From an uncultured Planctomycetaceae bacterium (GTDB taxonomy: Bacteria; Planctomycetota; Planctomycetia; Planctomycetales; Planctomycetaceae): a DNA stretch of 46,097 bases. Location of the stretch: positions 1-46,097 of the forward strand of contig CAJWGB010000015.1 of NCBI GenBank assembly GCA_913031625.1. The letters run 5' to 3'. A program made the translations under genes and the position numbers. The notes below the pieces were generated by a model. The model worked only from the letters and a program-made list of their open reading frames with translations, did not search any database and was not told the DNA's origin. Shown here piece by piece: positions 1 to 46,097 of this stretch (position 1 is the stretch's first letter; every line of letters starts with the position of its first letter).

Positions 1-650
1 TGGAAGAGGAGCTTGCCCAGGCAGGTCACCAGATTGAAATCCTCAACACAGGCGTGTCTGGCTGGAGCACGGATCAACAGCTTCTGTATCTGGATTCGGA
101 GGGGTTCAGGTATTCGCCGGATCTTGTCCTGTTGGCACTCAACATCCCGGACACAACGGACTACAACACAAAGTCGGTTCAGTTTGGTCTCGCCAAGCCG
201 CTTTTTATGGATGAGGCACTGACACTGGCGAATAGTCCAGTGCCGGCGCCAGGATCAAAATATCCCCGACTCAAAAGCAAAGCTGATCCCGTGCGATTGA
301 CCGGGGCAATCGTGGATCGCATGGCGACGTTGTGTGAAGAGCATTCGTGTCCGCTGGCCGTCATGAAGTTTGGCGCCTTTCACTATCGCCAGCACCCGGA
401 CTTTAAGAGCAATCAGAAAATGGTGTCGGCCCTTAACCAGTTGGAGGAATCAGTCCTTTCGAAGTTGGCCGCTCACTCCAATATCACAGTGCTGGACCTT
501 GATGCACAGTTTGGCGATCGAGAAGTCTCATTCACCAGCTTGATGGAAGGCAACCATGATGGTCACTGGAATGCCTGGGGCCACAAAGAAGTGGCAGAGA
601 TTCTGAGAGGCTTTCTTTCGGATCATCAATGGACGGGTAGCCCGCAGTGA
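1..650 (+). CDS. SGNH/GDSL hydrolase-like protein, 5' end cut off
   Basis: The frame is open from base 3, so the start lies outside the window; about 215 C-terminal residues are visible. The motif NTGVSGWSTDQ fits the SGNH block carrying the conserved glycine, and DGHWNAWGH near the C terminus fits the block V Asp-x-x-His pair of the catalytic triad. The nucleophile serine block is upstream of the window. The next gene, 7 bases downstream, is an MBOAT O-acyltransferase. In known systems such as alginate and peptidoglycan O-acetylation, an MBOAT protein carries acyl groups across the membrane and an SGNH partner transfers them to a polysaccharide. The pairing suggests this role; a plain esterase is the alternative. 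Confidence 0.8.
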   Translation, partial: EEELAQAGHQIEILNTGVSGWSTDQQLLYLDSEGFRYSPDLVLLALNIPDTTDYNTKSVQFGLAKPLFMDEALTLANSPVPAPGSKYPRLKSKADPVRLTGAIVDRMATLCEEHSCPLAVMKFGAFHYRQHPDFKSNQKMVSALNQLEESVLSKLAAHSNITVLDLDAQFGDREVSFTSLMEGNHDGHWNAWGHKEVAEILRGFLSDHQWTGSPQ

Positions 651-657
651 GCCCTGA

Positions 658-2367
658 ATGCAGTTTGTTTCACGAGATGCAACTTTTCTGATCTTTCTGG
701 CACTGGTCGTGCCGGTGTGCCTGCTGCTTGCGCGTCCTCGGTCGGCTGCAGACAGCCCTAAGCAATCTGCAAAGGCTGCTCTGAATCGCAACCTCGTGCT
801 GTTGCTTGCCAGCTATGTCTTTTACGGCTGGTGGGACGTTCGATTTCTGCTGCTAATCATCATTTCATCGGCTGTCGACTTCTGTTGCGGGCTGATGATC
901 GATCGAGGAGAGGTCAGCAGGAAGCTGAGACTATTCCTCACGATCCTCCTGCCGATTTCAGCATTTGCACTCGTTGGCGTGCGATGGAATCAACTCGCAG
1001 AGCAAACTGCCGCGGCCGGCCCCGGAACTGTTGACGCTGGTGAGCAGGCCGTGCGAAGTACGTGGGAACTGATTGCTCCCAACAGGTTCAGCTGGCAGGT
1101 GACTGGTGCGGTCGGCGTCATGAGCGTGCTTGCTGCTGGATGCTATCCAGTCGTGGTGCGTCTCGGGGAACAGACACGGCGGCAACTTTGTTTGATTATC
1201 AGCATTGTCGTCAATCTGGGACTGCTGGGATTCTTTAAGTACTTCAACTTCTTTGTCGACGAGTTCGCTGCACTTGCCGCGCAACAGGGATGGTCTGTCA
1301 GCAAGCCGACGCTTGAACTTGTTCTGCCTGCCGGGATCTCGTTCTATACGTTTCAAACTCTGGGATACACGATTGACGTCTATCGGCGTCAGTTGTCGGC
1401 GGAGTCGCGACTCCCCAACTTTCTGCTCTACGTCTGCTTCTTTCCGCAACTGGTCATGGGGCCTATCGAGCGAGCAGGCAAACTATTGAAGCAGTTTGAG
1501 GTCGCTCACCGGCCACAATTCATGGTGTTCATGTCAGGAGTTCAGCTGGCAGTCTGGGGCTACTTCAAGAAGGCGGTCCTCGCAGACAACGCGGCTGAAA
1601 TCGTAAACCCGATCTATGGAGATCCGGAAGCAACCGGCACGGCGATCGTCATTGCCACATGGGCATTCGCTCTGCAGATCTACTGTGATTTTTCCGGCTA
1701 CACGGATATCGGCCGTGGTGTGGCACGCATGCTGGGAATCGAGCTGCGAACGAATTTCCGGCTCCCATGGTTTGCGACAGGGCCACGCGACTTCTGGCAA
1801 CGATGGCACATCAGTCTTTCGACATGGTTACGTGATTACCTGTATATCCCTCTGGGAGGCAGTCGAGGCGGACGTCTGCTGACCATCCGTAACCTGATGC
1901 TGACAATGCTGCTGGGCGGAATCTGGCACGGAGCCAACTGGACATTTCTGGTCTGGGGCCTCTTCCATGGAACTTTGCTGGTCATCAGTCATCTCCGAGG
2001 AAAGAATCAGCGGAAACCAGATCAGACCGGCCCACTCTTTTGGCTGCGGGCGTTACTGTATTTTCAGGTGACATGTGTGGGGTGGCTCATTTTCCGAGCC
2101 GAATCCCTTACTCATCTGAAACAGTTGACCAGTGCCGTTCTGACGGCTCAGCATTTCGCCGGCAATTCCTTCGCACAGTTGCTGCCGCTGGCGTATCTTT
2201 TGGTACCGCTGGTGGTCTTCCAGATCTACCAGCACCTTCGGAATGATCCGGAACCGTGGCGAAAATGGTCACCGCTCGCACAAATCCTCTTTTTTGTCGG
2301 GCTGTATTATGCGATCGTGTTCCTGCGGGCTCCTCAGGTATATCCCTTCTACTACTTCCAGTTTTGA
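658..2367 (+). CDS. MBOAT family membrane O-acyltransferase
   Basis: A polytopic membrane protein of 569 residues with many hydrophobic segments. MBOAT hallmarks are clear: GFFKYFNFF near residue 191, LPAGISFYTFQ near 223, the segment PQLVMGPIERA near 263, FSGYTDIGRG near 345, RDFWQRWHISLSTWLRDY near 377-394, and GGIWHGANWTF near 420 with the presumed catalytic His424. Length fits the AlgI/DltB-like branch. It probably passes acetyl groups through the membrane for O-acetylation of an exported polymer, with the SGNH protein upstream as partner. The ATG lies 7 bases after the previous stop with no strong ribosome binding site, which fits translational coupling. The substrate polymer cannot be told from sequence. 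Confidence 0.93.
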   Translation: MQFVSRDATFLIFLALVVPVCLLLARPRSAADSPKQSAKAALNRNLVLLLASYVFYGWWDVRFLLLIIISSAVDFCCGLMIDRGEVSRKLRLFLTILLPISAFALVGVRWNQLAEQTAAAGPGTVDAGEQAVRSTWELIAPNRFSWQVTGAVGVMSVLAAGCYPVVVRLGEQTRRQLCLIISIVVNLGLLGFFKYFNFFVDEFAALAAQQGWSVSKPTLELVLPAGISFYTFQTLGYTIDVYRRQLSAESRLPNFLLYVCFFPQLVMGPIERAGKLLKQFEVAHRPQFMVFMSGVQLAVWGYFKKAVLADNAAEIVNPIYGDPEATGTAIVIATWAFALQIYCDFSGYTDIGRGVARMLGIELRTNFRLPWFATGPRDFWQRWHISLSTWLRDYLYIPLGGSRGGRLLTIRNLMLTMLLGGIWHGANWTFLVWGLFHGTLLVISHLRGKNQRKPDQTGPLFWLRALLYFQVTCVGWLIFRAESLTHLKQLTSAVLTAQHFAGNSFAQLLPLAYLLVPLVVFQIYQHLRNDPEPWRKWSPLAQILFFVGLYYAIVFLRAPQVYPFYYFQF

Positions 2368-2396
2368 TCGCTGGTCCACTGAAAACTCGTTGACCC

Positions 2397-4322
2397 ATGT
2401 GGCAGAGACTGCTCGGAATTTTGCTCATCGTGATCGCTCTTGCGGGAGTGGCAACGTGGGTCTATTTCGGAAGCACGGACAACACTCCGTCTGAAAAGCC
2501 AACTGTCGAGACAAAGTCGCGAGATCCGCTTCGCTACAAAATCGCAGACGAAGATGTCCCGTTCATTAACTGGTGGGATCGAATCCCGGACGAAGTGATC
2601 AGGACCAGCCTGAAGACAGGAGAGGACTCAAACATCCGCCCGGAGTCCTATGTTGGACCTGAGTCCTGTCGAAAATGCCACAAGAAGAATTACGACTCCT
2701 GGCATGGCCATTCTCATCGTCTGATGAATGCAGAAGCGACGCCCGAAAATGTCATGGGAGATTTCTCTCCCGAGGCGTCCATTACCTACATGGGAGGAGA
2801 AGCGAAGTTCTGGGAAGAATCTGAAGGTGTCTACCGCATGTCCCTGGAGAGAGACGGCACCTATCGCGTCTTCGATATTCACCAGACAATCGGCAGCCGG
2901 TTCTTTCAGTATTACATCGGTATGCAGATTAAGGGGCCCATTCCTCGAGGACACGACTCCTACGAGACAGATCACGTCCTGCCGTTTGGTTACTGGCTGG
3001 ACCAGAAAGAGTGGGTTCCCGTCGTTCACGTCTTTCCCCGGGATGATGATCCTGACGAAACGCTGACAGATCCATTCGACATGCTGGTGCCACCCATGTT
3101 TGCTCCGTACGCCACGGGCTGCAACAGCTGTCACACGACCTTCCCGGCAGGTGATCAGTTTATTCGGCGGCTAAGGACAACCGGCAAGTTTGCTCCGCAG
3201 CCAATGCACCTGGCGATGTCGGAATATCTTGGTGAGACACATCCCGAGCTCTGGTCACCTGAAGAAGACGTCTCCAGACTCACGTCTCATGGCCTGCTGG
3301 GTCTGGTGCAGACTTTTGAGAATTATCCAGCAGCCGAACACGCAGTGACCCTCGGAATCAGCTGTGAGGCCTGCCACCTGGGCGCGAAAGATCATGCCGA
3401 GGGGCGACTGAAGAAACCAAAGTTCTTCCCGCATGACCCGCTCCTGAGAATTGAAAACACAAAGAGTATTGAGTTCGGCCCCAGTCACCAGAATCGCAAC
3501 TGGGCCTGTGGTCGTTGCCATACAGGTTCACGGCCGTACTACGCAGGGGGCATGGCGACATGGAACTCGACAGAGTTTTCCGACGCGATGAAGGGCAGCT
3601 GCTACTCGAAGCTCAGCTGCATCGACTGCCATGATCCACACACAGGTATCGGACCAAAATGGAAGCTGCGACCAGATCAGGATGACTCCTCCTGCCTGAA
3701 GTGTCATGAAGATCTGAAGCCGGAAACGGACCGTGTTGCACACACTCATCACCCAATGAACACACCGGGCAGCCGCTGCATGAATTGCCACATGCCACAT
3801 ATCAATGAGGGCATGCAGGACATGGTCAGGACGCATACGATTTTCTCGCCCACCAATAAGAACATGCTTGAGTCCAACTCGATCAACGCGTGCAACATGT
3901 GCCACGGCGACAAAAGCATCGACTGGACAACAGCCCGACTGAAGGAATGGTACGGGGCCTCATTCGATGAGCAGAAGATTGCGGAGAGCTACCCTGATAA
4001 GTCTAAGGCGGTTGCCGACGGGTGGATGAACTCGGACCGGGAAGCCGTTCGACTGGCCGCAGCAGGAGGCCTGTTTCGAAGTGGGGGTGTGCACGAGAAA
4101 TGGTCACTTCCGTTGCTGGTTGATGCTCTGGACGACCCATTCCTGATCAACCGTCAATTCGCTCGAATTGGCATTGAGGAAGGACTTAAGGTCAGGCTTC
4201 TGGACTACGGCTACCGCTTCTACATGACCCCGGAAGAGCGTAAGAAACCACTTGCGGCAATCCGCAGGGCGCTCCTTTCAGGCAAGGCTCCATCTCCTTT
4301 TGAAGCGGCCGCAGAAGAGTGA
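2397..4322 (+). CDS. Membrane-anchored octaheme c-type cytochrome
   Basis: A protein of 641 residues with a single N-terminal membrane segment (about residues 5-25) and no obvious cleavage site, so probably an anchored periplasmic protein. Eight CxxCH heme-binding motifs begin at residues 91, 242, 323, 371, 408, 433, 461 and 499. The first (CRKCH, followed by a spaced SWHGHSH) and the stretch CIDCHDPH resemble the cytochrome c-552/c-554 family found with respiratory and nitrogen-cycle multihemes. After the last heme, residues 540-640 are alpha-helical and HEAT-like. It most likely carries electrons in the periplasm; no substrate-reducing activity is shown. It begins 29 bases after the MBOAT gene and ends before a hairpin, so it is probably the last gene of that transcript. 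Confidence 0.9.
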   Translation: MWQRLLGILLIVIALAGVATWVYFGSTDNTPSEKPTVETKSRDPLRYKIADEDVPFINWWDRIPDEVIRTSLKTGEDSNIRPESYVGPESCRKCHKKNYDSWHGHSHRLMNAEATPENVMGDFSPEASITYMGGEAKFWEESEGVYRMSLERDGTYRVFDIHQTIGSRFFQYYIGMQIKGPIPRGHDSYETDHVLPFGYWLDQKEWVPVVHVFPRDDDPDETLTDPFDMLVPPMFAPYATGCNSCHTTFPAGDQFIRRLRTTGKFAPQPMHLAMSEYLGETHPELWSPEEDVSRLTSHGLLGLVQTFENYPAAEHAVTLGISCEACHLGAKDHAEGRLKKPKFFPHDPLLRIENTKSIEFGPSHQNRNWACGRCHTGSRPYYAGGMATWNSTEFSDAMKGSCYSKLSCIDCHDPHTGIGPKWKLRPDQDDSSCLKCHEDLKPETDRVAHTHHPMNTPGSRCMNCHMPHINEGMQDMVRTHTIFSPTNKNMLESNSINACNMCHGDKSIDWTTARLKEWYGASFDEQKIAESYPDKSKAVADGWMNSDREAVRLAAAGGLFRSGGVHEKWSLPLLVDALDDPFLINRQFARIGIEEGLKVRLLDYGYRFYMTPEERKKPLAAIRRALLSGKAPSPFEAAAEE

Positions 4323-4323
4323 A

Positions 4324-4347
4324 CAGGGGCAGGATTCTGCCGTCCTG
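4324..4347 (+). terminator. Hairpin after the octaheme cytochrome gene
   Basis: An inverted repeat begins one base after the stop: CAGGGGCAG pairs with CTGCC and CCTG around a GATT loop, with a two-base GT bulge. There is no T tract, so it may be an RNA-end stabilising hairpin rather than a full intrinsic terminator. Confidence 0.5.
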
Positions 4348-4378
4348 AATTCCCGCGGGCAATTCCCTTCTGACAGAC

Positions 4379-4406
4379 TTTGCAGTCACGCATTCTGTGG
4401 TATTCT
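4379..4406 (+). promoter_or_regulatory. Possible sigma-70-type promoter of gcvHP
   Basis: TTTGCA (4379-4384) is separated by 16 bases from TATTCT (4401-4406). The same -10 hexamer occurs in the stronger rpsB promoter candidate in this window. The -35 match is only 4 of 6. The predicted transcript start would be near 4412. Confidence 0.35.
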
Positions 4407-4415
4407 TCGCCCGTT

Positions 4416-4431
4416 CGCCGCCATGGCGGCG
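4416..4431. promoter_or_regulatory. 16-bp perfect palindrome in the gcvH leader
   Basis: CGCCGCCATGGCGGCG reads the same on both strands. It would lie about +5 to +20 of the transcript if the proposed promoter is right, and 32 bases before the gcvH start. It could be an operator for a dimeric repressor, or an RNA hairpin of six G/C pairs with a CATG loop. Chance cannot be excluded in GC-rich DNA. Confidence 0.35.
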
Positions 4432-4463
4432 TCGACTCATTTGCGACTCGCTGAAAGAACACG

Positions 4464-4847
4464 ATGGAAGTCCGCGATAACCTCAGGTATGCCGAATCAC
4501 ACGAATGGGTGAAGGTCGACGGCGATACAGTAACCGTTGGTATTTCTGACTTTGCTCAGCAGGAAATGACTGAACTGGTCTATGTGGAACTGCCGGACGT
4601 TGGCCGTGACATCGTCGCTGGTGACGAAATCGCAGTCGTCGAATCGGTCAAGTCAGCCAGCGACATTTACTCACCGTGTGCAGGTGAAGTGACAGAGGTC
4701 AATGAAGCACTGGCCGACAACCCTTCGCTGGTCAACAGTTCGCCGTTTGATGACGGCTGGCTGTTCAAAGTGAAGATCGCTGATGAGTCAGCGCTTTCCG
4801 CTGACCTCAAAGACGCAGCCTCCTATCAGCAACAGATTAGTTCCTGA
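4464..4847 (+). CDS. gcvH: Glycine cleavage system H protein
   Basis: A 127-residue protein, the usual length for GcvH. It carries the lipoyl domain: [10 protein letters not shown] at the N terminus and [12 protein letters not shown] with the lipoylated lysine at Lys63. H protein shuttles the aminomethyl group of glycine between the P, T and L proteins in the cytoplasm. The stop codon overlaps the gcvP start by one base (TGATG), so the two are translationally coupled. No gcvT lies next to it in this window, so the T protein must be encoded elsewhere. Confidence 0.97.
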
Positions 4848-7645
4848 TGTCAGAATTTATCCACCGCCATTTGGGGTCGTCGCCTGAGGCCCGCGAGCAG
4901 ATGGCCACTGAACTGGGTTTCGAGTCTGTCGAAATTCTGGCGCGAACTGCGGTTCCCGAACAGATCCGCCGCGAACAGTCATTTGAACTTCCGGACGCAT
5001 TGAGCGAAGACCGCGCGCTCGCAAGATTGCGCACGATCATGGCTCAGAACAAAGTGGCTCGCTCGCTGATCGGCATGGGCTACTACGACTGCCTCACTCC
5101 AGCCGTCATTCAGCGAAACATCCTGGAGAACCCAGGCTGGTACACAGCATACACGCCTTATCAACCAGAGATCTCCCAGGGGCGACTGGAAGCCTGTCTG
5201 AACTTTCAGACTCTGATTACAGAACTCAGTGGCCTCGACGTCGCGAATGCATCGCTGCTGGATGAAGCAACGGCAGCTGCAGAAGCCATGGCCATGTGCG
5301 CTGGTGGAAACCGAAACGCGAAACGATTCGTCGTCACGGAAGGCTGTCACCCGCAGTCGATTGCAGTCCTGCAGACGCGGGCCGAACCGCTTGGCATCGA
5401 GATTTCCGTCCAGGCAGATCCTCAGTTTGAAGAGGGCGACTTCGGTCTGTTGCTTCAGTATCCTGACACCAACGGCCAGGTTGATGACCCGTCCGAGTTG
5501 ATTGCTCGCGCGAAGGCGGCCAAAGTCAAAGTCGTCGTTGCCAGTGACCTGATGGCGTTGCTGCTGCTCAAATCACCCTGTGATCTTGGGGCGGACATTG
5601 CAGTTGGCAGCAGCCAGCGATTTGGAGTGCCGCTGGGATTCGGTGGCCCTCACGCAGCATGGATTGCCTGCACCGACAAGCTAAAAAGAAAGCTGCCGGG
5701 GCGACTTGTCGGAGTCTCCAAAGATGCAGACGGCCGTCCGGCATGCCGGCTATCGCTGCAAACAAGAGAACAGCACATTCGACGTGACAAAGCCACCAGT
5801 AACATCTGTACCGCGCAGGTCCTGCTGGCGGTGGTGGCATCCATGTACGCGGTCTATCACGGCCCCCGCGGCCTGAAAGCCATCGCCGAACGAATCCACT
5901 CACTCACCAGCCGACTGGCAGCATCACTTCAGGAATCCGGCCGGACCGTCAGAACAACATGCTGGTTCGACACAATTCGGTTTAGCGCGCAGGACGGAGA
6001 CCTGCAGCGTGCCAGTGACGCCGGTTTCAATCTGCGTCAGTATCCAGACGGAGACCTCGGCGTAAGTCTGGACGAACGATCCTCCACGGAAGAAATCGGA
6101 CAGCTCGCTGAGATCCTTGGTGCAACCGATTCCGGAGCCGCGGAGTCTCCGCTTGCTGATGAACTGAAGCGGACTGACGAAATCCTCCAGCAGCCAGTAT
6201 TCAACACGTATCACACCGAAACGGAGATGATGCGGTATCTGAACCGACTGGAAGTTCGAGACATCGCGCTTAACCGCAGTATGATTCCGCTGGGATCATG
6301 CACAATGAAACTGAATGCAGTATCAGAGATGATGCCAATCAGCTGGCCGGAGGTGAACGGCCTGCATCCATTTGCTCCCGAGGATCAGTGGGCTGGCTAT
6401 CGTCAGATGATTACTGAGCTGGAATCATGGCTGGCGACCTGCACCGGATTCCATGCTGTTTCTCTGCAGCCGAATGCGGGTTCTCAGGGTGAATACGCCG
6501 GCCTGTTGGCGATCCGTGAATACCACCGGGCCGCAGGAAACGGGCATCGGGACATCTGTCTGATTCCTGTGTCCGCGCATGGCACCAATCCGGCCAGTGC
6601 GGTCATGGCCGGAATGAAGGTCGTCGGTGTCGACTGTGACGACAGTGGAAATGTGGATGTCGCATCGCTCAGAGCACTGGCAGAACAGCATGCGAACAAC
6701 CTGAGTGCGTTGATGATTACCTACCCATCGACGCACGGAGTCTTCGAAGAAAGCGTTCGGGAGATCTGCGAGATCATCCACCAGCACGGTGGGCAGGTCT
6801 ACATGGATGGAGCCAACCTGAATGCTCAACTGGGGCTGTGCTCACCCGGAGAAATCGGCGCAGATGTCTGCCACCTCAACCTGCACAAAACGTATTGCAT
6901 CCCGCACGGCGGTGGTGGCCCCGGGATCGGTCCGATCGGAGTCGCCGAGCACCTTGCCCCATGGCTGCCTGGTCACATCGACTTTATTGAGGGCGGAGCC
7001 GGCGCAGTCAGCGCGGCACCGTTCGGAAGCGCAAGTATTCTCACCATCTCATGGATGTACATCGCCATGATGGGAGCTGAAGGTCTGACGGAAGCGACCC
7101 GCACCGCGATTCTCAATGCCAACTACATTGCCGATCGCCTGAAGGACAGTTATCCGGTCCTTTACCGCGGCAGCAGTGGCCTTGTCGCCCACGAATGTAT
7201 CCTTGATCTGCGGCCGTTTAAGGAGTCCGCGGGAATCGAAGTCGAAGATGTCGCCAAGCGGCTGATGGACTTTGGATTCCATGCTCCCACAATGTCGTGG
7301 CCTGTGGCCGGCACCCTGATGATTGAGCCCACAGAAAGTGAAAGTCGAGCCGAGCTGGATCGATTCTGTGATGCCATGCTGACAATTCATGCCGAGATTA
7401 TGGCCGTGCAGAACGGTCAGCTGGACGCTGAAGACAACCCACTCAAACACGCGCCACATTCGGCCGACATCCTGCTGAGTGAATCGTGGAGTCGAGGGTA
7501 CTCGCGCGTACAGGCCGCCTACCCGGCAGACTGGGTTCGAGATTCCAAGTACTGGCCGCCTGTCAGTCGAGTGGACAATGTGTATGGAGATCGCAACCTT
7601 GTCTGCACATGTCCGGATGTTGCATCCATGACCGCTGACGAGTGA
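4847..7645 (+). CDS. gcvP: Glycine dehydrogenase (decarboxylating), P protein, full-length form
   Basis: A 932-residue protein, matching the single-chain form of GcvP in which the two homologous halves are fused, slightly shorter than the enterobacterial protein. It decarboxylates glycine with pyridoxal phosphate and passes the aminomethyl group to lipoylated GcvH. The N-terminal half shows [15 protein letters not shown] and [12 protein letters not shown]; the C-terminal half shows [20 protein letters not shown] and the cofactor-binding [18 protein letters not shown] with Lys681 as the expected Schiff-base lysine. The order gcvH-gcvP with a one-base overlap indicates an operon. All key motifs are intact. 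Confidence 0.97.
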
Positions 7646-9135
7646 CCCAAATGAACCAGTCGCCACATGAACCTGCAAAGGATCAGACGCCGCCGGACGA
7701 TGCCGACGGTTTGCGACTGGAAATCGAACCGGTCATTGTGAGCGCAAAGGAAATTGAGGAACACGTTCACACCACGCTGCCGACTCATACCGGTTTGGGA
7801 AAAGCGGCGACCGGAATCCGGCGGGCATCCGAGAAGGCTCAGCAGGTCTCCAGACAGCTAAGCCGAAAAATTGGGTGGCACCGACTGCCTGCTGCGTTCC
7901 TGTTTCTTTCGCTTCTGGGACTGGCAGTCTGGATCTATCTGCAGTTCTTTTACGCCTCAACGCTCACCGTCGCAATCTCTGCGCGGGATGCCGTTCAGCT
8001 GAAACGCAACGCCAGCCGCATCCGAGTGGTCGCCCTCGAGACAGCCGGGTCGCGAGAGAACATCGCTGCCATCAACACAGGTACGGCGGACGTTGGATTT
8101 GTCCAGGGTGGGGTCGAGATTCCCGACGATCTGCCACGACTCAAACTGGATCAGTCAGAACTGATCCTGTTCTTCATGCGATCCGGGATCGAATCTCCGA
8201 CAGACGTGCGCATCGTCATGACCTCGAGCGAAGGACAGGGGAGTCACTCGCTGGCGAAGACCTTCTTTTCCATATGGCGTAATAACAATGTGACCTGGCG
8301 ACATTCCTGGCGGCAGTTCACAAACGAAGACACTCATGAATTGCCTGCGGAATTGGATGCCGTATTTGTCGTCAAGGATCCAATGAGCAGCAGCCTCAAG
8401 GGCACCACTGCGCGTCTGCGAGACGCGGGATTTCGGCTTGTGGAACCGGATATCGGAACAGCCGGCATGCAGCTGGACTTTTTGGAAGAGACTTCGATCA
8501 GGCCGGGCTACCTTGATCCGGTGGCGCACCTGCCGGCCGAATCAGTGAGAACGTACTCCGTCGCCACCTATCTGATCGCTCGACAGGACCTCACTCCTCG
8601 TGAACTTGCAGCCGCCGCACAACTCGCGCGACCTCGAAATGAATTCCCCAGCGCGTTTGAACCTACCCTTGATACCGGAAGTGAGATGGCACAGGGCGTT
8701 GAAGCCATCCTTGGTATCGTCGTTTACATTGGCGTTGCATTCGTCGCGCTTCTGGGTATGGACATCGTCGCATATCGACGCCGGTTCAATGAACTGAACT
8801 CTCTGGTGAGTCTGATCAGCATGCACCAGAGTTCCAAAGATGTCATGGGAGGCACCGCTGAAATGCGGGCCCATCACGTAGCCTACCTGAGCGTCTGCAG
8901 TGACCTGCTGGGGCTTATCAGTGTGCTGACCGGATACTACAGCCAGGAGAATCCGTCGCTGATCTACAACCGAATGCTGGAGATCATTCATGAACGGTGT
9001 AACGGTTTGAAGATCAACATTCAGCTCAAAATCCTGCACGCTCTGGTGGACCTGCCCGTCGGCAAAGAATTCATGCATCAGGAAACACCCGCTGGAAACG
9101 ATCAGCCAGCACACGATACACCGTCCGACTCGTAG
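7642..9135 (+). CDS. Membrane-anchored TAXI-type solute-receptor-like protein
   Basis: A protein of up to 497 residues. A GTG start at 7642 overlaps the gcvP stop (GTGA); an ATG three codons on (7651) is the alternative. A charged cytoplasmic N terminus of about 80 residues leads to a membrane segment (about 83-104), then a periplasmic domain resembling TAXI/NMT1-like solute receptors ([25 protein letters not shown] near 133-157), then a second membrane segment (about 353-377) and a cytoplasmic tail of about 120 residues. Usual TAXI receptors are soluble with a signal peptide and work with TRAP permeases. None is encoded here, so a sensing or membrane-tethered ligand-binding role is possible. 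The coupling to gcvHP suggests a link to glycine or one-carbon metabolism, which is inference. Confidence 0.72.
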
Positions 9136-9155
9136 CTGCCGTCGCCAGACGGCAG
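9136..9155 (+). terminator. Terminator-like hairpin after the gcvHP-TAXI operon
   Basis: CTGCCGTC pairs perfectly with GACGGCAG around a four-base GCCA loop immediately after the stop codon. No T tract follows, so it may act with a factor or as a stabiliser. Confidence 0.5.
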
Positions 9156-9723
9156 GCTGCGTTCATCACACACTCCCGCCGGGAGGAATGCCGTTTGATC
9201 GGCGTTCAGCCGTTCAGCCAGAGTGTTGCCGCGGCATGAGCACGCTGACTCTTAATCTGCAGGAGTTCGCTGCTTTCGGTCCGGCTTACACAGTACATGG
9301 CCTGGACCGGCCCTGCATGGCGGCAGGCGCATGAAAATAGCGGGTGGAAGCCTGGGTACGGGGCACGGACCCTGACCTCCCCCGCCGCCTCCCGAAGGAG
9401 GCGTACTCAGTTATCGTTCATTATTCGCAGTGCTTGCTCTGTTTTTCATCGTGCATTTCGGCAACGACGTGACGAGGCCGAGTGATGAGTCAGTTTTTCG
9501 GTTGTCCTCCCATCCAGTCATTGAAACGGGGCTGAAACCAAACCGAACCGATTCGTGGATCGCAATCGCGATTTGCAGAGCAACTCGGACCGGTTTCCGG
9601 ACTGCGTCTATTCCGGCTCCCTCCAACGTTTCACAACGACCGGGTGTGTCTGTAATCTGCCTCTCAATAAACGTAGCGTGATTCACTGATTTCTCCTTTC
9701 GCAAGTTTACCGGGAAAACGCGA
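9136..9723. other. Intergenic region with three hairpins, no convincing gene
   Basis: A gap of 588 bases. An 8-bp hairpin with a GCCA loop (9136-9155) starts directly after the TAXI-gene stop and may end that transcript. Two further perfect stems are CTCCC/GGGAG at 9173-9185 and CGCCTCC/GGAGGCG with a CGAA loop at 9386-9403. Open frames of 83-97 codons here have low-complexity, unrecognisable products and poor start contexts, so I do not call them. No clear promoter for the downstream esterase was seen. Confidence 0.6.
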
Positions 9724-11751
9724 ATGTTTCGTGTCCTTCTGTTCAGCGTGGTGTTTGCTACCTCATTACAGGCTCAGGTTAGCTATCCCCCGGAACTGCC
9801 TGAGGCTCAGGAAGTCGTCTATCGCACTGTCGGAGACGTCGCCCTGAAGATGTGGATCTTCAATCCGGACGATCAACCGCCAAAAGAAACGAGACGCCCT
9901 GCAGTCGTCTTCTTTTTTGGGGGGGGCTGGAAATCCGGTTCGCCTGCTCAGTTCGAGACTCAATGTCAGTACCTTGCCTCACGAGGCATTGTTGCTGCCA
10001 CTGCCGACTATCGTGTCGCCACGCGCCACGGTGTGAAAGCCGATGCATGTGTCCTGGACGCGAAAGCGGCTGTCCGCTGGCTGAGAAGCAACGCTCAGGA
10101 ACTCGGAATCGACCCGAATCGCATTTGCGCCGGCGGTGGATCTGCGGGCGGACACATTGCGTGCTGCACGGGAGTGATCACGGAGCTGGAAGAGGACTCA
10201 GACGTATCCTCCGTTCCGAACGCGATGGCACTGTTCAATCCAGCCGTGATTCTGGCACCGCTGGAAGGATTTGAACCGAACGAGAAAAGCGCGGAACTCT
10301 TCAGGACCGTCGCCGAGCGAACAGGCGTTGAGCCGCGTGCAATCTCGCCCGCTCATCATGTTCGAGCAAATCTGCCCCCCACGATTATCTTCCATGGCAA
10401 GGCAGATCCAACAGTGCCGTATTCCACGGTTGAAGACTTTACGCGACGAATGCAGAAGGCCGGTAACCGCTGCGAATTGAAGGGCTTTGCAGAAGCTCCT
10501 CATGGTTTCTTCAATGCTCCACGAGGAAAAAACGCGGAACGACGAGACCGCGCAGATCAGTGGCATCGGCGAACGATTCTGCAACTGGATGAATTCCTCC
10601 AGTCACTCGGGTGGCTCGAAGGACCTGCGGCCATAAACGTGGTCAACGAAGACTTTGTGTCACTGCGAGGAAGTGTTTCGAACAGTCTGCAGGCCTTCAA
10701 TAAGGGCTCAGGGCACGTTGCATTCCTGGGAGGATCCATTACGGAAATGAATGGTTATCGACCCATGATCTGCGACTGGCTGCAGAAGCGATTCCCCAAA
10801 ACCAACTTTGAATTCACCAACGCAGGAATCGCGTCCACCTGTTCCACCACGGGAGCCATGAGGCTCAGGCGAGACGTATTGGAAAAGGGCCCCGTTGATC
10901 TCCTCTTTGTCGAGTTTGCTGTCAACGACGACCAGGACGCCGGACACACTGCAGCCAACTGCGTTCGTGGAATGGAAGGCATCATCCGGCAGGTGCGAGC
11001 ACACAACCCGCGTGCCGACATCATCATGACGCATTTTGTAAACCCCGGCATGCTCAACACACTTGCTGATGGAAAGAAGATCCTCAGCGCGACTCAGCAC
11101 GAACGAGTTGCAGCTCACTATCGCGTGTCTTCGGTTTACCTCTCCAAAGAACTGTCAGCGAGGATCACAGATGGCCGAATGACGTGGCAGCAGTTCGGTG
11201 GTACGCACCCAAAAGAACCGGGCAACCGACTTGCAGCTGATCTGGCTGTTTCAATTCTCCAGACTGGCTGGCAGGTTACCCCCGATTCGGAGGGAGCAGC
11301 CCATGCCATCTCTGAACCGCTGGACGCATCCAGTTATTCCGGTGGCAAACTGTTGCCACACTCAGCCGCCACACTTACTGACGGATGGGAAATCTCAGAA
11401 CCCGACTGGAGCTCTCTGAAGGGTGGCAAACGGACTCGTTTCACAGGTCGCCCGTTGATTCACAGCACTCAGCCCGGTGCCGTCGCCACGGTCCATTTTC
11501 GCGGGACCGCTATTGGTGCTTATGTTGTCGCCGGTCCGGATGCGGGGGTTGTGGAGTATCAGATCGACGATGGCGAGTGGAAGTCTGCCGACCTGTACCA
11601 TCGCTTCAGCAAAGGTCTGCACTATCCTCGAACCGTGATGTTCGAAAACGAATTGAAGGATGAAAAGCACACGCTTGAGGTCCGACTCGCTGATGATCAG
11701 GAGCCCGGTCGTGGTGCTGCGAGGATTCTGAACTTTGTTGTGAATGAGTAG
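9724..11751 (+). CDS. Secreted bifunctional esterase: alpha/beta hydrolase fused to SGNH hydrolase
   Basis: A 675-residue protein with an N-terminal signal peptide (about residues 1-18). The first half is an alpha/beta hydrolase of the BD-FAE/esterase-lipase type: FFFGGGWKSGS near 63-73 (oxyanion region), GGGSAGG with nucleophile Ser140, Asp228 in HGKADPTVP, and His260 in APHGF. The second half is an SGNH hydrolase: FLGGSIT with Ser338, TNAGIAS near 365-371, FAVNDD near 398-403 and GGTHP as the likely Asp-less block V histidine. About 130 C-terminal residues look like a beta-rich domain. It probably removes acyl groups from polysaccharides, with two chemically distinct sites on one chain. A run of eight Gs (9919-9926) lies in the first domain. 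Confidence 0.85.
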   Translation: MFRVLLFSVVFATSLQAQVSYPPELPEAQEVVYRTVGDVALKMWIFNPDDQPPKETRRPAVVFFFGGGWKSGSPAQFETQCQYLASRGIVAATADYRVATRHGVKADACVLDAKAAVRWLRSNAQELGIDPNRICAGGGSAGGHIACCTGVITELEEDSDVSSVPNAMALFNPAVILAPLEGFEPNEKSAELFRTVAERTGVEPRAISPAHHVRANLPPTIIFHGKADPTVPYSTVEDFTRRMQKAGNRCELKGFAEAPHGFFNAPRGKNAERRDRADQWHRRTILQLDEFLQSLGWLEGPAAINVVNEDFVSLRGSVSNSLQAFNKGSGHVAFLGGSITEMNGYRPMICDWLQKRFPKTNFEFTNAGIASTCSTTGAMRLRRDVLEKGPVDLLFVEFAVNDDQDAGHTAANCVRGMEGIIRQVRAHNPRADIIMTHFVNPGMLNTLADGKKILSATQHERVAAHYRVSSVYLSKELSARITDGRMTWQQFGGTHPKEPGNRLAADLAVSILQTGWQVTPDSEGAAHAISEPLDASSYSGGKLLPHSAATLTDGWEISEPDWSSLKGGKRTRFTGRPLIHSTQPGAVATVHFRGTAIGAYVVAGPDAGVVEYQIDDGEWKSADLYHRFSKGLHYPRTVMFENELKDEKHTLEVRLADDQEPGRGAARILNFVVNE

Positions 11752-11898
11752 AGCTCGCCGACGTAGCACACAACCGACTGCCATCGCCCCGTGCAATGTT
11801 GCGCCGGCCCTCGCTTCGCTCATCCCGGCCTGCAAACTTGCTCTGTGGGGAACCCCTCTTATCACCACACAGGTCACAGAGACGCGCAGAGAATCCGG

Positions 11899-12231
11899 CT
11901 ACAGTGGAATGACTTCCACTTCCCAGCCTTTCGACTGAGGCATTCCGGTTCCGTCTGTGTTGCCACCCATCAACTGGCATGTCGGCGGACCATAAGGCAC
12001 GAAGATCATGCCCACGGGCACTTTTCCGGATTCACAGCGAAACTCGGCTTCACCAAACTCAGTCTTAACCAGCGCCTTCTGGCCCTCACTCAGACCAATC
12101 GCTTCCATGTCAGATGGTTCCATAGTCATGGAAGTCGTGAGTGCTTTGTATTCCTCAGAGTCCTTGCCGACGTTGATCAACGTACCCTGTTTGGCCGATC
12201 GGGAGGAGTTGAGGATAAACGTACGGGTCAT
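11899..12231 (-). CDS. Stand-alone FwdD/FmdD-like molybdopterin-dinucleotide-binding domain protein
   Basis: A 110-residue protein that resembles subunit D of formylmethanofuran dehydrogenase: an N-terminal [19 protein letters not shown], a central ADC-like beta-barrel stretch ([20 protein letters not shown]), and the late motif [11 protein letters not shown] followed by [15 protein letters not shown]. In methanogens this domain helps bind the molybdopterin or tungstopterin cofactor of the catalytic subunit. Planctomycetes are known to carry related formyltransferase/hydrolase genes for tetrahydromethanopterin-linked C1 transfer. Here the protein stands alone: neighbours are a secreted esterase (convergent) and a sialate O-acetylesterase (divergent). 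Its catalytic partner is not in the window. The C1 role is inferred from the family only. Confidence 0.75.
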
Positions 12232-12305
12232 GGTTCTGCTTTCGGTTGGGTGAAGGCGGCAGGCTACTCGTGGGTTCAGTTCGTCGCAAGAGAGAACGCG
12301 TCCGC

Positions 12306-12334
12306 TTGAATCTCACCACAGGCCGTATCATAGT
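12306..12334 (+). promoter_or_regulatory. Weak promoter candidate for the sialate O-acetylesterase gene
   Basis: TTGAAT (12306-12311), 17 bases, then CATAGT (12329-12334); each hexamer matches 4 of 6 consensus positions. It lies 35 bases before the ATG in the 137-bp gap between two divergent genes. Confidence 0.25.
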
Positions 12335-12368
12335 GATCCCAGACATCCTCCCTCCTTCGGAAAATCAC

Positions 12369-13892
12369 ATGAAACGAGCATTCCTGATTCTTGCTGTTCT
12401 GATTCTCTCACCCGCCACGATGGCAGAGCTGAAAATGAGCTCCGTTTTTGGCGATCACATGGTGATTCAGCAGAAGCAGCCTGTTCACATCTGGGGCTGG
12501 ACAACAGCTGGCCAGAGTGTGACGGTCAGTTTCGAAGGCCAAACTGCGGAAGCCAAAGCGGGAGATGACGGTCGCTTCGCTGTCATGCTGAAACCAGTTG
12601 CCGCCGGAGGACCTTACGAACTCAGTGTGAAGGCAGACGAAACCAGGACCTTCAAAGATGTGCTCGTGGGTGAAGTCTGGATCTGCTCCGGACAGTCCAA
12701 CATGGCATGGCCGGTCTCCAATTCCAATGATTCTGATCTTGAGGCCCTGGCCGCGAAATACCCGAAGATCCGACTGATCAGCGTCCCGCAGGTCGGCACG
12801 CAGGAGCCTCAGAAGGACTTTGAGGGAGCATGGCAGGAGTGCACTCCTGAAACCGTGAAGACATTCTCAGCCGTGGGTTACTACTTCGGTCGCCAATTGC
12901 ATCAGACGCTGGATGTCCCCGTCGGCCTGATTGACAACGCATGGGGTGGCTCAGCCTGCGAGGCGTGGGTCCGACGCGATCTGCTGCATAAGAATCCGGA
13001 ACTCTACGGACCGCTGCTCGAAAAGTGGACGGATCTGGAAAACACGTATGACCACGAAGCAGCGATGGAACAGTACAAAAAACGACTGGCCAAATGGCAG
13101 CAGACAAAGAAAGGCAATCGTCCTCGTCCCCCACGAAACCAGTTAGCCGGGCAGCATCGTCCTGCCAATCTCTACAATGGCGTTCTCAAGCCCATCCTTG
13201 GTTATACGATTCGTGGCACCATCTGGTACCAGGGGGAAAGTAACGCCGGTCGTGCGTATCAGTATCGCGACCTGTTTCCGTTGATGATCAGCAGCTGGCG
13301 CGACGAATGGGGCCAGGGCGACTTTCCATTTTACTGGGTGCAGCTGGCAGACTATTTGAACGAGAAGCCGGAGCCCGCTGAAAGCACATGGGCGGAACTG
13401 CGGGAAGCACAGACAATGACCCACAACCTCCCCAACACGGGGGAAGCCGTCATTATTGATCTGGGAGAGTCGCACGACATTCACCCTCGCAACAAGCAGA
13501 TCGTTGCCAGGCGACTCGCTCGACTTGCACTGCACAACGAGTACGACATCGACATCGTTCATCGCAGTCCGATCTACCGATCGATGGAACGGGTGGGCTC
13601 CAAAGTCCATGTCCACTTCGACGAAGTCGGTGGCGGTCTGGACACATTCGATGTTCGTGAACCGATCGGATTTGCGATTGCTCAGGCCGATCAGAAATTC
13701 GTGGTTGCCAAAGCAAAGATCGTTGACAGGAACACGATGGAAGTCTGGGCTGAGGGTATCCAGTCACCCGTCGCTGTCCGTTATGCATGGGCCGACAACC
13801 CGGTCTGCAACGTACAGAATCGCGAAGGGCTGCCACTGACTCCGTTTCGAACTGACGACTGGCCCGGCCTGACGGTCAACGTTCTGAAATAG
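12369..13892 (+). CDS. Secreted sialate O-acetylesterase family protein
   Basis: A 507-residue protein taking the ATG at 12369, which opens a clear signal peptide (about residues 1-19). An in-frame ATG further upstream at 12246 would place a charged, non-secretory stretch in front. Family motifs: [10 protein letters not shown] with nucleophile Ser110, [14 protein letters not shown] near 187-200, [18 protein letters not shown] near 283-300, and SHDIHPRNK with Asp370 and His372 completing the triad. Such enzymes remove O-acetyl groups from sialic acids or other sugars; in planctomycetes they usually sit among polysaccharide-degrading genes. Together with the sulfatase 32 bases downstream it probably strips acetyl and sulfate decorations from algal or other extracellular glycans. 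Confidence 0.92.
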
Positions 13893-13924
13893 GTCTTAAC
13901 CCAAACCTCAACTCTGGTTCCCTC

Positions 13925-15205
13925 ATGCTGCGCCTTATTCCTGCCCTTCTCTGCCTGTCACTCTCGATTTGTCAGGCGGCCGACCGCCCCAACATACTGA
14001 TCATCTTTACCGACGATCAGGGTTATGGAGACATTGGCTGCTACGGTAGTCAGAAAAACAAGACTCCTCGGCTGGATCAACTGGCAAAAGAAGGAACGCG
14101 GTTCACCTCCTTCTATTCGCAGACCGTCTGCGGACCGTCTCGATCTGCTCTTCTGACCGGTCGCTATCCACTGCGCAGTGGCGGATGGGGAATGCCGGCG
14201 TCCGAAGTCACGTTCGCAGAACTGATCCGCAAAGTCGGATATCAGACTGCCTGCATCGGCAAGTGGGATGTTTCCAATCGGAAGCCGATCGTCAACCGCA
14301 TGCCCAACGCTCAGGGGTTCGACTACTACTTCGGACCACTGGGTGCCAACGATAACGGCACTGTGCACTTTCACCGCAACAACGAAAAAGCGGGCAGCAC
14401 CAAAGACATGGGCAGCCTCATCAACATGTACACCGAAGAAGCAATCGGATACCTGAAAGAACGTCGAGACCCCGAGAAACCTTTTGCCCTGTATGTGGCA
14501 CACACCATGATGCACACAATCATCGATGCATCTGAGAAGTTCCGAGGCACATCTGAAGGTGATCTTTATGGGGATGTTGTGGAAGAATTTGACTACGAAA
14601 CGGGACGATTGCTGGACGTCCTCGACGAACTGAAACTGTCGGACAACACGCTGGTGATTTACACCAGCGACAATGGTCCCTGGAATCAGAAGAAGTACAC
14701 CGGACGGAAAAAGGGGCATCCCTCAGGCAGCATCTTCTGGGGAGACGCCGGCCCGTTACGGAACGGCAAGGGATCCTGTTACGAGGGCGGATATCGCCTG
14801 CCATGTATCGTTCGCTGGCCCGGCAAAGTTCCGGCCGGTCGCGAGTCCGACGCAATCTTCGCGACCATTGACTTCATGCCCACGTTTGCAGCATTGACTG
14901 GATTTGACGTGCCAAATGATCGAGTTATCGACGGAATCAATCAGGTTCCCCTGCTGCTTGGTCGGCGGAACACAGGACGTGACCATTTCTATTTTCAGAA
15001 AGCCGGAGTCCGACAGGGGCGCTGGAAATTTCTGAAGGCCAATGCATTCTTCCATGGATATGCAGTTGACGACTCGCGTCCAAAGAAAGACGAACTGTAC
15101 GACCTGCAGGCTGACATCGGCGAACGAAAAAACGTCGCCGAGGCACACCCCGAAAAGGTCGAAGAACTCCGCCAGCTGATGTTGAAGCTCGAAGCCGCAA
15201 AGTAG
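13925..15205 (+). CDS. Secreted arylsulfatase-type sulfatase
   Basis: A 426-residue protein with a signal peptide (about 1-18). It shows the sulfatase signature VCGPSRSALLTGRYP, where Cys69 is expected to be converted to formylglycine, the metal-binding ILIIFTDDQGYGD near 24-36, and ETGRLLDVLDE with YTSDNGPW further on. The fold and length fit the S1 family of alkaline-phosphatase-like hydrolases. It hydrolyses sulfate esters, probably on polysaccharides, outside the cytoplasm. It needs a formylglycine-generating or anaerobic maturase enzyme, not found in this window. It follows the sialate O-acetylesterase by 32 bases on the same strand, so the two are likely co-transcribed. Confidence 0.95.
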   Translation: MLRLIPALLCLSLSICQAADRPNILIIFTDDQGYGDIGCYGSQKNKTPRLDQLAKEGTRFTSFYSQTVCGPSRSALLTGRYPLRSGGWGMPASEVTFAELIRKVGYQTACIGKWDVSNRKPIVNRMPNAQGFDYYFGPLGANDNGTVHFHRNNEKAGSTKDMGSLINMYTEEAIGYLKERRDPEKPFALYVAHTMMHTIIDASEKFRGTSEGDLYGDVVEEFDYETGRLLDVLDELKLSDNTLVIYTSDNGPWNQKKYTGRKKGHPSGSIFWGDAGPLRNGKGSCYEGGYRLPCIVRWPGKVPAGRESDAIFATIDFMPTFAALTGFDVPNDRVIDGINQVPLLLGRRNTGRDHFYFQKAGVRQGRWKFLKANAFFHGYAVDDSRPKKDELYDLQADIGERKNVAEAHPEKVEELRQLMLKLEAAK

Positions 15206-15250
15206 GTCGGAAACGTCGAGCTCATGAGATCCGGCCCTCTCAGTCGACCA

Positions 15251-15266
15251 GCTGAGTCTTCTCAGC
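15251..15266 (+). terminator. Hairpin after the sulfatase gene
   Basis: GCTGAG and CTCAGC pair around a TCTT loop, 45 bases after the sulfatase stop. The following bases are only mildly T-rich, so it is a weak terminator candidate. Confidence 0.4.
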
Positions 15267-15422
15267 GTTGAATTTGCTCAATTGTCGCAATTCCCTGTCC
15301 GCGGACTACCACGATGACAGGCCACGGAAGTAAACACACGGCAGAATTGAATCGCTTTCACAGAAAACGGACCTCAACTGTTTCTTGCGGAAATTCCTGA
15401 ACCACAGCATCTGGAGCAGAAA

Positions 15423-16289
15423 ATGCAGCTTGTCGAGACCGATCCTGCCATCCTGGGAGAAGGCCCTCTTTGGGACGATCAGGCTCAGGTTCTCTGGTGG
15501 ATCGACATTATCGGCCGGCGTCTGCGACGCTTCGATCCGTCGAATGGTTCCAATCAAACTTTTGAATTGCCAGAGAAGCCGGGAACCGTCGTGCTCGGGA
15601 CGGATGGCCTCCTTGGGCTCGCAATGCAGACCGGGTTCTATTCCTTTGACCCGGCGACCGAGCACCTGATTCAGATCGCAGACCCGGACAGCCACGAGCC
15701 GGAGACTCGGTTTAACGACGGCAAATGCGACCCAAAGGGCCGATTCTGGGCTGGCTCAATGGAGGACAAAGAAACCGGCAAACTGATCGGTTCGCTGTAC
15801 AGCCTTAGTGATGGCGTCTGCACAAAACACTTCGGAGGAATTGGCGTCTCCAACGGGATCGTCTGGAACAGTTCCGCCGACACGATGTACTACATCGACT
15901 CACCGACTCGCAAAGTCGACGCATTCGATTATGACCTAACAACAGGTGCCGTCAGCAATCGGCGAACTGTGATCAATGTTCCCGACGGACTCGGCTACCC
16001 CGACGGAATGTCAATTGACGTAAACGATAAACTCTGGGTGTGCATGTGGCACGGCTGGGCAGTAATTCAGTTTGATCCGGAATCCGGTGAGATCATGCAG
16101 AAGCTGGACGTTCCTGTTCGCAACGTCACAGCGTGCGCCTTTGCCGGGCCGGATCTCCAGGAGCTGTACATCACAACGTCTCGCCACGGCAACGATGATG
16201 TTGGTCTGGACGATCAACTCGATGCCGGAGGACTGTTCCACACACGAGTGAACGTGCAGGGAACTGGATTCGCTCGGTTTGCTGGATAA
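15423..16289 (+). CDS. SMP-30/gluconolactonase/LRE family protein
   Basis: A 288-residue protein without signal peptide, so cytoplasmic. It is a six-bladed beta-propeller of the regucalcin type: EGPLWDDQAQVLWWIDI near 13-29, FNDGKCDPKGRFWAGSM near 97-113, GVSNGIVWN near 140-148, and YPDGMSIDVNDKLWV near 194-208. The Glu near residue 13, Asn98, the Asn of SNGIVWN and the Asp of YPDGMSID match the metal-binding set of the family. These enzymes open sugar lactones with a divalent metal. A GGAG ribosome binding site sits 8 bases before the ATG. It may process sugars released by the neighbouring secreted enzymes; the exact lactone is unknown. Confidence 0.9.
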   Translation: MQLVETDPAILGEGPLWDDQAQVLWWIDIIGRRLRRFDPSNGSNQTFELPEKPGTVVLGTDGLLGLAMQTGFYSFDPATEHLIQIADPDSHEPETRFNDGKCDPKGRFWAGSMEDKETGKLIGSLYSLSDGVCTKHFGGIGVSNGIVWNSSADTMYYIDSPTRKVDAFDYDLTTGAVSNRRTVINVPDGLGYPDGMSIDVNDKLWVCMWHGWAVIQFDPESGEIMQKLDVPVRNVTACAFAGPDLQELYITTSRHGNDDVGLDDQLDAGGLFHTRVNVQGTGFARFAG

Positions 16290-16314
16290 TGATGCACGAC
16301 GCCAGCTGGTGTAG

Positions 16315-16346
16315 GCCGGATGAAGCACGAAGTTACGAAGTCCGGC
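16315..16346. repeat. Dispersed palindromic element between convergent genes
   Basis: GCCGGA (16315-16320) and TCCGGC (16341-16346) form arms around a 20-base centre that contains ACGAAG twice. It lies between the convergent SMP-30 and DUF2314 genes and may serve both as a 3' hairpin. It resembles the BIME/REP-like palindromes of other bacteria in form. Confidence 0.5.
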
Positions 16347-16409
16347 AAACCTCAGGCTATGCCGGCCCGTTGCTGATCGCGTGGTGCCGGGCCTGTCCCT
16401 GAATTCAGG

Positions 16410-16838
16410 TTAAGTCTTCTGCCCGCGGCGCATGAGTACTTCCACGGTGAATCCGCCAGTCATGTCGTCTCCGTGCGACACCATCCAGTCGCCGATTTCT
16501 TCGTGTGCCACTTTGATGCGTTCACCGATCCTGACCTGGGTGACAAACTGCGGATCGTTGTTCACGACTCCGGAAAAATGTGTCTCTGTGACTTCATCAA
16601 CCATTAGCCACATGTGTTCGGACTGCTCCCCTTCGACGAATTCCTGCTTCACAAAGAAGGCCGCCCCCTCCATCTCCGGGTTATGGAAGTGATCGATGAA
16701 TTCGTCCACCGTTGCCCGAGCCTTTGCGACGGCCGCAATCAGTTCTTCGTCATCCCCCTTAATCATGCGAACTATGTCGATGTCGTCATCACCAGACCCG
16801 GAGAAGAAAGATTTAACAGCATTCCAGAGACGGTACAT
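16410..16838 (-). CDS. DUF2314 family protein
   Basis: A 142-residue protein when started at the ATG at 16838, which has an AGG about 8 bases upstream; a TTG six codons earlier is the alternative. The body fits DUF2314 (YegJ-like): DDEELIAAVAKARATVDEFI, then AAFFVKQEF, HMWLMVDEV, FSGVVNNDPQFV and the conserved IGDWMVSHGDDMTGGFTVEVL. The family has no established biochemical function. It is encoded alone, convergent to the SMP-30 gene and divergent from the oxidoreductase gene at 16916. Confidence 0.8.
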   Translation of the reverse strand: MYRLWNAVKSFFSGSGDDDIDIVRMIKGDDEELIAAVAKARATVDEFIDHFHNPEMEGAAFFVKQEFVEGEQSEHMWLMVDEVTETHFSGVVNNDPQFVTQVRIGERIKVAHEEIGDWMVSHGDDMTGGFTVEVLMRRGQKT

Positions 16839-16915
16839 ATCGGCACCTGAAGGCAACGGATAACATCAAGTCAGCATACTGGTTTCCCGGGTGAGTTGAA
16901 AAGGAGAAGTCGTTT

Positions 16916-17905
16916 ATGACAGAGACACGAATCGCAGTCCTTGGGACGGCCCGGATCGCTCGTACTGTTGCGCCACACATTCACAAAGCAGACGGTGCCC
17001 AACTCGTCGGTATCGCCAGTCGTGATCAGTCCCGGGCAGAAGCGTTCGCTCAGGAATTCAACATCCCTCGAACATGGGGCAGCTACGAAGAAGTAATCGC
17101 TGATGACAACGTTGACGCGGTTTACATTCCGCTTCCTCCGTCCATGCATCGCGAATGGACCGAACGCGCGGCCGCCGCCGGCAAACACGTGCTGTGTGAG
17201 AAACCCGTGTCGGCGAACCCCGGCGATACCGCGGCCATCCTTGATTGCTGTCGGGCAAACGACGTCGTGTTTCTGGATGGTGTGATGTGGTACCACACTC
17301 CCAGAGCCGCCGAAATGTTGCAGGTCGCTTCCAGCGGTCAGCTGGGTGAGATTCGGCAGGTTAACGCCGTATTTACGTTTCGCTGGGACACATGGCCGAT
17401 GGAAGACCTGAGGATGCAGCGTTCGATGGGGGGAGGGTCACTGCTGGACCTCGGCTGGTATTGCGTTGGTGCTGCCCTGATGCTGCTCGACGACATGCCC
17501 ATTCGTGTCTCCGCATGGGGACAATACATCAATGATGTCGACACGCGAATGAACGCGCACATGTGGTTTCCGGGCGATCGAATGGCCACCATTGAATGCG
17601 GGTTCGACACATTGAGACGACGATGGGTTGAGGTCGCCGGAACGAAAGAGTCGCTTGTGTGTGACGACTTCACGCGCCCCTGGAAAGAGGATCGGCCCCG
17701 TTTCTGGATTCATGATTCCGACGGAGTTTCGACCGAGCATCTGTGCCCCACGAAACCTCAGGAACAATGTATGGTCGAAGAGTTCTGCCGGCTGATTCGC
17801 AGCGGAGAGACCGACCATCCTTTGTTGCAGCGTTCACTGAACACGCAGATCGTGTGCGATGCGCTCGATCGCTCGGCGCGGAGTGAGCAACCTGTGGAAC
17901 TGTAG
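16916..17905 (+). CDS. Gfo/Idh/MocA family oxidoreductase
   Basis: A 329-residue cytoplasmic protein. The N-terminal Rossmann fold has VLGTARIAR (residues 8-16) in place of GxGxxG, which is common in the dihydrodiol dehydrogenase/D-xylose dehydrogenase branch. The family signature CEKPVSANPGDT near residue 94-105 contains the conserved lysine that helps bind NAD(P) and substrate. A C-terminal alpha/beta domain follows (GGSLLDLGWYCVGAAL). It probably oxidises or reduces a sugar or polyol; the substrate cannot be read from sequence. An AGGAG ribosome binding site lies 8 bases before the ATG. Its place among glycan enzymes fits sugar catabolism. Confidence 0.92.
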   Translation: MTETRIAVLGTARIARTVAPHIHKADGAQLVGIASRDQSRAEAFAQEFNIPRTWGSYEEVIADDNVDAVYIPLPPSMHREWTERAAAAGKHVLCEKPVSANPGDTAAILDCCRANDVVFLDGVMWYHTPRAAEMLQVASSGQLGEIRQVNAVFTFRWDTWPMEDLRMQRSMGGGSLLDLGWYCVGAALMLLDDMPIRVSAWGQYINDVDTRMNAHMWFPGDRMATIECGFDTLRRRWVEVAGTKESLVCDDFTRPWKEDRPRFWIHDSDGVSTEHLCPTKPQEQCMVEEFCRLIRSGETDHPLLQRSLNTQIVCDALDRSARSEQPVEL

Positions 17906-17939
17906 GACGGCAAAGGATTCCGGCGGGAGCACTGTTGCA

Positions 17940-17959
17940 CCCGACTCAGAAAAGTCGGG
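17940..17959. terminator. Hairpin between convergent oxidoreductase and Nudix genes
   Basis: CCCGACT and AGTCGGG form a 7-bp stem around a six-base loop. It lies in the 77-base gap between two convergent genes and could end both transcripts. The stem sequence CCCGACT also forms the element at 18625-18644, so it may belong to a dispersed repeat family. Confidence 0.5.
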
Positions 17960-17982
17960 CTGCGTTTGTGAGCGATCAGACC

Positions 17983-18438
17983 TCAGGACTCATTCGACTC
18001 ATCAGAAAAATACTCTTCGACATGAGCCAGAAGCGGATCAATGGCAGTCTTCTGAATCACATGCGGCGGAGCCCACGGAAACCACTGATACCCTTCATGT
18101 TCTGTGATCACCAGATCCACGTCGCGAACTAACTCAGCAAGGTAAAACCGTGTCGTTTTGGTGACGTGCCTGTTTCCCAGACCGTAGCGACGACCGAGCA
18201 CCTTGTATTGAGACTCGTAGACATAGTCAGCATCGACACGAATGTCGTCAGCCGTAATGCCCGTCTCTTCACGAAGCTCCCGCAATGCACACTGCAGATC
18301 GGTTTCCCCGGGATCAACATGGCCCTTGGGAAGATCCCAGCGACGCGCGTGTTTCATCAGCAGAAACTCCCGAATCGGCTGACCGCGGTAGATCAGAAAT
18401 CCGCACGCAACAGGATCCTGAATGTTCTCTTCGCTCAT
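17983..18438 (-). CDS. Nudix hydrolase
   Basis: A 151-residue protein from the ATG at 18438, preceded by GGAG at the right distance; longer starts add an unconserved tail. The Nudix box is complete: Gly39, Glu45, and REL-R-EE-TGI at residues 53-61. The flanking motifs (ACGFLIYRG, HARRWDLPKGHVDPGE) resemble the diadenosine tetraphosphate hydrolase-like branch. It would cleave a nucleoside diphosphate-linked compound with magnesium in the cytoplasm. The precise substrate is not shown by sequence. Confidence 0.9.
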   Translation of the reverse strand: MSEENIQDPVACGFLIYRGQPIREFLLMKHARRWDLPKGHVDPGETDLQCALRELREETGITADDIRVDADYVYESQYKVLGRRYGLGNRHVTKTTRFYLAELVRDVDLVITEHEGYQWFPWAPPHVIQKTAIDPLLAHVEEYFSDESNES

Positions 18439-18882
18439 CGTTGACTCCAGCGACCCATCAACAGAGTGCACATTTGCCTCAAAGAAAGGGGCCATGGTTG
18501 CAGCAGGGAGAGCATCGTCCACCGCTCTTCTCACACAGACACATGAATTGTTGATGGTCGATGCCCACCCTGCCGTCCTGTCTCACCCGGATATCAGGCC
18601 GTGTCTTGCCGCAGCAAATTGTAGCCCGACTCTCCAGAGTCGGGATTAATGTTTTCTCCACACAGGAGACATTCATCCAAAGCGAGGATATATCCAGAGA
18701 AACAAAAACGTTTGGCGGCAAGGCGACTGCGTACCGGGATTGCACGATCACAGACGATGCAGATGCCGTGCCTGTGGAGCAATTCGGATCGGTTGCAGGA
18801 CGCCTCTTTTTCATCTAGTTCCCCGAGTGAATCAATGCAGGTATAACTTTGCAAGTCAATTCCTGCATTGAGGAAGTTCAAG
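18439..18882. other. Intergenic region between divergent genes, one dispersed hairpin
   Basis: A gap of 444 bases between the Nudix gene (minus) and the pectate-lyase-like gene (plus). Apart from the hairpin at 18625-18644 I see no gene, RNA or clear promoter. Short open frames on both strands look like noise. Confidence 0.6.
18625..18644. repeat. Dispersed hairpin repeat, CCCGACTCT type
   Basis: CCCGACTCT and AGAGTCGGG form a perfect 9-bp inverted repeat with a CC centre, preceded by GTAG. The arm is shared with 17940-17959, and GTAGCC begins a similar element at 24771. I read it as one member of a small dispersed repeat family. It is not next to a gene end, so a terminator role is unlikely. 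Confidence 0.6.
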
Positions 18883-20307
18883 ATGTCCGAATCCCCACCG
18901 CTGTTCCGCCTCACAGTCCTCACTCTGCTGCTGCCAGTCCCAGCGATTTCTAACGAGCTGACTCAGACTGCGGCCCGTGAGCAGCTAATTCGGGTGGTCG
19001 ACTTTTACAGAACGAAGGTGGGATATGAAGGAGCCTATCTCTGGAAATACTCCGCCGATCTCACGCATCAGGAGGGCGAAGGAATCGCCACTCGCACCAG
19101 CGGATGGACTCAGCCACCCGGTGCTCCGACGGTGGGCGAAGCCTACCTTGAGGCATGGCGTCTGTCAGGAGAACAGGTATGCCTGGACGCCGCAGTCGAA
19201 GTTGCACATGCGTTGATTCGTTCACAGCTCAAGTCCGGTGGCTGGAGTTCACACTTTGACCTTGGTCCGAAAGGACGGTCCTACGCTTATCGTATGCTGG
19301 GAGATAAAGCAGGGAGAAATAACCGGACAACGTTTGACGACAACAAGAGCCAATCCGCTCTGATGCTGATCATGCATGTCGACGAGGAGCTGGAATTCAA
19401 GGACGCAAAAATCCATGAGGCCGTTGGTTATGCGCTCCAGCAAATGCTGGCAGCGCAGTATCCCAATGGAGCCTGGCCGCAACAGTATTCGGAGCCGCCG
19501 GACCCCGGTCAGTTTCCTGTGCTGAAAGCCTCTTACCCCGACAACTGGTCCCGAGAATGGCCAAAGCCGCGGTACACAGAATTCTATACCCTGAACGACA
19601 ACAACATGTCCCATATCGTGGACATGTTGTTTGAAGCGGAACGCATTTACGATCGGAAAGACTGCCGCGACGCTGCCATCCGCACGGGAGAATTCTTTCT
19701 GATGGCACAGATGCCTGAGCCACAGCCAGGATGGGCTCAGCAGTACGATCGCAACATGCACCCGGCATGGGCTCGAAAGTTTGAGCCAGCCGCCGTGACG
19801 GGAGGCGAATCGCAGGCCGTCATGAGAACTCTGCTCAGGCTCTATCAGTTTACGGCGGACAGGCGATTTGCTGATGCTGTCCCTCCGGCAATTGCGTATT
19901 ACCAGAAATCACAGCTGGAAGACGGCAAACTGGCAAGATTCTATGAGCTGAAGACGAATCGTCCGCTGTTCTTTACGAAGGACTATCAGCTGACGTACAG
20001 CGATGCAGACATGCCGACTCACTATAGTTTTAAAGTTGGCAGTCGGCTGGACTCCATTGAACAGGAATGGAAACGATTGAATTCGCTGGCTGCCGATGAC
20101 CTTCTGCCAAAGCACACGTTCTCATCAAAGCTGAAACGGAGCAGGAAGATTCAGGAGCGAGCAGAAGAGGTGGTGAATCAGCTCGACAGTCGGGGAGCAT
20201 GGGTGGAAACCGGGAAAATGCGGCATACTGACTCAGTAAAACTCATCGACATGAACACCTACACCCGTAACCTCAAAATTCTGGCCGCATGGGCCGGCGC
20301 GAAATGA
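18883..20307 (+). CDS. Secreted pectate-lyase-like protein (PL10-like)
   Basis: A 474-residue protein. I use the ATG at 18883 because AGGAAG sits six bases before it and a signal peptide follows (about residues 1-24); a TTG five codons earlier would spoil this. Motifs typical of PL10 pectate lyases include TTFDDNKSQSALMLIM, QYPNGAWPQQYSE and TLNDNNMSHIVDMLFEA. The fold is expected to be an alpha/alpha toroid, which cleaves polygalacturonate by beta-elimination with calcium. Activity on pectin itself is not certain, since planctomycete members may act on other uronic-acid polymers. The gene runs into the next one with a four-base ATGA overlap. Confidence 0.83.
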   Translation: MSESPPLFRLTVLTLLLPVPAISNELTQTAAREQLIRVVDFYRTKVGYEGAYLWKYSADLTHQEGEGIATRTSGWTQPPGAPTVGEAYLEAWRLSGEQVCLDAAVEVAHALIRSQLKSGGWSSHFDLGPKGRSYAYRMLGDKAGRNNRTTFDDNKSQSALMLIMHVDEELEFKDAKIHEAVGYALQQMLAAQYPNGAWPQQYSEPPDPGQFPVLKASYPDNWSREWPKPRYTEFYTLNDNNMSHIVDMLFEAERIYDRKDCRDAAIRTGEFFLMAQMPEPQPGWAQQYDRNMHPAWARKFEPAAVTGGESQAVMRTLLRLYQFTADRRFADAVPPAIAYYQKSQLEDGKLARFYELKTNRPLFFTKDYQLTYSDADMPTHYSFKVGSRLDSIEQEWKRLNSLAADDLLPKHTFSSKLKRSRKIQERAEEVVNQLDSRGAWVETGKMRHTDSVKLIDMNTYTRNLKILAAWAGAK

Positions 20308-22439
20308 ATCAATTGAGCACACAGCAGACCACATCAGGCCCGACACCACTCGAAGTGTTCCGACGCAATCTCCGCATCGCCCTGGTTCTGTTGCTGGCCG
20401 GAGGTGTGGTGGCAATCATCAGCCTGCTGTTTCTTGATCGGTTTCCGGCTGGCAGATGGGTCGCCTTAGCAGGCACCGTTGTGTCGGTTTCCAGCATCGT
20501 ACTTATGAGAGCGCCTCTTCCGGAACGTCGTTCCGAGTCCGGGGAAGCGCTCGATCTGGAACGGGCTGAACTGGAGCAGATCCGAAAAGACCTTGACGCA
20601 TGGCAGGTCGAACAGCAGCAGGCCTTCCAAACTCAGTCCGACAGAATCGAAGAGAAGAGCCGGGACCTGCTGGAACGATCATCACGCCTGCAGGAATTCA
20701 TGGAATATCCCGTTGCAGAGCAGAAGCCGACGGGCGATCCGGTGCAGCTCTCGGAACAGGATCGTGAAGTCAATCGGCTGCTGGAAGAGGAAGCCGAACG
20801 AGTCTACGAACAGATTCGCAGTCATGCGTACACGGACGATCAGGGTGTGGACATTGATAAGATCCGCAACGAGGCTCTGGATCTGATAAGTCGTGTGGCT
20901 GCGGTCTACGCCCCGGACAGTAAAAACCCCATCCTGGAAACCAGTGTTGAACAACTGGCTCGTGCCGTCAGCCGCATCTGCCTCCACACGCTCGTACTCC
21001 TGGAACAGCTGCCTCTGGACGTCCAGAAATACACAATCAGTGAACTCCATACCTGGATTGGTAATGCTGTCAGGACATATGGAGCATACAAACAGGTCGC
21101 TCCGTGGCTGAAGCACCTGAGCCGCACGGCCTATGTCGGCCGTTTCGTAGCAGGCGCCAGTCCGGTCACTCTGGGCGCATGGTGGCTCGCAACAGAAATC
21201 GGTCGTCGAGGTGCGGCCAGGGTCGTCGAAAATGTTGTTGACCGGCAGGCAGTCGGTCTCCTGCATGACGTGGTCACGGTCCTGGGAACGGAGATCGCAA
21301 ATATCTACGGGACCGGCTACCGTCAGCGTGACGCGGCGTGGGTTTATGGCAGCGAACTTGCGGAACTGCTCAGTACGTTTCCCGTCTCACGTGACTCTCT
21401 GAGTGAAGGACTGAAAGAAGTTTCCGGGTTGCCTCTTCGGAATGAGTACGACCGTATCTACCTCTACCGATGTCTCGCCGGACATCACGGTTCTTCTCTG
21501 ACATTGACCGACCCGGCAATTCTGACACGCGAAGAACGAGAAGATATTGCGGCGAGACTGGAGACGTTTTTTCGAGACTACATCTTTGGCGCGACTGAGG
21601 AGACGCAGACCGAATGGCAGACTGGCGTTGAAGAACGACTCGATCTACGACTGAAACTCACGGACTCGGCTGTCGAAACTTCACCGAACGCAATCGAAAA
21701 TGCAGTTCAGTCCGTGCACTCATTTCTGACATCGATTGTCATGGTCGAGCCTGGGGTTTCAGCAAAGCTGCTGGAATCGTCTGAATTGATCAGCCTGATA
21801 CCGCTGGAGAATCGTTCAGCGTTATTTGAGGAACTTCCGTCTGAGCTCGCCGAGTTTGAGCCGCCTCACCTTGACCCGTCGTCCGAAACTGCTGATACGT
21901 TTGTGAAGTCTCTGATGTCCACGGCAGTTGAATCCGGTCAACTGGAGCCCCATGCGGAGCAACTCCTCATCGAAACTGCCTGCTATTTTCGCCGCACGCG
22001 CGAGGAAGCGCAACAACTGCTGGCGACGTGCTTTCGCAACGAGTTGCTGCACCGCACATCAGAAGACGTTGAACTTCCCGGTGAACTGTCGCTGCTGTCC
22101 TCGATCCTTCAGCAGGCTGACGTATCTGAAACGCTCGTGGCAACATATCGGGACGTTTCGTGGGACAACCGGAGCGATGACGATCTGCTGTTTGTGGTTT
22201 ATACCGGAGCGTCAGGCAATCGTGCCGTGCTGTTGAAGGCAAGCGCAACTGAACCACTGTGGACTTCTGACGACAGTGTGACGGTGGAACGACTCAAGGG
22301 AGTATTCCTCGACGATTGCCTGATTCGGGGTGGCCAGTGGAATGTGAGTTCCTCATCCTCCCTCAAACTCGAGGGCACCATTCGGGGGGGGGGCTACAGT
22401 CGCTATTTCGAACCGGTGACTGCGCTGGGCGCCGTGTAG
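20304..22439 (+). CDS. Unrecognised membrane protein with coiled coil, coupled to the pectate-lyase-like gene
   Basis: A 711-residue protein from the ATG at 20304, whose first bases overlap the preceding stop (ATGA); an ATG at 20289 would add five residues. I do not recognise a family. Visible parts: two N-terminal membrane segments (about 23-44 and 51-69), a Glu/Gln/Arg-rich coiled coil (about 76-125), then a long, mostly helical soluble region of about 500 residues with a weakly hydrophobic patch near 280-300, and a beta-rich end. The topology suggests both termini in the cytoplasm. A run of ten Gs (22384-22393) lies 15 codons before the stop, where a slip would change only the tail. Coupling to a secreted lyase gene hints at a shared expression unit, not at function. 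Confidence 0.85.
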   Translation: MNQLSTQQTTSGPTPLEVFRRNLRIALVLLLAGGVVAIISLLFLDRFPAGRWVALAGTVVSVSSIVLMRAPLPERRSESGEALDLERAELEQIRKDLDAWQVEQQQAFQTQSDRIEEKSRDLLERSSRLQEFMEYPVAEQKPTGDPVQLSEQDREVNRLLEEEAERVYEQIRSHAYTDDQGVDIDKIRNEALDLISRVAAVYAPDSKNPILETSVEQLARAVSRICLHTLVLLEQLPLDVQKYTISELHTWIGNAVRTYGAYKQVAPWLKHLSRTAYVGRFVAGASPVTLGAWWLATEIGRRGAARVVENVVDRQAVGLLHDVVTVLGTEIANIYGTGYRQRDAAWVYGSELAELLSTFPVSRDSLSEGLKEVSGLPLRNEYDRIYLYRCLAGHHGSSLTLTDPAILTREEREDIAARLETFFRDYIFGATEETQTEWQTGVEERLDLRLKLTDSAVETSPNAIENAVQSVHSFLTSIVMVEPGVSAKLLESSELISLIPLENRSALFEELPSELAEFEPPHLDPSSETADTFVKSLMSTAVESGQLEPHAEQLLIETACYFRRTREEAQQLLATCFRNELLHRTSEDVELPGELSLLSSILQQADVSETLVATYRDVSWDNRSDDDLLFVVYTGASGNRAVLLKASATEPLWTSDDSVTVERLKGVFLDDCLIRGGQWNVSSSSSLKLEGTIRGGGYSRYFEPVTALGAV

Positions 22440-22648
22440 TTGAGAACTGCGTTCTCTGTAGCCACCTTTCCCATAGTTTCACTTGCCGGCAATCCGCCCG
22501 CACACGGTCCGGGTTCTGAGATACCGGGCGTCAGGCCGGATTCAGCTCAAATTGCAGTGATTTGCGGCCGATTTAAGGGCCGAAGGCCGATTCGTGGCCG
22601 CCAGCACGCGGTTTCCGCGGGAACTGAGAAGATGGCGGAAAACGCGGT

Positions 22649-22677
22649 TTGACGAGCCTGCAGCGGAGCGGTATTCT
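22649..22677 (+). promoter_or_regulatory. Promoter of rpsB-tsf
   Basis: TTGACG (22649-22654), a 17-base spacer, and TATTCT (22672-22677) match sigma-70 consensus 5 of 6 and 4 of 6 at ideal spacing. Transcription would begin near 22684, giving a leader of about 280 bases before rpsB. Confidence 0.7.
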
Positions 22678-22690
22678 GCCCCGCTTCATG

Positions 22691-22871
22691 GACCTTCAAG
22701 GGAAGGTCAACGGGGTCAGTTCACCCCCCGAAAACTGGTGACGTGCGATTGCTGGAGGATACCGAACGGAGGCCCTTAGGGGATTAGATACGGCAGCCGG
22801 CCTGAGGCGATTAGCCTAAGGCAACGAAGCTGAAGTTCTTAACAAAACCCAACGAGGCTGAAGTCTAACAC
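22691..22871 (+). promoter_or_regulatory. Structured rpsB leader, possible cis-regulatory RNA
   Basis: Within the long leader there are successive stems: GACCTTC/GAAGGTC (22691-22708, AAGG loop), GGGGT/ACCCC (22712-22727), and CCTGAGGC/GCCTAAGG (22801-22821, one mismatch). These are followed by a near-direct repeat, CAACGAAGCTGAAGTTCTTA then CAACGAGGCTGAAGTCTAAC, in 22821-22871. Long leaders of ribosomal protein operons often bind the encoded protein for feedback control; here S2 would be the candidate. This is inference from structure and position. Confidence 0.5.
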
Positions 22872-22963
22872 AACCAGCACTCACACAATTGTTCTGTTCG
22901 AGTCTGACCTTCAACAAACAGACTCGAAACGGCTGCGAAGCAGCTGAACACAGGAGATCGGCA

Positions 22964-23710
22964 ATGGCTGAGATTGTTGTGAAAGAGATTCTGGACGCGG
23001 GCGTGCACTACGGGCACAAAGCCAGTCGCTGGAATCCAAAGATGCGTCCTTACATTTATGGACGCCGAAACCAGATCCACATTATTGACATCAAAGAGAC
23101 GATTCGCGGACTGATTCGCGCGAAGAAGTATCTGATGCGTGTCGCCGCTCATGGCAGCCTCATTTTGTTCGTAGGAACAAAGCGTCAGGCTGCTGCCTCC
23201 CTTGAAGAACTGGCCACCGAATGTGGAATGCCGTTCTGCACGGAGCGATGGCTGGGTGGAACTCTGACAAACTTCCGAACTGTTCGCAGTCGTCTGAAGC
23301 GACTGGAAGAACTCGAAGAACTGCGTGATTCCGGTGAGCTCGCTCAGTACAGCAAGAAGATGCAGTCCACTCTGCTTCGCGAGTATCGCAAGATCTATCG
23401 GAACCTGAACGGGATTCGACACATGAACCGCCTGCCTGAGTGTCTGGTGGTTGTTGACCCCAACAAGGAAAAGAACGCCGTTCACGAAGCTCACCTGCTG
23501 GGCATCAAAGTTGTGGCCCTGATCGATACGGATTCTGATCCGGATTCTGTCGACCTGCCAATTCCAGGGAACGACGACAGCCTGCGATCCATCAAGCTGG
23601 TTGCTCAGCACCTGTGTGATGCCATCAAGCAGGGTAAGTCGCTGCGTAAGGAAGAGCCACGCAAAGAAGAACCGGGCGAAGAGCCAAAAGCGGTTCCAAA
23701 CATCAACTAG
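22964..23710 (+). CDS. rpsB: Small ribosomal subunit protein S2 (uS2)
   Basis: A 248-residue protein from the ATG at 22964, with AGGAG at the correct spacing. The S2 family pattern is clear: [61 protein letters not shown] and [27 protein letters not shown]. The end is a charged, Lys/Glu-rich tail ([12 protein letters not shown]), common in S2. The protein joins the small ribosomal subunit near the mRNA exit region. It is followed 164 bases later by tsf, the usual partner. Confidence 0.98.
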
Positions 23711-23753
23711 TTGACTGAGTCGCGCAGCGTCGCGATTCGATCGAAGTATGGGA

Positions 23754-23836
23754 ACCTGTTGAGTCGTTCTGTGTCTGAGCGGCTTAACAGGTCATGCATC
23801 ACCTTTTTATACATGTTGAGTTCACTGGAGAACTCA
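23754..23836 (+). promoter_or_regulatory. rpsB-tsf intercistronic hairpins
   Basis: Two stems lie in the 164-base gap: ACCTGTT (23754-23760) with AACAGGT (23786-23792), and TGAGTTC (23817-23823) with GAACTCA (23830-23836). Neither is followed by a T tract, so they may tune read-through, processing or translation of tsf rather than end transcription. Confidence 0.45.
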
Positions 23837-23874
23837 GTCAGGTCCACAGGACCAAATATCTCGGGAGAGTAATA

Positions 23875-24711
23875 ATGCCAGACGTAACTGCTGCAGACGT
23901 GAAAGCACTGCGTGAACGCACTGACCTGCCCATGATGGAGTGCAAGCGCGCACTCGTGGAAGCAGACGGCGATGCCGACAAGGCCGTCGAGATCCTGAAG
24001 AAACAGTTCAAGAAGATTCAGGACAAACGATCCGAAAACGCAACTGAAGAAGGTCGTATCTTCATCGCCATCACCGAAGATCGGTCGGAAGCTGCCATGA
24101 TCGAGATTCAGTGCGAATCCGCCCCGGTTGCCACCGGCGAAGCACTGGAAGCACTTGGAACAGCGGCCGTCAATCAGCTGTTGAATGGCCCAGGAGCCGA
24201 TTCACCAGAAGCACTGATGTCACAGACACCGGAAGGTTCCAGCCAGTCACTGCAGGATCTGTATGAAGACTTCGTCAACAAGATTCGTGAGAAGACTGTT
24301 GTCGTTCGTATCGATCGTGTTGCTGGCCCTGCCGGCGGTTATGTCCACCACGACTTCAAGACAGGTGTCGTGTTTCAGGCAAAGGGTGAAGCAAAGAACC
24401 CGGAGATTCTTCGCGATGTCGCAATGCACATTGCCGCTCTGAAGCCCGTCTGCTGCCATGCCGAAGAGCTGGATGCTGCGATTGTGGAAGCAGAACGCAA
24501 CACGCACTCCGAGGCAGCCCGTGCCAGTGGTAAGCCGGAACAGATCATCGACAAGATTGTTGATGGCCAGATGAAGAAGTTCTTTGCAGAAAAAGGTGTG
24601 TTGCTGTATCAGCCATTTGCAAAGGACGACAAGAAGTCAGTCCAACAGGTCCTGACTGAAAACAATCTCGAAGCTGTTGGCTTCAATCGCTGGAAAGTGG
24701 GCATTGCCTGA
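23875..24711 (+). CDS. tsf: Translation elongation factor Ts
   Basis: A 278-residue protein from the ATG at 23875, preceded by GGGAGAG. The N-terminal domain has the conserved VKALRERTDLPMMECKRAL and DADKAVEILKK; the core carries the two-subdomain dimerisation region; and the end has VLLYQPFAKDDKKSVQQVL. EF-Ts exchanges GDP for GTP on EF-Tu in the cytoplasm. An upstream in-frame start at 23794 would add 27 poorly conserved residues and is not used. It ends before a strong intrinsic terminator. Confidence 0.98.
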   Translation: MPDVTAADVKALRERTDLPMMECKRALVEADGDADKAVEILKKQFKKIQDKRSENATEEGRIFIAITEDRSEAAMIEIQCESAPVATGEALEALGTAAVNQLLNGPGADSPEALMSQTPEGSSQSLQDLYEDFVNKIREKTVVVRIDRVAGPAGGYVHHDFKTGVVFQAKGEAKNPEILRDVAMHIAALKPVCCHAEELDAAIVEAERNTHSEAARASGKPEQIIDKIVDGQMKKFFAEKGVLLYQPFAKDDKKSVQQVLTENNLEAVGFNRWKVGIA

Positions 24712-24736
24712 TTTCGAGCCAGTATGAGAATCTCAG

Positions 24737-24766
24737 AGACAGACTGTTCGCAGTCTGTCTTTTTTT
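24737..24766 (+). terminator. Intrinsic terminator of rpsB-tsf
   Basis: A perfect 10-bp stem AGACAGACTG/CAGTCTGTCT with a TTCG tetraloop is followed by an uninterrupted run of seven Ts ending at 24766. It lies 25 bases after the tsf stop. Confidence 0.95.
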
Positions 24767-24770
24767 GCGC

Positions 24771-24800
24771 TGTAGCCGCGCTCTATGAGCCCGCAACTCG
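24771..24800. repeat. Dispersed repeat, GCCGCGCTCT type
   Basis: TGTAGCCGCGCTCTATGAGC and the following CCG share an 18-base core with one mismatch with 45833-45850. Both copies sit in gaps between convergent genes. A related reverse-oriented element lies at 32045-32074. Confidence 0.55.
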
Positions 24801-24930
24801 CTTCGTCATTCAAGGGATTTCCTGCGATCTCATATAAGTGAGCTGGCCGCGTTTTTGCCCCGAGGCCTCACTGGGTCGTCATCGACTTTCGCTACGAAAG
24901 AGCGGCGACATTGAACATGGCAACGGCCCA

Positions 24931-26148
24931 TCACCTGTTCACGAGAATCAGTCGACGCATATTTCGTCCCGAGGCGTTGGATTCGCCCTGGGCCAACGCT
25001 GGCAAAATGACACCATCAATCACAGCCAGTGAGATGATGTGTTTCTTATGCGATCGGTCTGAATAAACGCTCCAGCTGCCGGCCCCTATCTCGTCCACCT
25101 TCTTCTGCAGGAACTGGTCGTAGCTTGAGTAAACGTCTGTGCTGAAGCAGCAGGGGTCCGAGTAATTCAGGACCTGTACCTGCCGTCTGTTACTCCCGAT
25201 CGCACCAAGCGCAAAGATCTCCAGCCAACTGGCGACGCCGACTGCTTTGTCGGTGATGCCATCGCCGTCGCCGTCTGCTTCTCCGTAGAGTGGCTCGTAG
25301 AACTGCTCACTGTCACCCCATGACCCTGGGGACAGCTTTCGTGCATAAAGTGGCATTGCCCCGGCGACCGGGAAACTGGTGCGAATGCGTGGATCAATTG
25401 CCGCGCAAAAATGAGTGGCCCAGCCGCCGCCGGACAGACCAATCATCGTCACATCCTGAGCTACCTTCGTCACTGCATAGAAGGAGTTAATCGTTTGAAC
25501 GACCGGTTCCACAAACAGTCGAAACACGGTGCCGTCCGCCAGGTGCGGAGTCAGCACGCGGAACATGTCATCATGTCTGGGCCCAAACGAAACGACTTCG
25601 CCGCTTGGGATTTTTGCCGTATTGTGCTGGTTCCAGCCAATGAGCGGCATGTCGACCATTGCCACCTGAAACCCCGCCCTGAGCAGAGCATTCGCAGAAT
25701 CATTGACTCCTTCACCGATGGGCCCCGGACGACGATGACCGGAATGAATGATCACGAGGCGGCGGCTGTTTGTGTTAACAGCCTTCGGCTGCAACAAATA
25801 GCACGTGGCATGAAACTCGAACGGAGCGACATCAATACTGAGCCGTTCGACAGAGCGGGCCGGTTCGGAGTCGATCCCCTTCAGGTCGTTTTCGAAGATC
25901 TCGGCCGCAACCGCTTCACGTTTCGGAAGCGCTGTGACCGGCAATCCATCGGGCCAGAGATAGCGAATCAGTTTTTCGCGTCGGGCTTCGGCCTCTTTTT
26001 CGGACGCAAATCGGATCAGCCCTGAAGGATCGTATTCTGCCAGCTTTTGACCGGGGGTTTCCTGAGCAGACAGATTCGCAGTCGTACCGATCAACAGCAG
26101 AGGGAGCAACAGCAGAGGGAGCAACAGCAGAGGGAGCAACAGCCGCAT
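24931..26148 (-). CDS. Secreted alpha/beta hydrolase
   Basis: A 405-residue protein. The first 28 residues form a very leucine-rich signal peptide (MRLLLPLLLLPLLLLPLLLIG) generated by a DNA tandem repeat. The catalytic core has LVIIHSGHRRPG near 131-142, MIGLSGGGW with nucleophile Ser239, and SHKKH near the C terminus as the likely histidine. It resembles dienelactone-hydrolase/acetylxylan-esterase-like proteins of planctomycetes. An inserted acidic loop, EADGDGDGITD, looks like a calcium-binding DxDxDG site. It is downstream of jetC on the same strand but 199 bases away and exported, so it is unlikely to be part of that system. A GGAG lies about 9 bases before the start. Confidence 0.83.
   Translation of the reverse strand: MRLLLPLLLLPLLLLPLLLIGTTANLSAQETPGQKLAEYDPSGLIRFASEKEAEARREKLIRYLWPDGLPVTALPKREAVAAEIFENDLKGIDSEPARSVERLSIDVAPFEFHATCYLLQPKAVNTNSRRLVIIHSGHRRPGPIGEGVNDSANALLRAGFQVAMVDMPLIGWNQHNTAKIPSGEVVSFGPRHDDMFRVLTPHLADGTVFRLFVEPVVQTINSFYAVTKVAQDVTMIGLSGGGWATHFCAAIDPRIRTSFPVAGAMPLYARKLSPGSWGDSEQFYEPLYGEADGDGDGITDKAVGVASWLEIFALGAIGSNRRQVQVLNYSDPCCFSTDVYSSYDQFLQKKVDEIGAGSWSVYSDRSHKKHIISLAVIDGVILPALAQGESNASGRNMRRLILVNR
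26092..26142. repeat. 15-bp tandem repeat inside a signal-peptide coding region
   Basis: The unit CAACAGCAGAGGGAG occurs three times without change (26092-26106, 26107-26121, 26122-26136) and then six bases of a fourth. On the minus strand it encodes the repeated leucine/proline pentapeptide of the hydrolase signal peptide. Unit length is a multiple of three, so copy changes keep the frame and alter only the length of the hydrophobic core. Confidence 0.95.
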
Positions 26149-26347
26149 GAAAATTCTCCGGGAGTCCTGATCGATTCAGTGTACCTCCATGAGGACTACT
26201 GGCGAAATCCACTCGAGGGCTTTCGGCCGGAGTGCTTCAATCTTAGCGGAGCGGCGCGAGCCGTCCGGCCAGGCACGGTTACGAGGCGGCTGCCGATTCG
26301 CTCCATTCGAAACCGCAGCATCGTTTCTCCCGGTCAAAGACCCTGCG

Positions 26348-29300
26348 TTACTTTGCTGACGCAATTGCCTGTTCGGCGAGTTCCCTCGCGCTCATTGTAT
26401 GGACATTGGATCGACCGGTCTGGTCTCGAGTGACCAGCAGATAACGCCCAACGTGCCGTTCGGTGACGCGGGCCTTGGCATCCAGAGGAGCAACAATCAG
26501 CAGCTGCAGTCCAAATCTCTGGAACAGATCAAGAGCGTACTCCGCATACTGGTCGTCAATGCGGCTGAACATCTCGTCCACAACAACGAAGTGGAAACGA
26601 TCGCTCGTCTCAGCGTCCGGATCAATGTCGTACTGATAGGCAATGGCAGCCACCAGAATCGTGAACGCGAGCTTTGCCTTTTCACCGCCCGACTGTCCCG
26701 TGCTGTCCTCGTAGTAGCTGCGTTCTTCACCCGTGGTCGCATCACGTTCCTGCGCTGCAAAATCGAACCACCGCCGAACATCTACCACTTTGCTGCGCCA
26801 GCGAGTCTCGTTCTGAAGACGGTGAATCAGTTTCTGAATCCGTTCAAACTTTGCTTCATCAAGCACAGTGCCGGACTCTTCCATGCAGGCATGCAGCTCC
26901 TGACGGAACTCGAGGATTTCTGAATCCTGCACAGGCCGGGAAACCAGCTGCATGTGAGTTCCGGATCGATACTCCAGTTGCATGAGTGCACTGTTGAGCT
27001 GAGCAATTCGGTCCTCGATCGCAAACCGTTCCTTCTCCAGTTCGCTGTTCAGGAGTCCGAGTTCACGAGCCACCTTCTGATTGAGCCGTTCACGAAATCT
27101 CTGCTCGTGACGTGGCAGATCGTCCGCGCGAATCGACCGCAGCAGTTCGAGGAACGAGTCCAGGTACCGTGGTGAGGGATCGAGATCTCCTCGCGCTTCC
27201 GGAAACTTAACGAGGAACCGACTCATCTCCTTCAGGAGGCGAGTTTCAATGGGCTGCACGGCATTCCGCAGCCGCTGACAGTCACGTTCGCCCGTGCGTC
27301 GGAACTCAGATTCAACAGACGTGAAGTTTTCAGGAAGTAATTCCGTTTGTCCAAGCCGTTCGTGAAGTTCAGCAAAGACTGATTTCAACTCCTCCAGCCG
27401 GCCAGTGTTCTCAAGCTCGTCCAGCATCTGCGCGGCTGAAGAGATCCTGGCATCCGCATGTGCCAGTGCCACCTTCGCTTCGCCCTCCCTCACACCAAGA
27501 GCATCTCGTTCCTGCATCAGCAGATCGAGGTCACTTTGCAGCTGATTGTGTCGTTCACGAAGCACCCTGGCCGTATCATTTTCCGATTCCAGATCCTGCT
27601 TCTCCTGCTGTAGGTCGTGCAGAGCCGACTGGGCAGAGGAAACATCGATGTCAGCGAATACGGAAATCTGCAACGCATCATCGATTTGCTTTAGCTGCTT
27701 CTGAACCTGCTGCTCCGCTTTGCGCAGCTCTGCCAGGGCATCTCCTGTTTCCAGCTGACTCTGCTGAATCCGAGTCAATGCAGCATTCAAATGGGTTCGC
27801 TTTTCCTGGTTCTCCCAGCCCAGAATAAACCCGGCACGGTCGTTGGTATGCTGACGATCATCTTTAATGTGATGATCCTCGTTTCGCACGTGCAGGTCCC
27901 GCGTCATCGCTGGACCATGAAATGCCTGGAAGTCATCCAGCGATTCACAGCATCGGTAGTCATAATGCTCGTGAAGCTCGGCCTCGACCCATGGAAACAG
28001 AGCGTGACTCTCACGCAGCTGCAGCTTGCCAATCATTGACTCCGGATCAGCGACAGATCCTTCCAGCCGTCGCTGACGATGCCGAACTCGGATGTACTCC
28101 AGTTTCTGTGGAGCCCCTTCCGCATCTTCCAGTCGATTGTTGTCGATGTACCGACTGACTTTCCTGTAGATCCGGTCCGAGACCAGCAGGCTCAGGCCCA
28201 GTCGACGCAGCAGCATCTCAATCGAAGCTTCCCACGACTTTTCTGCCGGGCTGACAGAAATCATCTCCGCAGCGAATGGTAAGTCATCCGTTGAAAGTTC
28301 AAGTTGATTGCAGAGTGTCTGTCGCACTTCGATCAGTTGCCGCGGCACGTTGTTTCCCTGCTGCTGAAGCGCTGCGAGCTCGGATCGAATTTCCTGAGCC
28401 TGTTCTTTCAGGTCTGCATTCCTGAGCAGAAGTTCCTCACGTCGATCCTGACGGTCGGCAGAGTGATCGAGACGGTCACGACCGAATTCAAGTTGCCTCC
28501 GCAGCTCGATCAAGTCCCCTGCTGAAGTCAGGGGTTCGATACAGCCCACTGTAGTTGCAGCCGTTTCCAGCAACGTGCGCTGCTTCTGTCGCCGTTTCAG
28601 ATTCTGCTCAGCATCCGCAATGAGACGTGGCAGCTCACTGAGTCGCAGACCACCAGCAGATTCAATCTCATTCTCCACGCGACGCAGTTGTTGCTGACAG
28701 CTGTTAATGTCTGTGCCAATTTGATCTCGGCGCTGACGAATCTCCTGAATGCTGTTCCGGAACCGGCGCGACTCAGGCTGAAAGACCTCCAGTGTCTGCT
28801 GGCAGAAGAAGGCGTCAGTCGCCAGCAGCTGCTGTTCAGCAGATTCAAGTTCTGCCCTGCAGCTGCGCCATTGTCCACCCGTTGACTCAATTGGCTCCAG
28901 AAGCTCCAGCTGATCTCGCACTCGAACAAGCGATCGATGAGACTCACTCAGCTGAGCAAAGTGGGTTAACAGACTATCAACAGTTTTTCCCCATGACCTT
29001 GATTCCAGCATGTGGTCCCGAATGAAATCGTTCAACCGCTGAATGTCACGGACAGCGACCGTCTGGTTCAGCATGTCCATGGCCTTGCCGCGGAAGCCAG
29101 CCACACGCCTGAACCACTCGTGGTACTCCGAGTAGATTTTCGTCGTGCGGAATCCGGCTTCTTTGAGCTGCCCGGTAACTTCACCGCGTTTCAATCCCGA
29201 GAAGTCACGTGTGATCGACGACTCTCGATCGGCAAAGCAGTAAATCTTCTCTGCCTTTCCGTCGGCTGTCATGGATAGTACCTGCGCAAGCGTGAACCAC

Positions 29301-29710
29301 TTGCCCGACGCCGCATTGCAGAAACAGGCCAACAGGACGGAGTAATGAGAATTGCCTGGACGCAGATAAAGAACCTCACCCCCGGACTCGTCGCTGCGAC
29401 TGCGACGATCGTAGGCACCACGAATGTACGAACGCTCATCGCGCTCACGCTTGGCAGCTCCGGCCGCCACGTTGTAGTTGCGAACCGCTGGACGCACCAG
29501 CAGAGTCAGCAGGCTGTCAACCAGCGTTGATTTTCCGGATCCGTTGCGACCGATCAGAAGTGCGGTATCGCCGTCTGTTTCAATACTGGTGATCCGACCC
29601 GGATGATCCGGATGGTGACTGTCGAACGTACCCCAGTTACTGACTTCCAGCCGATGAAGACGGAAGCCTCGAAAGGGTGTTCGGTTCACAGGAGGCAAAT
29701 CTGAGGACAT
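26348..29710 (-). CDS. jetC: JetC: MukB-like SMC ATPase of a Wadjet-type condensin
   Basis: A 1120-residue protein. An N-terminal ATPase half has Walker A GRNGSGKST at 54-62 (Lys60). A long coiled coil (about 260-490 and 640-890) surrounds a hinge-like region (about 475-635) with GFILGWENQEKR. The C-terminal half has the ABC signature SGGEK at 1007-1011 and Walker B FHFVVVDEMFSRID with Asp1045/Glu1046. This is the layout of Wadjet/EptC/MksB proteins, which with MukF- and MukE-like partners extrude DNA loops and sense small circular DNA. It is the third gene of the jetA-jetB-jetC operon, 23 bases after jetB. ATPase motifs are intact. No jetD follows. Confidence 0.9.
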   Translation of the reverse strand: MSSDLPPVNRTPFRGFRLHRLEVSNWGTFDSHHPDHPGRITSIETDGDTALLIGRNGSGKSTLVDSLLTLLVRPAVRNYNVAAGAAKRERDERSYIRGAYDRRSRSDESGGEVLYLRPGNSHYSVLLACFCNAASGKWFTLAQVLSMTADGKAEKIYCFADRESSITRDFSGLKRGEVTGQLKEAGFRTTKIYSEYHEWFRRVAGFRGKAMDMLNQTVAVRDIQRLNDFIRDHMLESRSWGKTVDSLLTHFAQLSESHRSLVRVRDQLELLEPIESTGGQWRSCRAELESAEQQLLATDAFFCQQTLEVFQPESRRFRNSIQEIRQRRDQIGTDINSCQQQLRRVENEIESAGGLRLSELPRLIADAEQNLKRRQKQRTLLETAATTVGCIEPLTSAGDLIELRRQLEFGRDRLDHSADRQDRREELLLRNADLKEQAQEIRSELAALQQQGNNVPRQLIEVRQTLCNQLELSTDDLPFAAEMISVSPAEKSWEASIEMLLRRLGLSLLVSDRIYRKVSRYIDNNRLEDAEGAPQKLEYIRVRHRQRRLEGSVADPESMIGKLQLRESHALFPWVEAELHEHYDYRCCESLDDFQAFHGPAMTRDLHVRNEDHHIKDDRQHTNDRAGFILGWENQEKRTHLNAALTRIQQSQLETGDALAELRKAEQQVQKQLKQIDDALQISVFADIDVSSAQSALHDLQQEKQDLESENDTARVLRERHNQLQSDLDLLMQERDALGVREGEAKVALAHADARISSAAQMLDELENTGRLEELKSVFAELHERLGQTELLPENFTSVESEFRRTGERDCQRLRNAVQPIETRLLKEMSRFLVKFPEARGDLDPSPRYLDSFLELLRSIRADDLPRHEQRFRERLNQKVARELGLLNSELEKERFAIEDRIAQLNSALMQLEYRSGTHMQLVSRPVQDSEILEFRQELHACMEESGTVLDEAKFERIQKLIHRLQNETRWRSKVVDVRRWFDFAAQERDATTGEERSYYEDSTGQSGGEKAKLAFTILVAAIAYQYDIDPDAETSDRFHFVVVDEMFSRIDDQYAEYALDLFQRFGLQLLIVAPLDAKARVTERHVGRYLLVTRDQTGRSNVHTMSARELAEQAIASAK

Positions 29711-29733
29711 GATGGAATCAGACTGGGAAGGAT

Positions 29734-30324
29734 TCAGGAGGGAGAAGCAGCGTTCTTCAACGCATCACGCACAGCTTCCAGCTCTGCAGCGATTACACGG
29801 GCTTTCAAAATTCGGCGAATCTCCCATTCACCAGTGCGGTCTCCGAATCGCCGTACAAATCGCAACGACTCAAGCGTTCGCAGTGCGGCCAGCAGGCTTC
29901 GTCGAAGGCTGACGTCGTCTGACTCGGCGGGAAAGAACGGTCGCCATAGCTGAAACAGCTGATCCGTGTGAATCACACATCGCTCGTTATCGACATCCTG
30001 CTGCTCAAAGCGATGCAGCTCGTCACGAAGCACAACAGTGAGCAGAGTCGCGTCATAACTGAGCTGAGTGCGACGGATCAGGCGAGGCAGCGGAGTACCC
30101 GACACTTCATCGGCTTCCGGTTGCCGCAACCATGCAAGACCCTCGTCGTCATCCACGGCCAGTTGCAGACCAACGATAGAAAAATACTCCTCCAGTGGAG
30201 AGATATTCCGCTGCAGGACATTCCATTGTCTTTCGTCTTCGCGATAGATCACCCCCTGCAGCAGGCGAACTGCTGTCTCACTCCATTCCTGGGTGTCAGA
30301 AGAAGATTGAGCCGACGCACTCAT
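29734..30324 (-). CDS. jetB: JetB: MukE-like DUF4194 protein
   Basis: A 196-residue protein fitting DUF4194, the MukE-like subunit of Wadjet-type complexes. Visible features are ETAVRLLQGVIYREDERQWNVL near the start, the winged-helix-like ISPLEEYFSIVGLQLAVDDDEGLAWL, PLPRLIRRTQLSYDATLLTVVLRDEL, and the C-terminal SLLAALRTLESLRFVRRFGDRTGEWEIRRIL. The subunit bridges the kleisin-like JetA and DNA. Its ATG overlaps the jetA stop by four bases (ATGA), showing translational coupling. It also fits MksE; context with DUF3375 decides for the Jet type. Confidence 0.88.
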   Translation of the reverse strand: MSASAQSSSDTQEWSETAVRLLQGVIYREDERQWNVLQRNISPLEEYFSIVGLQLAVDDDEGLAWLRQPEADEVSGTPLPRLIRRTQLSYDATLLTVVLRDELHRFEQQDVDNERCVIHTDQLFQLWRPFFPAESDDVSLRRSLLAALRTLESLRFVRRFGDRTGEWEIRRILKARVIAAELEAVRDALKNAASPS

Positions 30325-31796
30325 GAGATTGCCATTTCCTCAGAAACAAAAACAACGCGTGGAATGCGAACTACCAGCATGCCGGTCTGCTCCATCGCAC
30401 CAGGAATGACCACATCTTCGGGCAGGCCTCCGTCAATCAGATGGGGGCCCTCCGAGGCCAGCTGCATATATCCAAGCACCTCCATGACGCCTGTTGTGGG
30501 TGGATGCAGCTCCAGCAGTTCATCGAGCGTGATCATGCCACGCTCTGACACCGCTTCCTCCACGTTCGAACGGATTCTTCGAAAGTCGATCCGGGACAGC
30601 CGGGAAAACTCGGCCAGTCCTTCCCCACCCGGCAGTGAGTCTGTGCCGGCACTTGTGAGGTCGATTGTCTCAAACGTCATTGGCGGCGACCAGAATCGAC
30701 GCCCCACCGGCGAATACACTCGCACAGAGTCATCGACGGACAGACTCACACGATCTGTCGGAGGATTTTGAGCCTGACCGGCCGCAAGCGTCTTTATTTC
30801 CTGTAACACCTGTGAAATGCGCTGGCCCTGCTTTTGATTGCCTGGATCCAGAAGTCGCCGAATCGTCGCTGACAGTCTTCGTTCTGTTTCAGTGACACGA
30901 GCAGCCTCAGTCAGGAGTACCGGGAGCATTTGCCGCACAGTCTGGAGTCCATCCTGCTGGTCCGCGAGTTGCTCCAGCTGTTCCAGACTACGAATCAATT
31001 CACGTAGTTGAGACTGGCGATCAGCTGACTGAATGAGCCTGAAGAACTCGTAGAAGCTGACGCCCTGGTCGTCTTCCCGAAGTGAGTCTTCTGCATCCAG
31101 TGCCTGTTCAAGGATGCCGCCTCGTGACTCACCAGCGGCCATCAATTGCTGCTGGACGGTTGCCGTGATCTGTCGAAAGCGTTCCTCCACAGCACGGAAG
31201 TCCCGCTGCAGTTCGCTGAGCAGCGATACGCTCATTCCAAACTGTTCACGGATCCGAGTATCACTGAATCTGGAGGCATCCTCACCCTGCTCGATCGCCC
31301 GGATCTGCTGCTCGATCGCAGCTTTCTGAAGCTTCAGATCAGACACCCGCATATCAGAATCATCAGATGCGCCCACTACGACCTGCCGCAACGAATCGAC
31401 GATTAACCTCAGCCGTGATTCGGTGCCAATGAATCCGAGCTCTCGCTGTTGTGACTGTTCCAGAAACCGGAGCACTTCTTCCGATGCGGAGGTCAACTGG
31501 TAGACTGCTTCTTCGCAGTCTGTTTCCAAAGCTCTTCTCAGCCAGCAGCGATCAGGAGACGACCACTCATTCAGGTAATGCTCAGCACGGTCTGTTAAGA
31601 CATGCGGACAGGATGTATGCACACTCTCCTGAAACGACCGGAGCGCGACCAGAAGTTCAGTGTGAGTCCGCGTGACGGCGACTGGACGTTTGAACTGCGC
31701 GTGCAGAAACGCAGCGACCCACGGCGCGGAAGCGGCGCGCAGAAGGCGGATCGCCGGCGAAGAATCAAAGTGCATTTGCAGCGACTCAGCGTCCAT
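30321..31796 (-). CDS. jetA: JetA: MukF/kleisin-like DUF3375 protein
   Basis: A 491-residue protein from the ATG at 31796; a GTG at 31862 would add 22 unconserved residues. It fits DUF3375, the kleisin-like subunit of Wadjet: SSPAIRLLRAASAPWVAAFLHAQFKRP near the start, a long helical middle (about 150-320) and a C-terminal winged-helix-like region with LDELLELHPPTTGVMEVLGYMQLAS. In known systems it closes the JetC ring and binds JetB. It is the first gene of the operon. No good ribosome binding site is seen, but TATAGT lies six bases before the ATG, so a leaderless transcript is possible. Confidence 0.88.
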   Translation of the reverse strand: MDAESLQMHFDSSPAIRLLRAASAPWVAAFLHAQFKRPVAVTRTHTELLVALRSFQESVHTSCPHVLTDRAEHYLNEWSSPDRCWLRRALETDCEEAVYQLTSASEEVLRFLEQSQQRELGFIGTESRLRLIVDSLRQVVVGASDDSDMRVSDLKLQKAAIEQQIRAIEQGEDASRFSDTRIREQFGMSVSLLSELQRDFRAVEERFRQITATVQQQLMAAGESRGGILEQALDAEDSLREDDQGVSFYEFFRLIQSADRQSQLRELIRSLEQLEQLADQQDGLQTVRQMLPVLLTEAARVTETERRLSATIRRLLDPGNQKQGQRISQVLQEIKTLAAGQAQNPPTDRVSLSVDDSVRVYSPVGRRFWSPPMTFETIDLTSAGTDSLPGGEGLAEFSRLSRIDFRRIRSNVEEAVSERGMITLDELLELHPPTTGVMEVLGYMQLASEGPHLIDGGLPEDVVIPGAMEQTGMLVVRIPRVVFVSEEMAIS

Positions 31797-31802
31797 ACGG
31801 CC

Positions 31803-31859
31803 ACTATACGAGTGCCCGAATGACGTCTCACGCGCTATCCCCTGTTTTGAAACAACAGG
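31803..31859 (-). promoter_or_regulatory. Candidate jetA promoter and operator-like inverted repeat
   Basis: Read on the minus strand, TATAGT (31808-31803) ends six bases before the jetA ATG and could be a -10 box; no convincing -35 is present. Further upstream, 31841-31859 is an inverted repeat with six-base arms (CCTGTT/AACAGG) and a seven-base centre, about 45 bases before the ATG. It may bind a regulator. Confidence 0.3.
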
Positions 31860-31862
31860 CAC

Positions 31863-32099
31863 AAACCGACGCGGTGCAGGTCAGTCTGGGGAAGCCTGTC
31901 CGATCTCCTAACCGCTAAAGTCCCGATAATCAGCAGAGTCGGCGACGTAGCCTGGCGATACAGTGGTCCTGGTGTAGCGGCCGGCGCGCTTTCAGTCCCG
32001 ATGCTCTTCCATCATCTTGCGAGCATCCAGCATTGCCTGCTGCCAGCCTGGGAGTTCGCAGAGCCCCGGCTACAGTTCTGGCAACATCGCACTCTGTGC
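31863..32099. other. Gap upstream of jetA, one dispersed repeat
   Basis: Between the jetA upstream element and the serine acetyltransferase stop there is no gene. At 32045-32074, minus strand, TGTAGCCGGGGCTCTGCGAA and the following bases resemble the GTAGCC-type repeats seen elsewhere in the window. Confidence 0.5.
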
Positions 32100-33143
32100 T
32101 TAGCCTGCTTCCCGCATTCGGAGTGAAGGCTTTTCGATGGTGACGATCGTGTTCGGCGCGACGCTGTTGCTCAGCGTGACACTGCTGCCGATTTGACTGC
32201 CGGCGCCAATCACGGTCGTGCCGCCAAGAATCGTTGCGTTGGAGTAAACCGTCACGCCATCTTCAAGCGTTGGGTGTCGCTTGCTGCCGCGGATCAGATT
32301 GCCATCTTCATCGCGAGGAAACGACCATGCTCCCAAAGTGACTCCCTGGTACAGGGTTACTCCGGTGCCGATCTGGCAGGTCTCTCCAATCACGACACCG
32401 GTTCCATGATCGATAAAGAACGACGGGCCAATCTGAGCAGCCGGGTGAATATCGATTCCCGTTTCGCGGTGCGCCCACTCTGTCAAAATCCGAGGCAGAT
32501 AAGGGATTTGCAGCTGGTGCAACTGGTGGGCGACTCGATAGATGCAGATCGCGAAGATTCCGGGGTAGCAAAGCACGATCTCGGCGTTGGTACGCGCGGC
32601 CGGATCACCCTCGAACGCTGCCTGAACATCGGTCATAAGAGTCTGACGAAGCTCAGGAAGAGTGCGCAGAAACTGACGCGTCAGAAAGTCCGCATCAGGC
32701 GGATCGTTCCCATGCAGTTTCAGGGAGACCTGGTGCGAGAGTGATCTCCCGATCTCAATCCGCAGTCGAGAACGAATGCGAGTCAGTAGTTCACTGCATT
32801 CCGCAACCTGAGCGAGATCATTCTCAAGCCGGCGGGTGCGACCAAATCCAGGAAACAGAACCTCCTGAATGTCACGGGCAGCAGCGACAACGCCATCCAC
32901 CGAAGGAAGTGTCTCTCCCGATTCCCCCAGCGATGAGACCAGTTGACCAGCAATGTCGTCCATGGAAACGAGGTCTTCCGGGCGGGAACTCATACGCGGG
33001 GTTCGATTGAGAGAGACAGGGGCGAGTGAAGGGGTTGTCGATACCGGGGGAGGGGACGCTGACTGACCGGAGATTCTCCGTACGAGCCGGCCCACCATGC
33101 CGGCAACGGAGTTTGTCGATGGGGTGTCTGAATCATGGCTCAC
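32100..33143 (-). CDS. cysE: Serine O-acetyltransferase
   Basis: A 347-residue protein starting at GTG 33143, which has GGAG nine bases upstream. The C-terminal left-handed beta-helix of hexapeptide repeats is clear: GIDIHPAAQIGPSFFIDHGTGVVIGE contains Asp231 and His246, spaced as in the catalytic pair of CysE. QGVTLGAWSF and KRHPTLEDGVTVYSNATILGG follow. It acetylates serine with acetyl-CoA, the first step to cysteine. The first 90-100 residues are Ser/Pro-rich and longer than usual, and are followed by the helical SAT N-terminal domain. The neighbours give no operon context. Confidence 0.92.
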   Translation of the reverse strand: MSHDSDTPSTNSVAGMVGRLVRRISGQSASPPPVSTTPSLAPVSLNRTPRMSSRPEDLVSMDDIAGQLVSSLGESGETLPSVDGVVAAARDIQEVLFPGFGRTRRLENDLAQVAECSELLTRIRSRLRIEIGRSLSHQVSLKLHGNDPPDADFLTRQFLRTLPELRQTLMTDVQAAFEGDPAARTNAEIVLCYPGIFAICIYRVAHQLHQLQIPYLPRILTEWAHRETGIDIHPAAQIGPSFFIDHGTGVVIGETCQIGTGVTLYQGVTLGAWSFPRDEDGNLIRGSKRHPTLEDGVTVYSNATILGGTTVIGAGSQIGSSVTLSNSVAPNTIVTIEKPSLRMREAG

Positions 33144-33507
33144 AGCGTGTCTCCAACAGAACGCAGGGGATACACGAATGATCTGGTCAGTCTTCTGTTA
33201 ACCGTTTTGACGGTTGTACAGTCATCGGCGATCACGCTCGTAAACCTGATCTGTGTGCAGCGTGCACTCCGTTGGTCGCTGACATGAGTCCGATAAGGCT
33301 GGAATACGAATCCTCATCGTTAAAGCCTGGCTGACCGGACCTGCCTTCCACCCGGATTCCCTCGTGGATCGCGGGCTGATTCGGCAGGAACTGCCGGTCC
33401 TCCCACTGAATCCCGGCGGCCTGAATGTCGATAACAGAACTGGGTTCGCAGAACGGACCACTCGTCGGGGGGCGAGCAACCGGGACGACACGGGGGCGTG
33501 CATTCAG
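33144..33507. other. Intergenic region between divergent genes
   Basis: A gap of 364 bases between cysE (minus) and the CPBP protease gene (plus). Overlapping open frames on both strands have compositions typical of shadow frames. I see no RNA gene, clear promoter or repeat. Confidence 0.5.
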
Positions 33508-34269
33508 ATGCCGCAACAGGCTCAGATTACCAGCAGTGAATACTGGCAGGATGCGCGCAGACCGCTGACCTGTCTCCTGTTTTTACTGCCGTGGATTGCG
33601 CTCTACGAAGCCGGCGTAATCATGCTGGCCGACAAAGATCCAGATCAGCTGCGCAATGGGGCTGACTACTGGATGAGATCGCTGCTCTCAGCAGCCGGAC
33701 TCGGGCAGATTCTCTTTCTTCCACTGCTTGTCGTCGCCGTGATGCTGACATGGCACGTCATGCGTCGGCATCCGTGGCAGGTGAAACTGGAAACGCAGGT
33801 TGGCATGCTGGGCGAAAGCCTGCTGTTTGCAATTGCTCTGCTGGCTGTTGGGCAGATTCACCAGGTGCTGTTTCTGAGTCTGGCACCGCCGACAGACTCA
33901 CAGACCGCGCTACTGTCAATCGGGGACGGTAGCCTCACTCGAGCCGTCTCGTACGTCGGTGCCGGCGTCTATGAGGAAGTAATGTTCCGGCTGTTGCTGG
34001 TCCCGGCAGCATACGGTTTCTTTCGGTTGTTTGAGTTTCCTCAGAAATCAGCGGCCGTGATGGCGGCGGTCTCCACGGCATTCATCTTTGCGATGGCGCA
34101 CCACATCGGTCCCGCAGCCGATCCGTTCAATCTGTATACGTTCTCATTTCGAGCTGCAGCCGGGACGTTCTTCGCGGCCGTGTTCTTCGTGCGTGGATTT
34201 GGGATTACGGTCGGCACACATGCAGCCTACGACCTGCTGGTCGGAGTTGTACTCGCGGACTCCGTGTAG
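33508..34269 (+). CDS. CPBP family intramembrane glutamic endopeptidase
   Basis: A 253-residue membrane protein with about six to eight hydrophobic segments. The ATG at 33508 is chosen because upstream in-frame codons encode a charged, non-conserved stretch. The family motifs are VYEEVMFRLLL (Glu156, Glu157, Arg161) and FAMAHHIG (His198, His199), expected to form the catalytic and metal-binding site in the membrane. CPBP (Abi/CAAX) proteases cleave membrane proteins or prenylated substrates; bacterial targets are mostly unknown. No partner gene is adjacent. Confidence 0.87.
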   Translation: MPQQAQITSSEYWQDARRPLTCLLFLLPWIALYEAGVIMLADKDPDQLRNGADYWMRSLLSAAGLGQILFLPLLVVAVMLTWHVMRRHPWQVKLETQVGMLGESLLFAIALLAVGQIHQVLFLSLAPPTDSQTALLSIGDGSLTRAVSYVGAGVYEEVMFRLLLVPAAYGFFRLFEFPQKSAAVMAAVSTAFIFAMAHHIGPAADPFNLYTFSFRAAAGTFFAAVFFVRGFGITVGTHAAYDLLVGVVLADSV

Positions 34270-34466
34270 CCAGCGTCTGGTCAACGCATAAACGGCGGCG
34301 GCGAATGTTTGAACGCCGCTCCCATCGCACCTCCACGGCGTGGCTCCTGATGGAGCAGGAAATTCTGTCAGGAATCCGCAGCGTCGTGCGCCGCCATTCA
34401 ATTGCACTTCGCGGGGATCAGATTAGGCTTTCTCTGTCACACCCTGCCCTCCCCTCGGAGAGACCA

Positions 34467-37400
34467 ATGCTTCGGAATTCCCTGCCACTCCTGCTTCTGT
34501 TTTCCTCAGTGGCCGCGGCCGACCCTTCTGCCCGCTTCAAGTCCGCCGTTCAAAGGATCCCTGCGTCAGAAAAACAGGTCACGCTGTTCAACGGCAAAGA
34601 CCTCTCCGGCTGGAATGGGGACACGAAATACTGGTCTGTGAACGATGGCATGATTCGTGGCGCCAATTCCGCCCCGGTTCCGTCAAGCAGCTATCTGTTC
34701 ACGAAAGACAGTTATCGCAACTTCCGATTGCTGCTCGAAGTAAAGCAGACGCTGGGCCCGGAATACTCAACCATGCATTCAGCCGTGTGTGCTCTGGGTG
34801 AGCAATTTACCGACAAGGGAGACAACGCGTTTGGGTTCAAAGGCCCCCTGTTGATGTTCTGTCACGACTGGGGCATCTGGGATGCGTATCGCCGAAATCG
34901 AACGGTTGATCGCGGCCCCGGGCCTCAGGTCGAAAAGAAGGGCGACTGGAACCTTGTGGAGATCCTTGTTCAGGGCAATCGAATTCGCTTCGTGGCGAAT
35001 GGACGTCAGGTTTTCGATTTCACTGACAAGCCGGAGATGCTGCAGAATTCTCCCATTGGACTGCAGCTTCACAGTAACGGACGCAAACAGGAGTACCACT
35101 TCCGAGGACTGATCCTCACGAAGAACCCTCAGGATACGCTCGTGACTGCAAAGGAACTCTACACCGGAAAACCGGAGGTGCAGGAATCGGTTGCTCAGGG
35201 AATTAAAGTCGAACAACCGAAACCAGAGCAGGGTTCAAAGATCTCAGACGCAGAATTCAACGCCGGCCCTCGTCCCACGTGGATCTGGGGGAAAGACGAC
35301 AATGCTGACTACACTCTGCGAACAACATTTAAAGCGTCTGGCGTTTCGGCTGCTCGACTGATGGCGTCCAGCGACAACGTCGGAGAAGTGTTCATCAATG
35401 GCAAACGAGTGGCCAGTGGAACGGAATGGTCCAGTCCGATGGTCGCTGAAGTGACGGCAAACCTGAAAGAGGGCGAAAATGAAATCCTTGCCAAAGTGGG
35501 AAACCAGGGAGGCGTTGCCGCCTTTGTGCTGAAGCTGGCAATTCGAGACAGGGACGGCAAAGTTTCGCATGTGGTCAGTGATCTCAACTGGACGACTGCC
35601 ACAAAGAACCTCCAAAACGGTGAGAAGGTCGCCGCACGCGGCCGTTACGGAGATGGCCCATGGGGTCCTGTCTTTGCGAACTCAGCCGGGCACACAGGCC
35701 GCGTACCGCGTGGCGTCTTTGAGACACTGCCCGGTTACAAGGTGGAAAAGCTGTTTCATGTCCCGAAAGACAAACTGGGATCGTGGGTTTGTATCGCTTT
35801 TGACAACAAAGGCCGACTGTTAGCCAGCGATCAGGGCGGCAAAGGAATCTGCCGCATCACTCCGCCACCGCCAGGCAGTGATGCAGAAACTGTTGTCGAA
35901 CATCTCGACTTTTCCAGGTGCGAGGTGAAACCGTCCGGAGCTCAGGGCATGCTCTATGCCTTCGACAGCCTCTATTTCAGCTGTAACGGCGGACCTGGCA
36001 GTGGACTTTATCGAGCCCGAGACCTCGATGGCGACGATCAGTTTGATGAGTGCGTCCTGCTGAAAAAGTTTCAGGGAGGCGGGGAGCATGGCCCGCACTC
36101 AATACGTCTCAGCCCGGATGGACACCGCATTTTTGTGATCGCGGGCAACCATACCGAACCGCCATTCAAAGCAGGCGAAGATCTCGACAACAAACTCTAC
36201 GGAAGTCGTATCGCCTCCAACTGGGGCGAAGACCTGTTGCTGCCGAGGATGTGGGACGCCAACGGGCACGCTCGTGGACGGATGGCGCCCGGTGGCTGGA
36301 TTGCCAGTACGGATGCAGACGGAAAGTCATGGGAGATCTGGAGCATTGGCTACCGGAATCCGTACGACATGGCCTTCAATGCAGACGGAGAGCTGTTTGC
36401 TTACGACGCAGACATGGAATGGGATGTGGGTGCGCCATGGTATCGCCCAACTCGAGTGGTTCACGCGACGCCCGGAAGTGAGTTCGGCTGGCGCAGCGGA
36501 ACCGGCAAGTGGCCAACTTATTATCTCGACAGTCGCCCGCCTGTTGTAGACGTCGGCCCTGGCTCGCCTGTAGGAGTCGACTTCGGCTACGGACTGAAGT
36601 TCCCAGCGAAGTATCAGCGAGCACTTTACATCTGTGACTGGACCTTCGGGACAATGTATGCGATCCACATCACGCCGGATGGAGTCACCTACAAAGCCGA
36701 AAAGGAAGAATTCGTTTCCCGGACACCATTGCCGCTGACCGACTGTGCGGCCGGTCCCGACGGCGCTCTCTACTTTTCTATTGGCGGTCGAGGCAACCAG
36801 TCTGAGCTCTACCGAGTCACTTATGTCGGTGACGAATCAACGGAAGCGGCTGAACTAAAGAATGAAGAGTTTGCTGAAGACCGCACAATCCGGTCAATCT
36901 TCGAAGAGTTTCAGGGCCAACAGGAACTGGACCCCAATGACATCCGAGCGGCAGTTGAGGGACAGGGCATTACCGGAGAAACAGTTCGAGAGGTCATCAA
37001 ACAACCTGCCATGCGTTACGCCATGCGAAGCGTGCTGTCCGGAATGTCCAGTCCCGACTTCCTGGTCATGGGACTCAACGGCCGCAATCGCACGCCCACT
37101 CAGCGGTATGACATTATTGTCACCATTGCGCGAATGCGATTGCCGGATGATCGCCGGTCAGAACTCCTTGATATCTCCCTGAATTCAATGTTGAAGGATG
37201 AGTTCGCCGACCTGCCAGCTGACCTTAAACTTGAGTATCTGAGGACTGCCTCCCTGGCACTCATCCGTCTGGGGAATGGCGAACAGGCAATCAAGACGGA
37301 TGCAGCTCAGGCAATGGCAACGGCAATCGCTCCAGCCTACCCAACGGGCAATCGCGACATCGATCGTGAACTCTGTCAGCTTCTGGTTTATCTGAACGAG

Positions 37401-38291
37401 CCAACCGTCGTTGGTAAAACGGTCAGACTCATGAATGAGGAACCGTATCGAGAAGATATCGATATGGGCGAACTACTGACACGTAACGGAGGCTATGGTC
37501 GAGCAATCAGAAACATGATTGAAAACCAGCCGGACAGGAATCAGGTCTGGTATGCGTTCTGTCTGCGGGTCGCAAAGGCTGGCTGGACGGCACAGTCTCG
37601 AGCCGACTACTTCCGCTGGTTTGCAAAAGCTTCCGAGTGGTCGGGCGGAAACAGCTTCCGCAAGTTCCTGCAGAACATTGAGAATGAAGCGTACGCGAGC
37701 ACGACAGAGAATGAAAAAGTCATGCTGGAAGCACTCAAGGTAAGAGCTCCGTTCCACATGCCCGAGTTGCCGAAACCGAAAGGCCCTGGAAAAGCATGGA
37801 CACTCGAAGAAGTGCGAGCACTCGCCAGAGACGGTCTGAAAGGGCGCAGCTTCGAAAACGGACAGCGAACGTTTGCATCAACGCGATGCGTTCTGTGCCA
37901 TCGGTTCGCCGGCAACGGCGGTGCGACCGGGCCGGATCTGACTCAACTGGCCGGACGTTTCAATGTTGATGCTTTGACCGAAGCCATTCTGGATCCGAGC
38001 AAAGTCATCAGCGATCAGTACCGCGCCAGCAGCGTGCTGACCGACGCCGGAAAAACAGTTAATGGTCGCATCGTTGCCGAGAACGAGGAGCAGATCAGCG
38101 TGCTGACGGATCCGGAAGACAGCACAAAAGTAGTGGACATCAGAAAGTCCGCAATTGAAGAGATCCTGCCTTCTCAGGTTTCAATCATGCCGGCCGACCT
38201 GCTTAAGCCCCTGAATCGGGACGAAGTGCTGGACCTGCTGGCATATCTGCTGTCACGTGGCGACGAGCAAAATCCGATGTTCAAAAAGTAA
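34467..38291 (+). CDS. Secreted DUF1080/beta-propeller/PVC-type cytochrome c mosaic protein
   Basis: A 1274-residue protein from the ATG at 34467 (GGAGAG just upstream), with a signal peptide (about 1-18). Domains in order: DUF1080 glycosidase-like jelly roll (about 35-225, VTLFNGKDLSGWN); a carbohydrate-binding-like beta-sandwich (about 265-395); a PVC-type beta-propeller resembling sugar dehydrogenases (about 420-800, YRNPYDMAFNADGELFAYD); a helical repeat region; and a C-terminal PVC-type heme domain with CVLCH at 1141-1145. A likely role is periplasmic binding and oxidation of a carbohydrate, with electrons passed to the heme. DUF1080 members include 3-keto-disaccharide hydrolases. Substrate is unknown. 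Such mosaics are typical of Planctomycetota. Confidence 0.9.
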   Translation: MLRNSLPLLLLFSSVAAADPSARFKSAVQRIPASEKQVTLFNGKDLSGWNGDTKYWSVNDGMIRGANSAPVPSSSYLFTKDSYRNFRLLLEVKQTLGPEYSTMHSAVCALGEQFTDKGDNAFGFKGPLLMFCHDWGIWDAYRRNRTVDRGPGPQVEKKGDWNLVEILVQGNRIRFVANGRQVFDFTDKPEMLQNSPIGLQLHSNGRKQEYHFRGLILTKNPQDTLVTAKELYTGKPEVQESVAQGIKVEQPKPEQGSKISDAEFNAGPRPTWIWGKDDNADYTLRTTFKASGVSAARLMASSDNVGEVFINGKRVASGTEWSSPMVAEVTANLKEGENEILAKVGNQGGVAAFVLKLAIRDRDGKVSHVVSDLNWTTATKNLQNGEKVAARGRYGDGPWGPVFANSAGHTGRVPRGVFETLPGYKVEKLFHVPKDKLGSWVCIAFDNKGRLLASDQGGKGICRITPPPPGSDAETVVEHLDFSRCEVKPSGAQGMLYAFDSLYFSCNGGPGSGLYRARDLDGDDQFDECVLLKKFQGGGEHGPHSIRLSPDGHRIFVIAGNHTEPPFKAGEDLDNKLYGSRIASNWGEDLLLPRMWDANGHARGRMAPGGWIASTDADGKSWEIWSIGYRNPYDMAFNADGELFAYDADMEWDVGAPWYRPTRVVHATPGSEFGWRSGTGKWPTYYLDSRPPVVDVGPGSPVGVDFGYGLKFPAKYQRALYICDWTFGTMYAIHITPDGVTYKAEKEEFVSRTPLPLTDCAAGPDGALYFSIGGRGNQSELYRVTYVGDESTEAAELKNEEFAEDRTIRSIFEEFQGQQELDPNDIRAAVEGQGITGETVREVIKQPAMRYAMRSVLSGMSSPDFLVMGLNGRNRTPTQRYDIIVTIARMRLPDDRRSELLDISLNSMLKDEFADLPADLKLEYLRTASLALIRLGNGEQAIKTDAAQAMATAIAPAYPTGNRDIDRELCQLLVYLNEPTVVGKTVRLMNEEPYREDIDMGELLTRNGGYGRAIRNMIENQPDRNQVWYAFCLRVAKAGWTAQSRADYFRWFAKASEWSGGNSFRKFLQNIENEAYASTTENEKVMLEALKVRAPFHMPELPKPKGPGKAWTLEEVRALARDGLKGRSFENGQRTFASTRCVLCHRFAGNGGATGPDLTQLAGRFNVDALTEAILDPSKVISDQYRASSVLTDAGKTVNGRIVAENEEQISVLTDPEDSTKVVDIRKSAIEEILPSQVSIMPADLLKPLNRDEVLDLLAYLLSRGDEQNPMFKK

Positions 38292-38483
38292 ATGTTGCCA
38301 AATGTTGCCTTAGGGCTGATCACCTGCGGTCGGGCTCCGCAGAACCGAGAGCTGCCCCCATAAGAGCCGACACCCAAAACAGTTCGTCGAAACCGCAGAC
38401 AGGAAACAAACAACGCCACATCGAGACGAACTGTTTTCGCGAGGTCCTGATCGAACAAACGTTGCGTTGCCGTAGAGCGGCGG

Positions 38484-38498
38484 CGGACTGGAAGTCCG
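38484..38498. repeat. Short hairpin element
   Basis: CGGACT and AGTCCG form a six-base stem around GGA, within GGCGGACTGGAAGTCCGTCC. It may be another member of the dispersed hairpins in this window. Confidence 0.4.
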
Positions 38499-38708
38499 TC
38501 CTGCACCCTCGTCCCAACGAATCAACATCGGAACTGCCCGGTTCCGTTTCTGAATTCAATTCCGGGACAGCTGTTCAGCTGATATCCACTTCCACAGATT
38601 GCTGGCAGTGACGTGCGGGCCTGACCACGTAAAAACGTTACAAATTACCCAGGAACTCTCACTCTTCACCGAACAGTCAGACATTTCCCTGCCAGTTTCG
38701 TCTCCCCG

Positions 38709-38740
38709 CCTTTCGTGGGGGGAGCCTTTCGTGGGGGGGA
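38709..38740. repeat. Tandem duplication with unequal G runs
   Basis: CCTTTCGTGGGGGGA is followed after a G by CCTTTCGTGGGGGGGA; the copies differ only in six versus seven Gs. It lies about 60 bases before the ABC operon start, just upstream of the proposed promoter. Confidence 0.85.
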
Positions 38741-38761
38741 GGTTAGGCCCCTCCCTCCTTA

Positions 38762-38790
38762 TTGATGTTGATACCCGATCCCTGTATCAC
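38762..38790 (+). promoter_or_regulatory. Promoter candidate of the ABC operon
   Basis: TTGATG (38762-38767), 17 bases, TATCAC (38785-38790); each hexamer matches consensus 4 of 6. The ATG at 38799 is only eight bases after the -10, so the transcript would be almost leaderless. Confidence 0.3.
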
Positions 38791-38798
38791 AGTTGGTC

Positions 38799-39737
38799 AT
38801 GACAACTCCTGCCGTAGAATTCTTCAACGTCACCAAGACTTTCGACGACCTTGTCGCGGTCAACGACGTTTCATTGAGCCTGCCGCGTGGCAAGACTCTG
38901 GGGCTGATCGGCCCGAACGGTGCCGGAAAGACAACGCTCCTGAGAATTCTGGTGACGCTCGCTCGACCAGACTGTGGCGATGTGCGCATCAATGGTCACT
39001 CTGCGATTCGTGACCCTCTGATGGTGCGACAGATGCTGGGCTTCATGCCGGCCGAGTTCGGCAGCCCGCGAAACCTGAATATCGGTGAGTACCTCGATTA
39101 TTTCGGCTGCCTTCACGGAGTCAGCTCGAAGGAGCGACCAAAACGCATTCGCGAAGTCTGTGAGCTGACTGACCTGACCGGTCGTGAGCAGGTCATGGTC
39201 AAAGGCCTCTCCACCGGGAATCGCCAGCGACTTCTGCTGGCCAAAACGTTGCTTCATGACCCGGATCTGCTGGTCCTTGACGAACCGGCGAGTGGTCTCG
39301 ACCCGCGCGCGAGAACGGAGTTGCGTGAGATCGTCAGAACGCTGGCGTCGATGGGCAAGACCATCATCATCAGTTCCCACATTCTGCCCGACATTGAAGA
39401 CTTCAGTGACCGCATCAGCATCATGGAAGCCGGGCGGCTCGTGATTGACGGTGGCCTGAATGAGCTGCGAGAAACGCATGCCAGTACCACTCGAGTCGTC
39501 AGGATTCGAGTTCCGGAGGCAGACTGGGACCGAGCCAAAAAGTTGTTGGGAGAACCAGCAGAGATTGAGTCAGTCCGTGAACGTGATCACTTCATTGAGC
39601 TTTCGACGAATGCGGAGAACGTGAACTTCACACTGGGAATTCTGCTGGAGCACGACATTCGCGTTCTGCAGTTTGCCGAAGACGAACCAAGTCTGGAAGA
39701 GATCTTCATGCGAACCACTGCGGGGAAAGTAACATGA
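38799..39737 (+). CDS. ABC transporter ATP-binding protein
   Basis: A 312-residue protein from the ATG at 38799. Walker A is GPNGAGKTT at 38-46 (Lys44), Walker B is LLVLDEPASGLDP and the H loop IISSHIL. The signature loop reads LSTGNRQRL instead of LSGGQxQR, an unusual variant that keeps the first two residues. An accessory domain of about 90 residues follows the ATPase core, as in CcmA/NatA-like exporters. It forms an operon with the permease and the membrane-anchored protein downstream (ATGA overlaps). It likely drives export or extracytoplasmic work, since no substrate-binding protein is encoded. Confidence 0.93.
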   Translation: MTTPAVEFFNVTKTFDDLVAVNDVSLSLPRGKTLGLIGPNGAGKTTLLRILVTLARPDCGDVRINGHSAIRDPLMVRQMLGFMPAEFGSPRNLNIGEYLDYFGCLHGVSSKERPKRIREVCELTDLTGREQVMVKGLSTGNRQRLLLAKTLLHDPDLLVLDEPASGLDPRARTELREIVRTLASMGKTIIISSHILPDIEDFSDRISIMEAGRLVIDGGLNELRETHASTTRVVRIRVPEADWDRAKKLLGEPAEIESVRERDHFIELSTNAENVNFTLGILLEHDIRVLQFAEDEPSLEEIFMRTTAGKVT

Positions 39738-41530
39738 TCGCGCTGCTCGGCCGTCTCCGCAATCAGTTCCGCGACAGTCCGACGTACGGTCGTGACCGCG
39801 CGAGCCTGTTTTCCGGAGGGAACTTCGGCATCATCGGACTGTTGCTGAACGCAATGGTTCTGCTTCCAATGATGCTCCTGATGCTCGAGATGAATGACCG
39901 AGAGATCAGGATGTTTCTGGGAGCACTTGAGTTTGGGCAACTGCTGTCACTGATACTCGCCGGAGGGACAGCCGGCCTGATTACATTGCTGGTGCCATTG
40001 CGCATGACGACTCTCTTTATGGGACCCCGCACCGGTCGCTATTTCGACCAGATTGTTCTGAGCGGAATATCTCCGTTTCGATTCTTGATCGGCAAAGTCA
40101 CATCGCAGAACCTGTTTCTTGGCATCTGCCTGTTCATGATGATTCCTTATGTCGTGCTCAGTCTGACGGTGGGGGGCATCGACCTTCTGACATTTCTCGC
40201 ATGTATCATTCTGCTGTGGGTGTACAGCATCATGTTGTCACTGGCCACCCTGTGGACCTGTCTGTACATGAATGAAGTCCTCGCAGCTATGTTTGTGATT
40301 GCAGGTGCTGCAATACTCGGCGGATTCGGAGCGGTCCCGTTTGGTTTCAATCCGATCGCAGTGACCCCCTTCCCTGCGCTGGTTCAGTCTCTGTATACCT
40401 CACTACCACCAAACTTCTTCGGCATCACTCAGCCAAAGGGATTCTGGGTTCATTTTGTCAGCTGTTTGACCGGGATGTCGCTGATTTCACTTCTGGCACT
40501 GCTGGCACTATGGGTCGGACCGTTGTATGGAATCATCAAAGAAAACAGTACGTTTGGCGAAGTGGTCCGCCCTGGGGACAGCCGACGCAAACGATTGTTT
40601 CGACTGCGTCCCCACATACAGCGGCCATCTGAAATCGCGTTCTTTTATCAGAACCGCAGCGACCGTCTTGGCCGCATCGAAGGCCTGTGGAGGTGGGGAG
40701 GTTCGCTCACAGGACTAACTGCACTCCTGTGCTTCGCCTATGCATGTATGAGTGCGATTTTCCTGATTCCGCTGGGCATGGCAGGTGGCCGTGGGGCCAT
40801 TGACTGGATCGGCGGATTTCACATCATGAATTTTGTGATCTACTCAGTCAGTCTGATTTTGGCTGGTTTTATTTTCTGTCATCCACTCAATACAACCTTC
40901 CTTCAGCTCCCGGTATTCGGTCGCGTTCGCGCCAGCACTGCTTTCCTTGACACCTTCTGTTTTATTCTATTCGCAGCAATTTCCACAGGCCTGCTGGAAC
41001 TGGTTCCCCGCGCATTCGATTTGATGTTTGCGATTCCAACCGGCATATCAGTTATGTACCCGGGGGGGGCAGAACGCAGCTCAATGAGCAGTGTAGGCTT
41101 CTACCCGGTCGAGTTTATGGCACGTCTGACACCCATCATTCTGATATCTGCTCTCACCATCTACGCACTACTGCGAGCTCTTTGTCTGCAGGTGTGGGTA
41201 AAGTCGATGGCTACCGTGGGGGTCATTGGTCTGTACGGAATGGGGCTGTGTGCAGGGCCGGTGATCATCATGGAAGCAATTCTCGAGTTCCAACACCTGC
41301 AGTTCTTTCGCGACATGCGGCCAATGATGAGAGATATTGCAACAGCTTCACCCGTCATGTGTGGAGCCGTCATGTTTGGTGAGGATCATCGCATCCCGCC
41401 GGAGACGCCCTTCGGCTCCTTCTACATCGTTCACACCTTTGTGATTCTGCTTGCTCTGGTGTCGATCTACCTCAGCAGCCGAAAAGTCCGGAAACTTTAT
41501 CTCGCTGATCCTCCGGAGGTGAAGTCATGA
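39734..41530 (+). CDS. ABC transporter permease
   Basis: A 598-residue polytopic membrane protein with about 12 hydrophobic segments, grouped in two halves (about 25-265 and 320-590). Its ATG overlaps the ATPase stop by four bases. No known exporter subfamily is recognised by eye; topology and partnership fit ABC-2-type permeases. A run of eight Gs (41062-41069) lies in its coding sequence. It is coupled by another ATGA overlap to the next gene, so the three proteins probably work as one complex. Confidence 0.85.
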   Translation: MIALLGRLRNQFRDSPTYGRDRASLFSGGNFGIIGLLLNAMVLLPMMLLMLEMNDREIRMFLGALEFGQLLSLILAGGTAGLITLLVPLRMTTLFMGPRTGRYFDQIVLSGISPFRFLIGKVTSQNLFLGICLFMMIPYVVLSLTVGGIDLLTFLACIILLWVYSIMLSLATLWTCLYMNEVLAAMFVIAGAAILGGFGAVPFGFNPIAVTPFPALVQSLYTSLPPNFFGITQPKGFWVHFVSCLTGMSLISLLALLALWVGPLYGIIKENSTFGEVVRPGDSRRKRLFRLRPHIQRPSEIAFFYQNRSDRLGRIEGLWRWGGSLTGLTALLCFAYACMSAIFLIPLGMAGGRGAIDWIGGFHIMNFVIYSVSLILAGFIFCHPLNTTFLQLPVFGRVRASTAFLDTFCFILFAAISTGLLELVPRAFDLMFAIPTGISVMYPGGAERSSMSSVGFYPVEFMARLTPIILISALTIYALLRALCLQVWVKSMATVGVIGLYGMGLCAGPVIIMEAILEFQHLQFFRDMRPMMRDIATASPVMCGAVMFGEDHRIPPETPFGSFYIVHTFVILLALVSIYLSSRKVRKLYLADPPEVKS

Positions 41531-43515
41531 GCAGTCACATGATTCAGGCATGCTCACTTCTCGCCTGTTTTCTGCTCACGCCAATTGTGGGAGCTCAGGA
41601 AGATGAATTGAGAATGACAAAGTCGGGGGGTGGCCTGGACGTCGAGTTTCAGGCTGGCTTTGGCGACTTTGTGGATCGCCACGCTGCGACTTCGGTCTCT
41701 TTCCTGATGCGAAATAACTCAGGTCAGCAGATCACCGGATCGATGCGACTTGTAAACCCGGATACAAAGGCTCGAATCGAGCTGCGAGAAATTACGTTGA
41801 GTCCACAGGCTGGTCTCCGGGTCTCCACAATTCAGGATCTCAGCGAATGGACCGAGTGCTTTGCCGAACTAACCGATCCTCAGGGAGAGATCATCTGGCG
41901 ACAGGCCGTCGATCTGACGGCCGGTCAGGGAGTCGACACGAATGTACACTATTGCCTGCTGATTCATGATTCAGCGCGTGCGATCAATTTTCCTCAGCTT
42001 GAAGTTCCCGCGAATCTCAATACAGCCCACCAGGCGGCTGCCGCTGAATCTGGTCGCCATGTCGCGATGCTGCAAACCCGGACGTGGCAGATTCCCGATC
42101 ACCCGGCGCCGATGAGAATCGCAGTTGCCGCATTGATCCCCAAAGGAACTCGTGCTGGTGACATCAAAGCCATGAAATCACTCGCGGACTGGGTATGTGA
42201 GGGAGGCCACCTCTACTTCCGTACTGATGCCGACAAAGTACGTGACGCAATTATCAAACACCTTCCCCTTACGCCGGAACCTGAATTTCAGGACGGTGCG
42301 TTCTCGGTCCAGCGCGTCGGCCGAGGACAACTCGTTCGATACGAAGGCACCATTGTTGACTCTGCCGATTCTCCGGAGCATCGTCGGATCCTGACACGAA
42401 TCAGCCAGACACCGGTAAATCGCGCCGGTTCTCTTCCGAAGAAGATCAGGGAAGAAGAAATTGAGAACGGCAGCGCAGAACTGAATCGAATCTACCTGTT
42501 GAGCTTCATTGGGCTCTACGGATTGTTTGGTGGCTTCTTCATGCTGATGCTGTTTCGACTAAAACGCCGCAAAGTCATGATCTATGCAGTGACTGTCGTC
42601 GTCGTCGCCACCATCGGTGCGGGAGTCCTTGGCAGTATGCTGCGACTCAGTCGGGGCGATCTCCGGTGGCGATCCATTACGTGGGGCGGAGCCGGCGGGA
42701 TGACCCAGATGGCCCATATTGATCTGCTTTCAAGTGGTGCACGAAGTACGCAGCTGACTGTCAGTGGCATCCGACCGGACGTCCAGGTGATCGGTCCGGA
42801 CAACAGTCGTGACTACTATTACTACGGATATGAGCCGGCGTCAGATCTGCCACAACCCTTTGAACTCCAACTCAACCGACTCAAGGAAAAAGACAGATTT
42901 CAGGTGGGTGTGCCGCTCACACCGTGGGGAACAAATCAGGCCATTGCCACCGACTTTATCCCGATGAACCAGACGGTGAATTTTCAGGTCCGACTCCTCT
43001 CGGATCTGTCCACGGTTGAGGTGCGCGTTGACAATCAACTCCCTTTCCTGCTGTCGAACGCCCGCATTATGGTTGGAACCACAACGCCCCCGGGTGTGAA
43101 TAGCAGCAACGTTGCTGATGAGTACGGTTACTACGACAGCCAGCAGTTCACGACGTCAGCCGATGGCGCTGAAGAACGCTATTTCACTCTCCCCCTGCAG
43201 CCGATTGCCAGCAAAGCGCAGATCGCCACCTCAGCCGACCTGACGTGGCAAAGCCCAACGTCCGAAGACTATCACCGAATGCAGGTCGGCATCCGCAACT
43301 TTGTTCCTCCGCGAGTCTCACGCACTCGAGAAGTCACCGCATGGCTGATTGCGACAATCAATGAGTCACCGGGGCTGCGAATCGTTCCCGAGGACAGCGA
43401 CTTCTACGAGCTTCAGGAGTCCCACATCTACATTCAGGAAATCCGCCCTGAAGACATCAACGCCCAGGCGTTTCGGCAGGCCATGAGTCCACGGGGCGTC
43501 CGGCCACAAGATTGA
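41527..43515 (+). CDS. Membrane-anchored extracytoplasmic partner of the ABC transporter, family not recognised
   Basis: A 662-residue protein with a signal peptide (about 1-23). Residues 30-315 form an extracytoplasmic, beta-rich region whose stretch ADWVCEGGHLYFRTD resembles glutamine-amidotransferase-like/GldG-type domains. Two membrane segments follow (about 321-345 and 349-371). The last 290 residues are again beta-rich and probably extracytoplasmic. The start overlaps the permease stop (ATGA). This resembles gliding-type or surface-assembly ABC systems in which a large outside domain is tied to the permease, but I cannot assign a family. Confidence 0.8.
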   Translation: MSSHMIQACSLLACFLLTPIVGAQEDELRMTKSGGGLDVEFQAGFGDFVDRHAATSVSFLMRNNSGQQITGSMRLVNPDTKARIELREITLSPQAGLRVSTIQDLSEWTECFAELTDPQGEIIWRQAVDLTAGQGVDTNVHYCLLIHDSARAINFPQLEVPANLNTAHQAAAAESGRHVAMLQTRTWQIPDHPAPMRIAVAALIPKGTRAGDIKAMKSLADWVCEGGHLYFRTDADKVRDAIIKHLPLTPEPEFQDGAFSVQRVGRGQLVRYEGTIVDSADSPEHRRILTRISQTPVNRAGSLPKKIREEEIENGSAELNRIYLLSFIGLYGLFGGFFMLMLFRLKRRKVMIYAVTVVVVATIGAGVLGSMLRLSRGDLRWRSITWGGAGGMTQMAHIDLLSSGARSTQLTVSGIRPDVQVIGPDNSRDYYYYGYEPASDLPQPFELQLNRLKEKDRFQVGVPLTPWGTNQAIATDFIPMNQTVNFQVRLLSDLSTVEVRVDNQLPFLLSNARIMVGTTTPPGVNSSNVADEYGYYDSQQFTTSADGAEERYFTLPLQPIASKAQIATSADLTWQSPTSEDYHRMQVGIRNFVPPRVSRTREVTAWLIATINESPGLRIVPEDSDFYELQESHIYIQEIRPEDINAQAFRQAMSPRGVRPQD

Positions 43516-43521
43516 GAAACG

Positions 43522-43536
43522 CTATCGGCGCGATAG
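43522..43536 (+). terminator. Hairpin after the ABC operon
   Basis: CTATCG and CGATAG pair around GCG, six bases after the stop of the third ABC gene. No T tract follows, so it is a weak terminator candidate. Confidence 0.4.
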
Positions 43537-43595
43537 AAGTCTGACTCGCGGTTCGCTATCAATCGCCCCTTCCTTCCGTCACCAGAAGTCGTGCC

Positions 43596-44246
43596 ATGTC
43601 AGACGTCCAGATTCCTCCCGTTACAGATCGACCGATTCGACTCGGCGTTCTGATTAGCGGCGGAGGCACAACGCTGCTGAATTTCCTTGAGTGTATCGAA
43701 GACGGTTCGCTCAATGCTGAGGTCGCTCTGGTCATCGCCAGTTCCGTCGACTGTCGAGGAATTGAGCGTGCTCAACAGGCAGGACTGAACTGTTGTGTTG
43801 TCGCTCGTCGAGGGTTTGGAAATACGGCAACATTTAGTGAACGAGTATTCGAACTGCTGCGCGAAGCAGAAGTTGATCTGGTCACGCTGGCTGGATTTCT
43901 GAGTTTGCTGGAGATTCCGACTGACTTCCACCACCGGGTGCTCAACATTCACCCATCTCTGATCCCTGCCTTTTGCGGCAAGGGGATGTACGGCCATCAT
44001 GTGCACGAGGCGGCCGTGGCACGCGGAGTTCGCGTGAGCGGCTGCACGGTCCACTTTGCTGACAATGAATACGATCACGGCCCCATTCTGCTGCAACGTG
44101 CGGTGGAACTGCCGGATGGAGCCGACGCCGATACAGTCGCCAGTCTGGTATTCGAGCAGGAAAAAATCGCCTACCCGGAAGCAATTCGCAGATACCAGTC
44201 AGGCCGCCTCACAATCAGCGGTCGGGCAACCCGACTCGACGGCTAG
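43596..44246 (+). CDS. purN: Phosphoribosylglycinamide formyltransferase
   Basis: A 216-residue protein, the usual PurN size. The N terminus has RLGVLISGGGTTLLNFLE (phosphate-binding), and the catalytic set is complete: NIHPSLIP with Asn117 and His119, and YDHGPI with Asp160. The stretch PAFCGKGMYG is the form found in many Gram-negative PurN proteins. It transfers a formyl group from 10-formyltetrahydrofolate to GAR in purine synthesis. It stands alone, 80 bases after the ABC operon. Confidence 0.95.
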   Translation: MSDVQIPPVTDRPIRLGVLISGGGTTLLNFLECIEDGSLNAEVALVIASSVDCRGIERAQQAGLNCCVVARRGFGNTATFSERVFELLREAEVDLVTLAGFLSLLEIPTDFHHRVLNIHPSLIPAFCGKGMYGHHVHEAAVARGVRVSGCTVHFADNEYDHGPILLQRAVELPDGADADTVASLVFEQEKIAYPEAIRRYQSGRLTISGRATRLDG

Positions 44247-44490
44247 AACGCATCGCTCGCCCCGGCCTGCTTGCAGATTCGTTTAACCGGCAGGCGCATG
44301 CGAATGGGGTGACCTGTGGTTTCCCCGATTGCGGAACGCCGGGCGTGCTTCTGGAATTTGAATAACGGAATCCGCCACAGCTTGAATTCAGAAGAGTGCG
44401 GAACAACACTGAGAATTCCTGTCAGGAACAGGGACTCGGCGGCGTCAGGCCCCGAGCCAATTGAGGAATCCAGCCGTTTGCAGGTCGACA

Positions 44491-45747
44491 ATGTCCAGCA
44501 CCAAACCACTGCCATTTGACGAAGCCACAGTCCGAGCGATTGCGGAAAAGTACCCCACACCGTTTTATCTCTACGATGAAGCCGGAATCCGCAACACGTG
44601 CCGCCAGCTCAATGAAGCCTTTTCATGGAGCGAAGGATTCCGCAACTATTTTGCCGTAAAGGCGACCCCCAATCCTCACATTCTGAAACTCGCAATAGAA
44701 GAGGGGCTCGGTGCTGACTGCTCGAGCAAAGCAGAATTGATTCTGAGCGAAAAGGTGGGCCTCACAGGCGAGCAGGTGATGTTCACCTCAAATAATACTC
44801 CGGCGTGGGAGTACCAGGCAGCACGGGAGCTGGGCGCCATCCTGAATCTTGATGACATCACGCATATCGAATTTGTCGAACAGTCAGTCGGTCTGCCGGA
44901 GTTGGTTTCCTTCCGTTACAACCCCGGGTCCGCCAGAGCCGGCAACGTGATCATTGGAAAACCTGAAGAAGCCAAGTATGGGTTCACAGAACAACAGCTG
45001 TTCGACGGCTATCGCATGCTGCAGGAAAAGGGCGTGCAGCGATTTGGTCTGCACACCATGGTGGCCAGCAACGAACTGGACGGCAGTTTTTTCGTCGAAA
45101 CCGCTCGAATGCTGTTTGACCTTGTCATTCGCATCCACCAGGAACTTGGTATTCGCATCGAGTTCACAAACCTCGGAGGCGGTATCGGGATCCCTTACCG
45201 ACCGGAAGACAAGGCGGTCGATCTTGCGTGGGTCGGTAATGAAATCAAAGCTCTCTATGAGCAGACTATTGTTCCAGCCGGCCTCGACCCTCTTCGTGTC
45301 GTTCTTGAAAACGGACGCATGATCACGGGACCTCATGGCTATCTGGTGACAAGCTGTATTCACCACAAGGAAATCTACCGCAAATACGTGGGTGTTGACG
45401 CATGCATGGCCAACCTGATGCGGCCCGGCATGTATGGTGCATATCATCACATTTCTGTGCTGGGTAAAGAAGATGCAGCAGCAGACACAGTCGTGGATGT
45501 TGTCGGCTCACTGTGTGAGAACAACGACAAGTTTGCGATTCAGCGTTCACTGCCACCCATCAATCGTGACGACCTGCTCGTGATTCACGACGCAGGAGCA
45601 CACGGACATGCCATGGGATTTCAGTACAACGGAAAACTGCGAAGTGCAGAACTGTTGTTGAAAGCAGACGGAAACGTCGAACAGATTCGACGCGCAGAGA
45701 CCTACGACGACTACTTTGCCACCGTCGATTTTTCATCGTTCCAGTAG
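44491..45747 (+). CDS. lysA: Diaminopimelate decarboxylase
   Basis: A 418-residue fold-type III PLP enzyme from the ATG at 44491, with AGG upstream. FAVKATPNP holds the cofactor lysine Lys57; FGLHTM (His188), NLGGGIGIPY (229-236) and LENGRMITGPHG bind the cofactor phosphate and substrate; CENND (Cys342) is the active-site cysteine from the partner subunit; and MYGAYHHI is the usual end-domain motif. It makes lysine from meso-diaminopimelate. The variants ENGR for EPGR and CENND for CESGD suggest a diverged branch; a related amino-acid or carboxynorspermidine decarboxylase cannot be fully excluded. Convergent to the DHH gene downstream. Confidence 0.87.
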   Translation: MSSTKPLPFDEATVRAIAEKYPTPFYLYDEAGIRNTCRQLNEAFSWSEGFRNYFAVKATPNPHILKLAIEEGLGADCSSKAELILSEKVGLTGEQVMFTSNNTPAWEYQAARELGAILNLDDITHIEFVEQSVGLPELVSFRYNPGSARAGNVIIGKPEEAKYGFTEQQLFDGYRMLQEKGVQRFGLHTMVASNELDGSFFVETARMLFDLVIRIHQELGIRIEFTNLGGGIGIPYRPEDKAVDLAWVGNEIKALYEQTIVPAGLDPLRVVLENGRMITGPHGYLVTSCIHHKEIYRKYVGVDACMANLMRPGMYGAYHHISVLGKEDAAADTVVDVVGSLCENNDKFAIQRSLPPINRDDLLVIHDAGAHGHAMGFQYNGKLRSAELLLKADGNVEQIRRAETYDDYFATVDFSSFQ

Positions 45748-45830
45748 GCCAGGCCCTGGTGATGAGTCCATACAACAGTTGATTCACTGCAGAGCATTGG
45801 CAGGGAGGTCGATGCCACCCTACTTCTGCG

Positions 45831-45863
45831 GTCGCCGCGCTCTGTGAGCCCGGACCAACGGGC
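45831..45863. repeat. Dispersed repeat with terminator-like hairpin
   Basis: The core GCCGCGCTCTGTGAGCCCG (45833-45851) matches the element at 24771 with one mismatch. Its end forms GCCCG/CGGGC (45848-45852, 45859-45863) followed by TTT. It lies between the convergent lysA and DHH genes and may stop transcription from either side. Confidence 0.5.
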
Positions 45864-45888
45864 TTTCCCTGCCACAGCTGTAATTGCG

Positions 45889-46097
45889 TCAGGCTGAACC
45901 CTGACCTGCAGTGTCTACGGACTTGAGCATCTTCAGGAACGCTTTGCGGACGGACTCAACGGCCGATTTAAAGTCTCCAGATACCGTCGCACCGGACGCG
46001 AGTCGATGCCCTCCCCCACCGAATCCCGCCCCTCGTTGGCGCGACTCGTGTGGACGCCCGTCGGGCTGCTGGTCAGCTGGATCCTGCTGATGTGGGC
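45889..46097 (-). CDS. DHH/DHHA1 phosphoesterase-like protein, 5' part cut off
   Basis: An open frame runs from the window edge to a TGA at 45891-45889, giving about 69 C-terminal residues. GFGGGGHRLASGATVSGDF matches the glycine-rich DHHA1 motif that ends NrnA-like oligoribonuclease/pAp phosphatase proteins, and a typical amphipathic helix follows (SAVESVRKAFLKML). The residues just before the motif (about 20) fit the family poorly, so a frame error or divergence is possible. The catalytic DHH half lies outside the window. Confidence 0.6.
   Translation of the reverse strand, partial: PHQQDPADQQPDGRPHESRQRGAGFGGGGHRLASGATVSGDFKSAVESVRKAFLKMLKSVDTAGQGSA

What the first reader, a model, noticed from the sequence alone, without database searches (positions are those of the whole stretch)
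26348..31796. Wadjet-type JetABC condensin operon without the JetD nuclease
Seen: three tightly coupled minus-strand genes whose products fit DUF3375 (JetA), DUF4194 (JetB) and a MukB-like SMC ATPase with intact Walker A, signature and Walker B (JetC). Known: Wadjet defence systems act as JetABCD, in which JetABC extrudes DNA loops and the toprim protein JetD cleaves small circular DNA. Seen: the gene after jetC is a secreted alpha/beta hydrolase 199 bases away, and the gene before jetA is serine acetyltransferase; no DUF3322/DUF2220-like protein is in the window. Inference: this may be a nuclease-free chromosome-organising or plasmid-silencing version, or it may use a JetD encoded elsewhere or an unrelated effector.
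Basis: partly seen in the sequence, partly recalled or inferred. Interest (0 to 1): 0.75.

Follow-up and report, generated by a model that had tools for sequence, protein, structure and literature searches.

The report
Wadjet SMC motor that lost its nuclease
A planctomycete bacterium carries the intact DNA-looping half of a plasmid-destroying defence system but not the DNA cutter, and its relatives show the cutter has been lost many times while the looping machine was kept, so the machine probably does a job of its own.

Summary
Window 26348-31796 (minus strand) holds an intact type I Wadjet jetABC operon (JetA/DUF3375, JetB/DUF4194, JetC SMC). No jetD lies on the 46-kb contig, and none was found in the rest of the 96%-complete genome. 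This is not a one-off artefact. In the same genus (Fuerstiella), two relatives lack jetD at the very locus where a third has jetABCD, with a shared junction. Complete chromosomes elsewhere in the family (G025, G026, G149) also have JetABC and no JetD. In a sample of Planctomycetota genomes at least 95% complete, 9 of 35 with JetA lack any JetD. On a JetC tree, loss from the genome needs about 12 changes. JetABC stays open and under purifying selection after the loss (dN/dS about 0.1-0.2). In the one trio where it could be measured, its proteins evolve 3.5-4 times faster than in the JetD-bearing sibling. Best reading: a former plasmid-cutting system kept as a nuclease-free loop extruder, parallel to P. 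aeruginosa MksBEF. What it does now is untested. Side finding: Pirellula-like genomes keep jetD as a stand-alone gene away from jetABC ("split Wadjet"), so a missed jetD in the unassembled 4% is not excluded.

The parts
30321..31796 (-). jetA: DUF3375 kleisin-like subunit, 491 aa from the ATG at 31796 (the longest ORF starts at GTG 31862)
   Evidence: Pfam DUF3375 290 bits; PADLOC JetA1 320 bits; start aligned to Fuerstiella JetA MDxSTLLxHF
29734..30324 (-). jetB: DUF4194 KITE subunit, 196 aa; its ATG overlaps the jetA stop
   Evidence: Pfam DUF4194 126 bits; PADLOC JetB1 161 bits; its N-terminal P-E-(F/Y)-R motif is lost (SDTQEW)
26348..29710 (-). jetC: SMC ATPase, 1120 aa, intact Walker A, signature and Walker B
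   Evidence: PADLOC JetC1 1007 bits; nearest solved structure JetC 8as8, E 1.5e-47; ATPase residues conserved
26149..26347 (.). short intergenic stretch where jetD would be expected; no jetD or remnant
   Evidence: no Pfam hit; no homologue at Fuerstiella jet loci
32100..33143 (-). flanking serine acetyltransferase-like gene; with the Rce1-like gene it marks the locus, which carries no jet genes in relatives

Best explanation
This is a type I Wadjet operon that has lost its nuclease gene jetD and is retained as a working, nuclease-free SMC complex. Shown by sequence: the three subunit genes are intact, the ATPase motifs are intact, no jetD is detectable in the 96%-complete genome, and jetD has been lost repeatedly in relatives while JetABC stays under purifying selection. 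Inferred: JetC dimers joined by the JetA kleisin and JetB KITE load on DNA and extrude loops with ATP as in JetABCD, but when extrusion stalls or the two motors meet there is no Toprim partner to cut. The complex then compacts, holds or repositions DNA, most likely the chromosome as a second condensin beside the canonical SMC, as P. aeruginosa MksBEF does, or it restrains small replicons without destroying them.
For: Family and motif matches. No JetD in G000 by three searches, while the same profile finds G014's JetD at E 5e-169. Genus trio: G018 has jetABC then jetD between a sugar ABC transporter operon and uvrA; G016 and G017 have jetABC at the same place without jetD, and their junctions align over 744 nt. 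Complete chromosomes G025, G026, G149 have JetABC and no JetD. 9 of 35 JetA-bearing genomes at least 95% complete lack JetD, p 4e-5 against a 5% missing-gene rate. About 12 changes for presence in the genome, 15 for adjacency, on the JetC tree. dN/dS 0.10-0.13 for G016/G017 and 0.10-0.20 for G025/G026, and no stops although neutral drift would give several to tens. Canonical SMC present in all eight genomes tested. No recurrent replacement gene behind jetC. Literature: a MksBEF that probably arose by JetD loss organises the P. aeruginosa chromosome (PMC10586767, PMC7485682).
Against: No function was measured. The window genome is a 444-contig assembly at 96% completeness, so a relocated jetD could be missing, and relatives do keep jetD in trans. 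In the Fuerstiella trio the proteins evolve 3.5-4 times faster after the loss, which could also mean a slow slide towards loss of function. The window's own JetABC lies at 2.4-3.5 times the G014-G018 distance, whereas control genes lie at 0.7-1.5 times; with its different locus, this could mean horizontal acquisition rather than descent with loss. Other sister comparisons do not all show faster evolution.
Confidence: 0.62

Rival explanations
1. Split Wadjet: jetD exists elsewhere in this genome, in the few percent not assembled, and the system still cuts plasmids in trans.
For: Seven relatives with JetABC lacking an adjacent jetD carry a stand-alone jetD elsewhere with the YWGDLD motif intact; the G121/G130a pair, where G130 has jetD in trans, keeps strong constraint (dN/dS about 0.04).
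Against: No JetD in the 96% assembled; also none in Fuerstiella G016 (97%) and G017 (90%). The window's JetB has lost the N-terminal P-E-(F/Y)-R motif that four of its five genus relatives keep.
Confidence: 0.12
2. Decaying remnant: jetD went first and jetABC is on its way out.
For: JetABC proteins in G016/G017 gained 91 and 82 unique replacements against 23 in JetD+ G018, with equal synonymous change. G027 shows a genuinely broken system: truncated jetB and a distant jetD fragment.
Against: No stops or frameshifts in about 1800 codons after long divergence (neutral simulation gives 4 to 49 stops); dN/dS about 0.1-0.2; ATPase motifs conserved; JetD-less clades several species deep, for example L138/L149/L157/L165.
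Confidence: 0.12
3. An unrelated effector, encoded elsewhere, has replaced JetD.
For: Cannot be excluded by sequence; replacement effectors are common in other defence systems (general knowledge).
Against: Genes after jetC in JetD-less loci do not recur outside close synteny: an ABC exporter, an MnmE-like GTPase, a cytochrome/PQQ protein and others. No defence neighbours were found among the ten window genes scanned, apart from generic ABC-ATPase similarity.
Confidence: 0.08
4. A rival about its history, compatible with the best explanation: the window copy was acquired horizontally, already without jetD, from a Fuerstiella-related donor.
For: It sits beside cysE while relatives carry jet genes at the sugar-transporter locus; excess divergence relative to SMC, cysE and the Rce1-like gene.
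Against: JetC groups with the five Fuerstiella sequences at 100/100 support; accelerated evolution after loss would give the same picture.
Confidence: 0.3

Closest known systems
Wadjet type I (JetABCD)
   Same: JetA, JetB and JetC families, gene order, operon coupling and ATPase motifs
   Different: the Toprim nuclease JetD is absent from the operon and from the assembled genome
Pseudomonas aeruginosa MksBEF condensin
   Same: kleisin-KITE-SMC complex without a nuclease, beside a canonical SMC; [quoted passage not shown]
   Different: the window sequence falls in Wadjet type I (PADLOC JetC1 1007 bits) and loss is repeated within planctomycete genera; function unmeasured
Fuerstiella jetABCD (G014, G018) and jetABC (G016, G017)
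   Same: nearest relatives, 52-57% identical in JetA, JetB and JetC
   Different: other chromosomal locus; G014 and G018 keep jetD
Split Wadjet of Pirellula-like genomes
   Same: no jetD next to jetABC
   Different: a stand-alone jetD lies elsewhere in those genomes; none found here

Membership tests
Wadjet type I | JetA (DUF3375) | tested here: met
   290 bits Pfam, 320 bits PADLOC JetA1
Wadjet type I | JetB (DUF4194) | tested here: met
   126 bits Pfam, 161 bits PADLOC JetB1
Wadjet type I | JetC SMC ATPase with intact motifs | tested here: met
   1007 bits JetC1; motifs
Wadjet type I | JetD (DUF3322 + JetD_C Toprim nuclease) in the operon | tested here: not met
Wadjet type I | JetD anywhere in the genome | tested here: not met
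   none in the 96% assembled; the missing 4% could not be tested
Wadjet type I | restricts small circular plasmids | not testable with these tools
   needs a plasmid assay
MksBEF/MukBEF condensin | SMC-kleisin-KITE operon without a nuclease | tested here: met
MksBEF/MukBEF condensin | sequence closest to MksB/MksE/MksF or MukBEF | tested here: not met
   JetB: DUF4194 126 bits against MksE 47 bits; JetC best matches are JetC1 models; no MukB chain among PDB matches; no joint tree was built
MksBEF/MukBEF condensin | acts in chromosome organisation | not testable with these tools
   needs Hi-C or microscopy

The most novel reading that the evidence does not exclude
Type I Wadjet repeatedly turns into a stand-alone chromosome- or plasmid-organising loop extruder by losing only its nuclease. 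The planctomycete lineages, with about a dozen losses and matched JetD+ siblings, catch the defence-to-housekeeping transition proposed for MksBEF and MukBEF in progress.
Probability: 0.4. Interest if true: 0.75.

Novelty: new variant of a known kind. Interest (0 to 1): 0.5.

Why it matters
How defence SMC complexes and chromosome condensins turn into each other is an open question; JetD loss is the proposed step (PMC10586767). Here that step is seen many times, once at a fixed locus between close species, with a measurable change in protein evolution. This gives natural pairs in which to ask what JetABC does without a nuclease. It also warns that annotation rules requiring all four genes (PADLOC, PMC9252829) set aside about a quarter of the JetA-bearing genomes in this phylum, and that some of those are split systems rather than losses.

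Tried and rejected
1) JetB N-terminal motif as a general marker of JetD loss: the reported JetD contact is an IFDR motif at the JetB N-terminus (PMC10586767). Planctomycete JetBs have PE(F/Y)R(D/E) near that place. The window (SDTQEW) and G017 (PEHCEW) have lost it, but many JetD-less rows keep it and several JetD+ rows deviate from it, and the solved structures did not align over it, so it is only a hint. 2) Faster evolution as a general rule after loss: strong in the Fuerstiella trio, but G025/G026 and G149 do not show it on the JetC trees. 3) JetB evolving especially fast relative to JetA and JetC: not significant. 4) A replacement effector after jetC: no recurrent gene. 5) Empty-site comparison at cysE: the cysE-Rce1 pair is conserved but the other neighbours are not, so the insertion event could not be reconstructed. 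7) Deep 2022 and Petrushenko 2011 were not held.

Full report
OBSERVATION. JetB's ATG overlaps the jetA stop, and 23 nt separate jetB from jetC. Pfam gives DUF3375 (290 bits), DUF4194 (126 bits) and AAA_29 plus SbcC_Walker_B. PADLOC gives JetA1, JetB1 and JetC1 (320, 161 and 1007 bits), with JetC2 far behind (28 bits), so this is type I. The nearest solved JetC is 8as8 (E 1.5e-47). Walker A, signature and Walker B are intact and conserved in an alignment that mixes JetD+ and JetD- relatives. The flanks are ordinary: genes that look like rpsB and tsf and a possible hydrolase on one side, a serine-acetyltransferase-like gene and an Rce1-like protease on the other.

NO JETD. JetD_C (PF09983) has no match in the whole genome even at E 10, and DUF3322 gives only noise. 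A profile of 14 planctomycete JetDs finds none in G000 while it finds G014's at E 5e-169. tblastn of eight JetDs finds no credible remnant in the window. The genome is a 444-contig assembly at 96% completeness, so absence is likely but not proven.

RELATIVES IN THE SAME GENUS. The window's genus contains contigs whose lengths match records titled Fuerstiella (G016, G017 and G018 = L118, L117 and L124). G014 and G018 have jetABCD beside a sugar ABC transporter operon. G016 and G017 have jetABC at that same place; after jetC come a hydrolase and a uvrA-like gene, which in G018 lie behind jetD and a few other genes. The G016 and G017 junctions align with each other over 744 nt, and essentially only their hydrolase side aligns with G018. 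JetC places G016 and G017 as sisters (100/99), with G018 next. The simplest reading is one deletion of jetD in the G016/G017 ancestor. The window's own operon sits elsewhere, beside cysE, a place that carries no jet genes in the seven other genomes.

HOW GENERAL. In the order, JetD-less rows are scattered among JetD+ rows on the JetC tree. Complete chromosomes G025, G026 and G149 have JetABC and no JetD. In a GTDB-wide scan, 26 of 75 related loci had at least 2.5 kb behind jetC and no jetD, 42 had jetD, and 7 were undecidable. Adjacency needs 15 changes on the tree; presence anywhere in the genome needs 12 after uncertain rows are set aside. Among 396 Planctomycetota genomes at least 95% complete, I count 35 with a strong JetA match, of which 9 have no JetD_C match; with a 5% chance of a missing gene that has p 4e-5.

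SPLIT SYSTEMS. Genome-wide searches of the JetD-less loci showed that seven of these genomes do have a full-length jetD, alone among unrelated genes: G174, G177, G179, G181, G182, G188 and G175. The six Pirellula-like ones form a clade of JetDs with intact YWGDLD motifs, and three keep the same neighbours. So a jetD-less operon can mean relocation as well as loss, and this is the main functional rival for the window.

SELECTION AFTER LOSS. dN/dS between genomes that share a loss is 0.10-0.13 (G016/G017) and 0.10-0.20 (G025/G026), against 0.06-0.21 for JetABC of JetD+ pairs. A neutral simulation of the three genes gives on average 4 to 49 internal stops for 0.02 to 0.4 substitutions per site; the real genes have none. 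JetABC is therefore kept by selection without JetD. The constraint has changed in the trio that allows a test: replacements unique to G016, G017 and G018 are 91, 82 and 23 in JetABC, while synonymous changes are 103, 101 and 96 and control genes 39, 29 and 30 (p 1e-7 against synonymous, 1.6e-4 against controls, 1.3e-4 with SMC added). This was tested on one trio only, and other sister comparisons are mixed. For the window itself, JetABC lies at 2.4-3.5 times the G014-G018 distance from its relatives, while SMC, cysE and the Rce1-like gene lie at 0.7-1.5 times; faster evolution after loss and horizontal arrival both fit.

MECHANISM. From the literature: JetABC is modelled to extrude loops and JetD cuts when extrusion on a small circle is complete; all four genes are needed for plasmid restriction in B. 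subtilis (PMC10586767, PMC12287153). Inferred here: without JetD the motor still loads, extrudes and turns over ATP, and the outcome is DNA holding or compaction instead of cleavage. Every genome tested also has a canonical SMC, so this would be an accessory condensin, as MksBEF is in P. aeruginosa (PMC7485682). That complex is itself thought to have lost JetD (PMC10586767), so the kind is known; the repeated, locus-matched losses with measured selection are what is added here. No recurrent gene stands in for jetD.

LIMITS. The 80-row trees used a quick search; many genomes are metagenome assemblies; no tree joined JetC with MksB and MukB; completeness figures are as reported by the tool; and no function was tested.

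Noticed in passing
G174:C39:41111-42259, G177:C5:12340-13497, G179:C82:4019-5170, G181:C289:1346-2497, G182:C225:10983-12152, G188:C73:2492-3661 (L202-L207): Stand-alone jetD genes far from jetABC in Pirellula-like genomes (split Wadjet), with intact Toprim motifs and, in three genomes, the same neighbours. The JetDs of G182 and G188 are close while their JetCs are not, as if jetABC had been exchanged around a resident jetD.
   Followed up: partly
G130:C132 and C325 (L092, L093), G133:C25 (L099): Orphan jetD genes in genus g50. In G130 the jetABC lies on another contig, followed by a 1211-aa protein that reads like a TIR-NACHT-WD40 protein. G133 has a truncated jetD next to a possible DNA methyltransferase and no JetA.
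   Followed up: partly
G027:C1:6501956-6535401 (L074, L075): A broken Wadjet in a complete chromosome: jetA and a truncated jetB, with a jetD fragment containing a stop about 32 kb away.
   Followed up: no
L072:7678-8241: A Uma2/DUF820-like gene sits between jetC and jetD in Fuerstiella G018; another lies behind jetC in L143.
   Followed up: no
window 30260-30324: The window's JetB has lost the N-terminal P-E-(F/Y)-R motif that most planctomycete JetBs keep near the reported JetD contact.
   Followed up: partly
window 34305-38291: A 1328-aa protein joining a 3-keto-disaccharide hydrolase domain, sugar-binding-like domains and a C-terminal cytochrome c domain.
   Followed up: no
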